Program-made: the position numbers and the translations under genes
Notes under the pieces: model-generated
Database searches by the model: none
What the model was told of the DNA's origin: nothing
The model's input: the letters and a program-made list of their open reading frames with translations, nothing else
In this document: positions 1 through 64,000 of the stretch, piece after piece
How positions within the stretch are numbered: the first letter of the stretch is position 1
How the letters are laid out: each line of letters starts with the position of its first letter
From: Proteinivorax hydrogeniformans
GTDB lineage: Bacteria; Bacillota; Proteinivoracia; Proteinivoracales; Proteinivoracaceae
Assembly (NCBI RefSeq): GCF_040515995.1
Contig: NZ_CP159485.1
Location: 620,001 to 684,000, forward strand
Length of the DNA stretch: 64,000 bases
Direction of reading: 5' to 3'

Positions 1-113
1 TAACCGTCCCACAAAAAATATGTGGGACATAATGTTCGGGAGCAGACACTGCTCCCCTACAGCCATTTGGGTGTCATTTGGGTCATCATTAGGGCTGGGG
101 CTTATGTTTTCCT
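1..113. other. Intergenic region with two short hairpins
   Basis: No gene is visible here. Two perfect short inverted repeats are present: GTCCCACA/TGTGGGAC at 6-28 and GGGAGCAG/CTGCTCCC at 38-56. They could be the end of an upstream transcript or a dispersed palindrome. Neither is followed by a clean T-run, so I do not call a terminator. Confidence 0.4.
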
Positions 114-208
114 ATCCAACCATCCAACCATCCAACCATCCAACCATCCAACCATCCAACCATCCAACCATCCAACCATCCAACCATCCAACCATCCAAC
201 CATCCAAC
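114..208. repeat. 8-bp tandem repeat (ATCCAACC), about 12 copies
   Basis: The unit ATCCAACC is repeated without interruption for 95 bp, close to 11.9 copies, just upstream of the rRNA promoters. In two forward frames it reads as an open stretch rich in Pro, Asn, His and Gln. That is a by-product of the repeat: no ribosome site or recognisable protein accompanies it. Such perfect arrays usually vary in copy number through replication slippage. Confidence 0.9.
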
Positions 209-288
209 TGGTTTTAGGTTTTCCTATCCGCTACCTGCTATCCGCTGACCACCAAAACGGCCCCCCATTATTTTCCATGCATAAATCC

Positions 289-326
289 TTGACCTTTGGT
301 AAAAATGATGGTAAAGTATATAACTG
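289..326 (+). promoter_or_regulatory. rrn promoter P1 (candidate)
   Basis: TTGACC at 289-294 and TAAAGT at 312-317 are separated by 17 bp. Transcription would start near G326, at the first base of GTCGCTGAAACA. The same initially transcribed sequence follows promoter P2, which supports this as the first of two tandem rRNA promoters. The -10 is weaker than that of P2. Confidence 0.55.
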
Positions 327-378
327 TCGCTGAAACAAGCGGCGGCAAAAATATTCAACAGCTTTTAAAAAAAAGTTG

Positions 379-415
379 TTGACACAAAAACGAATAAATG
401 ATATAGTATTACTTG
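379..415 (+). promoter_or_regulatory. rrn promoter P2
   Basis: TTGACA at 379-384 and TATAGT at 402-407 have an ideal 17-bp spacer. The likely start is near 415. The transcript begins GTCGCTGAAACA followed by CGGCGGCAAA, a near copy of the P1 start region at 326-347. The roughly 140-nt leader up to the 16S gene contains no ORF. Confidence 0.8.
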
Positions 416-551
416 TCGCTGAAACACGGCGGCAAACAAATTAGGTCTTTGAAAATTGAACAGCTAATGCAAAAGCCAGTAAGGTTTAAAGTTAATTTCT
501 TTTTTATTATTTAAGTAAGTTGAGCTAAATTTTAGCTTTTCATAAACTATT

Positions 552-2244
<1,693 letters not shown>

Positions 2245-2770
2245 GGTCAAGTTACAAAGGGCGCACGGCGGATGCCTTGGCGCTGGGAGTCGAAGAAGGA
2301 CGTAGCGAGCTGCGAAAAGCCGCGATTAGCTGCAAGCAAGCATTAAGTCGCGGATTTCCGAATGGGGCAACCCACCACAGTTAATACTGTGGTACCACCA
2401 CCTGAACAAGTAGGGTGGTAGGAGACAACCGGGGGAACTGAAACATCTAAGTACCCCGAGGAAGAGAAAGAAAACTCGATTCCCTAAGTAGTGGCGAGCG
2501 AAAGGGGAAGAGCCTAAACACTTTTAGTGTAAGCCTGTATGCGTTGCTAAAAGTGGGTTGAGGGAGTTACTTTACAAGTGGATACAGTCACTTGGGATAG
2601 TTACAAAATTAAAGTTTAGGCGAATTGGTTGGGAACCCAAACGACACAAGGTGAAAGTCCTGTAGCCGAAAAGCTTTAATCTATCCAAGTAGCCACCCGA
2701 GTATTGCGGGACACGAGAAACCCCGTAAGAATCTAGGAGGACCACCTCCAAAGGCTAAATACTACCCAGC

Positions 2771-2816
<46 letters not shown>

Positions 2817-3928
2817 AGGCGGGGGATGAAATAGAACCTGAAACCGTGTGCCTACAAACAGTCAGAGCCCCATAAGCGGGTGATGGCGTACCTTTTGTAT
2901 AATGGATCAGCGAGTTACATTTGCAAGCGAGGTTAAATGGTAAAGCCATGGAGCCGTAGCGAAAGCGAGTCTTAATAGGGCGACTAGTTTGTATGTGTAG
3001 ACCCGAACCCGAGTGACCTACCCATGGCCAGGGTGAAGTTTTGGTAACACAAAATGGAGGCCCGAACCCACTAATGTTGAAAAATTAGGGGATGAGCTGT
3101 GGGTAGCGGTGAAATGCCAAACGAACTCGGAGATAGCTGGTTCTCCCCGAAATAGCTTTAGGGCTAGCCTCAAGGATGAATAGTGGAGGTAGAGCACTGA
3201 TTGAGCTAGGGGCCTAACCCAGGTTACCGAACTCAGTCAAACTCCGAATGCCATATATTTTGACCTTGGGAGTCAGACTATGGGTGATAAGGTCCATAGT
3301 CGAGAGGGAAACAGCCCAGACCATCTGTTAAGGTCCCAAAGTGTAAGCTAAGTGGAAAAGGATGTGGGATTGCTTAGACAACCAGGATGTTGGCTTAGAA
3401 GCAGCCACCATTTAAAGAGTGCGTAATAGCTCACTGGTCAAGTGATCCTGCGCCGAAAATGTCCGGGGCTAAAGCTTACCACCGAAGCAATGGAGTAGTA
3501 ATACTGGTAGGGGAGCGTTCTAAGTGCGGCGAAGCTGTACCGTAAGGAGCAGTGGAGCGCTTAGAAGTGAGAATGCTGATATAAGTAACGAAAAGAGATG
3601 TGAGAATCATCTCCGCCGAAAACCTAAGGTTTCCTGAGGAAGGTTCGTCCGCTCAGGGTAAGCCGGGACCTAAGCCGAGGCCGAAAGGCGTAGGCGATGG
3701 ACAACTGGTAGATATTCCAGTGCCACCAAGCTTTGTTTGAGTGATGGGGTGACGCAGTAAGGTAGGTTATCGCACTGATGGACTAGTGCGTTCAAGCCAG
3801 TAGGGATTAGAGGTAGGCAAATCCGCCTCTATCTATTCTGAGAGGTTAAGAGGACCCAATTTAGGGGAACTAACTGATCCTACACTGCCAAGAAAAGCCT
3901 CTAACAAGAAGCGCGGTGCCCGTACCGT

Positions 3929-3964
<36 letters not shown>

Positions 3965-4186
3965 CGCTCGGGAGAACCTTCGTTAAGGAACTCGGCAAAA
4001 TGACCCCGTAACTTCGGGAGAAGGGGTGCCTCGATATTGTGAAGTACATCCGTACTGAGCGAGAGGAGGCCGCAGTGAATAGGCCCAAGCGACTGTTTAT
4101 CAAAAACACAGGTCTCTGCTAAATCGAAAGATGAAGTATAGGGGCTGACGCCTGCCCGGTGCTGGAAGGTTAAGGGAACGTGTTAT

Positions 4187-4290
4187 CCGACACTCAACTT
4201 AGAATCTATGCTAAGTACTAGCGCTTAACTAAGAAGATTAAGTGTTACTAGATACTTAGTATAAAGTATAGGTTTTGAGTTGAGTGTCGG
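4187..4290 (+). repeat. 23S intervening sequence 1 (helix 68 region)
   Basis: This inserted hairpin is closed by the perfect arms CCGACACTCAACT and AGTTGAGTGTCGG. It sits between the conserved GGAAGGTTAA and GAACCGAAGCCCC segments of 23S, where helix 68 is expected. The core pairs further (CTAAGTA with TACTTAG; AGCGCTTAA with TTAAGTGTT). Its first 22 and last about 25 nt match the second insertion, while the cores differ. Confidence 0.85.
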
Positions 4291-4313
4291 AGAAGCTCTG
4301 AACCGAAGCCCCA

Positions 4314-4392
<79 letters not shown>

Positions 4393-4648
4393 CAACGACT
4401 TGGGCGCTGTCTCAACGAAGGACCCGGTGAAATTGTAGTACCTGTGAAGATGCAGGTTACCCGCGACAAGACGGAAAGACCCCGTGGAGCTTTACTGTAG
4501 CCTGATATTGGATTTTGGCATTGACTGTACAGCATAGGTGGGAGGCTGAGAATAGAGGACGCTAGTCTTCTAGGAGCCTAAAGTGGGATACCACCCTGTG
4601 AATGTTGGAATTCTAACTAGAAACCGTAATCCGGTTTTAGGACAGTGT

Positions 4649-4681
<33 letters not shown>

Positions 4682-4837
4682 CAAAGAGTAACGGAGGCGC
4701 CCCAAGGTCTCCTCAGAATGGTTGGAAATCATTCGTAGAGTGCAAAGGCATAAGGAGGCTTGACTGCGAGACCTACAAGTCGAGCAGGGACGAAAGTCGG
4801 GCTTAGTGACCCGGCGGTACCGAGTGGAAGGGCCGTC

Positions 4838-4946
<109 letters not shown>

Positions 4947-4950
4947 TAGT

Positions 4951-5033
<83 letters not shown>

Positions 5034-5062
5034 TGTCGCGGGCGCAGGAAGTTTGAGAGGAT

Positions 5063-5106
<44 letters not shown>

Positions 5107-5146
5107 ACCAGTTGTCACGCCAGTGGCAGTGCTGGGTAGCTAAGTT

Positions 5147-5185
<39 letters not shown>

Positions 5186-5207
5186 ACCCTCAAGATAAGA
5201 CTTCCCT

Positions 5208-5310
5208 CCGACACTCAACTTAGAATCTAACTAAGACTTGTCACCAAAGTAAGGTGTTAAAAGTCTTATAGATAAAGTATCTATAGTTTAGGTTTTGAGT
5301 TGAGTGTCGG
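5208..5310 (+). repeat. 23S intervening sequence 2 (helix 98 region)
   Basis: The terminal arms are the same as in the first insertion (CCGACACTCAACT / AGTTGAGTGTCGG). It lies in the expected helix 98 tip between CAAGATAAGACTTCC and TAAGACTCC. The core is different in sequence but also self-complementary (AAGACTT / AAGTCTT; CACC / GGTG), so pairing is kept while sequence has changed. Confidence 0.85.
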
Positions 5311-5452
5311 ATAAGACTCCAGATAGACTATCTGGTAGATAGGCCGGAGGTGTACAGGTAGTAATACCTTTAGCTGACCGGTACTAATAAGTCGAGGACT
5401 TGACCAACTTAGTTTAGATAATGACTTAGTTTTATTCCTTATGGTAATTTAT

Positions 5453-5567
5453 CCAGTGACAAAAGCGAAGAGGATCCACCGGTTCCCATCTCGAACACCG
5501 CAGTTAAGCTCTTCAGCGCCGATGGTACTTGGGGTTTACCCCCTGGAAGAGTAGGACGTCGCTGGGT
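5453..5567 (+). rRNA. rrf: 5S ribosomal RNA
   Basis: About 115 nt, closed by the CCAGTGAC / GTCGCTGG terminal stem. It contains the conserved CCGGTTCCCATCTCGAACACCG-like loop near 5478-5500 and GAAGAGTAGGACGTCGC near the 3' end. It lies about 48 nt after the 23S, in the usual rrn order, and is followed directly by a terminator. Confidence 0.95.
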
Positions 5568-5572
5568 ACGCA

Positions 5573-5610
5573 AAAGCACCTAACCATATTATTTGGTTAG
5601 GTGCTTTAAT
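5573..5610 (+). terminator. rrn operon terminator
   Basis: The stem AAAGCACCTAACCA / TTGGTTAGGTGCTTT has a short AT loop and is followed by AATTAT. It is 6 nt downstream of the 5S RNA. Confidence 0.85.
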
Positions 5611-5658
5611 TATCTTGGGGTTGTTTTTCAAACATCTACGATTAACATTATATCTGAT

Positions 5659-5687
5659 TTGACATCGATTACTAAAAAACATATAAT
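5659..5687 (+). promoter_or_regulatory. ileS promoter
   Basis: A perfect TTGACA at 5659-5664 and TATAAT at 5682-5687 are 17 bp apart. They drive the T-box leader that follows, with a start expected near 5694. Confidence 0.85.
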
Positions 5688-5699
5688 ATAGTGTAATCA

Positions 5700-5943
5700 A
5701 TAGTAAAAGCAAAGAGTAGGAAAGTAGCAAGAGTTAGTAGTTTACAGAGAGGTGACTGGTGTGGTGGAAGGTCACTAACAAACCCTTTTGTGAAAATCAC
5801 CTATGAGCTGGATGGCTGAAACTTAGTAAGCAATCCCGTTTGGATACGTTACATCCTTAACTAAGTGACAGCTTTTGCTGTAACTAGGGTGGTACCGCGG
5901 AATTTCGTCCCTAAGTCTTTTGACTTAGGGATTTTTTTATTAT
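5700..5943 (+). promoter_or_regulatory. T-box leader (isoleucine) with terminator
   Basis: This is a tRNA-sensing antitermination leader upstream of ileS. The T-box core AGGGTGGTACCGCGG is at 5886-5900. A stem I region lies at about 5735-5820, with ATC (5796-5798) placed as the isoleucine specifier codon. The terminator GTCCCTAAGTC / GACTTAGGGA plus seven T is at 5908-5938. Uncharged tRNA-Ile would pair with the core and favour the antiterminator. Confidence 0.9.
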
Positions 5944-5961
5944 ATTGAAAGGATGAGAGGT

Positions 5962-8900
5962 ATGGAAAAGTTTAAGGAATTGTCAAACAAGCCAGTTCAT
6001 GAGAAAGAAGGCTATTTATCTAATTTTTGGGATGAAATTGATCTTCTTCAAAAGACTTTAGAAGTTCGAAAAGACGCTGAGCCATTTGTTTTTTTTGAAG
6101 GACCGCCGACAGCTAATGGGAAACCTGGTATTCACCATGTTATCTCTAGAACGCTAAAAGATTCCGTCTGTAGATATAAAACTATGGAGGGTTATCAAGT
6201 GAAAAGAAAAGCAGGTTGGGATACCCATGGCCTACCTGTGGAATTAGAGGTTGAAAAACAGTTAAATCTTTCTAACAAAACTGAAATAGAGAACTATGGA
6301 CTTTCTGCTTTTAACCATAAGTGCCGCGAATCAGTATTCACATATGAAAAGCTTTGGAGAGATATGACTAGAAGAATGGGATATTTATTGGATTTAGAAA
6401 ATCCTTATATCACCTTAGATAATGACTACATTGAGTCGGTATGGTGGATATTAGATAAGTTTAATAAGGAAGGTTATATTTATGAAGGTCATAAAATCCT
6501 TCCCTACTGTCCTAGATGTGGTACAGGCCTAGCTTCACACGAGGTTGCTCAAGGATATAAGGAGATCAAGTCCAACACTGTTATCGTACCTTTTAAGGTG
6601 AAGGATAAAGAAGAGTATATACTAGTATGGACTACAACCCCCTGGACATTAGCTGCTAACGTAGCTTTAGCTGTACACCCCGATGAAACGTATATTAGAG
6701 CCAAAAAAGACCAGAAGGTCTATATCGTTGAAAAAACACTTTCTAATAAGGTGTTAGGGGAAGACTTTGAGGTAATTGAGGAATTTAAGGGTCAAGAACT
6801 AGAGCATACTGAGTATGAACAGTTAATGCCTTTTACAAAACCAGACAAAAAAGCTTTCTTTGTTACAATAGCTGATTACGTTACCACCAGTGATGGAACT
6901 GGAATTGTTCATATAGCACCAGCCTTTGGTGAGGATGACTATCAGGTAGGTGTTAAATATAACCTTCCCGTAATCCAACCGGTAGATGAGTCTGGAAAAT
7001 ATACCACCACTCCATGGCAAGGAAAGTTCGTAATGGACTGTGATGTCGATATAATTAAATGGCTACATGCTGAAGGCAAGCTTTTTAGCAAAGAAAAGAT
7101 AGCTCATAACTATCCTCATTGTTGGAGATGTGGCACAGAACTGTTATATTATGGGAAACCAAGCTGGTTTATAGAAGTAACTAAAATGAAAGATAAACTA
7201 ATAGAAAACAATAACTCGGTAGAATGGTATCCTAGCTACGTCGGTGAAAAGAGATTTGGAAATTGGTTGGAAAACTTAAATGATTGGGCAATTTCTAGAA
7301 ATCGTTACTGGGGAACTCCTTTAAACATCTGGAAATGTAAGTGTGGACACAAAGAGTCTATAGGCTCTAGAAAAGAACTTGTGGAAAAAGCTATCGAAGA
7401 TATTGATGAAAATATCGAACTGCATAGACCATTTGTTGATGATGTTCATATAAAGTGTGATAAATGTGAAGAAACTATGACAAGGGTTACAGAAGTAATA
7501 GACTGCTGGTTCGACAGTGGTGCGATGCCTTTTGCACAACACCATTATCCCTTTGAAAACAAGGAAAACTTCGATGAGCTATTCCCTGCTGATTTTATCT
7601 GTGAGGGTATAGATCAAACAAGAGGCTGGTTTTATTCACTTCTGGCTATATCTACATTCGTCACCGGCAAGGCACCTTACAAGAAGGTGCTGGTAAATGA
7701 CTTGATTTTAGATAAAGACGGTCAGAAGATGTCAAAATCAAAAGGTAATACAGTTAACCCCTTTGAACTGTTTGATAAATACGGAGCAGATGTTCTAAGA
7801 TGGTATTTGCTATATGTATCTCCAGCTTGGACGCCTACACGCTTTGACATCGAAGGTTTAAAAGAGGTACAAAGTAAATTTATTGGAACACTAAAAAATG
7901 TTTATACTTTCTTTACCCTTTACGCCAATACTGACAATGTTAACCCAAAAGATTTCTTTGTAGAGTATAAAGATCGACCTGAGCTCGATAAATGGATAAT
8001 TTCAAAGTTCAACAGCTTAGTTCAGGAAGTAAAAAGCGATATGGAAACAATGGAGCTAACTCGTGTTGTAAGAAAAATACAGGATTTTGTCAATGAAGAT
8101 CTATCAAATTGGTATATTAGAAGAGCCCGTCGTCGTTTTTGGGCTTCTGAATTAACCCAGGATAAAAAGGCTGTATATAATACAACCTACGAGGTTTTAG
8201 TTGGCATATCCAAACTAGTAGCACCTTTTGTACCATATATTTCCGAGGAAGTCTATAAAAACTTGACAGGCCAAACCTCTGTTCATCTAGAAAATTACCC
8301 ACAGGTTGATTTAAACCTTATAGATAAACGTGTTGAGGAGCGAATGGATCTTGTAAGGGACTTAGTAGGACTAGGCAGATCTGCTAGAGTACAGTGTAAA
8401 ATCAAGGTTCGTCAACCAATCCAAAAAATGATTATTGATGGTGACCATCATGACTTGATAAGCGATTTAGTACCGCTAATGAAAGAAGAGCTAAACGTTA
8501 AAGAAGTTGAGTTTACACAGGATGTAGATAAATTTATGAATTATAGTCTTAAACCAAACTTTAAAGTGGCAGGTCCAAAGCTTGGGCCGAAGATAAAGCT
8601 ACTAGGCCCAGCTTTAGCAAAAGTTAATGCTGCTGAAGTTATTCCAAAGCTAAGGTCTGGCGAAACTATTTCAATTGACTTAGGTGATGAAAGCATAGAG
8701 ATAGATGAAGAATTAGTTATGATAAATATCTCAGCTAAAGAAGGCTTTACCGTTGAGATGGAAAATAACCTATTTACCATCTTAGACACAACCCTAACCC
8801 AAGAGTTGATTGACGAAGGATATGCCAGGGAGTTTATATCAAAAGTTCAGCAAATGAGAAAGAATAGTGGTTTTGAAGTGACTGACAATATAAATATATA

Positions 8901-9060
8901 TTTCAACACAGATGATGAAGTTACTTCAGCAATTGAAAGATTTGAGGAATATATAAAATCAGAAACACTAGCTGTCTCATTAAACAATGTTAGTGATGAT
9001 AGCTTAGAAAAGCAAGATGTTAATGATCACCTTACCGGAATAAAAGTGGAACGAGTTTAA
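5962..9060 (+). CDS. ileS: Isoleucyl-tRNA synthetase, type 2-like
   Basis: Charges tRNA-Ile with isoleucine in the cytoplasm. The class I signatures are visible: a GIHH form of HIGH near residues 56-59 after PPTANGKP, and KMSKS at 589-593. A WDTHGLPVE segment and the CP1 editing region follow. The long C-terminal part lacks the Cys-rich zinc finger of the common bacterial form. With the motif spellings, this points to the eukaryote-like type 2 enzyme known for mupirocin tolerance. An ATG at 5953 is possible, but the GAAAGG site at 5947-5952 suits the ATG at 5962 (1032 residues). A T-box leader controls it. Confidence 0.95.
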   Translation: MEKFKELSNKPVHEKEGYLSNFWDEIDLLQKTLEVRKDAEPFVFFEGPPTANGKPGIHHVISRTLKDSVCRYKTMEGYQVKRKAGWDTHGLPVELEVEKQLNLSNKTEIENYGLSAFNHKCRESVFTYEKLWRDMTRRMGYLLDLENPYITLDNDYIESVWWILDKFNKEGYIYEGHKILPYCPRCGTGLASHEVAQGYKEIKSNTVIVPFKVKDKEEYILVWTTTPWTLAANVALAVHPDETYIRAKKDQKVYIVEKTLSNKVLGEDFEVIEEFKGQELEHTEYEQLMPFTKPDKKAFFVTIADYVTTSDGTGIVHIAPAFGEDDYQVGVKYNLPVIQPVDESGKYTTTPWQGKFVMDCDVDIIKWLHAEGKLFSKEKIAHNYPHCWRCGTELLYYGKPSWFIEVTKMKDKLIENNNSVEWYPSYVGEKRFGNWLENLNDWAISRNRYWGTPLNIWKCKCGHKESIGSRKELVEKAIEDIDENIELHRPFVDDVHIKCDKCEETMTRVTEVIDCWFDSGAMPFAQHHYPFENKENFDELFPADFICEGIDQTRGWFYSLLAISTFVTGKAPYKKVLVNDLILDKDGQKMSKSKGNTVNPFELFDKYGADVLRWYLLYVSPAWTPTRFDIEGLKEVQSKFIGTLKNVYTFFTLYANTDNVNPKDFFVEYKDRPELDKWIISKFNSLVQEVKSDMETMELTRVVRKIQDFVNEDLSNWYIRRARRRFWASELTQDKKAVYNTTYEVLVGISKLVAPFVPYISEEVYKNLTGQTSVHLENYPQVDLNLIDKRVEERMDLVRDLVGLGRSARVQCKIKVRQPIQKMIIDGDHHDLISDLVPLMKEELNVKEVEFTQDVDKFMNYSLKPNFKVAGPKLGPKIKLLGPALAKVNAAEVIPKLRSGETISIDLGDESIEIDEELVMINISAKEGFTVEMENNLFTILDTTLTQELIDEGYAREFISKVQQMRKNSGFEVTDNINIYFNTDDEVTSAIERFEEYIKSETLAVSLNNVSDDSLEKQDVNDHLTGIKVERV

Positions 9061-9064
9061 AATA

Positions 9065-9105
9065 AGAAGCAGTCAGCTATCTATGCTGACTGCTTCTCTA
9101 TTTTA
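9065..9105 (+). terminator. ileS terminator
   Basis: Strong hairpin AGAAGCAGTCAGC / GCTGACTGCTTCT followed by CTATTTT, a few bases after the ileS stop. Confidence 0.85.
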
Positions 9106-9137
9106 TGAACAAAAAAGGAACATCTGAAGCGTTCCGA

Positions 9138-9165
9138 TACAATTCAACAAAAATATAAATTGTAT
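9138..9165. promoter_or_regulatory. Inverted repeat upstream of pdxS
   Basis: ATACAATT and AATTGTAT lie about 12 nt apart, roughly 70 bp before pdxS. It could be an operator or a short RNA hairpin. No regulator is suggested by the neighbours. Confidence 0.3.
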
Positions 9166-9232
9166 TGAAACTGTTGCGCAAGAATGTGACAATTAACTCA
9201 GGTGGAAAATTATTCTATAGGAGGAGATATTT

Positions 9233-10096
9233 ATGAAACAAGAGAGCATTGCTAAGCAATTTAAACACGGAGTTATCATGGATGTCACTAATGATAAGGA
9301 GGCACAGATAGCAGAGGAAGCCGGGGCCTGTGCTGTTATGGCCTTAGAAAGGGTGCCAGCTGATATTAGGCGAGATGGTGGAGTAGCTAGAATGTCTGAC
9401 CCAGCCATGATTAAATCAATAACGAAAGCAGTTAAAATACCTGTTATGGCTAAAGTTCGTATAGGGCATTTTGTGGAAGCTCAAATATTAGAGGCTATTA
9501 AGGTTGATTTTATTGACGAAAGCGAAGTTTTAACACCAGCAGATAAAGTATATCATATCCAAAAAAGTAAGTTTAAGGTACCATTTGTTTGTGGAGCAAA
9601 AAATTTAGGAGAAGCCTTGCGAAGAATAGGTGAAGGGGCGTCTATGATACGAACAAAGGGTGAAGCTGGAACTGGGGATGTTGTGGAAGCTGTTACACAT
9701 ATGAAAACAATCAACAGTGAGATTAAAAAAGTAGCATCTTTAGAAAAGAGCGAGTTGATAAACGCCTCAAAGGAAATAGGTGCCCCATATCAAATGCTAG
9801 AATATGTCCATAATCATAAAAAACTTCCAGTGGTAAACTTTGCAGCAGGCGGCATAGCAACCCCAGCTGATGCCGCACTAATGATGCAGCTAGGCTGCGA
9901 CGGAGTGTTTGTTGGATCAGGGATATTTAAGTCAAAAAACCCGGAAAAAAGGGCTAAAGCGATTGTTGAAGCTGTAAATAACTTTAACAATCCAGAAAAA
10001 CTAGCCGTAATATCTGAAGACTTAGGGGAAGCAATGAGTGGTATCTCAATACAAAGCTTAGATGAAGACAGTAAGCTATCGAAAAGAGGCTGGTAA
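9233..10096 (+). CDS. pdxS: Pyridoxal 5'-phosphate synthase lyase subunit PdxS
   Basis: Builds pyridoxal 5'-phosphate from ribose 5-phosphate, glyceraldehyde 3-phosphate and ammonia. The protein is a TIM barrel (287 residues, against about 294 for relatives). Visible residues are Asp17 in IMDVTN, Lys74 in VMAKVRIGH (the sugar Schiff-base lysine) and Lys142 in [12 protein letters not shown] (the second lysine). The phosphate-binding [10 protein letters not shown] and GSGIF segments are present. The ribosome site is AGGAGG. The glutaminase partner pdxT usually follows pdxS but is not next to it here, so ammonia delivery would need pdxT elsewhere. Confidence 0.96.
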
Positions 10097-10112
10097 TTTA
10101 CAATAGCTAAAA

Positions 10113-10152
10113 CAAAAGAAACTTTCCTAAATATATAGGAAAGTTTCTTTTG
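10113..10152. terminator. Bidirectional terminator between pdxS and the rib operon
   Basis: Perfect stem AAAAGAAACTTTCCTA / TAGGAAAGTTTCTTTT with an A-run on one side and a T-run on the other. It serves the two convergent transcripts. Confidence 0.85.
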
Positions 10153-10154
10153 TA

Positions 10155-10832
10155 TTATAAAAGCTCTTTAAGCTGGCAGATACTTGTTATTAATGTATCT
10201 GCACTGTTTAACTCTGATAGGTTTCCGTATCCATACGTGCATCCAATAGTAAATATATTGTTCTTGCAACCTGCTTCTATGTCCTGAAGCCTATCTCCTA
10301 CTATCACCATGTCGCGCGGATACTTGGACTTAATCTTTTCAAGTACCTTCCACTTAGGTATATAGTTATACTCTTCGGAGCAAACCAAACTATCAAAGTA
10401 ATTACTAAGGCCAAAGAGACTGTTAGAAGTTTCTTTATAGTAAGTTCCACAATTACTAATAAACACTAGGTTATACTCTTTTGATTTTAGATATTTCAGT
10501 GTATTTATAGTACCTGTATATAGAGTAGCTTTTCCGCCAGCGAGTTGTTTTTTCATCTCTGCACCAATAATAGTGCTAGCTTTATCTTTTATATCTTTAT
10601 TTAAATTGGACATGAACTGTTGCCACATGTCTTTGCTGGTAAAACCTAGCCAATGAGAGATATCTTTATCGCTCCAATCCCTGGGGTTAGCATGTCCATT
10701 TTCTACTAAAAACGCATAAGCTTTTCTAAATGCTGGAGCATAAATTTTTAGGCTATCATGAAGGGTTCCATCATAATCAAAGAATATAGTCTTAACGTTA
10801 GAGAAGATAGAGCTTTTATTACTTAATTTCAT
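10155..10832 (-). CDS. HAD-family phosphatase at the end of the riboflavin operon
   Basis: A haloacid dehalogenase superfamily hydrolase of 225 residues. Motif I is FFDYDGT near the N-terminus, motif II is FISNCG, a lysine is present in [10 protein letters not shown], and motif IV is [11 protein letters not shown]. The start overlaps the 3' end of ribH by 14 bp (TTG at 10835 directly precedes the ATG at 10832), so the two should be translationally coupled. The family includes phosphoglycolate phosphatases. Its place in the rib operon makes it a candidate for dephosphorylating the ribitylamino-pyrimidine 5'-phosphate, the step between RibD and RibH. That role is inferred from context. Confidence 0.85.
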
Positions 10833-11283
10833 CAAGTAGATTTGCCATTTCTATCACTGTAGTAGCAGCTTCAAAACCTTTATTACCAGCTTTGGTGCCA
10901 GCTCTTTCAATAGCCTGCTCTATAGTATCAGTTGTTAGCACTCCAAAAATAATTGGAATATCCAGTTCTAATGAAGTCGACGCCACTCCTTTAGTAACCT
11001 CACTAGAAACATAATCAAAGTGTGGAGTAGCTCCTCTTATAACAGCACCTAAGCAAATTACTCCGGCATACTTTTTAGATTTGGCCATTTTTTTTGCAAC
11101 TAGCGGAAGTTCAAATGCCCCAGGAGCCCATGCAATCTCAATATCTTCCTCATTAACACCATGTCTTTTTAAACCATCTAAAGCACCGGATAACAACTTG
11201 CTTCCAATGAATTCATTAAACCTTCCGACTACGATACCAAACTTTTGTCCCTTTGCAACTAAATTACCTTCATAAACTCTCAT
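10819..11283 (-). CDS. ribH: 6,7-dimethyl-8-ribityllumazine synthase
   Basis: Condenses 5-amino-6-ribitylaminouracil with 3,4-dihydroxy-2-butanone 4-phosphate to form lumazine, the penultimate riboflavin step. The 154 residues match the family length. Characteristic stretches are [33 protein letters not shown] and [12 protein letters not shown]. The stop of ribBA lies at its start, so the genes abut or overlap by a base. The HAD gene follows with overlap. It normally assembles as a 60-subunit shell or pentamer around RibE. Confidence 0.96.
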
Positions 11284-12488
11284 TATTTTTCCTCCTTTAG
11301 TATATGTCCCATCTTTTCTTTTTTTGTTTTAAGATAAAATTCATTTCTTTCGTTGTGGTTTGTTTGAATAGGCACTCTCTCAACAACTTCCATGCCATAA
11401 CCTGCTAACCCAGCAAGTTTTTTGGGGTTGTTTGTCATAAGCTTTATTTTCTTAACGCCTAAATCATAAAGTATTTGAGCACCGATTCCATAATCTCGCA
11501 TATCTTCTGGAAAACCTAGCTTTACATTGGCTTCTACTGTATCAAAGCCTTGGTCTTGTAGTTCATAGGCCTTTATTTTATTGATGAGCCCAATACCTCT
11601 ACCTTCCTGGCGCATGTATAACAATACACCTCTACCATCTTCTTCAATCTTCTCGATAGCTGCTTGATACTGATCACCGCAATCGCATCGAAGGGAGCCA
11701 AAAGCATCACCAGTTAAACATTCAGAGTGTACTCTTACGAGCACTTCATCATCGTCTTTTATATCACCTTTAACTAAAGCTACATGATGTTCGCCGTTTA
11801 ACTTGTTAACGTACCCGTGCATTTTAAAGTCGCCGTATTTAGTAGGCATTTCAGCACTAGCTTTTTTATCAACTAAAAGTTCATGCTTTCTTCTGTATTC
11901 AATTAGATCTGCAATAGTGATAATTTTTAAGTTATGCTTTTTTACATATTCCATAAGCTGAGGAACCCGAGCCATAGATCCGTCTTCATTCATAATTTCA
12001 CAGATTACCCCTGCAGGATATAAACCGGCCATCTTTGCTAAATCAGTACCCGCTTCAGTATGTCCTGCTCTTTTTAGAACGCCTCCTTCTTTAGCTATAA
12101 GAGGGAAGATGTGCCCGGGCTTAGTAAAATCTTTTGGTCTAGATGATGAATCAACTAATTTAAGTATAGTGTCGGCTCTTTCTTTAGCTGAGATTCCAGT
12201 TGTAGCATCTGCAGAGTCAACTGAAACTGTAAAAGCAGTTTCCTTAGGATCTGTGTTGTTACTCACCATAGGGTAAATACCTAGCTTTTGTAATCTTTCC
12301 TTCAACATTGGCGTGCATATTAATCCACGCCCGTATTTAGCCATAAAATTTATAGCTTCCGTGGTAGCCTTTTCTGCTGCCATTAACAAATCGCCTTCAT
12401 TTTCTCTATCCTCGTCATCTACAACTACAATCATTTTTCCCTGTTTAATATCCTCTAATGCTTCCTCGATAGTATTAAATTTAATCAT
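11283..12488 (-). CDS. ribBA: Bifunctional DHBP synthase / GTP cyclohydrolase II
   Basis: The N-terminal half makes 3,4-dihydroxy-2-butanone 4-phosphate from ribulose 5-phosphate ([11 protein letters not shown] acidic motif, [10 protein letters not shown]). The C-terminal half opens the GTP ring (zinc-site cysteines in [17 protein letters not shown], then RQEGRGIGL). Together they feed both branches of riboflavin synthesis. A GTG at 12497 is possible, but AAGGGG sits 8 nt before the ATG at 12488, giving 401 residues. Third gene of the FMN-riboswitch operon. Confidence 0.96.
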
Positions 12489-12506
12489 ATTATACACCCC
12501 TTTTAA

Positions 12507-13160
12507 TTAAGCAAATCCATTTTTCTGTAAAAAACTAATATCGATGGAATTTTTGCTGTCGTTTTCAGTTTTGTTAGCATTAACTAACTTCTCCACATAT
12601 TTACCAACTAAATCGTATTCCAAATTTACCTCATCACCGATTTTATTCTTCAGCAAAGTAGTGTCTTCTCCAGTGAGTGGGATGATTGAAACCTTAAAGC
12701 TATCATCATTTACATCAGCTACTGTTAGGCTTGTACCATCTATTGCTATAGAACCTTTTTCTATTACATATTTGAGGCTAGTATTCACAGGCTTTATGGT
12801 AACCCAAGTAGCGTTTTCATCCTTTCTGAAGTTTAGTATTGTGCCTATATCATCGATATGACCAGAAACCATATGTCCACCTAACCGATTTCCTAGCTGT
12901 AAAGCTCGCTCTAAGTTAACTTCACTGCCGATGTTTAACTTTCCCAAATTACTGTTATCCATTGTTTCAGGCATAACATCAGCATCAAAGCTATTAGATG
13001 TAAAACTTACTACAGTTAAGCAAACACCATTAGTACTAATACTGTCGCCTAGTTTTACACCATCTAGAACTTTTTTTGCACTTATAGTGAGACTACAAGA
13101 TTTAATGCTTTTTTTTACTTTTTGTACCTTTCCAACTTCTTCAACAAGACCGGTAAACAT
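12507..13160 (-). CDS. ribE: Riboflavin synthase alpha chain
   Basis: Dismutates two lumazines into riboflavin and the pyrimidine substrate. It has two homologous lumazine-binding repeats, starting MFTGLVEE and again around MVSGHIDDIG, with SISTNGVCLTV and SIAIDGTSLTV at equivalent places. An in-frame ATG exists at 13184 inside ribD, but the AGGTGAGG site sits just before the ATG at 13160, and the family starts with MFTG. ribD ends 4 nt upstream. Confidence 0.95.
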   Translation of the reverse strand: MFTGLVEEVGKVQKVKKSIKSCSLTISAKKVLDGVKLGDSISTNGVCLTVVSFTSNSFDADVMPETMDNSNLGKLNIGSEVNLERALQLGNRLGGHMVSGHIDDIGTILNFRKDENATWVTIKPVNTSLKYVIEKGSIAIDGTSLTVADVNDDSFKVSIIPLTGEDTTLLKNKIGDEVNLEYDLVGKYVEKLVNANKTENDSKNSIDISFLQKNGFA

Positions 13161-13164
13161 AACC

Positions 13165-14265
13165 TCACCTTCCCTTTTTAACATAACCAGAGATTAATAT
13201 GTCGTCATCAAATCTACGGACGTCAATTTCTGTTAAGGAAATTGCATCATTTATATACTCAATTCCTTGCCCAGTTACAGGTGTTATGGCATTTTTACCA
13301 CCTATAATTTTTGGGGCGATAAAGTTTAAAACTTTGTCCACATTGTTTGTGCTAAAAGCGCTAAAATTTAATTGGCCGCCACCTTCAATAAGTAAACTAT
13401 CAATCTTCATTTCTCCTAGTTTGTCTAAAAGATATGTCAGATCTACTTTTCCTGTTTTATTAGGAGTTATAATAATTTCTGCACCTTTTGCTTCTAAAGA
13501 AGAAAGTTTTGAGCTGTCAGCACGTTCTGTGGTTGCAATTATAGTTTTTGCTTTAGAATCTATGTTTAAAACATTAGCACTCAGTGGTATTTGTGCTGTT
13601 GAATCCACGATAATACGATGCGGGTCTGTCCCGCTACCATCAGGTAAACGTGTTGTTAAAAATGGATCATCGTTTAACACTGTGCCTATACCGACCAATA
13701 TCGCAGAGACTTGATTTCTTAAATTATGGACATAAGCTCTAGATAATTTATTTGTAATCCATTTAGAATCACCAGAGACAGTTGCTATCTTACCATCTAA
13801 AGTCATGGCGGTTTTGATTATGACAAAGGGTCTGTTTTCGCTAATATATTTAATAAAAAACTCATTGAGCTTCTTTGCTTCAGCTTCTAAAACCCCGCTA
13901 ACTACCTCGATGCCATTTTCTTCAAGAATGCTAATGCCCTTACCTGAAACTAAAGGGTTAGGATCCTTCATAGCCACAACAACTTGTTTGATTCCACTTT
14001 TCACAATCGCTTCAGCACAGGGAGGAGTTTTTCCGTAGTGGGAACAGGGCTCTAAAGTAACATACATAACAGCATCTTCTAAGTTTTCATTGCAGTTTTT
14101 TAAAGCGTTAAGTTCTGCATGGCGACCACCATAGTACTCGTGGTAACCTTCTGCAATAATACTATTATTCTTGACTATAACTGCGCCTACTAAAGGATTT
14201 GGAGAAACTTGTCCACGCCCTTTTTTAGCTATATCCAATGCCCTTTTCATAAACTTATAAGTCAA
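13165..14265 (-). CDS. ribD: Bifunctional pyrimidine deaminase/reductase RibD
   Basis: Deaminates and then reduces the first pyrimidine intermediate of riboflavin synthesis. The N-terminal cytidine-deaminase-like domain has the zinc motif HAELNAL and PCSHYGKTPPC. The C-terminal NADPH reductase domain starts near RPFVIIKTAMTLDGKIA and contains LLIEGGGQLNFSAF. Length 366 is typical. First gene of the operon, about 140 nt downstream of the FMN riboswitch. Confidence 0.96.
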   Translation of the reverse strand: MTYKFMKRALDIAKKGRGQVSPNPLVGAVIVKNNSIIAEGYHEYYGGRHAELNALKNCNENLEDAVMYVTLEPCSHYGKTPPCAEAIVKSGIKQVVVAMKDPNPLVSGKGISILEENGIEVVSGVLEAEAKKLNEFFIKYISENRPFVIIKTAMTLDGKIATVSGDSKWITNKLSRAYVHNLRNQVSAILVGIGTVLNDDPFLTTRLPDGSGTDPHRIIVDSTAQIPLSANVLNIDSKAKTIIATTERADSSKLSSLEAKGAEIIITPNKTGKVDLTYLLDKLGEMKIDSLLIEGGGQLNFSAFSTNNVDKVLNFIAPKIIGGKNAITPVTGQGIEYINDAISLTEIDVRRFDDDILISGYVKKGR

Positions 14266-14285
14266 ACCATCACCTCCAAAAAAGT

Positions 14286-14322
14286 ATAAAAAAACGGCTC
14301 TGAAGATATACTCCAGAGCCGT
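14286..14322 (-). terminator. Riboswitch-controlled terminator before ribD
   Basis: On the minus strand ACGGCTCTG / CAGAGCCGT is followed by a run of T. This is the expression platform of the FMN riboswitch. An alternative hairpin (AGTAGGTAAG / CTTAAACCTACT, 14340-14372) lies between the aptamer and the terminator. Confidence 0.8.
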
Positions 14323-14402
14323 AAAAGTCGATAAACGTATAGTAGGTTTAAGTATAACTTCTTACCTACTATAATTACCTATAGTTCACCTATTTATAGA
14401 TA

Positions 14403-14517
14403 AACTTCTTCTCCCATCCAGACTTTAACTGTCGGTCTCGGAATCTAACCAAGTCAACCACAATTGTGGCTCGCGGACTATACCGCCGGTAGGGAATCTC
14501 ACCCTGCCCTGAAGAAA
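14403..14517 (-). promoter_or_regulatory. FMN riboswitch (RFN element)
   Basis: On the minus strand the RNA contains the conserved RFN pieces in order: CAGGGCAGGGTGAGATTCC, TACCGGCGGTATAG, TCCGCGAGCC, TTGGTTAGATTCCGAG, ACCGACAGTTAAAGTC and GGATGGGAGAAG. Bound FMN should favour the downstream terminator and shut off ribD-ribE-ribBA-ribH-HAD. Confidence 0.95.
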
Positions 14518-14537
14518 TTATTTGTTGTTGTGATTTA

Positions 14538-14566
14538 AAAATAACATATCATTACTCTACTGTCAA
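14538..14566 (-). promoter_or_regulatory. Riboflavin operon promoter
   Basis: Read on the minus strand: TTGACA (14566-14561), 17 bp, then TATTTT (14543-14538), about 20 bp before the RFN element. Confidence 0.75.
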
Positions 14567-14583
14567 ATAAAAAATATCCTTAA

Positions 14584-16335
14584 TCACCTAAAGCTAAAAA
14601 AGATGTAAAACTCCATAGACTCAACTTTTATCGAATTATTTTCTTCGTCCTTAAAGCCGTAGATGTTTTTAAAGACAAGCTTGATATCTGTGTTTTGGTT
14701 TTTATCGGAATAGGTCATTTTAGTTAAAGATAACACTTCAGTGCCTTCATGTTGGTTATAAATTTCTTTAGCTATGCTACCAATATCCTTACTGTAAATT
14801 ACATCTTCATTTTTATAAATATACAATTCACTTTTTTTATCATTGGCAGTTACTAAAAAGTCCCCAAGTTTAAGCTCAGAGCTAGCATGGATGTTTAGTG
14901 TAAAATGACCAAAGTGCTGATATTGATTAATGTCTATTAACTCATCTTCTGAAAGGTGTATTCTAAAATATTCTCGCCTTTGTCTAAAGTGGTCATGGCG
15001 ACTTCTTTGTAGTTCAAAACCAAAGACATCTTTGGTATCCCTTAGTAGACTGAATCCGTCAGGCAAATAGCTTAACTTACTCAAATCATGGTTGCTATTA
15101 AAGTAAATGATGATACTGCTAAGCTCATACCTATCTTCTACTGATAGTTCTTTCTGAGGCTGAATTTCTCCATTTTTAAGCATGTCATGTTCTGTTAGTA
15201 ACCTTTCAAAACGGGTGTTTTGACTGGAAATGGAGGTGGAATAAGCGCTCCAAGGCCCAATGACTGACAAGATGGCTATCACAGCTAATGAGATAGGGAT
15301 TACTATACCTCTTTTGCGCGACGAAAAAATGTGGTAAAGCATAATCCCTACTAACCACAGCCCTGCTACTAAAGCAAAGTACCTTCTTTCAGTAAATCCA
15401 TAGGCAGATATCCTAATATACAAAGAAACTAGCATCATCACTAAAAGGGGAAGTGAAAGCTTAGGGAGGTAGCTTTTAAACATGGAAGTCCATTTACTTG
15501 TTTTTTTAAGGGGAGATATGGCTAACAAAACTGCAGTAGACAACATTAGATACCAAAGGACCAAATTCGCAACAACACCTTGGGGAAGCTCTCTTGCCAA
15601 GAGTATGTTACCGAAATATATATATAAAATTAAGGTATAGGCAGCTATTAGAGGCGTTAAAATATACCTTAAAAGAACGCTAATAACTTTAGGGTAATCA
15701 TTAACAGTCAAATATTGGTGATTCTTAGGTATATCTGCTAGAAAGAAGGCCGGGGCAAAGACTCCTACAACAATTAGCCAGATATCTAAATAAGCTTTAG
15801 AGGAGATGTTGATAGAAAAAAGCAGGTTTATTGTCAACAATAATGCTGAAACACCCATAAATAATATCATTGAGTATAGATAGGTAATAAAAAAACTTGT
15901 AAATAATCGGATAACATATAGCTCAAACTTAGGTGCCTTAAAAAAGAATGGGATGAAAGTAAAAGCTAGGGTAAAAGCCAGAAAGAGGGCTGCATACCTT
16001 GTAACAGTTACCATAGTAATTTCTTTCAACATAAAAATTAGAAAAGATAACAAAAGTAAAAAAAGTAAGCTAAAAATAACGGTTTTTACTTTGTTTGTTT
16101 TTATTTGCACCTTTTCACAAAGTGCTTGTGCAGACAGGGAAATAGGAACCCCTAATCCAAAAGTCATACCTAACCTTATAAATAACTGGTGTTGCTCCAA
16201 AGTAGGAAAACTTAGTCTATTAGCCAAGATAAAAGCCAAAGTAGCCAATACAGAAAATAATACTGAAATAGGAAAGCGGTTACAGGCAGATAATATCTTC
16301 TGAAAAAGTATATATATTTGGTTTTTAAAATACAA
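14584..16335 (-). CDS. DUF4153-type multi-pass membrane protein
   Basis: A 583-residue integral membrane protein. The first about 370 residues hold roughly ten or more hydrophobic segments. The rest is a polar C-terminal domain, probably outside the membrane, rich in charged and aromatic residues. The pattern and the FILANRLSFPT start region resemble the DUF4153 family, whose biochemical role is unknown. The start is a TTG at 16335 with AAGGAG 9 nt upstream; no better start lies nearby. It is divergent from resB and stands alone. Confidence 0.7.
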   Translation of the reverse strand: MYFKNQIYILFQKILSACNRFPISVLFSVLATLAFILANRLSFPTLEQHQLFIRLGMTFGLGVPISLSAQALCEKVQIKTNKVKTVIFSLLFLLLLSFLIFMLKEITMVTVTRYAALFLAFTLAFTFIPFFFKAPKFELYVIRLFTSFFITYLYSMILFMGVSALLLTINLLFSINISSKAYLDIWLIVVGVFAPAFFLADIPKNHQYLTVNDYPKVISVLLRYILTPLIAAYTLILYIYFGNILLARELPQGVVANLVLWYLMLSTAVLLAISPLKKTSKWTSMFKSYLPKLSLPLLVMMLVSLYIRISAYGFTERRYFALVAGLWLVGIMLYHIFSSRKRGIVIPISLAVIAILSVIGPWSAYSTSISSQNTRFERLLTEHDMLKNGEIQPQKELSVEDRYELSSIIIYFNSNHDLSKLSYLPDGFSLLRDTKDVFGFELQRSRHDHFRQRREYFRIHLSEDELIDINQYQHFGHFTLNIHASSELKLGDFLVTANDKKSELYIYKNEDVIYSKDIGSIAKEIYNQHEGTEVLSLTKMTYSDKNQNTDIKLVFKNIYGFKDEENNSIKVESMEFYIFFSFR

Positions 16336-16470
16336 AGTAAACTCACTCCTTTTAACCTAATAATATCATGAAATCACCCTTTAAAGTAAGTCGCAGTAAG
16401 AACATTATATTTATACTAGCAGTGATATTTTCCCAATAAACGGAGATATTAAAAAAGTGAGGTGATGAAT

Positions 16471-17703
16471 TTGAAACTATTTAGACTGTTATACTCAATG
16501 AAAACTGGAATTGTACTTTTAGTTATTTTAGCTTCTGTATCTGTAATTGGTACTTTAATTCCACAAGAGAGGCCTATGGGGTGGTACCAAGAAAATTATA
16601 GTCATAGGGTTTTTACCGCTATAGAGATGTTTAATTTAGATGATATGTACCACAGTAGGTGGTTTTTCGGGTTATTTATTTTGTTATCCCTAAACCTACT
16701 TTTATGTAGCATAGTTAGGCTTCCAAAGGTATATCAAAGGTTTAAAAAACCGTACATGATAAATGGGAATAAATTTAGAGTTCGCGATCTTGAGGTTAAT
16801 AGCTTAAAGAAAGTAGTTACAGATCTGGGGTTCAAAAAAACAGCTGTTGAAGGAGGTACATTACATAGCAAAAAAGGATTTGCAGGATTTTTTGGTTCGT
16901 GGTTAACTCACCTAGGTATGCTGATTATTATAGTTGGGTATGTTGCCGGTATATATCTTGGGTTTAATTATCAAGTAGTGGGAGTAGTAGGAGATAATGT
17001 GGCGGTTTCTGGTACTGATGTTGAGGTTTATATAGATGACTTTGTGGTTGATTATAGAGAGGACAATACAGTAGATCAATACTATTCCTATGTAACGGTT
17101 AGTGATGGGCAAGAGAATAGAAGTGGAGAGATCTCTGTTAATAACCCTTTGGCCCATGATAAGTATAACTTTTATCAGTTAGCAACTGGATGGATGTTGG
17201 ATTTAGAATACACTGCCAGAGGGGAAACTACAACAAAAAGGTTGTATCAACGGGATGAAGTGATGTTAGAAGACGGTCATTTAGCAATTAGGGTGCTGGA
17301 ATTTAGACCAGACGCCATAGACAACACTCCTCACCTAAAACATCCCATGTTACTTTATCAAATAGTCCAGCACGGCAGGGTTTTAGACATGAATGTAACG
17401 GAGTTTGATAAGCCAATTACATGGATGGGAAGGACAATTACCTTTACAAATCCGCAGCGATATACTGTGCTAGAGGTTTCTAACGATCCTACCTTAGGTT
17501 TTGTGAGTATAGGGGCGATTGCTTTACTAGCAGGGCTATTTTTAAGTTTTTATGTTAATCCATCATCAATACTTTGTGTACCACATCCTCAAGGGGGATA
17601 TGAAGTAACAGTATACAGTGCAAAGTTTGTAGAAGAAACGATAGAAAACTTCAAAAACGAATTGGAAGGGGTTGAACAGGTTGATAGAAAGGATATTGTT
17701 TAA
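16471..17703 (+). CDS. resB: ResB-like cytochrome c biogenesis protein
   Basis: Part of the system II (Ccs) machinery that moves haem across the membrane and attaches it to apocytochromes. N-terminal membrane segments (SMKTGIVLLVILASVSVIGT and a second near residue 70), another pair near 150, an extracytoplasmic beta-rich domain and a last segment near 350 match the ResB/Ccs1 layout. GTG (16462) and ATG (16465) precede the TTG at 16471, but GAGGTGAT lies over them, so the TTG is the best-placed start. It overlaps resC, and nrfA follows. Confidence 0.9.
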   Translation: MKLFRLLYSMKTGIVLLVILASVSVIGTLIPQERPMGWYQENYSHRVFTAIEMFNLDDMYHSRWFFGLFILLSLNLLLCSIVRLPKVYQRFKKPYMINGNKFRVRDLEVNSLKKVVTDLGFKKTAVEGGTLHSKKGFAGFFGSWLTHLGMLIIIVGYVAGIYLGFNYQVVGVVGDNVAVSGTDVEVYIDDFVVDYREDNTVDQYYSYVTVSDGQENRSGEISVNNPLAHDKYNFYQLATGWMLDLEYTARGETTTKRLYQRDEVMLEDGHLAIRVLEFRPDAIDNTPHLKHPMLLYQIVQHGRVLDMNVTEFDKPITWMGRTITFTNPQRYTVLEVSNDPTLGFVSIGAIALLAGLFLSFYVNPSSILCVPHPQGGYEVTVYSAKFVEETIENFKNELEGVEQVDRKDIV

Positions 17704-18490
17704 TATTTCTTTTTTTGGGTATGGATTGACAGTAGTTTTGTATATGATTTTCATGTTTAAGCAAAATATAAAGATAGCTAAGCTTGGATTTTTTACGATA
17801 GCAACTTCGTGGGTAATTCATACAATTTCACTGCTTCTAAGGTGGTATGCAGCAGGTTATCCACCGTTAACAAACCAGTTTGAATTTGCATCTAGCTTCG
17901 CCTGGGGGATAGCTCTATGCTACATTTTTATTTATCAAAAATATCGCTACCATGGATTGGGAATTTTTATCACTCCGGTAATATTTATGATAGCTGGGTA
18001 TGGGATGAGTTTATCAAGGGATATTTCTCCCTTAATGCCTGCATTGCAGAGCAATTGGCTGTTTTTTCATGTTTTTACAGCAGTGCTTAGCTATGGAGCC
18101 TTTGGTGTAGCTTTTGGGTTAGGGATTCTATTTATTGTTATGAATAAACTAAAAGATGGGAAAGATATAACTAGACATTTGCCTAAGTTAGAAAAAATTG
18201 ACTCTCTGATTTATAAAACTATAGCTTTTGGGTTTTTGTTTTTAACTTTGGTTATAGTTACTGGAGCAGTGTGGGCCCAGGAGGCTTGGACAAGATATTG
18301 GGCTTGGGATCCTAAAGAAACATGGTCACTTATTACGTGGATTATCTATGCTATATTTTTACATGCTAGATTAAAAAAAGGTCTCAAAGGTCAAAAACTT
18401 GCCATGTTTGCCATTATTGGTTTTGCCAGTGTGTTGTTTACCTACATGGGTGTAAACATGTTGTTGCCAAGCATCCACAGCTATATGTAG
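17681..18490 (+). CDS. resC: ResC/CcsA-like haem export protein
   Basis: Partner of ResB in system II cytochrome c maturation. It has about eight membrane segments and ends with the tryptophan-rich haem-handling signature WAWDPKETWSLITW, plus conserved histidines (HTISLL, FFHVFT, HARL). It overlaps resB. The TTG at 17672 lies on the GGAAGGGG site, so the TTG at 17681, nine bases after that site, is preferred. The client is presumably the adjacent NrfA. Confidence 0.92.
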   Translation: MIERILFNISFFGYGLTVVLYMIFMFKQNIKIAKLGFFTIATSWVIHTISLLLRWYAAGYPPLTNQFEFASSFAWGIALCYIFIYQKYRYHGLGIFITPVIFMIAGYGMSLSRDISPLMPALQSNWLFFHVFTAVLSYGAFGVAFGLGILFIVMNKLKDGKDITRHLPKLEKIDSLIYKTIAFGFLFLTLVIVTGAVWAQEAWTRYWAWDPKETWSLITWIIYAIFLHARLKKGLKGQKLAMFAIIGFASVLFTYMGVNMLLPSIHSYM

Positions 18491-18525
18491 AAAATATTTA
18501 TGACAAAAAATGAGGTGATTAAACA

Positions 18526-19785
18526 GTGAGAGATTGGCAAAAGGTAGTTCTAGCTTTAGCGGCAGTTTTAGTTTTGGGTATAGCTGTTTATAGTTATATG
18601 GGAGGCAGAGATGCAGCTGATGAGCAACCACCTAGAGATCCAGGTGGTCAGGAAGGACCAGAACAGGAAGATAAAATTTTAGACCCAGCCCATTGGGAGG
18701 ATGAACATCCTGAGATTTATCAATCATATATGAGGAATACCCCCGATGACGATGATAATGTAAAGCGTGGCTCTGATCAACAGGTAGATTATATAGAAAG
18801 ATATCCGCAGATAGAGACGATTTATGAGGGTTTTGGATTTGCAAAAGAGTACTTTTCAACAGTAGGACACCTCTACTCATTAACTAGTGTAAGAGAGATT
18901 GCAAGACCAAAGCCAGGAGCTAACTGCTTAGCTTGTAAAACCCCAGATTATGAAGGTTTTTATGAAGAATATGGTGACGATTTATTTGCTATGGAATTTA
19001 ATGAAATGGCAGAACGTGCACAGTGGAATATAACCTGTTATAGTTGTCATGGTAACGACCCAGGTAGTATTCACATTTCGGTACCACAAGCGGAGCCTGG
19101 CTTTGAGCAGGTAGACTTTGACATACCGCCAGGAACAGCAAGTTGTGCACAATGTCATGTAGAGTATTACTTTGAAGAAGAAAATATGGCTGTTGTCTTT
19201 CCATGGGAAAACGGACTAACAGTTCAGGATATGGAAGATTATTTTGACGAAAGAGACTTTGCAGATTGGGAACACCCTAGAACTGGAACGCCACTTATTA
19301 AGATACAGCATCCTGAATTTGAAATGTATACCGGTAGTCCTCATGATCAGTTAGGTATGAGCTGTGCTGATTGTCATATGCCAACAGTCGAAAGCGAAGA
19401 TGGCGTGGAGTATGTTTCCCATTGGTGGAGCAGCCCACTTCATACAGCAGAAGAGTCTTGCTTAGGCTGTCACGCAAACCATGACGTCGAAAGTATAACT
19501 GAATGGGTGAGCGAAGGACAAGCAGAAGTTGAGGAAAAGCAAGTTCAAACTATGGACATGCTGGTAGAGCTGATTGAAGAACTTGCAACTAGAGTGGAAA
19601 ACGATGATTTAGATGAAGAAACTCTAGAAGAAGTTAGAAGTTTACACCGACAAGCACAAATCAGATGGGATTTTGTCTTTGCGGAAAACAGTACTGGAAG
19701 TCACTATTTTGATAGAGCACATGAATATCTAGACGAAGCTATGGAGATAGCTGAAGAGGCTCTACAAATATTAGAGGAAAATTAA
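18526..19785 (+). CDS. nrfA: Pentahaem cytochrome c nitrite reductase NrfA
   Basis: Reduces nitrite to ammonium with six electrons outside the cell membrane. The haem sites are CLACK (134-138, the lysine-ligated catalytic haem), CYSCH (171), CAQCH (207), CADCH (280) and CLGCH (312). EYY after the third site and KIQHPEFE at 260 fit the active-site and calcium-site region. Residues 6-25 form a single hydrophobic helix with no clear cleavage or lipobox site, so the protein may stay anchored. The usual quinol dehydrogenase NrfH is not adjacent. The start is GTG with GAGGTGAT upstream. The protein is strongly acidic. Confidence 0.95.
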   Translation: MRDWQKVVLALAAVLVLGIAVYSYMGGRDAADEQPPRDPGGQEGPEQEDKILDPAHWEDEHPEIYQSYMRNTPDDDDNVKRGSDQQVDYIERYPQIETIYEGFGFAKEYFSTVGHLYSLTSVREIARPKPGANCLACKTPDYEGFYEEYGDDLFAMEFNEMAERAQWNITCYSCHGNDPGSIHISVPQAEPGFEQVDFDIPPGTASCAQCHVEYYFEEENMAVVFPWENGLTVQDMEDYFDERDFADWEHPRTGTPLIKIQHPEFEMYTGSPHDQLGMSCADCHMPTVESEDGVEYVSHWWSSPLHTAEESCLGCHANHDVESITEWVSEGQAEVEEKQVQTMDMLVELIEELATRVENDDLDEETLEEVRSLHRQAQIRWDFVFAENSTGSHYFDRAHEYLDEAMEIAEEALQILEEN

Positions 19786-19823
19786 AAAAGACCCTACCTT
19801 GAAACCAAGGTAGGGTCTTTTTT
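19786..19823 (+). terminator. nrfA terminator
   Basis: Stem AAAGACCCTACCTTG / CAAGGTAGGGTCTTT followed by T residues, immediately after the nrfA stop. Confidence 0.9.
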
Positions 19824-19824
19824 A

Positions 19825-19903
19825 TCCTGAGCAAAGCGAAGGATCTTATAAATTTGAGCTCTTAGGTAAGCAAACCAAGATTCTTCGGCAGGCTCAGAAT
19901 GAG
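19825..19903. repeat. Imperfect inverted-repeat element
   Basis: TCCTGAGC...GCGAAGGATCTT is matched in reverse by AAGATTCTTCGGC...GCTCAG about 30 nt later. Elements of this form, with CTTCGGCAGGCTCAG, are seen dispersed in many bacterial genomes. It lies between two convergent terminators. Confidence 0.55.
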
Positions 19904-19911
19904 ACAGTATA

Positions 19912-19948
19912 AGACACCTGCCTTAACAGTAAGGCAGGTGTCTTTTCA
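19912..19948 (-). terminator. Terminator of the GNAT fusion gene
   Basis: Perfect stem AAGACACCTGCCTTA / TAAGGCAGGTGTCTT around a 4-nt loop, abutting the stop codon of the minus-strand gene. Confidence 0.8.
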
Positions 19949-22900
19949 TTAAAACCTAATCCCTTTAAGCTCAACTAAGCTTTGTTCGCTTAAAGCTTCG
20001 CCTGTGAAGATGTAGAAGATAGGAGGTAGCTTATAAAAATCCCCATCTGCTAGGCTGGAGCTAGTTACAAAATTAAAAAACATTATATCTTGGCTTAAGG
20101 ATAAGCTTAACTTGTGGTCTTGATTAGTGTCGGAAATTATCTGAAGCTTATGATTAAGCTTGTTGTTTCCAAACACCAAAGAAGAAAAGCATGTATCTTG
20201 TAAATCAAAGGCAGCACCTTTGTGATGTAACCTTTCCCCTTGCATATTGTTGTACTCAGCAAAACAATCCTGAAGCTCATCAAGACATAAAAATCCTTGT
20301 GTAATTAAATTCTTGTCAAAATATTGACCGGTCTTTTGCTCTACCGTGTTGTACTGGCAGATAACCGGCATTCCCTCCATAGTGAGGTAGTGCTGGTGTA
20401 TTACCAATCCTTTTAATTCATCATGCTCTTTTAGCTCTACCGTGGCTTTGATGCCATGCCAAGTATTACCTTTGTTGTCATCTAACTTTACAGCACTTAA
20501 ATTGGTTTCTTCTTTAGCTATACAGCTACTGCGCAGCTTATCGCATCTAAAGGTAATTCCACCGTTCCAAGGGTTAAACCAAGATTTAGGCCCTGCCTTA
20601 GGAAATGAGCTATCCAACCAGTTTTTACCTAAGAACTGTAGGTCATAAAGGTAGGGACCAAACTTAGAGGACATAGAAAATGATAAATTTCCATTGGACA
20701 CGGTATAAACGTCCATATCCTCTTTGCTAACGAGTTTTTTTTCCACTTCTTTGTTACCTTTAGGTATTATTACCCTCTCCCACTTTGAAACCACACCTTT
20801 TGTGGAGTTTTCACAGCTCAGGGTATCAATATCTAAGCTATTTTTACGCAAAGTCACATCAAAGCTGGCGTTTTGCCTGCTTTCATCTAGGCTGATCGAT
20901 TTTTTAATTTTATCAAAGCTATCTCTTTTTGGAAACATACTAAAATCTCCCGACAAATAATTTGTTCGCTTTTCCACAACTTCAACTTTAAAATTTTGTG
21001 AAACAAAAGGATTGCCCCCATTTACCTGCAGCTGCAGCGGGTCAGACATCATAGGAATTGGTTTATTCTCCCCTATACTAAAGTTTCTAAACTTATGCCA
21101 GCTGTCAAATGTATTAACTGAGAGAAAAACAGACTTGGTTTTTACTGAGCTTTTTTGTGAAAGCTTGCCTAAGTTTTTTAAAAGGCTTATAGACCAATCA
21201 TTAAAGGCAAGAGTAAAGTCATTATCCCAGCTAACACCACAGCTAGAACCCTTTTCATAGCCATAAAGCCAATTCTCCGTTACTAAATCACTTTTCCAGT
21301 AGTCTAAGCAAAATGCAGCACTGTCTTTAATATGAATGAATTTGTTTTCATATGGAAGGATACATGCAGCAAAATCTAAATAGACTGGGATGCTAATCCA
21401 AACATCTTCTAAAGTACTGCTGTTATCGGTGTTGATAACTTCAAGGTAGTTTTCTAGCAAACCATTGGAGTAAAGCTTGTTGTAAACAATCAGCTGTAAC
21501 CCTGGAAACTGTTGGGAGTTGTAGATTAGCTTAAGCGTTCCCTCGCCCTCTTGTTTGCTAAACTCAACCTTGCAGGGTCTAACCCTATCAAATTCATCGC
21601 TATAAGGTTTGCCTAGACGGGGAGGTAGAAAAGCCAGTTCATTACAAGCTTGCTTTGTGACATTCCGCCAGCCAGCTAATTTTTCTATAACAGTTTGGTG
21701 GGGGCCATTAAAGAGCAGCCAGTTATGCTGATCTTCTCCCCAAAATATCGAGCTATAGCCCTTAAAAGGAGCGGCTATGTTAGTTTTAAAATTGACTTTT
21801 TCCCCCGATTCAGTTTCTACCAAAGCTTCACTGTTTGAGGTGTAAAAACCAAAATTTAAGAGACTGTACGGTACTTGTAATGATTTTTTTTGCCCAGCTT
21901 TTAAAGTAATATCAAACCTTTGTTTAGGTAAGTTTATTAACTCACTATCATCTAGGTTTAGGTTAAGCCTTACTTCTTCACTGAAATTGTTCTTTAGGTC
22001 AATATAAAAATCACTTTCTTTATCAAGGTGACAGTAATTATGAGGAACCTTAGCTTCCATTTTAATTGGGAACTGTGGCGCTATCCCTACACCGATGTTT
22101 GCTTTTTTGCCGTTTATTTCAAATTCAGCTAAAGCGGCGGGATGGGTTTTCCAAATGCTTTGTTCCTCATCGATAGGATTTACTTTAAACTTGGACTTAA
22201 CTACATAGGTGGACGGCACTGTAAGGTTCTTGCTAAGGCTATGTTTAATATTTTTGTCGTCAATACCCTCAACTTTTATATCAAGGGGAGTTTCGGTCTT
22301 ATTTATGATTTTGTAAGTTATTTGGTACTCTGACCCAAAAACCAGGTTCAAACCTTCCGCCGTTGCAGTTATTTTGTATTCTGGAGTCTCGATGGACCTT
22401 ATACAGCGGCCCCGGCGGTCAAATTCTACCTCAAGAAATGTAGAACTATTTTTCCAGCTGTACCGATAGTACTCAAAATCATTCTCCTTTATTCCGTCGG
22501 GAACAACGTCAGCTTTTCGCACATTATCGTCAAACCAATCAAGTTGCTTAAAACAATCCTTCAACGCTTCGGTATTTAAAACAGCTGGGATAAAGTTCAT
22601 AAGGTGAGTTGTGTCGCTGCGATCCTCCCAGAAGAATCCTGTCTTTTTATACAACGGAACTGCCTTTGTGTTACCAGGCCAGGTAAATAGATCTAACCGA
22701 GGTTTTCCAAGCTCTACAACCCGCTCAATAGCTTTTAGTAGTAGTCTTTTTCCTATTTTTTTACCATGCTGGTCAGTTCTAACATTTAGCAGCGGAATGT
22801 ACATAGTGTTATCGTCAAAGGTATAGTTACTCAAAGAACAGTACCCAAGAACTTTATTATCTTCAACAGCAAGAAAAGTGTCTATATTTCCTGAGTTTTC

Positions 22901-23032
22901 CTCATTTTTTTCTACCTGCTCTTTAGATAGCACTACATCAGAGCCACCCCAACCCTCATGGCTGTTATTCCACATATCTGCTACGCCGGCAGCGTAGCTT
23001 TTTTTGTATCTTACAATTTTTATTTCACTCAT
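19949..23032 (-). CDS. GNAT acetyltransferase fused to a large beta-rich region
   Basis: A 1027-residue protein. Residues 1-150 are a GNAT acyl-CoA-dependent acetyltransferase domain (VLGYCSLSNY, then the acetyl-CoA loop RTDQHGKKIGKRLL, then LDLFTWPGNTKAVPLYKKTGF). About residues 200-400 read like immunoglobulin-type beta repeats. The remainder (TLEDVWISIPVYL, FNPWNGGITFRCDKL) has the look of a carbohydrate-processing beta-sandwich, but I do not recognise a family. There is no signal peptide, so it should be cytoplasmic. It sits behind a leader peptide and terminator. Substrate unknown. Confidence 0.7.
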   Translation of the reverse strand: MSEIKIVRYKKSYAAGVADMWNNSHEGWGGSDVVLSKEQVEKNEENSGNIDTFLAVEDNKVLGYCSLSNYTFDDNTMYIPLLNVRTDQHGKKIGKRLLLKAIERVVELGKPRLDLFTWPGNTKAVPLYKKTGFFWEDRSDTTHLMNFIPAVLNTEALKDCFKQLDWFDDNVRKADVVPDGIKENDFEYYRYSWKNSSTFLEVEFDRRGRCIRSIETPEYKITATAEGLNLVFGSEYQITYKIINKTETPLDIKVEGIDDKNIKHSLSKNLTVPSTYVVKSKFKVNPIDEEQSIWKTHPAALAEFEINGKKANIGVGIAPQFPIKMEAKVPHNYCHLDKESDFYIDLKNNFSEEVRLNLNLDDSELINLPKQRFDITLKAGQKKSLQVPYSLLNFGFYTSNSEALVETESGEKVNFKTNIAAPFKGYSSIFWGEDQHNWLLFNGPHQTVIEKLAGWRNVTKQACNELAFLPPRLGKPYSDEFDRVRPCKVEFSKQEGEGTLKLIYNSQQFPGLQLIVYNKLYSNGLLENYLEVINTDNSSTLEDVWISIPVYLDFAACILPYENKFIHIKDSAAFCLDYWKSDLVTENWLYGYEKGSSCGVSWDNDFTLAFNDWSISLLKNLGKLSQKSSVKTKSVFLSVNTFDSWHKFRNFSIGENKPIPMMSDPLQLQVNGGNPFVSQNFKVEVVEKRTNYLSGDFSMFPKRDSFDKIKKSISLDESRQNASFDVTLRKNSLDIDTLSCENSTKGVVSKWERVIIPKGNKEVEKKLVSKEDMDVYTVSNGNLSFSMSSKFGPYLYDLQFLGKNWLDSSFPKAGPKSWFNPWNGGITFRCDKLRSSCIAKEETNLSAVKLDDNKGNTWHGIKATVELKEHDELKGLVIHQHYLTMEGMPVICQYNTVEQKTGQYFDKNLITQGFLCLDELQDCFAEYNNMQGERLHHKGAAFDLQDTCFSSLVFGNNKLNHKLQIISDTNQDHKLSLSLSQDIMFFNFVTSSSLADGDFYKLPPIFYIFTGEALSEQSLVELKGIRF

Positions 23033-23073
23033 GAAAAATCCTCCTAAATTAAGTACCCCATGGTTTTAGGCAT

Positions 23074-23105
23074 AAAAAAGCCACGGGTAGTTTAAACCCA
23101 TGGCT
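23074..23105 (-). terminator. Leader terminator (attenuator) before the GNAT fusion
   Basis: On the minus strand AGCCATGGGT / ACCCGTGGCT is followed by six T. It lies between the leader peptide and the 1027-residue gene, so full-length transcription needs read-through. Confidence 0.8.
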
Positions 23106-23138
23106 GCTATAATCAGTTTTTATTAAAAACTAAAGTTA

Positions 23139-23222
23139 TTAGGCGTGAAAAGCCTCCAAACCATGCAGGCAGGGTCTTAAAAAAATATTCATTTTTCCTT
23201 TTATAATAGAAATTTTATACAT
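23139..23222 (-). CDS. 27-residue leader peptide
   Basis: A short ORF of 27 codons begins with ATG at 23222, nine bases after an ideal AAGGAGG. It ends with the sequence RPCLHGLEAFHA. It lies about 25 nt downstream of a strong promoter and about 34 nt upstream of a terminator. This is the arrangement of translation-dependent attenuators. The peptide is not one I recognise. Ribosome stalling on it could control the large GNAT gene that follows; this is inferred from layout only. Confidence 0.65.
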   Translation of the reverse strand: MYKISIIKGKMNIFLRPCLHGLEAFHA

Positions 23223-23259
23223 ACTTCCCTACCTCCTTTCTGATTTTTCTTACTGTTTA

Positions 23260-23288
23260 ATTTTAGCTTAAAAAGATAAAGTAGTCAA
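23260..23288 (-). promoter_or_regulatory. Promoter of the leader/GNAT transcript
   Basis: Minus strand: TTGACT (23288-23283), 17-bp spacer, TAAAAT (23265-23260). Confidence 0.7.
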
Positions 23289-23321
23289 ACAATTTCATAA
23301 ATATTTAATATTTAAAAATAG

Positions 23322-23349
23322 TTGTTTACTGGAGTTTATCTAGTATAAT
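23322..23349 (+). promoter_or_regulatory. Promoter of the esterase-carbonic anhydrase pair
   Basis: TTGTTT at 23322-23327, 16 bp, then TATAAT at 23344-23349, about 30 bp before the esterase start. Confidence 0.6.
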
Positions 23350-23379
23350 GGTATTAGAACAAAATTAGGGGGAGAAGCT

Positions 23380-24111
23380 GTGGAAAAGATAGAAAAGGGG
23401 TTTAAGTATATTAATGGAAATACAAAAGCTGTGTTAGTAATCCATGGCTTTACAGGTTCACCTACAGAGGTGCATCCCTTGGCGAGGTTTCTTGCAGATC
23501 AAGGCTTTGATGTTTTTGGTCCTTGTTTGCCCGGTCATGGAACCACAGTGGAGGATATGATTCAATATACAGATAAGGATTGGATAGATGCTGTGGACAA
23601 GGTGTTAGCTGATATGATAGCAAACTATCAGAAATGTTATGTCGTAGGTTTTTCTATGGGAGGAGCTATTGCGCTACACCTAACAGCTAAATATCAGCAA
23701 GATATATCGGCCCTTGCTACTATATCCGCACCAATTTATATTCCTAAAGCCACATATTTTGCAAACTTAATAAAGCACTTTAAAAAATCTATACCAAAAC
23801 CGCCAAAGCCAGATTACGGCGTGCCTATTTTTAGTTATACCGAAACTCCGGTACAATCGTTGCCTTTTATCGTGAATATCATTAAGCAGGCAAAAAAAGA
23901 TATACCTAAAATATCTATACCTATTTTTGTATCTCAAGGGTTAAAAGATAGCACAGTATATCCTAAAAGTGCAGGATATATCTTTAGCAATGTTTCTAGC
24001 ACCGAAAAGAAGATTAGGTACTATTGTCACGCCAGCCATATGTTGCCGGTGGAAAAAAAGTACAGAGACAAGCTGTTTAATGAAATGAACAATTTTTTAC
24101 AAGCATATTAA
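23380..24111 (+). CDS. Alpha/beta-hydrolase, carboxylesterase-like
   Basis: A cytoplasmic serine hydrolase of 243 residues. It shows an oxyanion-hole HGFTGSP near residue 22, the nucleophile elbow GFSMGG near 94, an acid in LKDSTVYP near 188, and the catalytic histidine in CHASHMLPV near 218. It resembles the Geobacillus Est30-type carboxylesterases and monoglyceride lipases. The GTG start follows GGGGGAGAAG. The carbonic anhydrase gene follows after 16 nt, so the two are probably co-transcribed. The natural substrate cannot be read from sequence. Confidence 0.88.
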   Translation: MEKIEKGFKYINGNTKAVLVIHGFTGSPTEVHPLARFLADQGFDVFGPCLPGHGTTVEDMIQYTDKDWIDAVDKVLADMIANYQKCYVVGFSMGGAIALHLTAKYQQDISALATISAPIYIPKATYFANLIKHFKKSIPKPPKPDYGVPIFSYTETPVQSLPFIVNIIKQAKKDIPKISIPIFVSQGLKDSTVYPKSAGYIFSNVSSTEKKIRYYCHASHMLPVEKKYRDKLFNEMNNFLQAY

Positions 24112-24127
24112 CAAGGGAGAGTTTTTA

Positions 24128-24655
24128 GTGGAATTTGAAGAGTTTTTATCAAACAACAAGAGATACCTTGAGCAGTATGGGGAAATGTGTAAATGTAAAA
24201 TGCCTAAGTATCCTAGGAAAAAGATGGCGATATTAACATGTATGGACACCCGATTAACCTTTCAGCTAGAAAAAAGCTTGGGATTAAAGCGGGGAGATGC
24301 AATTATTCTAAAAACTGCTGGCAACAACATGCAAGGACAAGAGGTGAGAAGCTTAATAGCTGCCATCTATACTTTAAAGGTGGAAAAGGTAATGGTTATT
24401 GGACATCCTGACTGTGGCATGGCCAACCTAGATATTGAAAATTTAAAGAAGACGATGCTAGCAAGGGGCGTAAAAAATGAAGAGATTGAAAACCTAGGCG
24501 ACCTTGAAGCGTGGTTTGAAACCTTCTGTGACAGCAAAGATAATGTTTTAGAAACGGTAGAAATGCTAATCAATCATCCACTAATACCTAGCGATGTTAA
24601 AGTCGCAGGTTTTTATTTCGACCAAGACACATCCCAGCTGTCTAAGCTGTGCTAG
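24128..24655 (+). CDS. Beta-class carbonic anhydrase
   Basis: Interconverts CO2 and bicarbonate. The zinc ligands of the beta class are visible: Cys and Asp in CMDTRLTF, and His and Cys in GHPDCGM. The Asp-Arg dyad (DTR) is also present. At 175 residues it is a short bacterial form. The start is GTG; an ATG-free reading frame upstream and the GGGAG site support it. Second gene of a pair with the esterase. Confidence 0.9.
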   Translation: MEFEEFLSNNKRYLEQYGEMCKCKMPKYPRKKMAILTCMDTRLTFQLEKSLGLKRGDAIILKTAGNNMQGQEVRSLIAAIYTLKVEKVMVIGHPDCGMANLDIENLKKTMLARGVKNEEIENLGDLEAWFETFCDSKDNVLETVEMLINHPLIPSDVKVAGFYFDQDTSQLSKLC

Positions 24656-24687
24656 CCGTCAAAGCTTCGGTGAGCAAAAACAAAAAA

Positions 24688-26584
24688 GGGGCTGTCTCAA
24701 AAGGATTTTTTCCTTAGGAGACAGCCCTCTTTTGTTTATCAAAAAAAGTTTGAATAATTTAAAAGGCAGCCTCAAAAAAGAGACCACCTTTTGGTATAAT
24801 TAAGTTACCACACAAAAACTATACCATAAGGAGATTGTACAACAATGGCAAAAATTTATCAATTATCACTTCCATTAAATACAGCGGTCTTAATACCAGA
24901 TGATTCTCCCGTAAGAACACTGGCAGAGGTTTTAAACCAACTAGATTATACTCCCATCTACCAAGATATCAATAGAAACGGGCGTCCGCCTTATGATCCT
25001 CAAACGTTAGTTAAGGTAATCATATACGGTTATATGAATCAAATTTATTCCTCAAGAAAAATTGAAGAAGCCTGCAAAAGAGACCTCCACTTCATATGGC
25101 TACTGGAAGGACGTAATGCTCCAGACCATAATACAATTAGCCGGTTTAGACAAAAACTTGAAGATTTTATTGAAGAATTATTTTTTCAGTTTGTTGTAAA
25201 GTTAGGGCAGATGGGAGAAATTTCATATGAGAATTTATTTGTTGATGGTTCTAAATTAGAAGCAAATGCTAACAAATACACCTTTGTATGGCGTAAAGCA
25301 GTAACAAAACATGAACAACGACTTCAGATAAAAATCAAAGAGTTCATTAATAATATCAATCAAAGTTATGGCTTTCAGTACTCATGTGAACAGGAGAAAG
25401 TCACTGTAGAGCAACTCAAAAATATTAAGCGCAGTTTGATGGAAGTAAAAAGATGTGAAAATATAGAGTATGTCTATGGCAAAGGCAAAAGGAAAACATC
25501 ACTACAAAAAGATGCTGAATTATTAGATGAGTATCTAGAAAAACAGCAAAAATATGATGACTTTAAATCTACTTTTAAGGGCAGAAATAGTTTTTCAAAA
25601 ACTGACAAAGATGCTACCTTTATGAGGATGAAAGATGATCATATGAAAAATGCTCAGCTAAAACCAGGGTATAATGCTCAACTTGCAGTAGAAGGTGAAT
25701 ATATCGTAGGAGCTGATATATCTAGTGAACGTTCAGACCAGCTGACCTTTGTACCGTTTATGGAAAAATTAAAATCAAATTTGCCTCAAAAACACAAAAA
25801 TATTGTTGCAGATTCAGGATACGAAAGCGAAGAAAACTATACATACTTAGAGTCTGAGAATCAAAATGCTTATATAAAGCCTACCACTTACAATCAAATA
25901 AACAAAAAACGGTTTAAGGACCAAATTGGGCGTAGAGAGAATATGCTATATGATGAGGAGCTAGACCAGTATATTTGTCAAAATGGAAAGGTTTTAAGCC
26001 CTTTAACAACCACAAGTAGAAAATCTAAATCAGGATATACATCAAAAGTGCAAATTTATGAAAGTGAAAACTGTAGCGGCTGTAAACTAAAAGATAAATG
26101 TAAAAAATCAAAAGGGGACAAGCGTCTTTATGTAGCAAAAGATTTTCTTAGACAACGAGAAAAATCCCTTAAAAACATCCAAACTCCTTTAGGTAAAAAA
26201 CTGAGAATGAATCGTTCAATTCAAGTAGAGGGAGCCTTTGGTATTATTAAAGAAGACTATGGTTTTAGAAAATTTTTATCCCGTGGAGAAAAAAATGTAA
26301 AAACTGAATTTCTTCTGCTCTGTTTTGGGTTTAATCTAAATAAACTTAACAGAAAAGGACTTAGAAAGAAGAAAGGCGTAACACTACACGAGCTTAAAAG
26401 CGCATAAAAAAGAACATAACTTATAATTCTAAAGGAGAAAAACATGCTCCTTATTTTGTCATGCTTAAAATTAAGAAACTATTAAAGTTACGGGGCGGGA
26501 ATTTAGTTTTGCACTTCTAATGCTTAATGAATTTACAAAAAGGGCTGCTCAAAATTATCTTTTAGATAATTTTGAGACAGCCCC
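24688..26584 (+). mobile_element. IS1182-family insertion sequence, apparently intact
   Basis: The 1897-bp element is bounded by inverted ends GGGGCTGTCTCAAAA (24688) and TTTTGAGACAGCCCC (ending 26584). Each end is also itself a hairpin: GGGCTGTCTC pairs with GAGACAGCCC near 24723 at the left, and an AAATTATCT / AGATAATTT arm lies at the right. It contains one full-length transposase. No clear target duplication is seen; the flanks are an A-run and a T-run, as if it had inserted near a hairpin. Confidence 0.88.
24845..26407 (+). CDS. IS1182-family DDE transposase
   Basis: 520 residues, full length. The N-terminal part (YDPQTLVKVIIYGYMNQIYSSRKIEEA, then NTISRFRQ) is the DUF772-type region of the family. 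The DDE catalytic residues are likely Asp in FVDGSKLEANANK, Asp in IVADSGYESEEN, and Glu in QVEGAFGIIKEDYGFRKF. A CxxC-containing stretch (CSGCKLKDKCKKS) precedes the last acidic residue, as in relatives. AAGGAG lies 13 nt before the ATG. There are no frameshifts, so it may be active. Confidence 0.93.
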   Translation: MAKIYQLSLPLNTAVLIPDDSPVRTLAEVLNQLDYTPIYQDINRNGRPPYDPQTLVKVIIYGYMNQIYSSRKIEEACKRDLHFIWLLEGRNAPDHNTISRFRQKLEDFIEELFFQFVVKLGQMGEISYENLFVDGSKLEANANKYTFVWRKAVTKHEQRLQIKIKEFINNINQSYGFQYSCEQEKVTVEQLKNIKRSLMEVKRCENIEYVYGKGKRKTSLQKDAELLDEYLEKQQKYDDFKSTFKGRNSFSKTDKDATFMRMKDDHMKNAQLKPGYNAQLAVEGEYIVGADISSERSDQLTFVPFMEKLKSNLPQKHKNIVADSGYESEENYTYLESENQNAYIKPTTYNQINKKRFKDQIGRRENMLYDEELDQYICQNGKVLSPLTTTSRKSKSGYTSKVQIYESENCSGCKLKDKCKKSKGDKRLYVAKDFLRQREKSLKNIQTPLGKKLRMNRSIQVEGAFGIIKEDYGFRKFLSRGEKNVKTEFLLLCFGFNLNKLNRKGLRKKKGVTLHELKSA

Positions 26585-26926
26585 TTTTTATTAAATTAAT
26601 TGGATATTAAATTTATTATATACGTAATAGATAGTTATTAGATGAATTATTAAATTAGGGGTTAATAAATAAGTGTAATACATACTTAGTTACTTATTTA
26701 ACATTTATTATATAAGAAGTAAACTTTATAGCATAGTGACGTTCATACTAAAAGAGAGGTACATTTGTACCTAAAACAATAACTAAAAAGCTAACTTCAC
26801 TATCGATAAGTAGATAGGGGTAATAAAGAAACTACCTGCCTTTACACTAAAGGTAGGTAGTTTCTTATTAAAATAATTAGGGGATAGATTTGTATGAAGA
26901 TTTAGATGGTGTTGCTTAGACAATTA
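26585..26926. other. AT-rich intergenic region with a palindrome
   Basis: No coding signal. It contains the palindrome GGTACATTTGTACC (26758-26771), which matches the motifs found upstream of the lipoprotein gene, and the lipoprotein's terminator at 26834-26872. Confidence 0.6.
26834..26872 (-). terminator. Terminator of the flavin lipoprotein gene
   Basis: Stem AAGAAACTACCTGCCTTT / AAAGGTAGGTAGTTTCTT with one mismatch. On the minus strand it is followed by TATTACC, about 55 nt past the stop codon. Confidence 0.75.
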
Positions 26927-27979
26927 TTAGAAACGACCTATGATTATATCAGACTCATCGATAATACCGGCGTTTTCTAACGCTCTTTGGAAGGAGGTAG
27001 ATTCACGGGACATTCTTACCGTTGCACCGGTTATAGTGTCGACAGAGTCTTGAGCAGTTCTAGTCGCTCCAGAAGGAACATCAGCACCAAACTCGTTATC
27101 TTCATTGATAGCTGGCTCGTAACGAGAGTTACTCCAGTCAACTAGAGATGTTAACTCAGTAGCATCTTGACCAACTAGATATTCTTCAATTGCTCTGTAG
27201 TTGCCATCCCAACCACCAAGGCCAAAGTAGCCGTACTCAGCTTCTTGTGCTTGTGGTTTTCCATCAACAAATTCAACGCCCAATGCTTCAACAAATTCTT
27301 GAACAGTAGAGGAGTTGTCTACACCTTCTAACTCGCCCTTGTCGTTAACTACATGAGACCACATTCCATGAATATCAAAGATTGTATTTTCGTCATAGTC
27401 TTCAAACTCTGCAGGGTGAGAACCACCGGTTCTGCTAGTTGGAACAAAGTTACCGCTGCCTACACTAAGACCTTCTTCAACTGTTTGACTAAAGTTAAAA
27501 TCCGCAGGAAGCTTTGCTTCAAACTGGTATCTAGTCATTGGATCTACAATTGCTAAAGCCACATCTCCATTGCTGTCTACGGCAGTAGCGTAAAAACTCA
27601 TCATGTCAGCAGTGTGGATAGTGAACATTGACTGACCTGGCGTATAGTCGTCGCCATCTGGGGTGGCAAAGGTTGGGTCAACGGAGAAGTCAACATCAAC
27701 AAAAGCGTTGCCAGCTTGGCGAGTAGTCCAGTATCCATCGATGTTACGGAAGAAACGCATTTTAGCATCGGTGATAATGCCGTCTTCATCAAGTTCTAGA
27801 ATAGTTTCGATGTACCTGTCAGCATCTTCAAAAGCAACGCCGCTAGCTTCACCTCTCCAAGAATAACCAACATATTGGCCTGCAAGAGAAGTAGATTCAG
27901 CTTCTGAGCATCCTACAGCTGCAAAAGATAAAGTTAAAGTCAAAAGTAGAACAAAGAACATTTTTGAGATTTTTTTCAT
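26927..27979 (-). CDS. FMN-binding-domain lipoprotein
   Basis: A secreted lipoprotein of 350 residues with signal peptide and lipobox (FAAVGC, Cys24). The mature part has two related halves. The C-terminal end contains DTITGATVRMS, the [ST]GA[ST] site at which flavin transferases attach FMN to threonine in FMN-binding domains. The protein is very acidic. Such flavoproteins carry electrons outside the membrane in many Bacillota. A two-component system lies just upstream on the same strand, and repeated palindromes lie in front of the gene, so regulation by that system is likely. The electron partner is unknown. Confidence 0.8.
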   Translation of the reverse strand: MKKISKMFFVLLLTLTLSFAAVGCSEAESTSLAGQYVGYSWRGEASGVAFEDADRYIETILELDEDGIITDAKMRFFRNIDGYWTTRQAGNAFVDVDFSVDPTFATPDGDDYTPGQSMFTIHTADMMSFYATAVDSNGDVALAIVDPMTRYQFEAKLPADFNFSQTVEEGLSVGSGNFVPTSRTGGSHPAEFEDYDENTIFDIHGMWSHVVNDKGELEGVDNSSTVQEFVEALGVEFVDGKPQAQEAEYGYFGLGGWDGNYRAIEEYLVGQDATELTSLVDWSNSRYEPAINEDNEFGADVPSGATRTAQDSVDTITGATVRMSRESTSFQRALENAGIIDESDIIIGRF

Positions 27980-28046
27980 GATTAAACACCCTTTCCGATA
28001 AGTAAATTGATTGATAAAAATTTCTCGTTCTTTTTGTCACTTACTA

Positions 28047-28112
28047 TTGTACAAACGTTTAACATGCTAGTATAGGTGCATTTGTACAATAACAAGAAGG
28101 TACGTTTGTACC
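28047..28112. promoter_or_regulatory. Three related palindromic sites before the lipoprotein gene
   Basis: Copies: TTGTACAAACGTTT (28047-28060), GGTGCATTTGTACA (28075-28088) and GGTACGTTTGTACC (28099-28112). The shared core is GTAC(A/G)TTTGTAC or its complement. A fourth perfect copy is at 26758-26771, past the other end of the gene. They are probable operators, best candidate binder being the adjacent NarL-type regulator. Confidence 0.6.
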
Positions 28113-28121
28113 TTTATGCAC

Positions 28122-28160
28122 AAGACACACAAAAAGAGCCTAAGTTAGGCTCTTTTTGTT
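28122..28160 (-). terminator. Terminator of the two-component operon
   Basis: AAAAAGAGCCTAA / TTAGGCTCTTTTT; the stem overlaps the end of the response-regulator gene. Confidence 0.75.
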
Positions 28161-28798
28161 TACTTTTTGAACTTTACTTCCTGTACATAAAAAGCAGCTG
28201 CTTGGGCTCTATTTTTTAGGTGTAACTTGCTTAAAATCCCACTAAGCTGATTGCGAACTGTCTTTTCGCTTAAGTGAAGCTCCTTACCTATATCTATATT
28301 AGTCTTGCCTTCAGCTACTAATTTTAAAATAGATATCTCTCTATCGTTAAGCTGAGAGGTTTGGTCAGCAGGCTTTGATTTATTTTGCATGTGGCTAATA
28401 ACTTTCTCCGTTGTTTTGGGGTCTAAAACATTATTTCCTTTAGCGGCTTTTACCACGTATTCAATTAACTCATTAATCCGTACCTCTTTCATTAGATAGC
28501 CCGATGCCCCACCTAAGATAGCCTCTATTAACGCTTCGTCATCTGTAAAAGCGGTTAGCATAATAACCTTACTATCTGGTGAGATAGACAAAACTTCCTT
28601 ACAGACTTTAACCCCTGTCTTATCAGGAAGCCTTACATCCATAATAATTATGTCGTAAAAATTGTTTCTGACTTTATCGATAGCTTCTTGCCCGTTGCAA
28701 GCTTCGTCGATAACCTCAAACCTACTGTCTCGGGATAAGTTCTCTTTAAGTCCTAATCGAATCATTTCATGGTCATCTACCAACAATACTTTAAACAT
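28160..28798 (-). CDS. NarL/LuxR-family response regulator
   Basis: 212 residues. The N-terminal receiver has acidic residues near the start (LVDDHE), the phospho-acceptor Asp in IIIMDVRLPD (about residue 54), Thr in MLTAF and Lys in LMKEVR. The C-terminal LuxR-type helix-turn-helix is LVAEGKTNIDIGKELHLSEKTVRNQL. Its start abuts the kinase stop (no spacing), so the two are co-translated. The palindromes GTACNTTTGTAC near the lipoprotein gene are the probable targets. Confidence 0.93.
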   Translation of the reverse strand: MFKVLLVDDHEMIRLGLKENLSRDSRFEVIDEACNGQEAIDKVRNNFYDIIIMDVRLPDKTGVKVCKEVLSISPDSKVIMLTAFTDDEALIEAILGGASGYLMKEVRINELIEYVVKAAKGNNVLDPKTTEKVISHMQNKSKPADQTSQLNDREISILKLVAEGKTNIDIGKELHLSEKTVRNQLSGILSKLHLKNRAQAAAFYVQEVKFKK

Positions 28799-30226
28799 TT
28801 ATGCACCACCTTTTAAGGGAAACTGTACAATTATTTTGGTACCTTTGTTTTCTTCGCTGACAAAAGTATAGCTTCCGCCAAGGGATTCCACTCTTTGTCT
28901 AACGTGGATTAACCCCATCCCTTCTTTGCCTTTTTGTTTTTGCTCCAAATTATCAATATTTATGCCAACGCCGTTATCTTCCACCGAAAGCTTAATAGCA
29001 TTGCTATTTAAATTTTCTAGCTTGATGTTCACCACATCTGTTTTGCTATGTTTTAGGACGTTGATTAAAAGCTCACCAACAATACTATAAATACAGGTTT
29101 TAATCTCCGGTGAAATTTTTGTAAATGGTTTAAGCTTATTGTCAATGTTTATAGTCAAATGACTTTTGAACTTTTCATAGAGCTGCTGCATTATTTCGCT
29201 AATAGTCAAAGGGGCAAGCTCCGCAGTTTTTAAGCCTTGAATATATAACCTAAGGTCGGTAATAGTATTGTTAAGCTGATCTATGGAGCTATCTAGCCTA
29301 TCTGCTAAACTATCATTTTTATCATCTAAATCTGCTTTGCAGCTTTGTATACGAAGGCTTACCGAATATATCCCTTGAATAATATCGTCATGTATATCCT
29401 TTTTTATTCTTTCTCTTTCCTGTAAAATTGCATTTTCGTTAATGGTCCTACCCATTAGCGAGATATTCTCTAATTGAAAGTTGCGCAAAATAATTATGGT
29501 GTTGATAGTGATAAGAATACTAAACAATGTTCTAAAAAGGGGAACAGGAATTCCCGTAACCTGAAAAAAAGATTGATAGTTTAGCCAAGTAGCGGGGAAA
29601 AAGTGCGCCGGAGGCACAAAAACACCTGCAAAAATCCCATAGCCAAGAAAGGAGATAGTTAAAAAAGTATAGATAAATACCATGTGGGAATTATTACTTT
29701 TTTGAATTTGCTTCTTATGGTAGTTAATAGCATAAGCTCCTATGATGCCGGCGGGAAAAGCGAAGAAATAACGGTTAATAGTTTCCGCCAAGCTATACCA
29801 GTAATGAAGGTTTTCCCCTACTATAATAACTCTATAAATAACAAAATAGCAAACCCATATTATAATACCAACTATAGACAGATGTATCAGTTTTTTAAAC
29901 AAATTCTTTTGTTTAAGCTCATATAAAAAAGATAAGCTAAAAGCTAGTAGAAAAGCGAATGAAATACCCACTAAATTTAAGGAAATTACATCCAAGATAA
30001 ATATCGTGGTAGGTGCAAAGTCTTCAAATCTTGCGGGAATATAAAAATGAGTCCATTCATTTAATCCGTGCAGGAAACCGAACATCGCCAGTAGCCACAG
30101 ATTTTTAGAGAATGTTTTATTTGAATACTCCTTAACTTGTAAAGTGATGGCAAAACCCATTATAATAAAAGACAAACCATAAATGAAATATATTTCACTA
30201 TAAAACTTTAAAAAGAAATCCTGCAT
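28799..30226 (-). CDS. NarX-type sensor histidine kinase with a multi-pass sensor
   Basis: 475 residues from the ATG at 30226, chosen because AAGGGAG lies 10 nt upstream; the frame remains open to 30319 without a ribosome site. The N-terminal half has six or seven membrane segments (YFIYGLSFIIMGFAI through LFSILITINTIIIL). Then the HisKA_3 phospho-histidine box ERIKKDIHDDIIQGIYSVSL and a HATPase_c domain (ELLINVLKHSK, VEDNGVGI, GMGLIHVRQRVESLGG) follow. There is no separate periplasmic domain, so the signal is probably sensed in or near the membrane. Confidence 0.92.
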   Translation of the reverse strand: MQDFFLKFYSEIYFIYGLSFIIMGFAITLQVKEYSNKTFSKNLWLLAMFGFLHGLNEWTHFYIPARFEDFAPTTIFILDVISLNLVGISFAFLLAFSLSFLYELKQKNLFKKLIHLSIVGIIIWVCYFVIYRVIIVGENLHYWYSLAETINRYFFAFPAGIIGAYAINYHKKQIQKSNNSHMVFIYTFLTISFLGYGIFAGVFVPPAHFFPATWLNYQSFFQVTGIPVPLFRTLFSILITINTIIILRNFQLENISLMGRTINENAILQERERIKKDIHDDIIQGIYSVSLRIQSCKADLDDKNDSLADRLDSSIDQLNNTITDLRLYIQGLKTAELAPLTISEIMQQLYEKFKSHLTINIDNKLKPFTKISPEIKTCIYSIVGELLINVLKHSKTDVVNIKLENLNSNAIKLSVEDNGVGINIDNLEQKQKGKEGMGLIHVRQRVESLGGSYTFVSEENKGTKIIVQFPLKGGA

Positions 30227-30473
30227 ATTATTAAATCTCCCTTTATTTAATTTATAAAATAAATTATATCTTATATCAACTGTTACATCAAAGCTTAGTA
30301 AAATTTGTAGGAGACTCACAGTAGCATGACACTGTCAAAATAAAGAGAGTTTTTGCAATTATAATCCAAAAATGATATATTTTAAGTAGTAGCAAGACCT
30401 TATACTTTTAGCGTGCCATAATAGACATTAACTAATTATCCCCTGTAATTATAATTTACAAAGGAGGAGTATT

Positions 30474-31025
30474 ATGTCAAGAAAAGAGCAACTAAAACTT
30501 GTTAAAAAGCATGTGAAAAACAAAAATCTCGTTAAGCATATGATCGCAACAGAAAATGTGCTAGAAGATCTAGCAGTTTACTTAGAAGAAGATAAAAAAA
30601 AGTGGGCAACCGCCGGACTACTACACGACATTGATTATGACAACACAGCTGAAGATCCTAAAAATCATAGTCTTTTAGGAGCAGAAATTCTGGAAAAAGC
30701 AGGGTTTGAAGATGATATCGTCTATGCCGTAAAAGTACATAACCCAGCCCATGGATTTGAAAGAAAAAGCAAACTTGATAAAGCTCTTTATTGCGCAGAT
30801 CCAGTTACAGGTTTAATTGTTGCTTCAGCTTTAATTCACCCTGACAAGAAACTAAACTCTATAGACACTCCGTTTGTTCTAAAAAGGTTTAATGAAAAGC
30901 AATTTGCAAGGGGAGCAAACAGAGACCAGATATCAGCTTGCTCAGAGCTGGGTTTATCTCTGGATAAATTTGTCTCTTTAGCCCTTGAGGCAATGCAAAA
31001 AAACCACAAGGAACTTGGATTATAA
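30474..31025 (+). CDS. HD-domain protein
   Basis: 183 residues. Metal-binding HD signature: HMIATENVLEDLA, then GLLHDIDYD, NHSLLGAEIL, AVKVHNPAH and YCADPVTGL, in the order seen in HDIG-type phosphohydrolases. Small stand-alone members act on nucleotides or remain uncharacterised, so no substrate is claimed. An ideal AAAGGAGGAG precedes the ATG. Single gene, convergent with the peptidase-like gene. Confidence 0.85.
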   Translation: MSRKEQLKLVKKHVKNKNLVKHMIATENVLEDLAVYLEEDKKKWATAGLLHDIDYDNTAEDPKNHSLLGAEILEKAGFEDDIVYAVKVHNPAHGFERKSKLDKALYCADPVTGLIVASALIHPDKKLNSIDTPFVLKRFNEKQFARGANRDQISACSELGLSLDKFVSLALEAMQKNHKELGL

Positions 31026-31027
31026 TA

Positions 31028-31064
31028 AAATACTTCTAGGCCTAAAACCTAGAAGTATTTTTGT
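31028..31064. terminator. Bidirectional terminator
   Basis: AAATACTTCTAGG / CCTAGAAGTATTT followed by TTGTT. It lies between two convergent genes and overlaps the end of the minus-strand one. Confidence 0.75.
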
Positions 31065-32301
31065 TAGGTAGAATTTTAGCTGTTAATTTTTTTAACCTGT
31101 TAACATTCCACGAGGACCCTTGAAAAAATGGTTTTGCAATACTCTCCATATTAACGTTTCTTTTGTTTATCAAATCTCTTAAAAATTCTTCAACACTTTT
31201 TCCCGACCTGTTGATAGCAAGTTGGATATAATAGCTTCCAAGCTTCGTTTTTTCATCAGTAGTTAGTTGATCATAATGTTTGTTGGCCCAAGCAGGTTCC
31301 TTGAAAATATTATTCTCATTATATTTCCAATTAAAGCTATGTAAAGCTGCAAAATCACAGATAGATTCTACAAACCATTTTTGGCTAGGGGGTACCTGTA
31401 TACTTTTAAACCAAACTTTTACTATCTTAGGTGCCAAACTTTTAAACAGAATCTCTTCCCTTTCTTTAGGTGTACCTCCCTTTTCTTTAATTTCATCTAT
31501 CAGCCATGTAGGAAGAACTGTATTTACACCATCACTAAAGGGGGTGAAGTTACCATCAGATAAAATGATATTTATCTTTTTATCTAGAGGGTATGGTAAG
31601 TAGCTATCCCACTTTTCTAAAAGACTTTTTGTAATGGCATTGATTTTCCTAGCTTGATTTAAATATTTCCTGGGGTATAATATAGTAATATTATAATTTC
31701 TATAATTATCCAAACTCTTAAGCGAGTTATTTCCAATTACAGATAATCCATAACAGCTTTTACTTTCAAAGTGAACAACCTGCTTATCTGCTTTAAACCC
31801 GTCTTTTGTGATGCTGCCACCGCACATTAATTTTAAACCCTTTTTAGAAGCTAGACTTACTTTACTTGGGTGATTATTATCTGTTGGTTTTTGGGGAAAA
31901 ACATAACCGTTAGCATTTACAAAAAATCCATCTTTTTTAATGGAAACCCAAGGATTTGGGGTAGAATAATACTTGAAGGTTAGTTTTATCTTGTCTAATA
32001 GCTTTGGGTTTACAGGTAATTTAACGGATATCACTTTGACTTCATTATTATAGAAAAAAGCGTTATGTTCCTTAAATTTTAGAGGATATCCTAAATAAGA
32101 GACTTCAACAACATCAAACTCCTTATTCAGTAACACCGAGACCTTCCTGAGCCCATTAGATAAAATTAAAGTGGATTTAAACTCAACGATATTCTCTTTT
32201 AAATTTGGGTAAATTTCAGATGATAAACTTTTAATGTCGTACGGGAATTTCTCCTTGAATTTGTTAAATAACAACTGACTTGCTTCATTTTTAATAAACA
32301 T
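31042..32301 (-). CDS. Gluzincin (M1-like) fold protein, active site not visible
   Basis: 419 residues, no signal peptide. It reads like the shape of an M1 aminopeptidase-type protein: a beta-rich N-terminal half, then KINIILSDG...LPTWLIDEI, and WFKSIQVPPSQKWFVESICDFAALHSF, which resembles the WF...W..EG.A.Y stretch after the HEXXH zinc site. The HEXXH itself is replaced (KSLAPKIVKVWF). It may be a degenerate, non-catalytic relative. This is a weak-similarity call; otherwise hypothetical. Confidence 0.5.
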   Translation of the reverse strand: MFIKNEASQLLFNKFKEKFPYDIKSLSSEIYPNLKENIVEFKSTLILSNGLRKVSVLLNKEFDVVEVSYLGYPLKFKEHNAFFYNNEVKVISVKLPVNPKLLDKIKLTFKYYSTPNPWVSIKKDGFFVNANGYVFPQKPTDNNHPSKVSLASKKGLKLMCGGSITKDGFKADKQVVHFESKSCYGLSVIGNNSLKSLDNYRNYNITILYPRKYLNQARKINAITKSLLEKWDSYLPYPLDKKINIILSDGNFTPFSDGVNTVLPTWLIDEIKEKGGTPKEREEILFKSLAPKIVKVWFKSIQVPPSQKWFVESICDFAALHSFNWKYNENNIFKEPAWANKHYDQLTTDEKTKLGSYYIQLAINRSGKSVEEFLRDLINKRNVNMESIAKPFFQGSSWNVNRLKKLTAKILPNKNTSRF

Positions 32302-32407
32302 AAAAACCCCCCTCCATAAATTATTCTCATTATTTTAACTATTCTCTACTATTATAGAAAATCCTTTCTAAAATATACACAATTAAGGACTAAAAGGAGT
32401 GAAAAAG

Positions 32408-34513
32408 ATGATTAAAGAAAAAATTTTAACCTATATGTCAAAAGAGGCTTACAGACCTCTCACCATTGATGAGTTGATAGAGAGTTTTCAGCTTGACGAA
32501 AAGGATATACCTTCTTTCAAAGAAATACTAAGTGATATGGAAAAACAAGGCGAAATCATCCAAACAAGGAGTAAACGCTACGGTGTGCCGGAGCGTATGA
32601 ACCTTGTGGTGGGGAGGCTCCAAGCACATTCTAAGGGGTTTGGTTTTATATTATCTACAGATCCGGAAAAAGAGGATGTTTTTGTCAGCCCTGAAGACAT
32701 GGGTGGAGCTTTACACAACGACAAAGTAGTAGCAAGACTGCATAAAGGGGGAGCAAGAAGAAGAGAGGGGGAAATAATCCGGATATTAGAACGGGCTAAT
32801 ACCACCGTTGTAGGAACCTTTGAAAAAAGCAATAACTTTGGATTTGTAACCCCAGATGAGAGTAGAATAAACTTAGATATATTTGTTCCCAAATCTGAAT
32901 TTAACAAAGCGCAAAATGAGGAAATAGTAGTTGTAGAGATAACTAGGTGGCCGGAAAAAAGGCGCAACCCAGAAGGTAGAATTATTCAAAAGTTAGGTAA
33001 TAAAAACTCACCTGGTACAGATATTCTAACGATAATGGCAAAGTATAAACTAGATCCGAAATTTCCTAACAAGGTAATGAAGGAAGTGGAGGACGTTCCA
33101 GAATATCTGCACGAAGATGAGCTTAAAGGCAGGAAAGACTTTAGGGATTGGCCGATAATAACCATCGATGGGGAAGACGCTAAAGATTTAGATGATGGAA
33201 TATGTGTTAAAAAACTAGATAACGGAAATTTTGAGCTAAGTGTACACATCGCTGATGTCTCTCACTATGTAAGGCAAGGGACAGCTCTAGATAAAGAAGC
33301 ATATGAGAGATCAACTAGCGTCTATCTTGTTGATAGAGTTATACCTATGCTTCCTGAGAAGCTTTCAAATGGGCTATGCAGCTTAAACCCAAGACAAGAT
33401 CGGTTAACTATGTCGATAGTAATGGAGATAGACGGTAACGGTAAGGTAGTAAAGCATGACATAGTTCAAGGAGTTATTAACTCAAAAGAACGAATGACAT
33501 ACTCAGACGTTAAAAAAATCTTAGTAGATAAAGATGAAGAACTAATTGCGAGGTATAAAGAGCTAGTACCACAGTTTAGGCAGGCAGAAGAGTTGGCTTT
33601 AATTTTAAACAAAAGAAGAAAAAACCGCGGCGCAATCGACTTTGAGTTCCCTGAAGCAAAAGTTGAGTTAGACGGCCAAGGCTTTCCAATAAAAATTGTT
33701 CATAGACAACGAACAATCGCAGAAAGGCTGATTGAAGAGTTTATGCTGGTGGCTAATGAAACGGTGGCAGAACATCTAGCTAGGCTAGAAATACCAGCTA
33801 TCTTTAGAATTCATGAACAACCAGCACCAGAAAAAATAACTGCGTTAAACGAGTTTATTCATAACTTTGGATACCATCTTAAGGGTTCCCCTGAAAAAGT
33901 TCACCCAAAAGTTTTAGCGGAACTATTAGAAAAAATCCAAGGTGAAGGAGAACAAAGAGTTATAAGTACTGTGACATTAAGATCTATGAGGCAGGCTAAA
34001 TATCACCAGGATAATAAGGGACACTTTGGACTGGCAGCTAAGTTTTACACTCACTTTACTTCACCTATCAGGCGTTACCCTGACTTGATGGTACACAGAA
34101 TTTTAAAATGGATTGTAACAGGAAAAATGAATGAAAAGAGAGTAAAGCATTTACAAAGGGCTATGCCTGATGTAGGTCTACACACCTCTACCCAGGAACG
34201 AAAAGCTGAAGAAGCAGAACGAGAGACTGTAGATTTAAAGAAAGTACAGTATATGGAAGGGCACATCGGAGATGAGTTTGAAGGAACCATAAGTGGTGTG
34301 ACAAATTTCGGCATGTTTGTGGAATTACCTAACACCGTCGAAGGTCTTGTTCATATCAGCAATATGACCGATGATTACTATCATTATCATGAAAAAACCT
34401 ACTCGTTAGTAGGAGAAAAGACTAGTAAAAGATACCGACTAGGTGACAAAGTTCGAGTTACAGTAGCAAAAATCGACAAAAATGAAAAAATTATCGATTT
34501 TCTACTAGTTTAA
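32408..34513 (+). CDS. rnr: Ribonuclease R
   Basis: A 3'-5' exoribonuclease that degrades structured RNA and assists trans-translation. Order: winged helix (1-65), cold-shock domains (VVGRLQAHSKGFGFI and VVGTFEKSNNFGFV), RNB catalytic domain with DGEDAKDLDDGI near 260, LCSLNPRQDRLTMS, RRKNRGAIDFE, FTSPIRRYPDLMVHR, and an S1 domain (FEGTISGVTNFGMFVEL) at the end. GTG at 32399 directly follows AAAGGAG, so the ATG at 32408 is the better start (701 residues). smpB and tmRNA follow. Confidence 0.96.
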   Translation: MIKEKILTYMSKEAYRPLTIDELIESFQLDEKDIPSFKEILSDMEKQGEIIQTRSKRYGVPERMNLVVGRLQAHSKGFGFILSTDPEKEDVFVSPEDMGGALHNDKVVARLHKGGARRREGEIIRILERANTTVVGTFEKSNNFGFVTPDESRINLDIFVPKSEFNKAQNEEIVVVEITRWPEKRRNPEGRIIQKLGNKNSPGTDILTIMAKYKLDPKFPNKVMKEVEDVPEYLHEDELKGRKDFRDWPIITIDGEDAKDLDDGICVKKLDNGNFELSVHIADVSHYVRQGTALDKEAYERSTSVYLVDRVIPMLPEKLSNGLCSLNPRQDRLTMSIVMEIDGNGKVVKHDIVQGVINSKERMTYSDVKKILVDKDEELIARYKELVPQFRQAEELALILNKRRKNRGAIDFEFPEAKVELDGQGFPIKIVHRQRTIAERLIEEFMLVANETVAEHLARLEIPAIFRIHEQPAPEKITALNEFIHNFGYHLKGSPEKVHPKVLAELLEKIQGEGEQRVISTVTLRSMRQAKYHQDNKGHFGLAAKFYTHFTSPIRRYPDLMVHRILKWIVTGKMNEKRVKHLQRAMPDVGLHTSTQERKAEEAERETVDLKKVQYMEGHIGDEFEGTISGVTNFGMFVELPNTVEGLVHISNMTDDYYHYHEKTYSLVGEKTSKRYRLGDKVRVTVAKIDKNEKIIDFLLV

Positions 34514-34516
34514 CAC

Positions 34517-34545
34517 TTGCAAAGGCAAAAAACCTATGATACTAT
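34517..34545 (+). promoter_or_regulatory. smpB promoter (candidate)
   Basis: TTGCAA at 34517-34522, 17 bp, then TACTAT at 34540-34545. A hairpin GACACACGG / CCGTGTGTC (34585-34609) lies in the leader, without a T-run. Confidence 0.5.
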
Positions 34546-34652
34546 AAAAGTACCCCAAAGTTATACCCATTAACCCTTTACCCGGACACACGGTTACCCG
34601 CCGTGTGTCTACCCCTTTATACGGGAATTTTAAAACTGGAGGGGATTTAAGA

Positions 34653-35105
34653 ATGAAAGCAATAGCTGTAAATAAAAAAGCACGACATGAATATTTTATA
34701 GAGGAAACCTTTGAAGCTGGCATTGAGCTTAAAGGAACGGAAGTTAAATCCATCCGTGGAGGTAAGATCAACCTTAAAGATTCCTTTGCGCGAGTAGAAA
34801 ATGGCGAAGTATTTGTCTATGGTATGCACATTAGCCCATATGAACAAGGAAACAGATTTAACCATGACCCAACTCGACAACGGAAGCTTTTGCTACGAAA
34901 AGAAGAAATTAAAAAACTAATCGGCGCCACTCAACAAAAGGGACTATCGCTTATTCCTACAAAGCTATACTTTGTAAGAGGTCTTGTAAAAATGGAGATA
35001 GCGCTAGCAAAAGGTAAAAAGTTGCATGATAAAAGGCAGGACATGGCTAAAAAAGATGCCCAGCGTCAGATTGAAAAAGCATTTAGAGAACGTCAAAAGG
35101 TCTAG
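34653..35105 (+). CDS. smpB: SsrA-binding protein SmpB
   Basis: Binds tmRNA and places it in stalled ribosomes. 150 residues with the OB-fold hallmarks [32 protein letters not shown], and the basic C-terminal tail [26 protein letters not shown], which enters the mRNA channel. A longer in-frame start exists at 34605, but GGAGGGG lies just before the ATG at 34653 and the family starts here. Confidence 0.97.
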
Positions 35106-35155
35106 ACATAGACTTTGAGCATATAATATGTTATAATAAATGTTACACTAATCCC

Positions 35156-35514
35156 GGGGGCGTACTGGTTTCGACGGGAGTAGTTGCCAATGGGGTAGCG
35201 AGCCGAGGGCCAGGGCCTCGTAAAAAACTGGAACCTTTAAATTAAACGCTAACGATAATAATTTAGCATTTGCTGCGTAAATAACGCAGCCATCTCTTTT
35301 AGATCTTGTCTGTGGATCTAATATGAGGTGTCAAACTTAACAGACTACCCACTAAGGCTTGCTTCGCCCTTAGCGGGAAAACCTAGAAGCTAGTTTTTAC
35401 GGAATTTCTGTCTTTGGAAGTCCGTAAAGACGAACACCAAAGCAAAGACTGTGCTCGGAGAGACCACGCTGGTAGTACTTCCGGACGGGGGTTCAACTCC
35501 CCCCGCCTCCACCA
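35156..35514 (+). ncRNA. ssrA: tmRNA (SsrA)
   Basis: About 359 nt. The 5' end GGGGGCGTACTGGTTTCGAC pairs with the 3' end, which carries the T-arm GGGGGTTCAACTCCCCCC and CCTCCACCA. The reading frame for the tag starts at GCT (35248) and ends at TAA (35278-35280), giving ANDNNLAFAA. Pseudoknot-forming repeats follow (GCTGCG..CGCAGC at 35271-35291, and others). A TATAAT lies at 35132-35137. Confidence 0.96.
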
Positions 35515-35536
35515 AAATAACCAATATGAAAATACA

Positions 35537-35573
35537 TAACTCCTAAGCTGTTTTCAGCTTAGGAGTTTTTTTC
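35537..35573 (+). terminator. ssrA terminator
   Basis: ACTCCTAAGCTG / CAGCTTAGGAGT with a 4-nt loop and a run of T. Confidence 0.9.
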
Positions 35574-35660
35574 GTCTCCGCCAAGGGACAAAGGGACTGG
35601 AATACTTGTAATACGTTCTCCAGTGGGACAAAGTTCCTGTCCCTTCTGTCCCGAGATGAG

Positions 35661-35695
35661 TCATGTAAAAGTGATGCGTTAAGGCAAAAACCAAA
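35661..35695. repeat. Left copy of a 35-bp direct repeat flanking the CRISPR island
   Basis: Matches 53293-53327 at 32 of 35 positions (counted by eye). In the right copy this sequence is the end of an intact GNAT gene (codons for SCKSDA) plus trailing bases; here it stands without the gene. Confidence 0.7.
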
Positions 35696-35738
35696 GACCT
35701 CTTGTTTCTGCTTCTAGGAAGGGGGATATAAAGATGCT

Positions 35739-35974
35739 ATGGATACTATAGGAGGAATGAAGAAATGTAATGGATAAAAGCAATAATAGAAAAACACACA
35801 AAAGAGGATGGTACTGTAGATATGGTTAGAGCAACGAAAGAAATTTCCCTAGTATATAACTTGATAGGGAAGAGTCGCATCTTTGAATAGATAGCAACAA
35901 AACATGCAGCTATTTTAGATCCTATCATACTAATCATGTCAACACAGTCTAAAGTGATGTCCTGTGAAAAATAA
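35739..35974 (+). pseudogene. Decayed short gene
   Basis: A coding-like stretch from 35771 reads AIIEKHTKEDGTVDMVRATK, then EISLVYNLIGKSRIFE. It hits TAG at 35888-35890 and continues in the same frame as IATKHAAILDPIILIMSTQS to 35974. A probable start (ATG 35739) is in another frame, so a frameshift near 35769 is also needed. The family is not recognised. Confidence 0.4.
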
Positions 35975-36435
35975 AAAAATAAAAAAATATTTTTTTGTGA
36001 CATAATGTTGTCAAAAGTTTATATTATAATGTTCTCAGAATAAGGCAGGAAAAGATTTCCTTGTGTAGAATTACTTTAATTAACTTCTAATTTGTTCCAA
36101 AGAAAAAGGGGGTATAAAAAAAGAGGGTTCTCAGTTTTTTTGGACACAATTTCGTGATTGCGGCTTAGAATTACATGGATTTATCTCAGATAACCGCCCG
36201 TAAAACTCCCGCCTTAAAATAGATAAAAAAATCGACAACAGATGTTGATAACACAAGCGTTTAAAGTTTTAACTCCTTTAGGTTTAGTATCGTAACTTTA
36301 TCATTGCATTATTTTCTATGCGGCAACTATCCCGACACATAGGGGTTTGTTAAATTTGAATTACGTTTTCAAACTCCAGTAATTATCAAGCTTATATCTT
36401 ATCTATAAAAGTCATAAAAATAATGAGGTGATCTT

Positions 36436-39174
36436 ATACCAACTGTTAATCCGTATTTATGGGCGAAGAAGAGTGAAAAGTATGGAAGATATTTCTGGTT
36501 GCCTTTAAACCAACACTTAGAAGATACCCTTCGTGTCTCTGAAAGGCTATGGGAGTTGTGGCTAAACAACGGGCAACGACAGCTTATTATCGACTCATTA
36601 AGTGAACCAAGTGAAGCAATCGCTAAGCAACTTGTTCAATTTTTGGCAGCCGTACACGATTGTGGCAAGAATAGTGTCGTTTTTCAAATTAAAAAAGGCT
36701 TCCCTTATGAATTGGATCTTCGACTATTAGAACGGTTAGAAAAAGGAGGCTTTATTGGAATTTCTCGGTTTTGTCTTCCCTCCTCAAAGGAGAGTCCGCA
36801 TGCTCTTGCAGGACAAGCTATGCTGTCTTGGCGTGGGTTTGGTGATGACATTGGAACAATTATTGGGGCGCACCATGGTAAACCGATTGATTATAAAAAA
36901 CAATATGAAAATCAATCAGCTTATACAGAAAATTACTTCCAAGAGGAATCATCAAATAAAAATATTTACCAAAAATGGAAAAGCTCACAAGATGATTTGA
37001 TTCAATGGGCACTTGAGGTATCAGGGTTTTCAAGTCCACAAGACTTACCTAAAGTGTCTCAATCGGGTCAAGCTATCTTATCAGGACTGCTAATTATGGC
37101 AGATTGGATTGCAAGTAATGAAGACTACTTTCCCCTTATTGAAATTGATGACATGGAAGTAGAGGACCAAGAAACTAGATTTTTAAATGGTTGGAAAAAA
37201 TGGTTTAAAAGCTATCAGTGGGAAGCGAACTATTACTCCGATCCTAAGGAGCTATACGCTAAGCGCTTTCGTTTTGATGAGCCTCGCAATGTGCAACAAT
37301 CCTTATCAGATGTGATTGAGCAATCGGATGATCCTGGAATCTATGTTTTGGAGGCCCCAATGGGAATTGGCAAAACTGAAGCGGCACTGGTTGGAGTAGA
37401 GCAGTTAGCGAGAAAAACTGGTCGCAGTGGACTTTTTTTTGGCTTACCCACGCAAGCAACATCTAACGGCATCTTCCCAAGAATAAATGTATGGTTGAAA
37501 AGTATTCAAGAAGAACTTGGCGATAACTTGCCCATTCGCTTAGCGCATGGAAAAGCGGCATTAAATGAAGAGTTCACTAGTTTGGCAAGAAATATAAATA
37601 TAGATGCTGAAGATAATGGCAGTGTTTTCGTAAATGAGTGGTTTTCAGGGAGAAAAACAACAGCTTTAGATGATTTTGTAGTAGGGACAGTTGACCAATT
37701 TTTGTTGCTTGCTTTAAAACAAAAACATTTATCTTTAAGACACCTAGGTTTTTCCAAAAAGATAGTGGTTATTGATGAAGTTCATTCCTACGATGTGTAT
37801 ATGGGGCAGTATTTACAGAGGGCATTACAGTGGATGGGAGCTTATGGCGTACCCGTTATCGTCTTATCTGCTACATTAGCTGCTGATATGAGAAAAAAGT
37901 TAATTGATAGTTATATCCGGGGGAAAGGAAGTAGAATAAATAAAAATCAAAATCAAGAAAAAGTATTTCAAACGGATGCATATCCTTTGATTACGTATAC
38001 CGACGGCGATCAAGTCAAACAGGTCTTAGATTTTGAAAAAACCGAAAACCAAGTAGTGACAGTCGAAAAAGTTGCTGAAAAAGATTTCTATCAATTGATT
38101 GATAATCTAAGTGAGCATAATGGAATTATTGGGATTACCGTCAATACCGTAAAGAGAGCGCAAAAATTGGCTAAATACTGTGTTGCTAAATATGGTGATG
38201 ATAAAGTTGAATTGTTGCATTCGAACTTTATTGCGCAAGACCGAGTGAAAAAAGAAAATAATCTTATAAACATGATTGGAAAAGGTGCAGAACGTCCGAA
38301 ACAAAAGATTATTATAGGTACTCAAGTAATTGAACAGTCCTTAGATATAGACTTTGATGTTTTAATCAGTGACCTTGCACCAATGGATCTTTTACTCCAA
38401 CGCGTTGGGAGACTTCACCGTCACAAAATTATTCGCCCGACATACCACGAAAAACCCTGTTTATATATAATAGGGGCTAGTGAACAATTAGAATTTGAGG
38501 AAGGGGCAAAACATGTATATGGTGGATATTTGTTGGCTCGAACGCAGTATTTTTTAAGTAATTCCTTAATGTTGCCCAATGACATATCTCCTTTAGTACA
38601 AAAAGTGTACGGAAGTGGTGAAATTGAGATTCAAACAGAATTGCAAGACAAATATAACAAAATGAAACAGGATAATGAAGATTTGCTTAAAAAGAAAGAG
38701 CTGAAAGCTAAAAAATTTAGAATTGATCGCCCTGCTCAAAAAACAAGTCGCAAAAAAACCTTAATTGGATGGTTAAATTTAAGTGTAAAAGATCAAGGGG
38801 AGGAGCACGCTTATGCGCAAGTTCGCGATAGTAATGAAACGATTGAAGTTATTGCTCTTAAGAAAACAGAGAATGGCTATGGGATATTTGGAAAAGGAGT
38901 AAACCTATCTAACCAAATAGATAATTTTGAAACTTCAAAAGAAATTGCTCAGCAGACTCTAAGGTTGCCATATGCTTTAAGCTCTCCCCAAAAAATAGAT
39001 ACAACAATTAAGGATTTAGAAACCGAAAATTTAAAACACCTTAGAGAATGGCAGGATAATTTATGGCTGCGAGGAACACTTGGAATAGTGTTTGATGAAC
39101 ATAATCAATATCGTTTAAATGGCTATTTGTTAACTTATGATACAAAGTATGGTCTAACTTACGAGAAGGAGTGA
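36436..39174 (+). CDS. cas3: CRISPR-associated helicase/nuclease Cas3 (type I-E)
   Basis: Degrades DNA marked by Cascade. HD nuclease motifs: NQHLEDT, AAVHDCGKNS, GAHHGKP. Superfamily 2 helicase: APMGIGKTEAAL (Walker A), VVIDEVHSYD (DEVH box), LSATLA, and QVIEQSLDIDFDVLISDLAP...QRVGRLHRH (motifs V-VI). The coding frame is open back to 36427. The family N-terminus NPYLWAKKSEKYGRYFWLPL lies upstream of the first TTG (36499). GAGGTGAT at 36425-36432 is placed for a start at the ATA codon 36436. So the original ATG seems changed to ATA, or a TTG at 36499 is used. First gene of the cas operon. Confidence 0.93.
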   Translation: MPTVNPYLWAKKSEKYGRYFWLPLNQHLEDTLRVSERLWELWLNNGQRQLIIDSLSEPSEAIAKQLVQFLAAVHDCGKNSVVFQIKKGFPYELDLRLLERLEKGGFIGISRFCLPSSKESPHALAGQAMLSWRGFGDDIGTIIGAHHGKPIDYKKQYENQSAYTENYFQEESSNKNIYQKWKSSQDDLIQWALEVSGFSSPQDLPKVSQSGQAILSGLLIMADWIASNEDYFPLIEIDDMEVEDQETRFLNGWKKWFKSYQWEANYYSDPKELYAKRFRFDEPRNVQQSLSDVIEQSDDPGIYVLEAPMGIGKTEAALVGVEQLARKTGRSGLFFGLPTQATSNGIFPRINVWLKSIQEELGDNLPIRLAHGKAALNEEFTSLARNINIDAEDNGSVFVNEWFSGRKTTALDDFVVGTVDQFLLLALKQKHLSLRHLGFSKKIVVIDEVHSYDVYMGQYLQRALQWMGAYGVPVIVLSATLAADMRKKLIDSYIRGKGSRINKNQNQEKVFQTDAYPLITYTDGDQVKQVLDFEKTENQVVTVEKVAEKDFYQLIDNLSEHNGIIGITVNTVKRAQKLAKYCVAKYGDDKVELLHSNFIAQDRVKKENNLINMIGKGAERPKQKIIIGTQVIEQSLDIDFDVLISDLAPMDLLLQRVGRLHRHKIIRPTYHEKPCLYIIGASEQLEFEEGAKHVYGGYLLARTQYFLSNSLMLPNDISPLVQKVYGSGEIEIQTELQDKYNKMKQDNEDLLKKKELKAKKFRIDRPAQKTSRKKTLIGWLNLSVKDQGEEHAYAQVRDSNETIEVIALKKTENGYGIFGKGVNLSNQIDNFETSKEIAQQTLRLPYALSSPQKIDTTIKDLETENLKHLREWQDNLWLRGTLGIVFDEHNQYRLNGYLLTYDTKYGLTYEKE

Positions 39175-39178
39175 GAAA

Positions 39179-40855
39179 ATGGGAAAGTTTAACTTGATTG
39201 AAGAACCTTGGATATCTGTTTTAACGGATGAAAAAGGGACTACAAAAGAAGTTTCTCTAATCGATTTATTTCAAAACGCCGGGCGATATAAAGACTTAGC
39301 TGGTGATTCGCCAACTCAGAACTTTGCGATTCTCCGATTGTTACTAGCGATCTTGCATACCGTGTTTTCTAGATTTGATGCAGATGGTCAGCCCTATCAT
39401 TATTTTGAAATAGATGATCGTTTGCGGCAAATTTCCACTATAGATGAAGAGGATGTAGAAGATTATTCGGAAGATTTATACAGAACTTGGAATGAAATGT
39501 GGCAAAACAAAGAATTTAAAGATATCATTTATCAATATTTAAATACTTGGCATGATCGCTTTTATCTGTTTGATGATAAATTTCCATTTTATCAAGTAAC
39601 AGAAGCAGTCATTGCACCAGATAAAATTAGTAAAAAAAAGGCAAGTTCCGTTTCCGGCAAAACGATAAACCGCTTAGTTTCAGAAAGTGGAAATAAAATA
39701 GCTTTATTTTCACCTAAGCATGGTTCAAACAAAGAGATATTGACTGCACCTGAGATTGCCCGTTGGTTGGTAACTTTTCAGGGATATTCGGGGTTGTCAG
39801 ATAAAGTGATCTTCGGAAAAGAAAAATATAGAGCTTCTAAAGGATGGTTGTTTGATATTGGAGGAGTCTTTTTAAAAGGCAACAATTTATTTGAAACCTT
39901 ATTATTAAATCTTGTACTTGTCCATCCTAAAAGCGAACACATAGAATATAAACAAAAACCATGTTGGGAATACAGCAGTCAAGAAATAGTTGATCGCTCC
40001 TTTTCAATTAACAAGGTAAATAATATTGCTGAATTATATACAAATTGGAGCAGAGCAATCTATATCGACCTTGAAACAGATATAAGCAAAGCTTTTTCTT
40101 TTAATATTGTAAAGTTGCCTGATATCGAACACCAGGATCAGTTTTTAGAACCGATGACCATTTGGCGCTACAACAAAAGTGGTGAAAACAAGGGCAAACA
40201 TACACCAAGAAAACATCAAGCGGGACAGTCCATGTGGAGATCTTTTGGGTTAATTACCCTACCGAATTCCTACGAAGAAGATCAAGAACGTCCAAGCATT
40301 ATGAATTGGATAGATAATATCAGCGAGAGCATAAATAACTTTGATATAACTATAGAATCTGTCAGCATGAAAGATGATGGAAATGCAACATCCTGGGTGC
40401 CTGTAGATGAAATTTACGATTCTTTAAAAATCAATGACTTATTAATAACTGATTCAGCAGATGATGGCTGGTTAATACGAATTAATGAAGCGGTTGACCG
40501 TACAAAAGAGGTTGTTGGGGAGACTTATCGAAGGTTTTTGGTAGATGTTCGAAATATTAGAAAGCTTGATTCAAATCATCAGTTTGTTAATAGGGGGGTG
40601 GAAGATTTATACTATGCAATTGATCAACCGTTTAGGGAATGGCTTTCTTCAATAAAGCCGGCTGATTCTAAAAGAGAGAAAATTTCTCAATGGTACAACT
40701 CTCTAGATCAAATAGTGGATGACCACGCGGAAAAGGTTTTGGAAAATGCAACATACAGAGATTATATAGGCATAAAATCTGAAGATCAAAAAAACAACGG
40801 GGCAAATATTATTACAGCATACAATAAATTTAAATATTTTTTAAATAAACAATAG
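39179..40855 (+). CDS. cas8e: Cascade large subunit Cas8e (Cse1/CasA)
   Basis: Recognises the PAM and recruits Cas3. 558 residues. The start FNLIEEPWISVLTDEKGTTKEVSLIDLF and the segments FAILRLLLAILHTVF and PFYQV are typical of Cse1. The C-terminal four-helix bundle follows from about residue 400. ATG lies 4 nt after cas3. As in the family, the middle is poorly conserved, so PAM-reading residues cannot be named. Confidence 0.93.
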   Translation: MGKFNLIEEPWISVLTDEKGTTKEVSLIDLFQNAGRYKDLAGDSPTQNFAILRLLLAILHTVFSRFDADGQPYHYFEIDDRLRQISTIDEEDVEDYSEDLYRTWNEMWQNKEFKDIIYQYLNTWHDRFYLFDDKFPFYQVTEAVIAPDKISKKKASSVSGKTINRLVSESGNKIALFSPKHGSNKEILTAPEIARWLVTFQGYSGLSDKVIFGKEKYRASKGWLFDIGGVFLKGNNLFETLLLNLVLVHPKSEHIEYKQKPCWEYSSQEIVDRSFSINKVNNIAELYTNWSRAIYIDLETDISKAFSFNIVKLPDIEHQDQFLEPMTIWRYNKSGENKGKHTPRKHQAGQSMWRSFGLITLPNSYEEDQERPSIMNWIDNISESINNFDITIESVSMKDDGNATSWVPVDEIYDSLKINDLLITDSADDGWLIRINEAVDRTKEVVGETYRRFLVDVRNIRKLDSNHQFVNRGVEDLYYAIDQPFREWLSSIKPADSKREKISQWYNSLDQIVDDHAEKVLENATYRDYIGIKSEDQKNNGANIITAYNKFKYFLNKQ

Positions 40856-40873
40856 AAGAAAAGGAGGATTCCA

Positions 40874-41485
40874 ATGAAAGAGCACGTTTTAGACAAAGAC
40901 AATGTTTTTACCGTTACTGGAAGAATACTTGGGCGGTTAGAAGAAATTCGTGATTATAGCTCTGGTAAAGCCGCCTTAGCTAATTTGCGAAATTCTATAG
41001 GTCGGCCACTCAGTGAAACGATTGATGTATGGCCGATCGTATTTGAACAAATGCCAGAGCATTTTTTGAGTAAAAATGGTAAGTTGACTAGCGAAGAAAA
41101 AGCGATTTTAACGACCTTGCAAATTTATGCCTTACATCAGCAAGGACAAAGTGTAAATGTCAATAAAAGAAGTGAAAAAGAAAAGTGGAACAATATCGGC
41201 ATATCATTAAAAGCATTAAGAAATGGAGAAGACACCATAGCTATCGATAGCAGATTCAATACAATGATAACATCCACTACTTTTGAAGAATTAATTCATC
41301 ATCTTAGACAACTTGTTAGAATTTTAAAAGCCAAAAAACAAAATGAAAAAATAGTTTATGCAAGATTAGCAAATGACTTATATTGGTACTTAAGAAATCA
41401 AGAGGAAAATGTGCGTTTAAGTTGGGCAAAAGCCTATTATAGTAAATTAGAAAATACAGAAAAAGGAGATGTGAGTAATGACTAA
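40874..41485 (+). CDS. cas11: Cascade small subunit Cas11 (Cse2/CasB)
   Basis: 203 residues, helical. It stabilises the crRNA-target heteroduplex as a dimer in Cascade. Family signature parts: GKAALANLRNSIGRPLSET near residue 33, ALHQQGQ, and SFNTMITSTTFEELIHHLRQLVRILK-like C-terminal helix (FNTMITSTTFEELIHHLR). AAGGAGG precedes the ATG. The gene overlaps cas7 by 8 bp. Confidence 0.92.
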   Translation: MKEHVLDKDNVFTVTGRILGRLEEIRDYSSGKAALANLRNSIGRPLSETIDVWPIVFEQMPEHFLSKNGKLTSEEKAILTTLQIYALHQQGQSVNVNKRSEKEKWNNIGISLKALRNGEDTIAIDSRFNTMITSTTFEELIHHLRQLVRILKAKKQNEKIVYARLANDLYWYLRNQEENVRLSWAKAYYSKLENTEKGDVSND

Positions 41486-42563
41486 TCAACGTTTATTTTT
41501 AGATATTCATGCCATTCAAACAGTGCCGCCTTCAAATATTAATCGGGATGACACTGGAAGTCCTAAAACTGCTCAATATGGAGGCGTACGTAGGGCACGA
41601 GTAAGTTCGCAATCGTGGAAAAGGGCTATGCGCACTTATTTTCATGAGAATAGTGCGGAAACCAATGTCGGTATTCGAACTTTGGAAATAGTAAAATATG
41701 TCGCAGAAAAAATCCAAGCAATTGATTCTTCTATGGATAATGAGGAGGCTATGAACCTAGCTGAAAAAGTTTTGAATGCAGCCAAAATTAAGACAAAAGA
41801 CCACCGAGCTAAGGCTCTGTTCTTCCTTGGGGACACGCAGGCTAAAAAATTAGCAGAAGCTGCTATCAATGGAAATGAAGATAAAAAAGAGTTGCAACAA
41901 ATTCTAAAAGATAATCCAGCAGTTGATATTGCTTTATTTGGGAGAATGGTAGCAGACGATCCTACATTAAATGAAGATGCTTCTTCTCAGATTGCTCATG
42001 CGATTTCTACACACGCAGTTCAAACTGAATTTGATTTTTATACAGCATTAGACGATTTAGCACCGGAGGATAATGCGGGAGCAGGGATGTTAGGCACACT
42101 AGAATTCAACTCTTCAACATTGTATCGTTATGGGAACGTAGCTGTTCATGAATTGATAAAACAACTCGATAGTAAAGAGGCTGCTTTGAATACCTTAAAA
42201 TTATTTATAGAATCCTTCTCTAATTCACTGCCAACTGGGAAGGTAAACTCTTATGCTAACCAAACCTTACCCCAAGCTTTAGTAGTGAGCCTGCGGACTG
42301 ATCGACCAGTTAACTTAATAACTGCTTTTGAAAAACCGGTGAATTCCTCATATGGAAACGTCTCAGAGTCGATTAAAAAGCTATTTGATGAACTAAGGAA
42401 AGTTGAAAAATTTGTAGACAAACCGGAATTTACACTCTACATTACAGTAGATGAGTTTGACAAGTTATCAGAAGACGGCCTCGAAAAAGAGAGTTTAAGG
42501 GATCTACTAGAGAGCTTTGCTGTTAGAGTAAACAAACTATTTAATGATGAACAGGATGAGTAA
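41478..42563 (+). CDS. cas7: Cascade backbone subunit Cas7e (Cse4/CasC)
   Basis: Six copies form the crRNA-binding spine of Cascade. 361 residues. Clear signature at the start: LFLDIHAIQTVPPSNINRDD, then GGVRRARVSSQSWKRAMR. FGRMVADDPTLNEDASSQIAHAIST and EFNSSTLYRYGNVAV follow, and LPTGKVNSYANQTLPQALV comes later. The start codon lies within the end of cas11, so translation is coupled. GGAGATGAG provides the ribosome site. Confidence 0.95.
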   Translation: MTNQRLFLDIHAIQTVPPSNINRDDTGSPKTAQYGGVRRARVSSQSWKRAMRTYFHENSAETNVGIRTLEIVKYVAEKIQAIDSSMDNEEAMNLAEKVLNAAKIKTKDHRAKALFFLGDTQAKKLAEAAINGNEDKKELQQILKDNPAVDIALFGRMVADDPTLNEDASSQIAHAISTHAVQTEFDFYTALDDLAPEDNAGAGMLGTLEFNSSTLYRYGNVAVHELIKQLDSKEAALNTLKLFIESFSNSLPTGKVNSYANQTLPQALVVSLRTDRPVNLITAFEKPVNSSYGNVSESIKKLFDELRKVEKFVDKPEFTLYITVDEFDKLSEDGLEKESLRDLLESFAVRVNKLFNDEQDE

Positions 42564-42564
42564 T

Positions 42565-43284
42565 ATGAAAACCATTTTATTGAAGTTTTCTGGGCCATTG
42601 CAGTCATGGGGAACAACTTCCCACTTTGAGACAAGACAAACGGATCGCTACCCTTCAAAAAGTGCTGTTATAGGGATGATTGCAGCAAGTTTAGGGTATC
42701 GTCGAGAGGAAACTCAAAACATTCAAAAATTAAATGATTTAAACTTTGGTGTACGTATTGATCAAACTGGAGTATCTATACAGGACTATCAAATAGCAAA
42801 AAAATACAAAAAAAACGGTGAACTAGAGCGTACTTATGTAACAAATCGTTATTATTTAGAAGATGCTGTATTTGTTGTTGCAGTTGGACATAAAAATCAT
42901 CAATTTATGAACATGATAGAGGAAGGTTTGAAGCGTCCCTATTTTCAACAATTTTTGGGGAGAAGATCTGCACCTTTAGCAGCAGACTTCTTTTTAGGGA
43001 GTACCAAAACTGACATAGAGGAGAGCCTAAAAAAAATAGATTGGCAAGCGGCAAACTGGTATCAAAGATCAAATTCAAGCACCCTGACAGCTTATGTAGA
43101 TTCCGACTTATTAACAGAAGGGGCCACTCGAACGCGGCATGATAGAGTTAAATCATTTTCTCAAAGAAACCGTGAGTTTGGTTATAGAGGAGAAAGGAGA
43201 ATTGAAATATCTGTCAACACAAATAATGAAACGAGTTTAGATAATGTGGAAGAACACAACGCCTTTGACTCGATAGGAGGTTAA
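42565..43284 (+). CDS. cas5: Cascade subunit Cas5e (CasD)
   Basis: Caps the 5' handle of the crRNA. 239 residues with the RAMP start MKTILLKFSGPLQSWG, then HFETRQTDRYPSKSAVIGMIAASLGYRR, and LGRRSAPL. The frame is open to 42544 but the family starts at the ATG 42565, one base after the cas7 stop, with GGATGAG upstream. Confidence 0.94.
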   Translation: MKTILLKFSGPLQSWGTTSHFETRQTDRYPSKSAVIGMIAASLGYRREETQNIQKLNDLNFGVRIDQTGVSIQDYQIAKKYKKNGELERTYVTNRYYLEDAVFVVAVGHKNHQFMNMIEEGLKRPYFQQFLGRRSAPLAADFFLGSTKTDIEESLKKIDWQAANWYQRSNSSTLTAYVDSDLLTEGATRTRHDRVKSFSQRNREFGYRGERRIEISVNTNNETSLDNVEEHNAFDSIGG

Positions 43285-43285
43285 C

Positions 43286-43921
43286 ATGTATTTATCTCGG
43301 GTAGAAATAGATACGAATAATCGTCGGAAAATACGAGACTTGACACATTTGGGAGCCTATCATAATTGGGTGGAAAAAAGCTTTCCAAATGAAATTTCCA
43401 CTGAAATCAGATCTAGAAAGTTGTGGCGAATCGATCAATTACGTGGAAAACGGTATTTATTAATTGTAAGTGAAGACAAGCCTGATCTACATTTATTAGA
43501 AACATATGGTATTGAAGATAGCGCTCGCACAAAACCATATGATAGTTTCTTAAACAATTTGGAAAATGGTATGAAAGCGCGATTTAAGACAACCCTCAAT
43601 CCAACCATTTCATTGTCTAATGGTTCAAATAAGAGAGGTCGTGTCTTGCCATGCATATCAGAACAGGATCAAATAAATTATTTACTAGCACGAGGAGAAA
43701 AAAATGGGTTTATTTTAGATGAAGGAGATTTCTATATTTCAGAGAGAAGTTTTGAAATTTTGAAAAAATCACATAAAAAAAGCCTACGGTTAAGTAAGGC
43801 GACATATGAAGGTGTACTGACAATTGGCGATGTGGAGATTTTTAGAAATACATTAACAAAGGGGTTTGGCAAGAAAAAAGCATATGGATTTGGCATGATG
43901 ACTGTTATTCCAGAGGTGTAG
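43286..43921 (+). CDS. cas6e: crRNA endonuclease Cas6e (CasE)
   Basis: Cuts the repeat RNA to give crRNAs with an 8-nt 5' handle and stays on the 3' hairpin. 211 residues. MYLSRVEID is the ferredoxin-fold start. The putative catalytic histidine lies in LTHLGAYHNWVEKSFP. The glycine-rich loop TKGFGKKKAYGFGMM is at the C-terminus. ATAGGAGG lies before the ATG, directly after cas5. Confidence 0.94.
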   Translation: MYLSRVEIDTNNRRKIRDLTHLGAYHNWVEKSFPNEISTEIRSRKLWRIDQLRGKRYLLIVSEDKPDLHLLETYGIEDSARTKPYDSFLNNLENGMKARFKTTLNPTISLSNGSNKRGRVLPCISEQDQINYLLARGEKNGFILDEGDFYISERSFEILKKSHKKSLRLSKATYEGVLTIGDVEIFRNTLTKGFGKKKAYGFGMMTVIPEV

Positions 43922-44866
<945 letters not shown>

Positions 44867-44868
44867 CG

Positions 44869-45780
44869 ATGCCACTTACTGTAATCACTTTGAAAAAGGT
44901 TCCGCCTTCACTTCGGGGTGACTTAAGCAAATGGATGCAAGAGATTGCAACCGGTGTTTATGTAGGAAACTTTAATACGAAAATTCGCGCACAACTTTGG
45001 GATCGAGTTGTACAAAGTTCTAGTACTGGTGAAGCCACAATGAGCTATGCTATTCAAAATGAAATAGGGTATCATTTTGAAACGATAAATGCTCAGCGAC
45101 GAGTTGTTGAATATGATGGCATCCCATTAGTAGCATTACCTAAAATAAACCAACTTATAGAAGAAACTGAACGTAAGAAGGGGTATAGTAATGCAGCAAA
45201 ATTTAGGAAAGCAAAGAAATTTGCTCCAAAAGCAAAGGGTCCAATAGAAAGTCTTAATTATGTAGTAATTGATATAGAGACAGATGGCTTGAAATATAAA
45301 GAAAATCAAATCATTGAAATTGGGGCAGTTAAGGCTGAAGGTGATAAAATTTCGCACTTTCAGCGGCTGATCAAATACGAAAAAAATATACCAGCAGAAA
45401 TTACCGAACTTACCGGCATAACTCAGAAGTTGTTAGAAAAAGAAGGTATATCAATGGAGCGAGCATTAAAGGAATTTATTGATTTTATAGAGGACTTCGA
45501 TTTAGTTGGATTTGAAGTAGATTTTGATCTTCGCTTTTTAAATAGGACATTAAGTGAATCAAACATGCAAATTCTAACTAATAAGGTTTTTGATTTGAAT
45601 AAGTTTGTCAAAAGAGAAAAAATTAATCTTAAAAACTATAAACTAGATACTGTTTTGTCAGCTTATAAAATAAGGGATAGAGTGCCTCACAGAGCTTTAG
45701 CAGATGCCAAACTTATTTATCAATTATCGACCAAAGTGAACAAGTTTTTAAAAAAGATAAATAAAGAATACCATTATTAA
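44869..45780 (+). CDS. cas2: Cas2 fused to a DnaQ-like (DEDDh) exonuclease
   Basis: Residues 1-95 are type I-E Cas2 (MPLTVITLKKVPPSLRGDLSKW, GVYVGNF, WDRV). After a basic linker (AAKFRKAKKFAPKAKGP) comes a DEDDh 3'-5' exonuclease: VVIDIETDGLKY (Asp, Glu), LVGFEVDFDLRFL (Asp) and VPHRALADAKLIYQL (His, Asp). Fusions of this kind are known in some type I-E systems, where the exonuclease trims prespacers before integration. All five acidic and His positions look present. The stop is only 14 bp from the first CRISPR repeat. Confidence 0.95.
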   Translation: MPLTVITLKKVPPSLRGDLSKWMQEIATGVYVGNFNTKIRAQLWDRVVQSSSTGEATMSYAIQNEIGYHFETINAQRRVVEYDGIPLVALPKINQLIEETERKKGYSNAAKFRKAKKFAPKAKGPIESLNYVVIDIETDGLKYKENQIIEIGAVKAEGDKISHFQRLIKYEKNIPAEITELTGITQKLLEKEGISMERALKEFIDFIEDFDLVGFEVDFDLRFLNRTLSESNMQILTNKVFDLNKFVKREKINLKNYKLDTVLSAYKIRDRVPHRALADAKLIYQLSTKVNKFLKKINKEYHY

Positions 45781-45794
45781 AGGGATCTTTAAGT

Positions 45795-48584
45795 GTCTTT
45801 CCCGCGCAAGCGGGGGTGATCCTTTTAAACCAAAGGGAAAGGAGGTTTTAGAATGGTCTTTCCCGCGCAAGCGGGGGTGATCCTAAATTTCCACTGCTAT
45901 TATCAATATAATATAAGTCTTTCCCGCGCAAGCGGGGGTGATCCCCTGGTAATTCTTTTTCCCACTTTTCAGGGTTTGTCTTTCCCGCGCAAGCGGGGGT
46001 GATCCTGGAAGTATTAAAGTAAAATAGGAATTTTAAACGTCTTTCCCGCGCAAGCGGGGGTGATCCTAGTATTCAATGACAAGAAGCAAACGTTTAAGGG
46101 TCTTTCCCGCGCAAGCGGGGGTGATCCTGAGCTAATGACAAAGGTAGAAGCTATTATGGAGTCTTTCCCGCGCAAGCGGGGGTGATCCCAAGTGATACAA
46201 AGTTAATTGACAAAATTAATAGTCTTTCCCGCGCAAGCGGGGGTGATCCTAATTCAGGTGTGGAAAAAAGTAGAATATTTCCGTCTTTCCCGCGCAAGCG
46301 GGGGTGATCCTTCGCTGATTGTTAGCATTCTTTACCACTCCTTGTCTTTCCCGCGCAAGCGGGGGTGATCCATAGAGTCTGTTATCAAAAGTAACATTAC
46401 ATAGAGTCTTTCCCGCGCAAGCGGGGGTGATCCCATCAAACCAATCACGTCCAAACTCAGATAATCGTCTTTCCCGCGCAAGCGGGGGTGATCCCGTTCC
46501 AGCTTTAACCTTACCATTTTCCCATTGGTCTTTCCCGCGCAAGCGGGGGTGATCCCATTCCCGAAAATCAAAAAAATCATGTAGCGGAGTCTTTCCCGCG
46601 CAAGCGGGGGTGATCCCTTTTGTAAGTCATCTGTATTAACTACGAACATGTCTTTCCCGCGCAAGCGGGGGTGATCCTACGTATGAAAAGAATGATTAAT
46701 GCACCATGGGGTCTTTCCCGCGCAAGCGGGGGTGATCCCACTTTCTATATCATCTTCTTTTCTTACTTGCAGTCTTTCCCGCGCAAGCGGGGGTGATCCT
46801 CACTGCTTGGTTTGCTTTTACAACCGGAGAGTGTCTTTCCCGCGCAAGCGGGGGTGATCCTCTAAACCTAAAGTTTTTCCCCTTGTAAACCTTGTCTTTC
46901 CCGCGCAAGCGGGGGTGATCCTGTTTTCAACAGTTTCTCTAGCTACTTTAATTAGTCTTTCCCGCGCAAGCGGGGGTGATCCTCAAATGAGTTTTGGATT
47001 TTTTATTAACAAGGAGTCTTTCCCGCGCAAGCGGGGGTGATCCTTAAGAAACGCCTAAACGAATGGGAACAAAGAAGTCTTTCCCGCGCAAGCGGGGGTG
47101 ATCCTACATGGAAGAATTATAGACGAACATGCAGTTAGTCTTTCCCGCGCAAGCGGGGGTGATCCTTGTTACATTATGCGAAAGTTCCAAAGTTCCATGT
47201 CTTTCCCGCGCAAGCGGGGGTGATCCTAGGAGGCTAACAAATGAGATATGTAATGTTAGGTCTTTCCCGCGCAAGCGGGGGTGATCCCTCGCCCAATTAG
47301 GCACATTGTCAGGAGCGTAAGTCTTTCCCGCGCAAGCGGGGGTGATCCCAACATATCCGAACGTGTAGGATGGCAAGAGCGGTCTTTCCCGCGCAAGCGG
47401 GGGTGATCCCACCCCATATAATTTTAAACGTTGTTTCGATTGGTCTTTCCCGCGCAAGCGGGGGTGATCCTTAAGATAATAAAACATATACTATAACAAA
47501 GGAGTCTTTCCCGCGCAAGCGGGGGTGATCCTCTTTTTCCCTCAACATCTCGCATAAATACCACGTCTTTCCCGCGCAAGCGGGGGTGATCCCTCCCATA
47601 GGCTCATACCATGTGCTTCCTCTGTGTCTTTCCCGCGCAAGCGGGGGTGATCCCTAGCAACAGGAACAAACCGAGTGCCTGAAGATGTCTTTCCCGCGCA
47701 AGCGGGGGTGATCCTATCACTATACGCTGCTAGAACGCCATGAATGGGTCTTTCCCGCGCAAGCGGGGGTGATCCTTGGTAACGGCACAGAAGAGTTAGA
47801 AGAAATGCGTCTTTCCCGCGCAAGCGGGGGTGATCCTACTTTGCAGGGATTAACAAATTAGAGGACTTAGTCTTTCCCGCGCAAGCGGGGGTGATCCTAA
47901 GATTTTCGGTCTTTTCTTCAATTTCAAAACGTCTTTCCCGCGCAAGCGGGGGTGATCCCATGTTCAATCTGCCACTTCCTTTACATCAAAAGTCTTTCCC
48001 GCGCAAGCGGGGGTGATCCTCCATAAAAGAGCTTCCCTTGTATGTTCTACCAGTCTTTCCCGCGCAAGCGGGGGTGATCCTAGTATCAAAAAAGGTAAGG
48101 CGGGCGAAAGAGAGTCTTTCCCGCGCAAGCGGGGGTGATCCTCCACTTTGTGAAGTTTCCATGATCACTTACAAGTCTTTCCCGCGCAAGCGGGGGTGAT
48201 CCTAACTGAAGATGGAGTGGAATTAAAGGTAAAAAGTCTTTCCCGCGCAAGCGGGGGTGATCCTAAAAGGCTTGTTTACTCTTTTAAAGGTTGGAGGTCT
48301 TTCCCGCGCAAGCGGGGGTGATCCCTTGTTCAGCAAGGTTTACACCTCCTTATGTGAGTCTTTCCCGCGCAAGCGGGGGTGATCCTAACGGACAATATTA
48401 CCTTGTAGAGAACGAAAGGTCTTTCCCGCGCAAGCGGGGGTGATCCTAAAAAAAAGAGTACGGACATCGCTGAAAAGGCGTCTTTCCCGCGCAAGCGGGG
48501 GTGATCCTAGTTGAGAACACCGTTATTCCAGCACTCGAAAGTCTTTCCCGCGCAAGCGGGGGTGATCCTAGAGCAGGAAATAAG
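45795..48584 (+). CRISPR. Type I-E CRISPR array, main part (46 repeats)
   Basis: The repeat is 28 invariant nt plus one pyrimidine. It reads GTCTTTCCCGCGC at the start and GCGGGGGTGATCC at the end, with a CCCGC / GCGGG hairpin. The period is 61 bp (45795, 45856 ... 48541), except one 62-bp unit at 46344. Spacers are 33 nt by the 28-nt repeat, or 32 by a 29-nt repeat. The repeat orientation (GTGATCC handle at the 3' side) gives crRNAs from the plus strand. The 46th spacer is cut after 16 nt by the IS21 element. Repeats are essentially identical. Confidence 0.97.
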
Positions 48585-48701
48585 TGTTTATGGTAAAGTA
48601 AAAATACAATAAATGGCCGTCAAAAATACAAAAAGTAATTGCCAGTACAATCCAATCAATATATCCTTTTAAGTGACCACAACTTAAAAGGGGGAAAGGA
48701 T

Positions 48702-50210
48702 GTGCTGACAATTACTCAATTAAATTATATACGAAAAATGTATTTTGAGAAAGGCCTAAGTTATTCTGAAATAGAACGACGTACGGGTCATAATTATCGC
48801 ACAATTAAAAAGTACTTAGAAAAAGAAGATTTTAATGTAAAGCCTAAGAAAAAATCCGGTCCAACAAAATCGGACTTGATCAGACCCTATGTCAGAGAAA
48901 TACTAGAAGAAGATAAGGATAAAAAGAAGAAATATCGACATACTGCCAAGAAAATACATGAGAGATTAAAGGTAGAACGTCCTGATAAGTGTCTGATTTC
49001 TGAGCGGACAATGCGAACTTTAGTAAAAGAAGAAAAGCAAAAGGTCTACAACACTGACGATTGTCATCTTGGTCTAGATCACCCTGGTGGAGAGGCTCAA
49101 GTTGATTTTGGAGAAATATATATTGTCGAAAATGGCACTAAGAAAAAAGCCCATGAGTTAGTACTTTCCTTCCCTAAAAGCAATGCTGGGTTTTGCCAAG
49201 TTACTCGTAGTGAGACCATGGAGGCTTTATGTGAAGCTTTGATTAACATATTCAAATATATTAGCTTCACTCCAAACAAAATATGGTTTGACCAAATGGC
49301 AGCTGCTTGTATTAGAAAAAAAGACTCTAAAGGGCAGCCAGTTATGACAGAGAGATTTGCACGACTAGCCCTCCATTATGGCTTTGAACCACTGTTTTGC
49401 AACCCTGATAGTGGCAACGAAAAGAGTAATGTTGTAAAAAAAGTAGGTTACTTTCGAAAAAACCTTTTTGTGCCAGAACCAGAAATCAGTGACTTAGAAA
49501 AGTACAATTTTGACCTGCTTAATCGATGTTTCGAGGATAATCAGAGAAGTCATTACAAAGAACCAGGGACAATAAATGAGATATTTATAAAAGAGACTGA
49601 GCTTATGAAGACCACAACTAAGATAGACTTTGACTATGGGAGATTTGAAAAGAGAAGGGTCAATAAACTAGGGTATATAATTAATGATCATTGCTCCTAC
49701 TCTGTTTCGCCTAAGTATGTAGGCAGTTATGTATGGGTAAAAATTCTTGCTAACGAGTTGGTGATTTATGATAAAGACTATCGTGAGATAACAAGGCATA
49801 ACAGGCTTTTTGAAAAGGGCAAAAAATCTACACATTGGATGGACTTTATCGACGTTATCGCAGCAAGACCAAGAGCATTAAAATATTCAGGGTTTTACTC
49901 TTTACTTCCGGATAATTGGAAGTCATATACAAATGAAATGGATAATGAGGATTTAAAACAAAGTCTAAAGTTTTTAAAAATGTGCTTACTTGAAAAAGAT
50001 ATGGCATTTGCGGAGAAGGTTTTAGCTGAAAACATAAGGAAATCTGTTAAAGAAACTGCTGCTTTATGGACAACTTACTACCGTCTTACAGAGGATGTCT
50101 CCGTTTACCACCAAAATCATTCACCCCCTGCTTTACCTCGCCTCCCAGACTATGACATCAGTGCAGAATCCTACAACTCACTTATGGGAGGAATGAGAGA
50201 TGATAGATAA
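48702..50210 (+). CDS. istA: IS21-family transposase IstA
   Basis: 502 residues from GTG 48702, chosen because GGGGGAAAGGA precedes it; the frame is open further upstream without a ribosome site. An N-terminal helix-turn-helix (LSYSEIERRTGHNYRTIKKYL) binds the ends. The DDE core has Asp in AQVDFGEIYIV, Asp in IWFDQMAAA and Glu in NEKSNVVKKVGYFRKNLF. Overlaps istB by 11 bp. Confidence 0.93.
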   Translation: MLTITQLNYIRKMYFEKGLSYSEIERRTGHNYRTIKKYLEKEDFNVKPKKKSGPTKSDLIRPYVREILEEDKDKKKKYRHTAKKIHERLKVERPDKCLISERTMRTLVKEEKQKVYNTDDCHLGLDHPGGEAQVDFGEIYIVENGTKKKAHELVLSFPKSNAGFCQVTRSETMEALCEALINIFKYISFTPNKIWFDQMAAACIRKKDSKGQPVMTERFARLALHYGFEPLFCNPDSGNEKSNVVKKVGYFRKNLFVPEPEISDLEKYNFDLLNRCFEDNQRSHYKEPGTINEIFIKETELMKTTTKIDFDYGRFEKRRVNKLGYIINDHCSYSVSPKYVGSYVWVKILANELVIYDKDYREITRHNRLFEKGKKSTHWMDFIDVIAARPRALKYSGFYSLLPDNWKSYTNEMDNEDLKQSLKFLKMCLLEKDMAFAEKVLAENIRKSVKETAALWTTYYRLTEDVSVYHQNHSPPALPRLPDYDISAESYNSLMGGMRDDR

Positions 50211-50925
50211 AATTAAATTTTACCAAAAAAAACTGAGCATATCCAATTCGCTAATGGATATATGTGACGGACTTGAGTTTAGATCTAAAGAACAATTTTT
50301 AATGGATTTACTTGAAGAGCTGTATAAAGAAAGATTAGAAAGAAGCCGAGAAAGGAAATTGAAAGCTGCTAAATTTCCAGTAGTAAAAACCTTAAATGGC
50401 TATGACTTTACAGATATTATTTTCCCTGAAAAGCTAACAATAGAACAGTTAAAAGGACTTAACTTTATTGAAAACAAGGAGAATCTAATCTTTTATGGTG
50501 GACCTGGCGCTGGTAAAACGCATTTAGGTATTGCTCTTGGAACCATGGCAATCAATACTCAGAAGTCTGTTCTGTTTTACACAGTACACTCCCTGATTAA
50601 CGAATTAGTGAAGGCTAAAGAAGAACATTCTCATGAAAAGTTAATGAAGAAGATAGAAAAAGCTGACTTATTAATATTAGACGAATGGGGCTATTTGCCT
50701 CTACATCAAGAGGGAGCTAGGCTTTTATTTGAAGTTATCAGTCTTTGCTATGAACGAAAAAGCATCATAATTACTACTAATATGGAGTTTAACCACTGGA
50801 AAAATTTCTTGTTTGACGAGAAGTTAACAGTAGCAATAATTGACCGATTAGTTCATCATTCACACTTATTATTTTTCGATAGAGAAAGCCACAGAAAGAA
50901 GCATGCGTTAATGAAGCAAGGTTAA
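50200..50925 (+). CDS. istB: IS21-family helper ATPase IstB
   Basis: 241 residues, AAA+ ATPase related to DnaC. Walker A GGPGAGKTHLGIAL, Walker B LLILDEWGYLPL, sensor region IIITTNMEFNHW and the arginine-rich C-terminal part (AIIDRLVHHSHLL). It regulates IstA target choice. It starts inside the end of istA (ATGATAGAT) and is intact. Confidence 0.94.
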   Translation: MIDKIKFYQKKLSISNSLMDICDGLEFRSKEQFLMDLLEELYKERLERSRERKLKAAKFPVVKTLNGYDFTDIIFPEKLTIEQLKGLNFIENKENLIFYGGPGAGKTHLGIALGTMAINTQKSVLFYTVHSLINELVKAKEEHSHEKLMKKIEKADLLILDEWGYLPLHQEGARLLFEVISLCYERKSIIITTNMEFNHWKNFLFDEKLTVAIIDRLVHHSHLLFFDRESHRKKHALMKQG

Positions 50926-50998
50926 AATTAACAACCGGATTGTACTTGCATTTTTCTTGGCCATTTTTTGTATTTTCCTATTGCCAAAAACAAATAAG

Positions 50999-51226
50999 AA
51001 AAGGCGAAGCATCGGGTCTTTCCCGCGCAAGCGGGGGTGATCCTATGGGTAACCCCTAGAAAAACAACTTATTTTTGTCTTTCCCGCGCAAGCGGGGGTG
51101 ATCCCTGGCAACCCCTATGTAAGAGCTGCCACGATTAGTCTTTCCCGCGCAAGCGGGGGTGATCCTCAGGAGATTATCCAAAACCTAAGCAGGTTTAAGT
51201 CTTTCCCGCGCAAGCGGGGGTGCTCC
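50999..51226 (+). CRISPR. Type I-E CRISPR array, distal part (4 repeats)
   Basis: It begins with the last 17 nt of the interrupted spacer, then repeats at 51016, 51077, 51138 and 51199 with exact 61-bp spacing and three spacers. The last repeat ends GTGCTCC in place of GTGATCC and is followed at once by an IS21-type end, so the original distal end is lost. The combined array has 50 repeats and 49 spacers. Confidence 0.95.
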
Positions 51227-51269
51227 ATTTTTCTTGGCCATTTTTTGTATTTTCTTATTGCCAAAAACA
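51226..51269 (+). mobile_element. Solo IS21-type right end
   Basis: About 44 bp that match the right terminus of the intact IS21 element (CATTTTTCTTGGCC... to ...GCCAAAAACA at 50949-50992) with one difference. No transposase is attached. It is a remnant of a second copy that ended or truncated the CRISPR array. Confidence 0.8.
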
Positions 51270-51353
51270 CTTTTTTAAGTAGTTATCTCCGATTTAACCA
51301 AGAAATAAAGGAGATTAATGTCTTAAGGAGAATGATACATTAACAACTGGGGG

Positions 51354-51891
51354 ATGGTTATGTTAAAGCAAGGTATTTATGAAGAAATAATTAACGATAA
51401 GCTAAAGCAGAACATCCAGGGTTTATCAACTGAAGTGTATCATATAGGCAAGGAAGGTGCTGTCTTTTTACATATCTGAATACAACGAAGATGCAAACCC
51501 AGCTTTTAGAGAAGGGGTAAAGCATTTTAAGGATAAAAATTTAGATATTTTCTTTATTACTTTAAATAAATCGGAAAAGGATTTTTCACCTTCAACTCTC
51601 TATGAGGACTATGCCATAAATGAAAAGCTCTTCCACTGGCAAAGTCAAAGTCAGCTATCAGAAGAGAGCAAAACTGCTCAAAGGTATATACAGCACAATA
51701 AAACAGGTCATAAGATAGCATTATTTATCAGAGAGTATAAAAAGGAGAGCGGACATACTGCACCCTTTATGTTTTTGGGGACATGTAGTTACGTTAGACA
51801 TTATGGAAAGCGGCCAATAAACTTTATTTGGAGGCTAAAGCATGAATTGCCACCTATGTTAGTTCCAAAGGCAAATAAGAGTGTGTTGTAA
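51354..51891 (+). pseudogene. Helicase (DUF3427-type) remnant with internal deletion
   Basis: The start MLKQGIYEEIINDKLKQNI at ATG 51360 (or 51354) is the usual N-terminus of large DEAD/DEAH helicases with a C-terminal DUF3427 domain. After about 40 codons the frame stops at TGA (51477-51479). The +1 frame from about 51457 then gives the family's C-terminal part (ISEYNEDANPAFREG... FMFLGTCSYVRHYGKRPINFIW...). The ATPase core is deleted. Non-functional. Confidence 0.7.
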
Positions 51892-52312
51892 TTAAGTTTT
51901 AGATATGCGTTTAGCTTGATAACAATGGGGGTTATTTGCTGACTCTCTACCATGGAAATGTGAGATAGACCGCTAATACTTTACGTATACGACCAAGGGA
52001 CACTGTCCCCCTTCTGTCCTGATTAGTCCCCATTGCTATAAATTAACAAATTGTTAAATCTACAAAAGCATATTGTCTTAGATTGGTAAGTTAGTTATAA
52101 TATTTTTAGATACTTAAGGGGTGGAGAAAAATGATAATTACTACTTGCTAATCCAACTATCAACTGGATAATTTGTACAAAGGTGGTACACCTAAATAGG
52201 GTCTGTACTTCTATTTGTTATGCAAGTAGAGTATTATAGGATAAAATCATTTTCAACTTTGTGGTATTTATTTACATATTATCAAGTGATTTTTAAACTG
52301 TAATTAACTTTA
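51804..52312. repeat. Long direct repeat, copy 1
   Basis: About 500 bp, beginning in the helicase remnant (GGAAAGCGGCCAATAA) and ending in a terminator-like hairpin AAACTGTAATT / AATTACAGTTT (52295-52325). It is highly similar to 53368-53812. A GGGACACTGTCCC palindrome and roughly 60 nt around it (51990-52080) are present only in this copy. Both copies contain AAAGGTGGTAC, which resembles a T-box core. No gene lies between 51892 and the GNAT start. Confidence 0.85.
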
Positions 52313-52395
52313 ATTACAGTTTTTCTATTTATATGTAGCTACTTAGATAGGGCCTTTGTACGTGTTTTAAAGATAAACCGTCAGGGGGAATACAA

Positions 52396-53313
52396 ATGAA
52401 CAATATAAAATTTAGAAACTATGTAAATAACGAGCGATTTGGCAGTGACTATCATAAAGTGGTGGAATTTCTTAAACGTGTTAATAAGGAAGAAGTAGTG
52501 AGACCTAATTATCAATGGTCTAGATGGACATGGTTTATAAGTCGTCCATTAGATAATGAAAGCTCCAAAAATCTCATTGGGCTTTGGGAAGACGATGGAA
52601 ATGTGGTTGCTTTGGCCACTTTTGAATTATCCTTTGGAAATGTTTATGTGACAGTGGATAAAAATTACAAATTCTTGTTACAAGATATTATTTCATACAG
52701 CAAAGATAAACTCTCCAATAACGGAGCACTAAAAATCATAATTAATGATCATGATAAAGAATTTCAAAGGGTGGCAGCAAAAAATGGCTTCAGACCTACT
52801 CAGAACAAACAGTGTGTTGCAAGACTTGAGATAACAGATGATATGAGCTATGAGCTCCCAGAAGGATTTACGGTAACTAGTATGGCAGACAACTGGGATT
52901 TCCACCAGTACAACAATGTTATGTGGCGTGGATTTGGTTCTAAAGGAGAACCAGATCAAAGCACTGAGATGATTAAGTGGAGAAAAACCATGTTAAGTAG
53001 TCCCCATCTAACACCTGAGATAACAGTAGCTGTAGCTGCTCCAAATGGCAATTACGCTTCCCATTGTGGACTTTGGTACCATCCAGAAGAAAAGTATGCA
53101 AATGTGGAGCCAGTAGCAACAGATCCAGATTATCGTAAAATGGGTCTTGCTAAGGCTGCTATATATGAATCAGTTTTAAGGGCAGCAAAATTAGGCGCAA
53201 AAGAAGTATACGTAGTATCATCTCAACAATTTTATTACAATATAGGTTTTAGACCCTACTGTACAGAAACATGGTGGGAATTAGAGGTGGAATCTTGTAA
53301 AAGTGATGCGTAA
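52396..53313 (+). CDS. GNAT-family N-acetyltransferase
   Basis: 305 residues. The acetyl-CoA-binding part is C-terminal: NVEPVATDPDYRKMGLAKAAIYESVLRAAK, then EVYVVSSQQFYYNIGF. The N-terminal half looks like a second, degenerate GNAT domain (NVVALATFELSFGNVYVTV, FQRVAAKNGFRPTQN), so this is probably a double-GNAT protein. AGGGGGAATACAA precedes the ATG. It lies between two copies of a 500-bp direct repeat, and its 3' end is partly copied at 35.66 kb. Substrate unknown. Confidence 0.85.
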   Translation: MNNIKFRNYVNNERFGSDYHKVVEFLKRVNKEEVVRPNYQWSRWTWFISRPLDNESSKNLIGLWEDDGNVVALATFELSFGNVYVTVDKNYKFLLQDIISYSKDKLSNNGALKIIINDHDKEFQRVAAKNGFRPTQNKQCVARLEITDDMSYELPEGFTVTSMADNWDFHQYNNVMWRGFGSKGEPDQSTEMIKWRKTMLSSPHLTPEITVAVAAPNGNYASHCGLWYHPEEKYANVEPVATDPDYRKMGLAKAAIYESVLRAAKLGAKEVYVVSSQQFYYNIGFRPYCTETWWELEVESCKSDA

Positions 53314-53327
53314 AGGAAAAAACCAAA
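53293..53327. repeat. Right copy of the 35-bp direct repeat flanking the CRISPR island
   Basis: The 3' end of the GNAT gene plus trailing bases; 32 of 35 positions match 35661-35695. Followed within 10 bp by the palindrome GGGACAAAGTTCCTGTCCC (53335-53353), which is identical to the one at 35625-35643. Confidence 0.7.
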
Positions 53328-53367
53328 ATAAAATGGGACAAAGTTCCTGTCCCCTTGTCTCTGTTTT

Positions 53368-53812
53368 GGAAAGCGGCCAATAAGCTTTATTTGGAGGCTA
53401 AAGCATGAATTGCCACCTATGTTAGTTCCAAAGGCAAATAAGAGTGTGTTATAATTAACTCTTAGACGTACGTTTAGCTTGATAACAATGGGGGTTATTT
53501 GCTGACTCTCAACTATGGAAATGTGAGATAGACCGCTAATAGTTTGCGTCTAAATTTATGATAAGGGGCGAGGGTGTGAATTTGGTAAGTTAGTATAATA
53601 TTTTTAACATCTTTAAGGGGTGGGGAAAATAATAATTACTATTTGCCAATCCAACTATCAATTGGATAATTTGTACAAAGGTGGTACGCTTAAATAGGGT
53701 CTGTACTTCTAGTTGTTCTGCAAGTAGAGTTTTTATAGATTAAATCATTTTCAGCTTTGTGGTATTTATTTACATATTATCAAATGATTTTTAAACTGTA
53801 ATTAACTTTAAG
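53368..53812. repeat. Long direct repeat, copy 2
   Basis: Second copy of the segment at 51804-52312, starting in the same codons of the helicase C-terminus and stopping inside the loop of the terminator hairpin (AAACTGTAATTAACTTTA, then different sequence). Between 53813 and the carD start is a GCATGCAC / GTGCATG palindrome (53822-53840) and AT-rich DNA. No gene is seen in 53314-53925. Confidence 0.85.
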
Positions 53813-53925
53813 GTAGGTACCAGGCATGCACGGTGCATGATGAACAGAGGAATTGGGCAAAATATAAAAATTGAAATATACTTTTAGCGAAATAAACTAT
53901 TTTTTCTAAGCAAAGGAGAATACTT

Positions 53926-54429
53926 ATGTTTAAAATTAATGACCACGTTGTATACCAGTCTTCTGGTGTGTATAAAATTGTAGATATTAGAAAGGAAAAG
54001 GATTTTAATAAAAATGATACAGAATATTATGTTATGGAACCGGTATTTAACAACAACTTGACTACAAAAATACCTGTCAATAATAAAAAAGTTATGATGA
54101 GAAACGTCATTACAAAGGATGAAGCCTTGGCCTTAATCACATCTATGCCAGAAGAGGAAACAGTTTGGCTAAATAATAATAGAGAAAGAAGTGGAAATTT
54201 TAAAGAAGCACTTAAATCAGGAAAAACTGAGGAATGGGCGAGAATTATTAAGACGATATATCTACACAAGCAAGAAAGAAATGAACTTGGAAAAACGATA
54301 ATGAAGTCCGACGAAGATGCCATGGAAAATGCTGAAAAAATTCTAAACCAAGAGCTAGCAGTAGCTTTGAATATCTTGCCAGAAGAGGTGCCTGCTTTCA
54401 TAAAAGAGCGACTAAAGGATACAGACTAA
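53926..54429 (+). CDS. CarD/CdnL-type transcription regulator
   Basis: 167 residues. The N-terminal RNA-polymerase-interacting domain (MFKINDHVVYQSSGVYKIVDI...YYVMEPVFNNNLTTKIPV) is of the CarD/TRCF type. The rest is a helical C-terminal domain (EEWARIIKTIYLHK...AMENAEKILNQELAVAL), as in CdnL. It stabilises open promoter complexes in relatives. AAAGGAG precedes the ATG. Single gene followed by a terminator. Confidence 0.9.
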   Translation: MFKINDHVVYQSSGVYKIVDIRKEKDFNKNDTEYYVMEPVFNNNLTTKIPVNNKKVMMRNVITKDEALALITSMPEEETVWLNNNRERSGNFKEALKSGKTEEWARIIKTIYLHKQERNELGKTIMKSDEDAMENAEKILNQELAVALNILPEEVPAFIKERLKDTD

Positions 54430-54450
54430 TCCACCAAATGGTATTAAATA

Positions 54451-54490
54451 AATATAATCCTAAGCTGAAAAAAGCTTAGGATTTTTTCCC
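54451..54490 (+). terminator. carD terminator
   Basis: AATCCTAAGCT / AGCTTAGGATT with a T-run. Confidence 0.85.
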
Positions 54491-54554
54491 TTCAGGACCA
54501 TGGTAACAAGGGACTGAAATATACTTATTTAGCTTTAGCCCTCAAGTGTTTATC

Positions 54555-55262
54555 TTAGAAGTCTATAATTTTACCGTCCGTTGAAATTGTAACAATCTGC
54601 CAAGGAATGAGTTTTTCGCTATTTTTAAGTGCTGTTTTAACTTCACTTTCAATTCCGCCACAGCAAGGGACTACCATTTTTGCTACAGTTATGGATTTTA
54701 TATTATTAGATCTAAGGATAGTAGTAATTTTTTCGCTGTAATCTCCTTCATCAAGCTTTGGACAGCCAATTAGTGTTATTTTGTTTTTCATGAATTTCTT
54801 ATGGAAATTGCCATATGCAAATGCTGTACAATCTGCGGCAATCAAAAGGTGAGCATCCTCAAAATAAGGAGCGTTTGGTGGAACAAGTTTGATTTGTACT
54901 GGCCACTGATTTAATTGGTTTTGTACTAAAGTAGAATCTTCCTCTTTAGTTTCACTAATACTTCCACGCTTAAGAGTTTTAGAGTGAGTACCTGGACAGC
55001 CACAGGCTAAGTTTTCTGATCGTTTGTTTTCATCTTTTTTCTTTGTAGTATCTTCAGCAAATGCTGATGCTTCCCTTTCCTCAAAACTTATAGCATTGGT
55101 TGGGCAGACCGGTAAGCAGTTTCCTAGCCCATCACAATAATCATCACGAAGCAGTTTGGCCTTTCCGTCTACCATGCCGATTGCCCCTTCTTGACAGGCT
55201 GAGACACATTGCTTGCAGCCTATACATTTATCTTCATCTATTTTAATTATTTGTCTTGTCAT
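54555..55262 (-). CDS. 4Fe-4S ferredoxin-type protein
   Basis: 235 residues. Two 4Fe-4S clusters at the N-terminus (CIGCKQCVSACQEGA and CDGLGNCLPVCPTNA). A linker with CGCPG follows. The C-terminal domain has DCTAFAYGNFHKKF, LIGCPKLDEGDY and MVVPCCGGIE, conserved in a family of reductase-like iron-sulphur proteins of anaerobes. The start is the ATG at 55262, with GGGAGG upstream. The gene is divergent from a Crp/Fnr regulator and shares its operator-like palindrome. The electron partner is unknown. Confidence 0.85.
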   Translation of the reverse strand: MTRQIIKIDEDKCIGCKQCVSACQEGAIGMVDGKAKLLRDDYCDGLGNCLPVCPTNAISFEEREASAFAEDTTKKKDENKRSENLACGCPGTHSKTLKRGSISETKEEDSTLVQNQLNQWPVQIKLVPPNAPYFEDAHLLIAADCTAFAYGNFHKKFMKNKITLIGCPKLDEGDYSEKITTILRSNNIKSITVAKMVVPCCGGIESEVKTALKNSEKLIPWQIVTISTDGKIIDF

Positions 55263-55301
55263 TTTAAAATCCTCCCTTGTTTGATATGTTAATAATAGTA
55301 T

Positions 55302-55338
55302 ATTATAATAAAAACAATCTTGCTGTTGCAATTGCAAC
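55302..55338 (-). promoter_or_regulatory. Divergent control region with Crp/Fnr-like palindrome
   Basis: The perfect palindrome GTTGCAATTGCAAC (55325-55338) overlaps a minus-strand -35 (TTGCAA, 55331-55326). This is followed after 18 bp by TATAAT (55307-55302). It is a likely binding site for the adjacent Crp/Fnr protein, controlling both genes. Confidence 0.65.
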
Positions 55339-55353
55339 GAAAGGTGGCGGGTT

Positions 55354-56016
55354 ATGAAAAAAAATATTAATCTACTAGAAAAAAATGAGCTATTTAAAGG
55401 ATTTAACTCAACAGATTTAGAAAGTATTTTAGACTACCTGTCTGCTAAAGTCGTTACCTATAAAAAAAAGGATGTTATATTGCTTCAAGGTAGTCCTGTT
55501 CAATTTGTTGGAATAGTTTTATCAGGCACTATCCAAGTTATAAAAGAAGATATTGAAGGTAATATAAATATTCTAGCTCATTTTGGCAGTAATGATATTT
55601 TTGCAGAAACATTTGCATGTGCTTATATTACTGAAAGTCCTGTAACAGTAGAAGCCAAAGAGGATTGTGAAATAATGTTTATTAACTTTAAAAAACTTAT
55701 CAAAGATTGTCAGAAAACATGTATTTTCCATTCAAGTTTGGTAGAAAACATGCTTTGTTTAATTGCCAGAAAAAATATCTTGCTGAATCAAAAAAATGAG
55801 ATACTATCGAAACGCACGACAAGAGAAAAACTATTAACTTATCTTAATACACAAAAAATAAAATCAAACTCAAAAAAGTTTTCAATACCGTATAGCAGAG
55901 AAGGTCTTGCAAATTACCTTTGTGTAGATAGAAGTGCATTGTCTCGTGAATTATGTAATATGCGGGATGAAGGATTGATTAAATTCATTAAGAATGAATT
56001 TGAAATTCTTTTTTAG
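55354..56016 (+). CDS. Crp/Fnr-family transcription regulator
   Basis: 220 residues. An N-terminal cyclic-nucleotide-binding-like domain (VVTYKKKDVILLQGSPVQFVGIVLSGTIQVIKED, then FAETFAC) and a C-terminal helix-turn-helix (IPYSREGLANYLCVDRSALSRELCNMRDEGLI). No Fnr-type N-terminal cysteine cluster is present, so it is not an oxygen-sensing Fnr; Cys residues at CDCEI and CQKTC could matter. It starts 15 bp after the GTTGCAATTGCAAC palindrome, so it probably autoregulates. Confidence 0.92.
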   Translation: MKKNINLLEKNELFKGFNSTDLESILDYLSAKVVTYKKKDVILLQGSPVQFVGIVLSGTIQVIKEDIEGNINILAHFGSNDIFAETFACAYITESPVTVEAKEDCEIMFINFKKLIKDCQKTCIFHSSLVENMLCLIARKNILLNQKNEILSKRTTREKLLTYLNTQKIKSNSKKFSIPYSREGLANYLCVDRSALSRELCNMRDEGLIKFIKNEFEILF

Positions 56017-56144
56017 AAAATAAGTCAGCAAGCTAGCTCTTAGTTATGGGGCGAGGTAAAAATGACTCTCAAATATTTTTTTAGGCAGTTCCCAGAAATT
56101 TAAAATTACTCGAAATTAAATTATATAGATTGTAGGTGAATAAA

Positions 56145-56726
56145 ATGGATAAGATAAGTAAGTTGGCAAAAACGATACGGATAATTACTGTGGTGCCTAT
56201 TATGGCGCTAGTTATGTTAGTAATTCTTTATAGAATTAACCAGAACATTTTTCTAGAAACTTATCAATATGTTCTAACTTTAGTATTTCTGACAATATTG
56301 CCATTATCGGCTTACCCATTACAGCCAGTTTTGCCTAAATTTCGTGATAAGGGCAGAGAAGGGCAACGTAATCTTGCTCTTGTGATGGGGGTTTTGGGGT
56401 ATTTAGGTGGTATTATTTGGGCGATCTGTTTCCATACAACACAAGAACTACTATTTATATATCTAATTTACTTTTTATCAGGAATTGGGATATTACTTTT
56501 TAATAAAGTGTTAAAAATTCGTGCAAGCGGTCACGCTTGTGGAGTAGCAGGCCCAATTCTAATTTTGATGTACTTTATCGGCAGCAAAGCTCTTATCAGC
56601 ATAGTTGTTCTTGCATCAGTATTTTGGGCATCAATAAAAACTAAGCGCCATACGATGCCGCAACTGATTTGGGGTAGTGTGATTCCGGTAGTTGCCCTGC
56701 TACTAGCGAAGTTGCAAATTTTTTAA
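56145..56726 (+). CDS. Integral membrane protein, possibly PAP2-like
   Basis: About 193 residues with five or six membrane segments. KIRASGHACGVAGP followed later by KTKRHTMPQLIWG resembles the SGH and histidine motifs of PAP2-type phosphatases, but the first (lysine-arginine-proline) motif is not clear. Function is uncertain. GTG at 56136 is in frame; TAGGTGA suits the ATG at 56145. Confidence 0.5.
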   Translation: MDKISKLAKTIRIITVVPIMALVMLVILYRINQNIFLETYQYVLTLVFLTILPLSAYPLQPVLPKFRDKGREGQRNLALVMGVLGYLGGIIWAICFHTTQELLFIYLIYFLSGIGILLFNKVLKIRASGHACGVAGPILILMYFIGSKALISIVVLASVFWASIKTKRHTMPQLIWGSVIPVVALLLAKLQIF

Positions 56727-56815
56727 GAAACTTATGTTAGGCTATATGCTGTTAAATAAGTAAATGTAACCAAAAACCGAAGCTAGTTTTTTTAGAAAGT
56801 TAAGGGGGATGCAAA

Positions 56816-57031
56816 ATGGGGAAAACTTCAAAAATTCTTTTCAGCAGCGGGTTTTTATTGATTTTGGCAATGCTTGTTCATATTATAGTGGCATGGATTA
56901 GTCATGATAACACTGTAGGAAACAGCGCTCCAGCATCTGTAAACTTAACATTAGCAATATACTATGTGGTTCCAATTGGTATTCTTTTTGCAATAGGATA
57001 CTATATCAAAAATCGTGAAATTAGTAATTAG
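56816..57031 (+). CDS. Small two-helix membrane protein
   Basis: 71 residues with two hydrophobic helices (ILFSSGFLLILAMLVHIIVAW and LAIYYVVPIGILFAIGYYI) joined by a polar loop. AAGGGGG lies 8 nt before the ATG, supporting translation. The family is not recognised. A terminator follows. Confidence 0.6.
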   Translation: MGKTSKILFSSGFLLILAMLVHIIVAWISHDNTVGNSAPASVNLTLAIYYVVPIGILFAIGYYIKNREISN

Positions 57032-57060
57032 GAATCGCTGTTAACGGAAATGACAGACAC

Positions 57061-57088
57061 TAAAACCTCTCTAGTAGAGGTTTTTTTA
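57061..57088 (+). terminator. Terminator after the small membrane protein
   Basis: AAAACCTCT / AGAGGTTTT hairpin with a T-run. From 57089 to 57355 no gene or site is evident. Confidence 0.8.
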
Positions 57089-57355
57089 TGCACTTTTTAA
57101 TATCACAATGGCAGTATAATTGGGTTTCTGGCAGGCAGAAACAAGCATTTGTTCTGCTTGAGTATCAAATGCTAAACCTTTCCTTAACTCCAGCCAACGA
57201 AACCAAAAAAGGTTACAACTAGGCTGCCTTTTAAAGGTTATAAAGCTGATATCTATCAGTTTTTTGGAGATGTTAACTTTTACATGAATTAACCCCATGT
57301 ATGGTAGAATGCTTAACAAAAATTAAAGTTATAAAGTTGTTTAGGGTTCGATTCC

Positions 57356-57407
57356 TTGACAAAGTTAAACTAAAAAGAGTATAATTTGAATGAGAATCAT
57401 TTTCAAC
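57356..57407 (+). promoter_or_regulatory. Iron-locus promoter with Fur-like box 1
   Basis: TTGACA 57356-57361, 18 bp, TATAAT 57380-57385. Immediately downstream lies TTGAATGAGAATCATTTTC, an imperfect palindrome matching the 19-bp Fur consensus at 14 of 19 positions (counted by eye). Bound repressor would sit on the transcription start. Confidence 0.8.
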
Positions 57408-57430
57408 TACTCGAACTGGATGTTCTCAAC

Positions 57431-57507
57431 ATTTAGTGGCGGACAACAGCCAGTAAAAAATGGGCCTAACTAATAGTTAGTGGGGGAGGGAAGGCCCCTC
57501 ACTAAAT
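57431..57507 (+). ncRNA. Structured 5' leader, family unknown
   Basis: Nested pairing in the iron-locus leader. An outer stem ATTTAGTG (57431-57438) pairs with CACTAAAT (57500-57507). Within it lie a small hairpin GGCGGACAACAGCC and a long arm GGGCCT (57462-57467) / AGGCCC (57492-57497), capped by CTAAC / GTTAG, with a purine-rich strand TGGGGGAGGGA. This looks like a compact junction RNA. No T-run follows, so it could act on translation. It might be a metal-sensing riboswitch; I cannot assign it to a known class. Confidence 0.5.
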
Positions 57508-57549
57508 GAAGTTCACTTTATGCTTTTTTGAATTAGGAGTTGAGAGTTA

Positions 57550-58593
57550 ATGTTCGATAAAACTAGCTTTTGTCAACTTAGAGTATCTAAAAGTAGAGTT
57601 ATTAAATGTTTAAAGGCTCTATTTTTTATTAGTATATTAATATATTTAATTTTGAATTTACCTGATCTCTTAATTCACATAAAAGCGGTTTCGCTCTCAA
57701 CAATGGCAGGTTTGATTGTACTTCAGTTGTTAGCGATGTTAGTAATAGCTTATCAGTGGAAACTGTGTGATAAAGTGCTAGATATAAAACCTAGCCCTGA
57801 ACATTGTCCAAAGAGAAATGGTAAACTTAGAGTAATGGATTTTTGGATTTTAAATAGTTATGGAAAACTATTAGAAGGAATCACACCAGGGGCCAAAACA
57901 GGGGGAGAAGGGCTAAAAGCTGTGATGCTAGTAAACAAATTTAAGCATACAAAGAAAGATGCGGTAATATTGGTGTTAATTCAAAAAAGTGTTAGTCTAG
58001 TTAGTTTTCTAAGCATCTTAATTGCTTTATGTGTCATTTTTTCAGTACAAGGAAGTCACACATTGATTAACCTTTCTAATGTAGTAAAAATACTGGCAAT
58101 TATAGCGCTTGCGATAATATCATTAGGCTTAATTCTAAAGTATATCAGCCAAAAAAACAGCAAATACAAGGAGTTATTGAAACTCGATGAGTTAATTAGC
58201 ACTTTAAGAAAAAGAAAATTTTTTGTGTTTTTAGCCTTTCTATTAGGGTTATTTAACTGGACTCTACTATGTAGTTCGGCTTTTTTAATTAGTTTGGATA
58301 TGGAATTGGGTCTCTCAGGTCTTCAAGTAGCGAATGCAACCTTCATGGGTTATTTATTTAGTATGATACCGATAAGTCCAGGGGGTATAGGTACTTACGA
58401 AGGAGCGATGACACTACAACTATCTAACTTTAATGTTACTTATAGTTCTGCGCTAGGGTTAAGCATATTGAGTAGAGTTTTTACTTTTTGGATAGCTATT
58501 TTAATCTCGTTTTTTACAATCACTTTAATTAAAGTTAAAAAAAAAGGTAAGATGATTAATTTTGGTAGTTTAACAGCGCTGTTGTTTTCATGA
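57550..58593 (+). CDS. UPF0104/LPG-synthase-TM-type membrane protein (1)
   Basis: 347 residues, about eight membrane segments. TPGAKTGGEGLKAVMLVNKF and ISPGGIGTYEGAMTLQL are the family's conserved loops. The family is related to the flippase part of lysyl-phosphatidylglycerol synthase; members move lipids or remain uncharacterised. The gene follows a Fur-like box and structured leader, so it should be iron-repressed. It ends just before the second Fur-like promoter of feoA. A paralogue lies at 59718. Confidence 0.8.
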   Translation: MFDKTSFCQLRVSKSRVIKCLKALFFISILIYLILNLPDLLIHIKAVSLSTMAGLIVLQLLAMLVIAYQWKLCDKVLDIKPSPEHCPKRNGKLRVMDFWILNSYGKLLEGITPGAKTGGEGLKAVMLVNKFKHTKKDAVILVLIQKSVSLVSFLSILIALCVIFSVQGSHTLINLSNVVKILAIIALAIISLGLILKYISQKNSKYKELLKLDELISTLRKRKFFVFLAFLLGLFNWTLLCSSAFLISLDMELGLSGLQVANATFMGYLFSMIPISPGGIGTYEGAMTLQLSNFNVTYSSALGLSILSRVFTFWIAILISFFTITLIKVKKKGKMINFGSLTALLFS

Positions 58594-58631
58594 CACAAGT
58601 TAGATTACAACGAAAATTTTGTTCCAAGTCA

Positions 58632-58685
58632 TTGACAAAGTTCTTGAACTGCAATATAATTGAAAGGGAAATGAAAGTCATTCTC
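58632..58685 (+). promoter_or_regulatory. feoA promoter with Fur-like box 2
   Basis: TTGACA 58632-58637, 17 bp, TATAAT 58655-58660, then GAAATGAAAGTCATTCTC (58668-58685), about 14 of 19 consensus positions. Same geometry as box 1. Confidence 0.78.
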
Positions 58686-58718
58686 AAATACAAAAATTAT
58701 GAAAGGAAGTGTTTGGAC

Positions 58719-58997
58719 ATGGCTGTGGATACAAAAAGAATGTATGAAGAAAAGATGGTTAAAAGCATCTTACAAAATAAATCCTTAGAACAGTTAAGAC
58801 CTGGAGAGCAAGGTGTGATAGTTAATGTTCCAGCTAACTCTTTCTTAGCTTCTTTAGGATTTAGAGCAAAAAAAACAGTTAAAATTATAGCTAAAGAACT
58901 ATTTAACGGTCCTTTGCTTTGTTCTGTTGATGGTAGGAACATAGCTATAGGCTCTGATGTTGCGGGAAAAATTATTGTTAATTCAACTGAAAAATAA
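58719..58997 (+). CDS. feoA: FeoA-domain protein
   Basis: 92 residues with one SH3-like FeoA domain (SLEQLRPGEQGVIVNVP, FLASLGFRAKKTVKIIAKELFNGPLLCSVDGRNIAIGSDVAGKIIV). FeoA is a small cytoplasmic partner of the ferrous transporter FeoB. The N-terminus has about 25 extra residues compared with a minimal FeoA. The frame is open upstream to 58590, but the promoter at 58632-58660 and GAAAGGAAG before the ATG set the start at 58719. Confidence 0.9.
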   Translation: MAVDTKRMYEEKMVKSILQNKSLEQLRPGEQGVIVNVPANSFLASLGFRAKKTVKIIAKELFNGPLLCSVDGRNIAIGSDVAGKIIVNSTEK

Positions 58998-59017
58998 TCA
59001 CATTTTATTATTTGGGT

Positions 59018-59036
59018 TTTAATGATAATTATTATC
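59018..59036 (+). promoter_or_regulatory. Fur-like box 3
   Basis: TTTAATGATAATTATTATC matches the 19-bp Fur consensus at about 16 of 19 positions by eye, the best of the three. It lies between feoA and the nicotianamine-synthase-like gene. A clear promoter next to it was not found. Confidence 0.7.
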
Positions 59037-59065
59037 ACTAACTTAATAATAGCATCGATCTAATT

Positions 59066-59100
59066 AAAGCAAGCATAGTTTAAATTGGTGCTTGCTTTAA
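59066..59100 (+). terminator. Hairpin after feoA
   Basis: TAAAGCAAGC / GCTTGCTTTA with a 15-nt loop and only a weak T-run. Possible terminator or mRNA end. Confidence 0.5.
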
Positions 59101-59140
59101 TGTATTTATATCCAAAACGCAAAATCGGAGGCTTATCATA

Positions 59141-59683
59141 ATGAAGAAATTTTTTGCTTCAGTTGAAAAAATATGCTGCGAATTTTATCCAGCCTTTTAT
59201 ATTTACCATAGAATATATAAAAATGTTATGCGCAATGAAATTAAATTAGCTAACATAACTTCAAAAGATGTAGTGCTGAATATAGGTTGCGGAGCTGTTC
59301 CTTTTACTGCGTTGCATATAGTGCAGATGACTGGTGCTAAAGTGATTGCTTTAGATAAGGATAAAGAAGCTGTTGAAAAAGCGAAAAAGTGTTTGTCAAA
59401 GTATAAAATGCAAAAAAACATAGAGATAGTCGTAGGAGATGGGATTGTAGAAAACCTTCCTGATTTTACTGTAGCCATTATTGCCTTACATGTAAAAGAA
59501 AAAGCAAAAATGTTGGAAAATCTTAAGTTGGCTAAAAAAACAGGGACAAGGGTTATATTTCGTCAGCCTGCTGCCGGGTATGAAGAGGAGTACGGTTGCT
59601 TGCCGGATAACTATATCCCTAATTGCAAAATAAGTCAAAAAATGAAGGCTTTTAATGAATCACATCTTTATCTTATTGAATAA
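59141..59683 (+). CDS. Nicotianamine-synthase-like SAM-dependent enzyme
   Basis: 180 residues, Rossmann methyltransferase fold. VVLNIGCGAVPFTALHIVQMTGAKVIALDKDKEAVEKAK is the S-adenosylmethionine site. Its GCGAVPFTA form resembles nicotianamine synthases more than ordinary methyltransferases. Such enzymes join aminocarboxypropyl groups from SAM to make metal chelators. It is shorter than typical NAS (about 260 or more residues) because the N-terminal helical domain is reduced. Context (Fur box, feoA, feoB) favours a metal role. A plain methyltransferase is the alternative. Confidence 0.6.
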   Translation: MKKFFASVEKICCEFYPAFYIYHRIYKNVMRNEIKLANITSKDVVLNIGCGAVPFTALHIVQMTGAKVIALDKDKEAVEKAKKCLSKYKMQKNIEIVVGDGIVENLPDFTVAIIALHVKEKAKMLENLKLAKKTGTRVIFRQPAAGYEEEYGCLPDNYIPNCKISQKMKAFNESHLYLIE

Positions 59684-59717
59684 TCGCTTGCTTATAGAAA
59701 TGTGGGGGTAAAATGAC

Positions 59718-60731
59718 TTGAAAAAATCACTTTTATTAGTAGTGGCAATACTATTTTTTCTTGTGGTAACTATAGTTTTGGGCTTTGAAGAGGTTTATGA
59801 TGTAATAGGCCGAATGAGTATCTTCCAACTTTTTGCAATGACAGCTTTGCAGTTATGCACTCTATTTTTAACAAGCTTTATATGGTATTATCTATTAAAG
59901 CAAAAGTCTAACCAGGTTTCCTTAAGTAATGTCTTTGGCATAAACTTAGCTGGATCTTTTGTAGAAAGTGTTACACCTTCGGTAAAAGTAGGTGGCGAGG
60001 CTTTAAAAGTTTATTTAATGCAAAAGGAAACTTCCCTTAAATATACCGAAATTACTGCTATAACATTGGTAAGTAAATTTATTTCTTTGTTTCCCTTTTT
60101 AATTATTAGTTTCTTTACACTTTGCATAGCATTTATAAGTTTTGACCTACCGCTATTTGTATTGTTAGCTTTTTTTGGCTTACTTTTATTTTTTAGTTTA
60201 TTTTTTGTTATTTTTAATTTTGAAGGGTCTTTTTTAGGACGGAGCTTTTCCAAACTTGAGCAAACTGAAAGGCCTGTTCTTAAAAAAATCAAAGAAAAAG
60301 TCAACAAAACACAAGTTTTTTTAGAAGAAACTTCGATAAAATCAAAAACAGTAGTTACTGACTATCGCAAACGTCTTTTACTGTTTTCAATCGCATTTAT
60401 AGTTTGGGCTTTTTATCCTGTTAAGGTGTATTTAGTAGCTAGGATATTAGGTTTTCAGTTAAGTCCGGTCATTGTTATAATAGCAACCTTTACTGCATAC
60501 CTAGTTAGTATGGTTCCACTGCTTCCTGGTGGCCTAGCCACTTTTGAAGGAACGTTAGCTTTGATTTTAGCTTATGAGGGGTTAGCACCCCATGAAGCTT
60601 TTTCTATAGCGATAATGACTCGTGTAATTACTTTTTGGATTCCTCTATTGGTATCGGTAGTTCCAGCTATTTACTATATAGGTAAAACGAAAGATAAAAC
60701 GGAAAGTGAAAGAAGGTGGTTAAGATGGTAA
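59718..60731 (+). CDS. UPF0104/LPG-synthase-TM-type membrane protein (2)
   Basis: 337 residues, about eight membrane segments. Family loops: FVESVTPSVKVGGEALKVYLMQ and LLPGGLATFEGTLALIL. Paralogue of the protein at 57550. The start is TTG with GGGGG 9 nt upstream. It lies between the NAS-like gene and feoB and overlaps the latter by 7 bp, so it is translated together with feoB. A role in exporting or importing a small metal-binding molecule or a lipid can be proposed only from context. Confidence 0.8.
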   Translation: MKKSLLLVVAILFFLVVTIVLGFEEVYDVIGRMSIFQLFAMTALQLCTLFLTSFIWYYLLKQKSNQVSLSNVFGINLAGSFVESVTPSVKVGGEALKVYLMQKETSLKYTEITAITLVSKFISLFPFLIISFFTLCIAFISFDLPLFVLLAFFGLLLFFSLFFVIFNFEGSFLGRSFSKLEQTERPVLKKIKEKVNKTQVFLEETSIKSKTVVTDYRKRLLLFSIAFIVWAFYPVKVYLVARILGFQLSPVIVIIATFTAYLVSMVPLLPGGLATFEGTLALILAYEGLAPHEAFSIAIMTRVITFWIPLLVSVVPAIYYIGKTKDKTESERRWLRW

Positions 60732-62539
60732 AAGATCAAGCTAAACCGAATATACTTATGATAGGCCAGCCTAACATAGGAAAAAGTGTTATGTTTAATA
60801 ATCTTACAGGATTAAATATAAGCGCAGCAAACTATGTGGGTACTACAGTGGAATTTACCGCTGGCGAAGTTAAGTTAGGTGACTTGAAGGCTAACCTGAT
60901 AGATGTTCCAGGAACGTATACTTTGGAAGCAACCAATGAAGCTGAACAGGTAGCTGTGGAAATGCTTCAAGGTAAGACAAATCGTACTAAAACAAAAAAC
61001 TGTCATGAAGACGGTGGACTTCAGTGCGTTAATTTAACCAAAAGTCCCGATGCGGTAATATGTGTATTAGATGCCCATAACCTTGAGAGTAGCCTTTATC
61101 TTTTATTTCAAGTAATGGAATACAATATACCCACTATCGCTGTTCTTAATAGGATGGACCTTATTGAAGAGCGTGGGGAAAAGATTGATGTAAAATACCT
61201 TTCTAAGCTTCTAAAAATGCCTGTGATTCCGACGGTTGCCGTTGAGAGAAAAGGTGTAGATACATTAAAAGAAATGCTAAAGGGGATATTATCCACCGGA
61301 GCAGCAAGAGAAGACGAAACAGCGAAAAAACTTGACGATGGAGAGATTAAAGACGAGTATTGGAAAAAAGCTGAGAAAATCACTAGACAAGTAAAAACAA
61401 AGCCATCGGTTGAAAAAAAGACAAGAGGGCAGATCTGGGGAGCAGCTTTAGTTAAACCTTGGCCAGGAATCCCTCTAGCGATACTAATTTTAGGTGCAAT
61501 TTTTGGTCTTGTCGTTGGTGTTGGGATGGGACTTCGTAATTACTTATTATTACCTCTTTTTAGGGGCCTTATCATCCCAGCAATATCTTCAGTCGTAGAA
61601 GTTATTGTGCCTGAAGGACTAATTCTTAATGTTTTAATTGGTGAATATGGTATCTTTGTAAAAGGGTTGGAGTGGCCTTTAACTCTTGTATTGCCATATG
61701 TACTTTCATTTTATTTTGCCTTAAGTATAATGGAAGATTGCGGATATCTTCCTAGATTAGGTGTACTGTTAGATGGGCTATTAAGTAAGTTAGGATTACC
61801 TGGTTCTAGCATCGTTCCATTGCTTTTAGGATATGGTTGTGGAATACCAGCAATTATGGCAACTAGATCTTTAAATTCAAAAAAAGAGCGAATTACCGTT
61901 TCGACAATGGTTTCTTTAGGTATACCATGCGTAGCCCAGTCAGGAGCCTTTATAGCACTTATGGCTGAGAGGTCTATTGTAGCGTTGTTATTAGTATTTT
62001 TATTTTCCTTTGCAGTCGTTTTTGCAGCTGGGTTTGTTATAGACAAGATACTTCCTGGCAGCAGGCCGTATACTATAATGGAAATACCAGAGCTCCTTTT
62101 CCCAAAAGGAGAGGTTATATTTAAAAAAGTGTGGTCAAAGGTAAAAAATTACTTAAAAGAAGGCGTTATTCCCATGATGGCTATTGTCGGTATTGCAGCC
62201 TTCTTATATGAAAGCGGCATAATGGAGTGGATTGGCGAGGCGCTAAGTCCTTTAGTGGTAAGTTGGCTAAACCTACCTGCGGAAGCCTCTGTACCTTTGA
62301 TTCTTGGCGTATTTAGGCGTGAGCTCACTGTTATTCCTTTAATGGAGATGGATTTAACTAACCTGCAGCTCTTCACTGGTGCTATAGTTGGGCTATTGTA
62401 TGTTCCTTGTGTAGCCATAATAGCTACTTTAGCTAGAGAGTTTAACATTAAAATGGCAGTGTTTATACTAGTACTGACTAGCTCGCTAGCCTTTTTAATA
62501 GGGGGCATTGTAGCTAGAGTAGGTGGCTTGATATTTTAG
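60725..62539 (+). CDS. feoB: Ferrous iron transporter FeoB
   Basis: 604 residues. N-terminal G domain: GQPNIGKS (G1), a Thr pair in VGTTVEFTAG (G2), DVPGTYTL (G3), NRMD (G4). The membrane part has the two Gate motifs, GYGCGIPAIMATR with GIPCVAQSGAF, and FRRELTVIPL with YVPCVAIIATLAREF. Between G3 and G4 is an extra Cys/His-containing loop (NCHEDGGLQCVN). Shorter than the 750-residue proteobacterial form. The ATG at 60725 has AAGGTGG upstream. Confidence 0.93.
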   Translation: MVKDQAKPNILMIGQPNIGKSVMFNNLTGLNISAANYVGTTVEFTAGEVKLGDLKANLIDVPGTYTLEATNEAEQVAVEMLQGKTNRTKTKNCHEDGGLQCVNLTKSPDAVICVLDAHNLESSLYLLFQVMEYNIPTIAVLNRMDLIEERGEKIDVKYLSKLLKMPVIPTVAVERKGVDTLKEMLKGILSTGAAREDETAKKLDDGEIKDEYWKKAEKITRQVKTKPSVEKKTRGQIWGAALVKPWPGIPLAILILGAIFGLVVGVGMGLRNYLLLPLFRGLIIPAISSVVEVIVPEGLILNVLIGEYGIFVKGLEWPLTLVLPYVLSFYFALSIMEDCGYLPRLGVLLDGLLSKLGLPGSSIVPLLLGYGCGIPAIMATRSLNSKKERITVSTMVSLGIPCVAQSGAFIALMAERSIVALLLVFLFSFAVVFAAGFVIDKILPGSRPYTIMEIPELLFPKGEVIFKKVWSKVKNYLKEGVIPMMAIVGIAAFLYESGIMEWIGEALSPLVVSWLNLPAEASVPLILGVFRRELTVIPLMEMDLTNLQLFTGAIVGLLYVPCVAIIATLAREFNIKMAVFILVLTSSLAFLIGGIVARVGGLIF

Positions 62540-62564
62540 GTAGGAGAAAATGGCATCTTTTGTA

Positions 62565-62593
62565 TTGACGCTTACTATGGTATGTGTTATTAT
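62565..62593 (+). promoter_or_regulatory. mgtE promoter
   Basis: TTGACG 62565-62570, 17 bp, TATTAT 62588-62593, upstream of the M-box leader. Confidence 0.65.
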
Positions 62594-62616
62594 TTTTACA
62601 GATAAAAATTAAATAA

Positions 62617-62845
62617 CTTGTTAGGAGAGGCTCCTAAATGAACATAGGCTATTGCCCAAAAATGTCGAGAGACGCCAATGGGTATAACAGGCACGGCCGG
62701 AGTAAGGCCTGCTTAAGATAGCTGATTCTTAGAATCTACGTCATTTAGTGCTAAAACCCAGACGAGGAGTTTATAGACAAATTTATAAAGAATACTTTTC
62801 TTTATGATTGGGACTATTATGATGCCCATTATTATTTGTGTGCTT
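62617..62845 (+). promoter_or_regulatory. M-box (ykoK) magnesium riboswitch
   Basis: The aptamer has the conserved series GTTAGGAGAGGCTCCTAAATG, GGCTATTGCCCAAAAATGTCGAGAGACGCCAATGGGT-type core (62647-62682), AACAGG and GGCCTGCTTAAG. It sits directly upstream of mgtE, the usual target. High magnesium should favour the terminator at 62846. Confidence 0.93.
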
Positions 62846-62874
62846 AAACGACTCTTCGTGAGTCGTTTTTTATT
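62846..62874 (+). terminator. M-box-controlled terminator
   Basis: AAACGACTC / GAGTCGTTT with a 5-nt loop and a T-run. Confidence 0.85.
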
Positions 62875-62904
62875 TACATAATTATGTAAAGGAGGTGAGT
62901 CCAT

Positions 62905-63054
62905 ATGGAGGTTGACAGTGTTCCGCGATGGTATGGCGAATGTATAAAAAGATCTGGATTGATAAAAAATAAAATGAAATCGGAGGGATTATCATGGAAA
63001 AGTTCAAAAAAACCATTTGGACTCATCTTGAGAAAAGAGAAATGGACTCTTTAA
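62905..63054 (+). CDS. 49-residue ORF overlapping the mgtE start
   Basis: Starts with ATG 62905 after a near-perfect AAAGGAGGTGA (62888-62898) and runs 49 codons, ending at TAA 63052-63054. That is 61 bp inside mgtE in another frame. The peptide is basic (MEVDSVPRWYGECIKRSG..., ending RKEKWTL). It lies after the riboswitch terminator, so it would be translated only when mgtE is transcribed. It may be a leader ORF controlling mgtE translation; the product is not recognised. Confidence 0.5.
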   Translation: MEVDSVPRWYGECIKRSGLIKNKMKSEGLSWKSSKKPFGLILRKEKWTL

Positions 63055-64000
63055 AAGAGCTATTAAGTAAGTCAGAAGTAATTGAGATTTTGGATGTTAT
63101 GAGGGAGTTATCGGCTGAAGAACAAGTAATTGTATATAGATTACTATCAAAGAACAAGGCTTTGTTAGTTTTTGAGCAGTTAGATGTTAGCTTACAGCAA
63201 AAACTATTATCTTCCTTTACAGAGGAAAAAGTTATAGAATTGATTTCAGAGCTTGCTCCAGATGATAGAGTACGGCTATTAGATGAGCTGCCTGCCAAAG
63301 TAACTAAAAGACTAGTTCGTTCATTATCACCGGAAGAAAGAGAAGAAACAGCTCTATTAATGGGTTACGATGATGAAACTGCCGGTAGGCTGATGACAAC
63401 TGAATATGTCAGGCTTAAAAGAAGCTATACAGCCAAAGAGGCATTAGAAAAGGTAAGAACATATGCACCAGACAAGGAAACAATTTACACAATATATATT
63501 ACCGATGATAGTACAAAATTAGAGGGAGTGCTATCATTAAGAGAACTTGTAATTGCATCACCTGAAGATACTTTAGAAGATATTATGCACAAAAAGGTTA
63601 TTAAGGTATCCACCGGCACAGACCAAGAAGAAGTGGCCCGAACTTTGCAGGAGTTAGATCTAATGGCACTTCCGGTAGTTGATAAAGAAAATAGGCTAGT
63701 GGGTATAATTACTGTTGATGATGCTATGGATATTATCGACGAGGAAACCACAGAGGATATCTTTGACAAGGCAGGCTTAAGAGATTTAAATGATAGAGAG
63801 TCTGATCGTAGTGAAAGGTTAGTTAATGGCTCGCTTATTCAGATTTGGAAAGCTCGGCTGCCATTTTTAGTAATAACTATGATAGGTGGATTGCTAGCAG
63901 GTGCTGTTATCGATGCCTTTGAGGAAGCGTTAGAGGCAGTTGCAGCTGTAGCGATATTTATACCAGTTATTATGGATATGGGTGGTAATGCAGGAACACA
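62994..64000 (+). CDS. mgtE: Magnesium transporter MgtE (partial)
   Basis: 335 codons in the window; the 3' part is beyond the edge. N-terminal helical domain (residues 1-130: LRELSAEEQVIVYRLL, LAPDDRVRLLDELPA), a CBS pair (TTEYVRLKRSYTAKEALE, VLSLRELVIA, DLMALPVVDKENRLVGIITVDDAMDII), the plug helix, and the first membrane helices (ARLPFLVITMIGGLLAGAVI, then PVIMDMGGNAGT, the ion-path signature). The CBS domains sense internal magnesium. The ATG follows CGGAGGG. Confidence 0.95.
   Translation, partial: MEKFKKTIWTHLEKREMDSLKELLSKSEVIEILDVMRELSAEEQVIVYRLLSKNKALLVFEQLDVSLQQKLLSSFTEEKVIELISELAPDDRVRLLDELPAKVTKRLVRSLSPEEREETALLMGYDDETAGRLMTTEYVRLKRSYTAKEALEKVRTYAPDKETIYTIYITDDSTKLEGVLSLRELVIASPEDTLEDIMHKKVIKVSTGTDQEEVARTLQELDLMALPVVDKENRLVGIITVDDAMDIIDEETTEDIFDKAGLRDLNDRESDRSERLVNGSLIQIWKARLPFLVITMIGGLLAGAVIDAFEEALEAVAAVAIFIPVIMDMGGNAGT

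What the first reader, a model, noticed from the sequence alone, without database searches (positions are those of the whole stretch)
57356..62539. Iron locus with three Fur-like boxes, a NAS-like enzyme and two flippase-like proteins
feoA and feoB are interleaved with a short nicotianamine-synthase-like gene and two UPF0104-type membrane proteins. Box scores are about 14, 14 and 16 of 19 by eye. This suggests an undescribed route: a SAM-derived metal chelator made inside, moved by the membrane proteins, with the ferrous iron taken up by FeoB.
Basis: inference. Interest (0 to 1): 0.7.

Follow-up and report, generated by a model that had tools for sequence, protein, structure and literature searches.

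The report
Iron-uptake operon with possible lipid chelator
A widespread but, as far as I could find, undescribed set of bacterial iron-uptake genes pairs the ferrous iron pump FeoB with a shortened nicotianamine-synthase-like enzyme, an MprF-type lipid flippase and often a phosphatidylserine-synthase-like enzyme, suggesting that these bacteria make an iron-catching membrane lipid instead of a secreted chelator.

Summary
The genes lie where stated, and the three Fur-like boxes score 14, 14 and 16 of 19. The 180-residue protein places with nicotianamine synthase (NAS) and CntL, not with ordinary methyltransferases: PDB profile E 1e-24 and 4e-21 against 3e-7 for the next match; the catalytic Glu and Tyr are kept in 98 and 99 of 99 relatives. 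The N-terminal 72-75 residues of NAS/CntL are missing. The second membrane protein has the MprF lipid-flippase fold.

The cluster is conserved: of 62 named loci counted, feoB is near in 53, the flippase in 55, both in 48. NAS-FeoA and flippase-NAS fusions occur. Nineteen of 63 named loci add a phosphatidylserine-synthase (PssA)-like gene. In 398 genomes of the phylum, none of 19 with PssA in this cluster has phosphatidylserine decarboxylase; 121 of 125 other PssA genomes have it. The 5 of 40 carriers without PssA all have a second NAS clade.

I propose that the enzyme moves an aminocarboxypropyl group from SAM onto phosphatidylserine (or serine) and the flippase turns the chelating lipid outward to feed Fe2+ to FeoB. 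Chemistry, transport and metal binding are inferred.

The parts
57356..57385 (+). sigma-70-type promoter TTGACA-18-TATAAT
   Evidence: 12 of 12 consensus matches
57391..57405 (+). Fur-like box 1 TGAGAATCATTTTCA (2 mismatches; 14/19 for the 19-mer at 57386)
57550..58593 (+). flippase-like membrane protein 1 (LPG_synthase_TM / TIGR00374, 347 aa)
   Evidence: Pfam 95.1 bits, TIGR00374 71.0 bits
58632..58660 (+). sigma-70-type promoter TTGACA-17-TATAAT
   Evidence: 12 of 12 consensus matches
58672..58686 (+). Fur-like box 2 TGAAAGTCATTCTCA (3 mismatches; 14/19 for the 19-mer at 58667)
58719..58997 (+). feoA (92 aa)
   Evidence: Pfam FeoA 51.9 bits, cut-off 23
59023..59037 (+). Fur box 3 TGATAATTATTATCA, the only exact TGATAATNATTATCA in the genome
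59141..59683 (+). NAS/CntL-like aminocarboxypropyl-transferase candidate without the N-terminal part (180 aa); E9, Y26, E33, G49, G51, P54, R141 invariant in 62 aligned relatives
59718..60731 (+). flippase-like membrane protein 2 (337 aa), MprF flippase fold, invariant E277 and R302
60716..62539 (+). feoB (607 aa), overlapping the flippase gene
   Evidence: FeoB_N, Gate, FeoB_C; TIGR00437 302.7 bits, just under its cut-off of 315.65

Best explanation
This is a Fur-controlled ferrous-iron uptake operon that makes a membrane-anchored, nicotianamine-like chelator. Step 1 (inferred): phosphatidylserine is made by PssA, which sits in the operon in one group of relatives and elsewhere in the window's genome. 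Step 2 (fold and catalytic residues shown by comparison; reaction inferred): the shortened NAS-like enzyme uses its Glu9-Tyr26 pair to deprotonate the amine of phosphatidylserine, or of serine before PssA acts, and transfers the 3-amino-3-carboxypropyl group of SAM to it. Loss of the N-terminal part of NAS and CntL may open the active site to a lipid head group (inferred). Step 3 (fold shown, transport inferred): the MprF-type flippase moves the amino-dicarboxylate lipid to the outer leaflet, where it binds Fe2+. Step 4 (inferred): FeoB/FeoA take the iron up. Where PssA is absent, a second NAS clade (NAS2) supplies the amino-acid head group (inferred). A lipid-bound chelator would not be lost by diffusion, which suits cells in iron-poor alkaline water.
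For: Enzyme: profile vs PDB, MtNAS 9.5e-25, CntL 3.8e-21, next 3e-7; model pLDDT 94.0; VIA-align Z 20.8 to MtNAS (178 aligned, 2.5 A, model 1 = residue 73) and 19.3 to CntL (model 1 = residue 76), so by offset E9 falls on MtNAS E81 and CntL E84; E81Q and E84Q are deposited mutants, and Glu81 and Tyr107 are the proposed bases (PMC10491745 passages). E9 in 98 of 99 rows (one gap), Y26 and R141 in 99 of 99. Linkage: 62 named loci, feoB within four genes in 53, flippase 55, both 48, neither 2; fusions NAS2-FeoA (L046, L058, L059) and flippase-NAS2 (L156). Lipid: the flippase model matches six MprF entries (Z 16.2-18.2, next 4.8); E277/R302 invariant in 40 of 40, 25 apart, against 24 for the RtMprF gate pair and 25 for the SaMprF pair; PssA-like gene at 19 of 63 named loci. 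In 398 genomes of the phylum (PssA at E<=1e-20, PSD at E<=1e-10) 0 of 19 with cluster PssA have PSD vs 121 of 125 other PssA genomes, Fisher 4e-20, not corrected for kinship; of 23 PssA+ PSD- genomes 21 have the NAS-like gene, of 121 with both 14. Carriers without PssA: 5 of 40, all with a NAS2-clade gene. Of 15 named carriers, the three without a good PssA match are two-NAS genomes (one, Fuchsiella, appears to be the same genome as G301). Regulation: 33 of 71 leading upstream regions have a Fur box with at most 2 mismatches, 0.8 expected.
Against: No product, activity or iron response was measured. No flippase is seen beside the NAS genes in L177 (12 kb), L053 and L056, nor in the shorter or edge-bound L036, L057, L058 and L062. 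L055 and L066 have NAS and flippase but no feoB with nearly 6 kb on both sides, L033 likewise, and NAS genes with neither stand alone in L035, L087, L158, L160, L186 and the window genome's own L031. The window's genome has PSD as well as PssA, so the PssA argument comes from relatives. Six of eight cluster PssA proteins tested are under the pssA cut-off and score higher against archaetidylserine synthase models, themselves far under their cut-offs, so the alcohol used may not be serine. Foldseek's own E-values for MprF are weak (best 1.7e-3), and MprF is reported as a promiscuous scramblase (PMC11980842 abstract), so the fold names no cargo. G268 has NAS2 with both PssA and PSD. The 19 genomes come from nine families, so they are not independent.
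Confidence: 0.5

Rival explanations
1. Soluble chelator: the NAS-like enzyme adds an aminocarboxypropyl group to a free amino acid; the flippase-like proteins export the product, or it acts inside the cell as an iron chaperone that hands iron from FeoB onward.
For: The characterised relatives named in the review (NAS, MtNAS, CntL) act on soluble substrates (PMC10491745 passages). Some loci have NAS genes and feoB with no flippase seen beside them. NAS-FeoA fusions put the enzyme at the cytoplasmic side of FeoB.
Against: The flippase fold is that of a lipid translocator. PF10100 opine dehydrogenase is found in 0 of 61 relatives (control silent). ABC transporter genes lie within seven genes at some loci (ABC ATPases at 9 of 63) but of mixed kinds by eye and none as regular as feoB or the flippase. 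The PssA/PSD pattern has no place in it.
Confidence: 0.2
2. Lipid modification that serves FeoB or surface charge rather than chelation: the modified lipid changes head-group charge or is an annular lipid for FeoB.
For: Same enzyme, flippase and PssA evidence; MprF lipids are tied to resistance against cationic peptides (starts of abstracts in the listing).
Against: Linkage is to ferrous iron uptake and Fur boxes, and the known products of NAS-like enzymes are metal chelators. It differs from the main explanation only in the last step.
Confidence: 0.15
3. Protein modification: the enzyme attaches aminocarboxypropyl groups to FeoA or FeoB.
For: NAS2-FeoA fusions and tight linkage to feoAB.
Against: Does not explain the flippase-NAS2 fusion, the PssA gene, or NAS genes without feoB nearby.
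Confidence: 0.07
4. Ordinary SAM methyltransferase that happens to lie by feoB.
For: Pfam's best single hit for the window protein is Methyltransf_31 (4e-8); the Rossmann fold matches over a thousand chains, and some non-NAS enzymes reach Z 18.8.
Against: NAS/CntL lead by more than ten orders of magnitude with a profile; invariant Glu/Tyr and NAS-type GxGxxP motif; conserved linkage.
Confidence: 0.03

Closest known systems
Nicotianamine synthase, archaeal MtNAS type (PF03059; PDB 3fpe/3fpj)
   Same: Rossmann core, GxGxxP motif, Glu (E81) and Tyr (Y107) equivalents, conserved Arg (R141); Z 20.8 over 178 residues.
   Different: First 72 residues absent; under the Pfam gathering score for the window protein (23.8 vs 27.1 bits); linked to feoB, flippase and, in relatives, PssA.
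Staphylopine enzyme CntL (NF033601; PDB 7c7m/7c9m)
   Same: Same core and Glu (E84) by structure offset; Z 19.3.
   Different: First 75 residues absent; 47.2 bits against a cut-off of 350; outside the family's branch in the tree (94/91 support); no CntM-type dehydrogenase found in 61 relatives (control silent).
MprF (aminoacyl-phosphatidylglycerol synthase/flippase; PDB 6lvf, 9goe)
   Same: Flippase fold (Z 18.2, 286 aligned) and an E...R pair at about the gate spacing; pairing, and once fusion, with a presumed head-group-modifying enzyme.
   Different: No tRNA-dependent synthase domain (337 aa); the partner is NAS-like; under the MprF cut-off (43.5 vs 600 bits).
Feo ferrous iron transport system (FeoA, FeoB)
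   Same: feoA and feoB with Fur-type sites.
   Different: Two or three extra gene families; searches of PMC8749426 and PMC10353542 for methyltransferase, flippase and nicotianamine found none of these words.
BtaA betaine-lipid synthesis
   Same: Aminocarboxypropyl from SAM ends up on a lipid (PMC10491745 passage).
   Different: That review says BtaA appears not homologous to NAS/CntL; a link to iron uptake is not known to me (recall).

Membership tests
NAS / CntL family | SAM-binding Rossmann core with NAS-type motif and closest sequence-profile and structural match to NAS/CntL | tested here: met
NAS / CntL family | Catalytic Glu (MtNAS E81, CntL E84) and Tyr (MtNAS Y107) | tested here: met
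   E9 98/99, Y26 99/99; offsets. Caveats: no residue-by-residue structure alignment was seen; MAFFT puts a different Glu of full-length NAS at E9 than the structure offset does, and puts no Tyr of CntL at Y26, whereas hmmsearch does.
NAS / CntL family | N-terminal domain of about 72-75 residues | tested here: not met
   Model residue 1 aligns at MtNAS 73 and CntL 76
NAS / CntL family | Curated scores PF03059 (27.1) and NF033601 (350) | tested here: not met
   23.8 and 47.2 bits. The Methanosalsum member passes PF03059 (29.8 bits).
NAS / CntL family | Aminocarboxypropyl transfer with methylthioadenosine release | not testable with these tools
   needs enzyme assay
Opine metallophore system (cnt type) | CntM opine dehydrogenase | tested here: inconclusive
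   PF10100 0 of 61 genomes including own, but no control rang
Opine metallophore system (cnt type) | Dedicated ABC importer and exporter genes beside the NAS-like gene | tested here: inconclusive
   ABC ATPase genes within seven genes at 9 of 63 named loci, of mixed kinds by eye; none regular; not classified with a family library
MprF-type lipid flippase (LPG_synthase_TM, TIGR00374) | Family score and flippase fold | tested here: met
   PF03706 95.1 and 150.9 bits; TIGR00374 71.0 and 121.4 (cut-off 43.2); fold tested for protein 2 only
MprF-type lipid flippase (LPG_synthase_TM, TIGR00374) | Lipid translocation | not testable with these tools
   needs reconstitution
MprF (whole) | C-terminal aminoacyl synthase domain | tested here: not met
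   proteins end after the flippase domain
Feo system | FeoB G-domain and gate domains; FeoA | tested here: met
   TIGR00437 slightly under cut-off
Fur regulon | Fur boxes at promoters of the cluster, recurring in relatives | tested here: met
   three fur-family genes over the cut-off in the genome; binding and response not tested
PssA (phosphatidylserine synthase), in relatives' clusters | TIGR00473 cut-off 107 bits | tested here: inconclusive
   2 of 8 over the cut-off, the other six 64-107 bits and higher with archaetidylserine synthase models

The most novel reading that the evidence does not exclude
A lipid-anchored metallophore: a shortened NAS-like enzyme turns phosphatidylserine into an N-(3-amino-3-carboxypropyl) lipid, an MprF-type flippase displays it on the outer leaflet, and it gathers Fe2+ for FeoB. 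Where PssA is missing, two NAS enzymes build the whole head group on another lipid by two successive transfers. In the 19 genomes with PssA in this cluster and no decarboxylase, phosphatidylserine synthesis would then exist for iron uptake and not for phosphatidylethanolamine.
Probability: 0.45. Interest if true: 0.92.

Novelty: categorically new. Interest (0 to 1): 0.8.

Why it matters
The abstract of PMC8749426 calls Feo the most widespread ferrous iron system in bacteria and says that the roles of its accessory proteins and its mechanism are unclear. A lipid-modifying module with Fur sites joined to FeoB, found in 40 of 398 sampled genomes of the phylum (about 25 families), in MAGs assigned to several other phyla and in the archaeon Methanosalsum natronophilum, would add a way of catching metals by membrane lipid rather than by secreted chelator. 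It would give functions to an unnamed NAS-like family and to a set of flippase-like (UPF0104-type) proteins, and would explain why some bacteria make phosphatidylserine without the enzyme that turns it into phosphatidylethanolamine. It makes a sharp prediction: phospholipids 101 Da heavier under iron starvation. If the product proves soluble, this falls to a new variant of NAS-type metallophore systems.

Tried and rejected
Ordinary methyltransferase: rejected by profile, residues and linkage; fold alone would not decide it. Opine metallophore of the cnt type: 0 of 61 relatives have PF10100, but the control was silent, so the absence is not proven. M-box riboswitch and mgtE after feoB: an ordinary neighbour with its own leader, not part. 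Fur boxes by number alone: rejected as proof (48 sites against 34 for the control at 2 mismatches; four one-mismatch sites against 2.9 expected); the case rests on position and recurrence. The count (48 of 149 regions with at most 2 mismatches vs 1.3 expected) double-counts feoA/feoB regions and was replaced. Other one-mismatch boxes of the genome: one lies inside a coding frame (mreC-like by eye), one upstream of a gene of no plain iron role, one in a spacer. Sequence search of the flippase alignment against PDB found nothing; the fold search did. N-terminal helix amphipathy (moment 0.52 for residues 2-14) was judged too weak to argue membrane binding. Literature: searches listed no paper that I could recognise as describing this cluster; I saw listings and starts of abstracts, and passages of eight papers (PMC10248798, PMC10491745, PMC7438024, PMC8131360, PMC4557348, PMC8749426, PMC10353542, and the abstract and outline of PMC11980842). 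One search's terms matched 370 papers, of which ten were listed. The library lacks most subscription journals and holds no bioRxiv preprints.

Rows dropped and limits: the genome scan used one peptide pattern, which forces D43, V45, L46, I48, G49 and G51 in the named loci; E9, Y26, E33, P54 and R141 are not in the pattern. L108-L117 (10 of 73 loci) did not score as the family and were left out of all counts. L078 was lost by my gene caller although its NAS-like frame is intact, so counts are on 62 of 63. A2 holds 62 rows (the window and 61 of 78 NAS-like frames that one search listed). For the phylum counts I took as carriers the genomes whose best match was 122 bits or more (40 of 398); the next, 85 and 84 bits, look CntL- and NAS-like by motif and neighbour. 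'No PssA' means none at E<=1e-20, 'no PSD' none at E<=1e-10; MAGs can be incomplete. The gene lists were copied by hand; G093 and G127 were placed in the cluster group after reading L182 and L183. That the phylum is Bacillota is my inference.

Full report
What is there. The window carries, on one strand, a flippase-like gene (57550-58593), feoA (58719-58997), a 180-residue SAM-enzyme gene (59141-59683), a second flippase-like gene (59718-60731) and feoB (60716-62539), followed by an M-box riboswitch and mgtE that belong to another unit. Two perfect sigma-70 promoters (57356-57385, 58632-58660) are each followed by a Fur-like box, and a third box, a perfect TGATAATTATTATCA at 59023, stands in front of the enzyme gene. 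In the 2.83-Mb genome this is the only exact TGATAATNATTATCA. One of the four one-mismatch sites lies 90 bases upstream of the genome's other NAS-like gene. Genome-wide box counts are close to chance (four one-mismatch sites, 2.9 expected; 48 against 34 for the control at up to two mismatches), so this is an argument from position. In relatives, 33 of 71 leading upstream regions hold a box with at most two mismatches against 0.8 expected.

What the enzyme is. Single-sequence searches against NCBIfam and PDB already prefer CntL and MtNAS, while Pfam's best is a general methyltransferase model. A profile of 62 rows gives MtNAS 9.5e-25, CntL 3.8e-21 and nothing else better than 3e-7. The predicted structure is confident (pLDDT 94.0, pTM 0.89). 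Its best structural matches are MtNAS (Z 20.8, 2.5 A, 178 residues) and CntL (Z 19.3); other SAM enzymes follow at 18.8 and lower, so fold alone would not decide it. Residue 1 of the model falls on residue 73 of MtNAS and 76 of CntL, so the N-terminal part of both is missing, and by offset E9 falls on E81 and E84, the residues changed in deposited mutants. A review says that Glu81 and Tyr107 deprotonate the acceptor amine (PMC10491745, passages seen). E9 is kept in 98 of 99 and Y26 and R141 in 99 of 99 family rows. The tree puts the family apart from CntL- and NAS-like rows (94/91 support, a little under the mark of 95). It is therefore a shortened NAS-like family, neither NAS nor CntL by their curated scores.

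Conservation of the cluster. A scan of the species-genome collection with one peptide pattern gave 73 loci; 63 are family members, and 62 could be counted. Within four genes, feoB is found in 53, the flippase in 55, both in 48 and neither in 2, one of which (L060) ends at a contig edge. Two layouts dominate: feoA-feoB-NAS-flippase(-pssA), and NAS1-flippase-NAS2-feoA-feoB, the latter mostly in isolates and MAGs whose sample names I take (from memory) to be soda lakes; the binning of these MAGs I cannot check. Three NAS2 genes are fused to FeoA (L046, L058, L059) and one flippase is fused to NAS2 (L156). In a sample of 398 genomes of the phylum, 40 carry the family (best match 122 bits or more), with a gap to CntL- and NAS-like proteins at 85 and 84 bits. 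The window's gene lies in the NAS1 clade, while the genome's second copy lies with its own family's genes, so the window operon was probably gained horizontally (inference).

The lipid link. The second flippase-like protein was modelled (pLDDT 88.9). All six structures that match with Z over 5 are MprF (Z 16.2-18.2; the next is 4.8), though Foldseek's own E-values are weak (1.7e-3 at best). Its E277 and R302 are invariant in 40 of 40 relatives and 25 apart, against 24 for the Glu280-Arg304 gate pair of RtMprF and 25 for Asp254-Arg279 of the S. aureus protein (PMC8131360, passages seen). A CDP-alcohol phosphatidyltransferase-like gene stands beside the flippase at 19 of 63 named loci. Of eight tested, two pass the pssA cut-off; the other six score higher with archaetidylserine synthase models. 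The strongest result is from gene content: of 144 genomes with PssA, 19 have it inside this cluster, and none of the 19 has phosphatidylserine decarboxylase; of the other 125, 121 have it (Fisher 4e-20, not corrected for kinship; the 19 come from nine families). Of all 23 genomes with PssA but no decarboxylase, 21 carry the NAS-like gene, against 14 of 121 with both. Five of the 40 carriers have no PssA; all five have a NAS2-clade gene. I then tested 15 named carriers: the three without a good PssA match (Fuchsiella, Halonatronum, Halanaerobium polyolivorans) are two-NAS genomes, though Fuchsiella appears to be the same genome as one of the five. So carriers have PssA, or NAS2, or, in G268 and possibly others, both.

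How it most likely works. The enzyme transfers an aminocarboxypropyl group from SAM to the amine of phosphatidylserine, or to serine before PssA acts; the missing N-terminal part may give a lipid access; the MprF-type protein turns the product outward; the head group, with two carboxylates, two amines and a phosphate, binds Fe2+ and hands it to FeoB. Shown here: family placement, kept catalytic residues, folds, linkage, fusions, Fur boxes, and the PssA/decarboxylase pattern. Inferred: substrate, product, direction of transport, chelation and hand-over. Against it stand loci with no flippase seen (L177, L053, L056 and shorter ones), loci without feoB nearby (L055, L066, L033), NAS genes standing alone (L035, L087, L158, L160, L186 and the window genome's L031), the presence of both PssA and decarboxylase in the window's own genome, the doubtful naming of the cluster PssA, and the breadth of lipids that MprF is reported to move (PMC11980842 abstract).

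Known or new. The literature searches listed no paper that I could recognise as describing the cluster. Term searches of the zincophore survey PMC7438024 found no mention of feo, flippase or lipid, and those of two Feo papers found no mention of methyltransferase, flippase or nicotianamine. Each part belongs to or stands near a known family; the assembly and the proposed product do not belong to a system I know. I rate it categorically new on the lipid reading, at about even odds, and a new variant of NAS-type metallophore systems otherwise.

Noticed in passing
62610-62777 and 62994-63998: M-box magnesium riboswitch (RF00380, 153 bits) directly upstream of mgtE (cut by the window end): ordinary.
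   Followed up: no
L031:5709-6263 (own genome C1:1626208-1626762, -): Second NAS-like gene of the window's genome, alone beside a spoVB-like gene (by eye), with a one-mismatch Fur box 90 bases upstream; in the sister genome (L033) a flippase gene follows it, and in three family members (L038, L039, L042) feoA-feoB-NAS-flippase lies near the same kind of gene.
   Followed up: partly
L160:4466-5098 (-): Standalone NAS-like gene with a perfect Fur box upstream, near what look by eye like a metal ABC transporter (TroA/ZnuA type) and an MntR-like regulator; hints at a role beyond ferrous iron.
   Followed up: no
L046:5951-6853, L058:598-1530, L059:7733-8641, L156:5850-7565: Natural fusions: NAS2-FeoA three times, flippase-NAS2 once.
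   Followed up: partly
   Followed up: no
L088: The archaeon Methanosalsum natronophilum carries feoB-NAS-flippase; its NAS-like protein passes the Pfam NAS cut-off (29.8 bits).
   Followed up: partly
L062:5006-5683, L090:8287-8667, L099:7114-7515, L100:8147-8524, L101:8076-8405, L104:8024-8413: DtxR/MntR-like regulator genes beside the cluster at six named loci (named by eye); a Fur-like gene precedes it in L178.
   Followed up: no
56136-57031: Two small predicted membrane proteins upstream of the operon with no family match over its cut-off.
   Followed up: no
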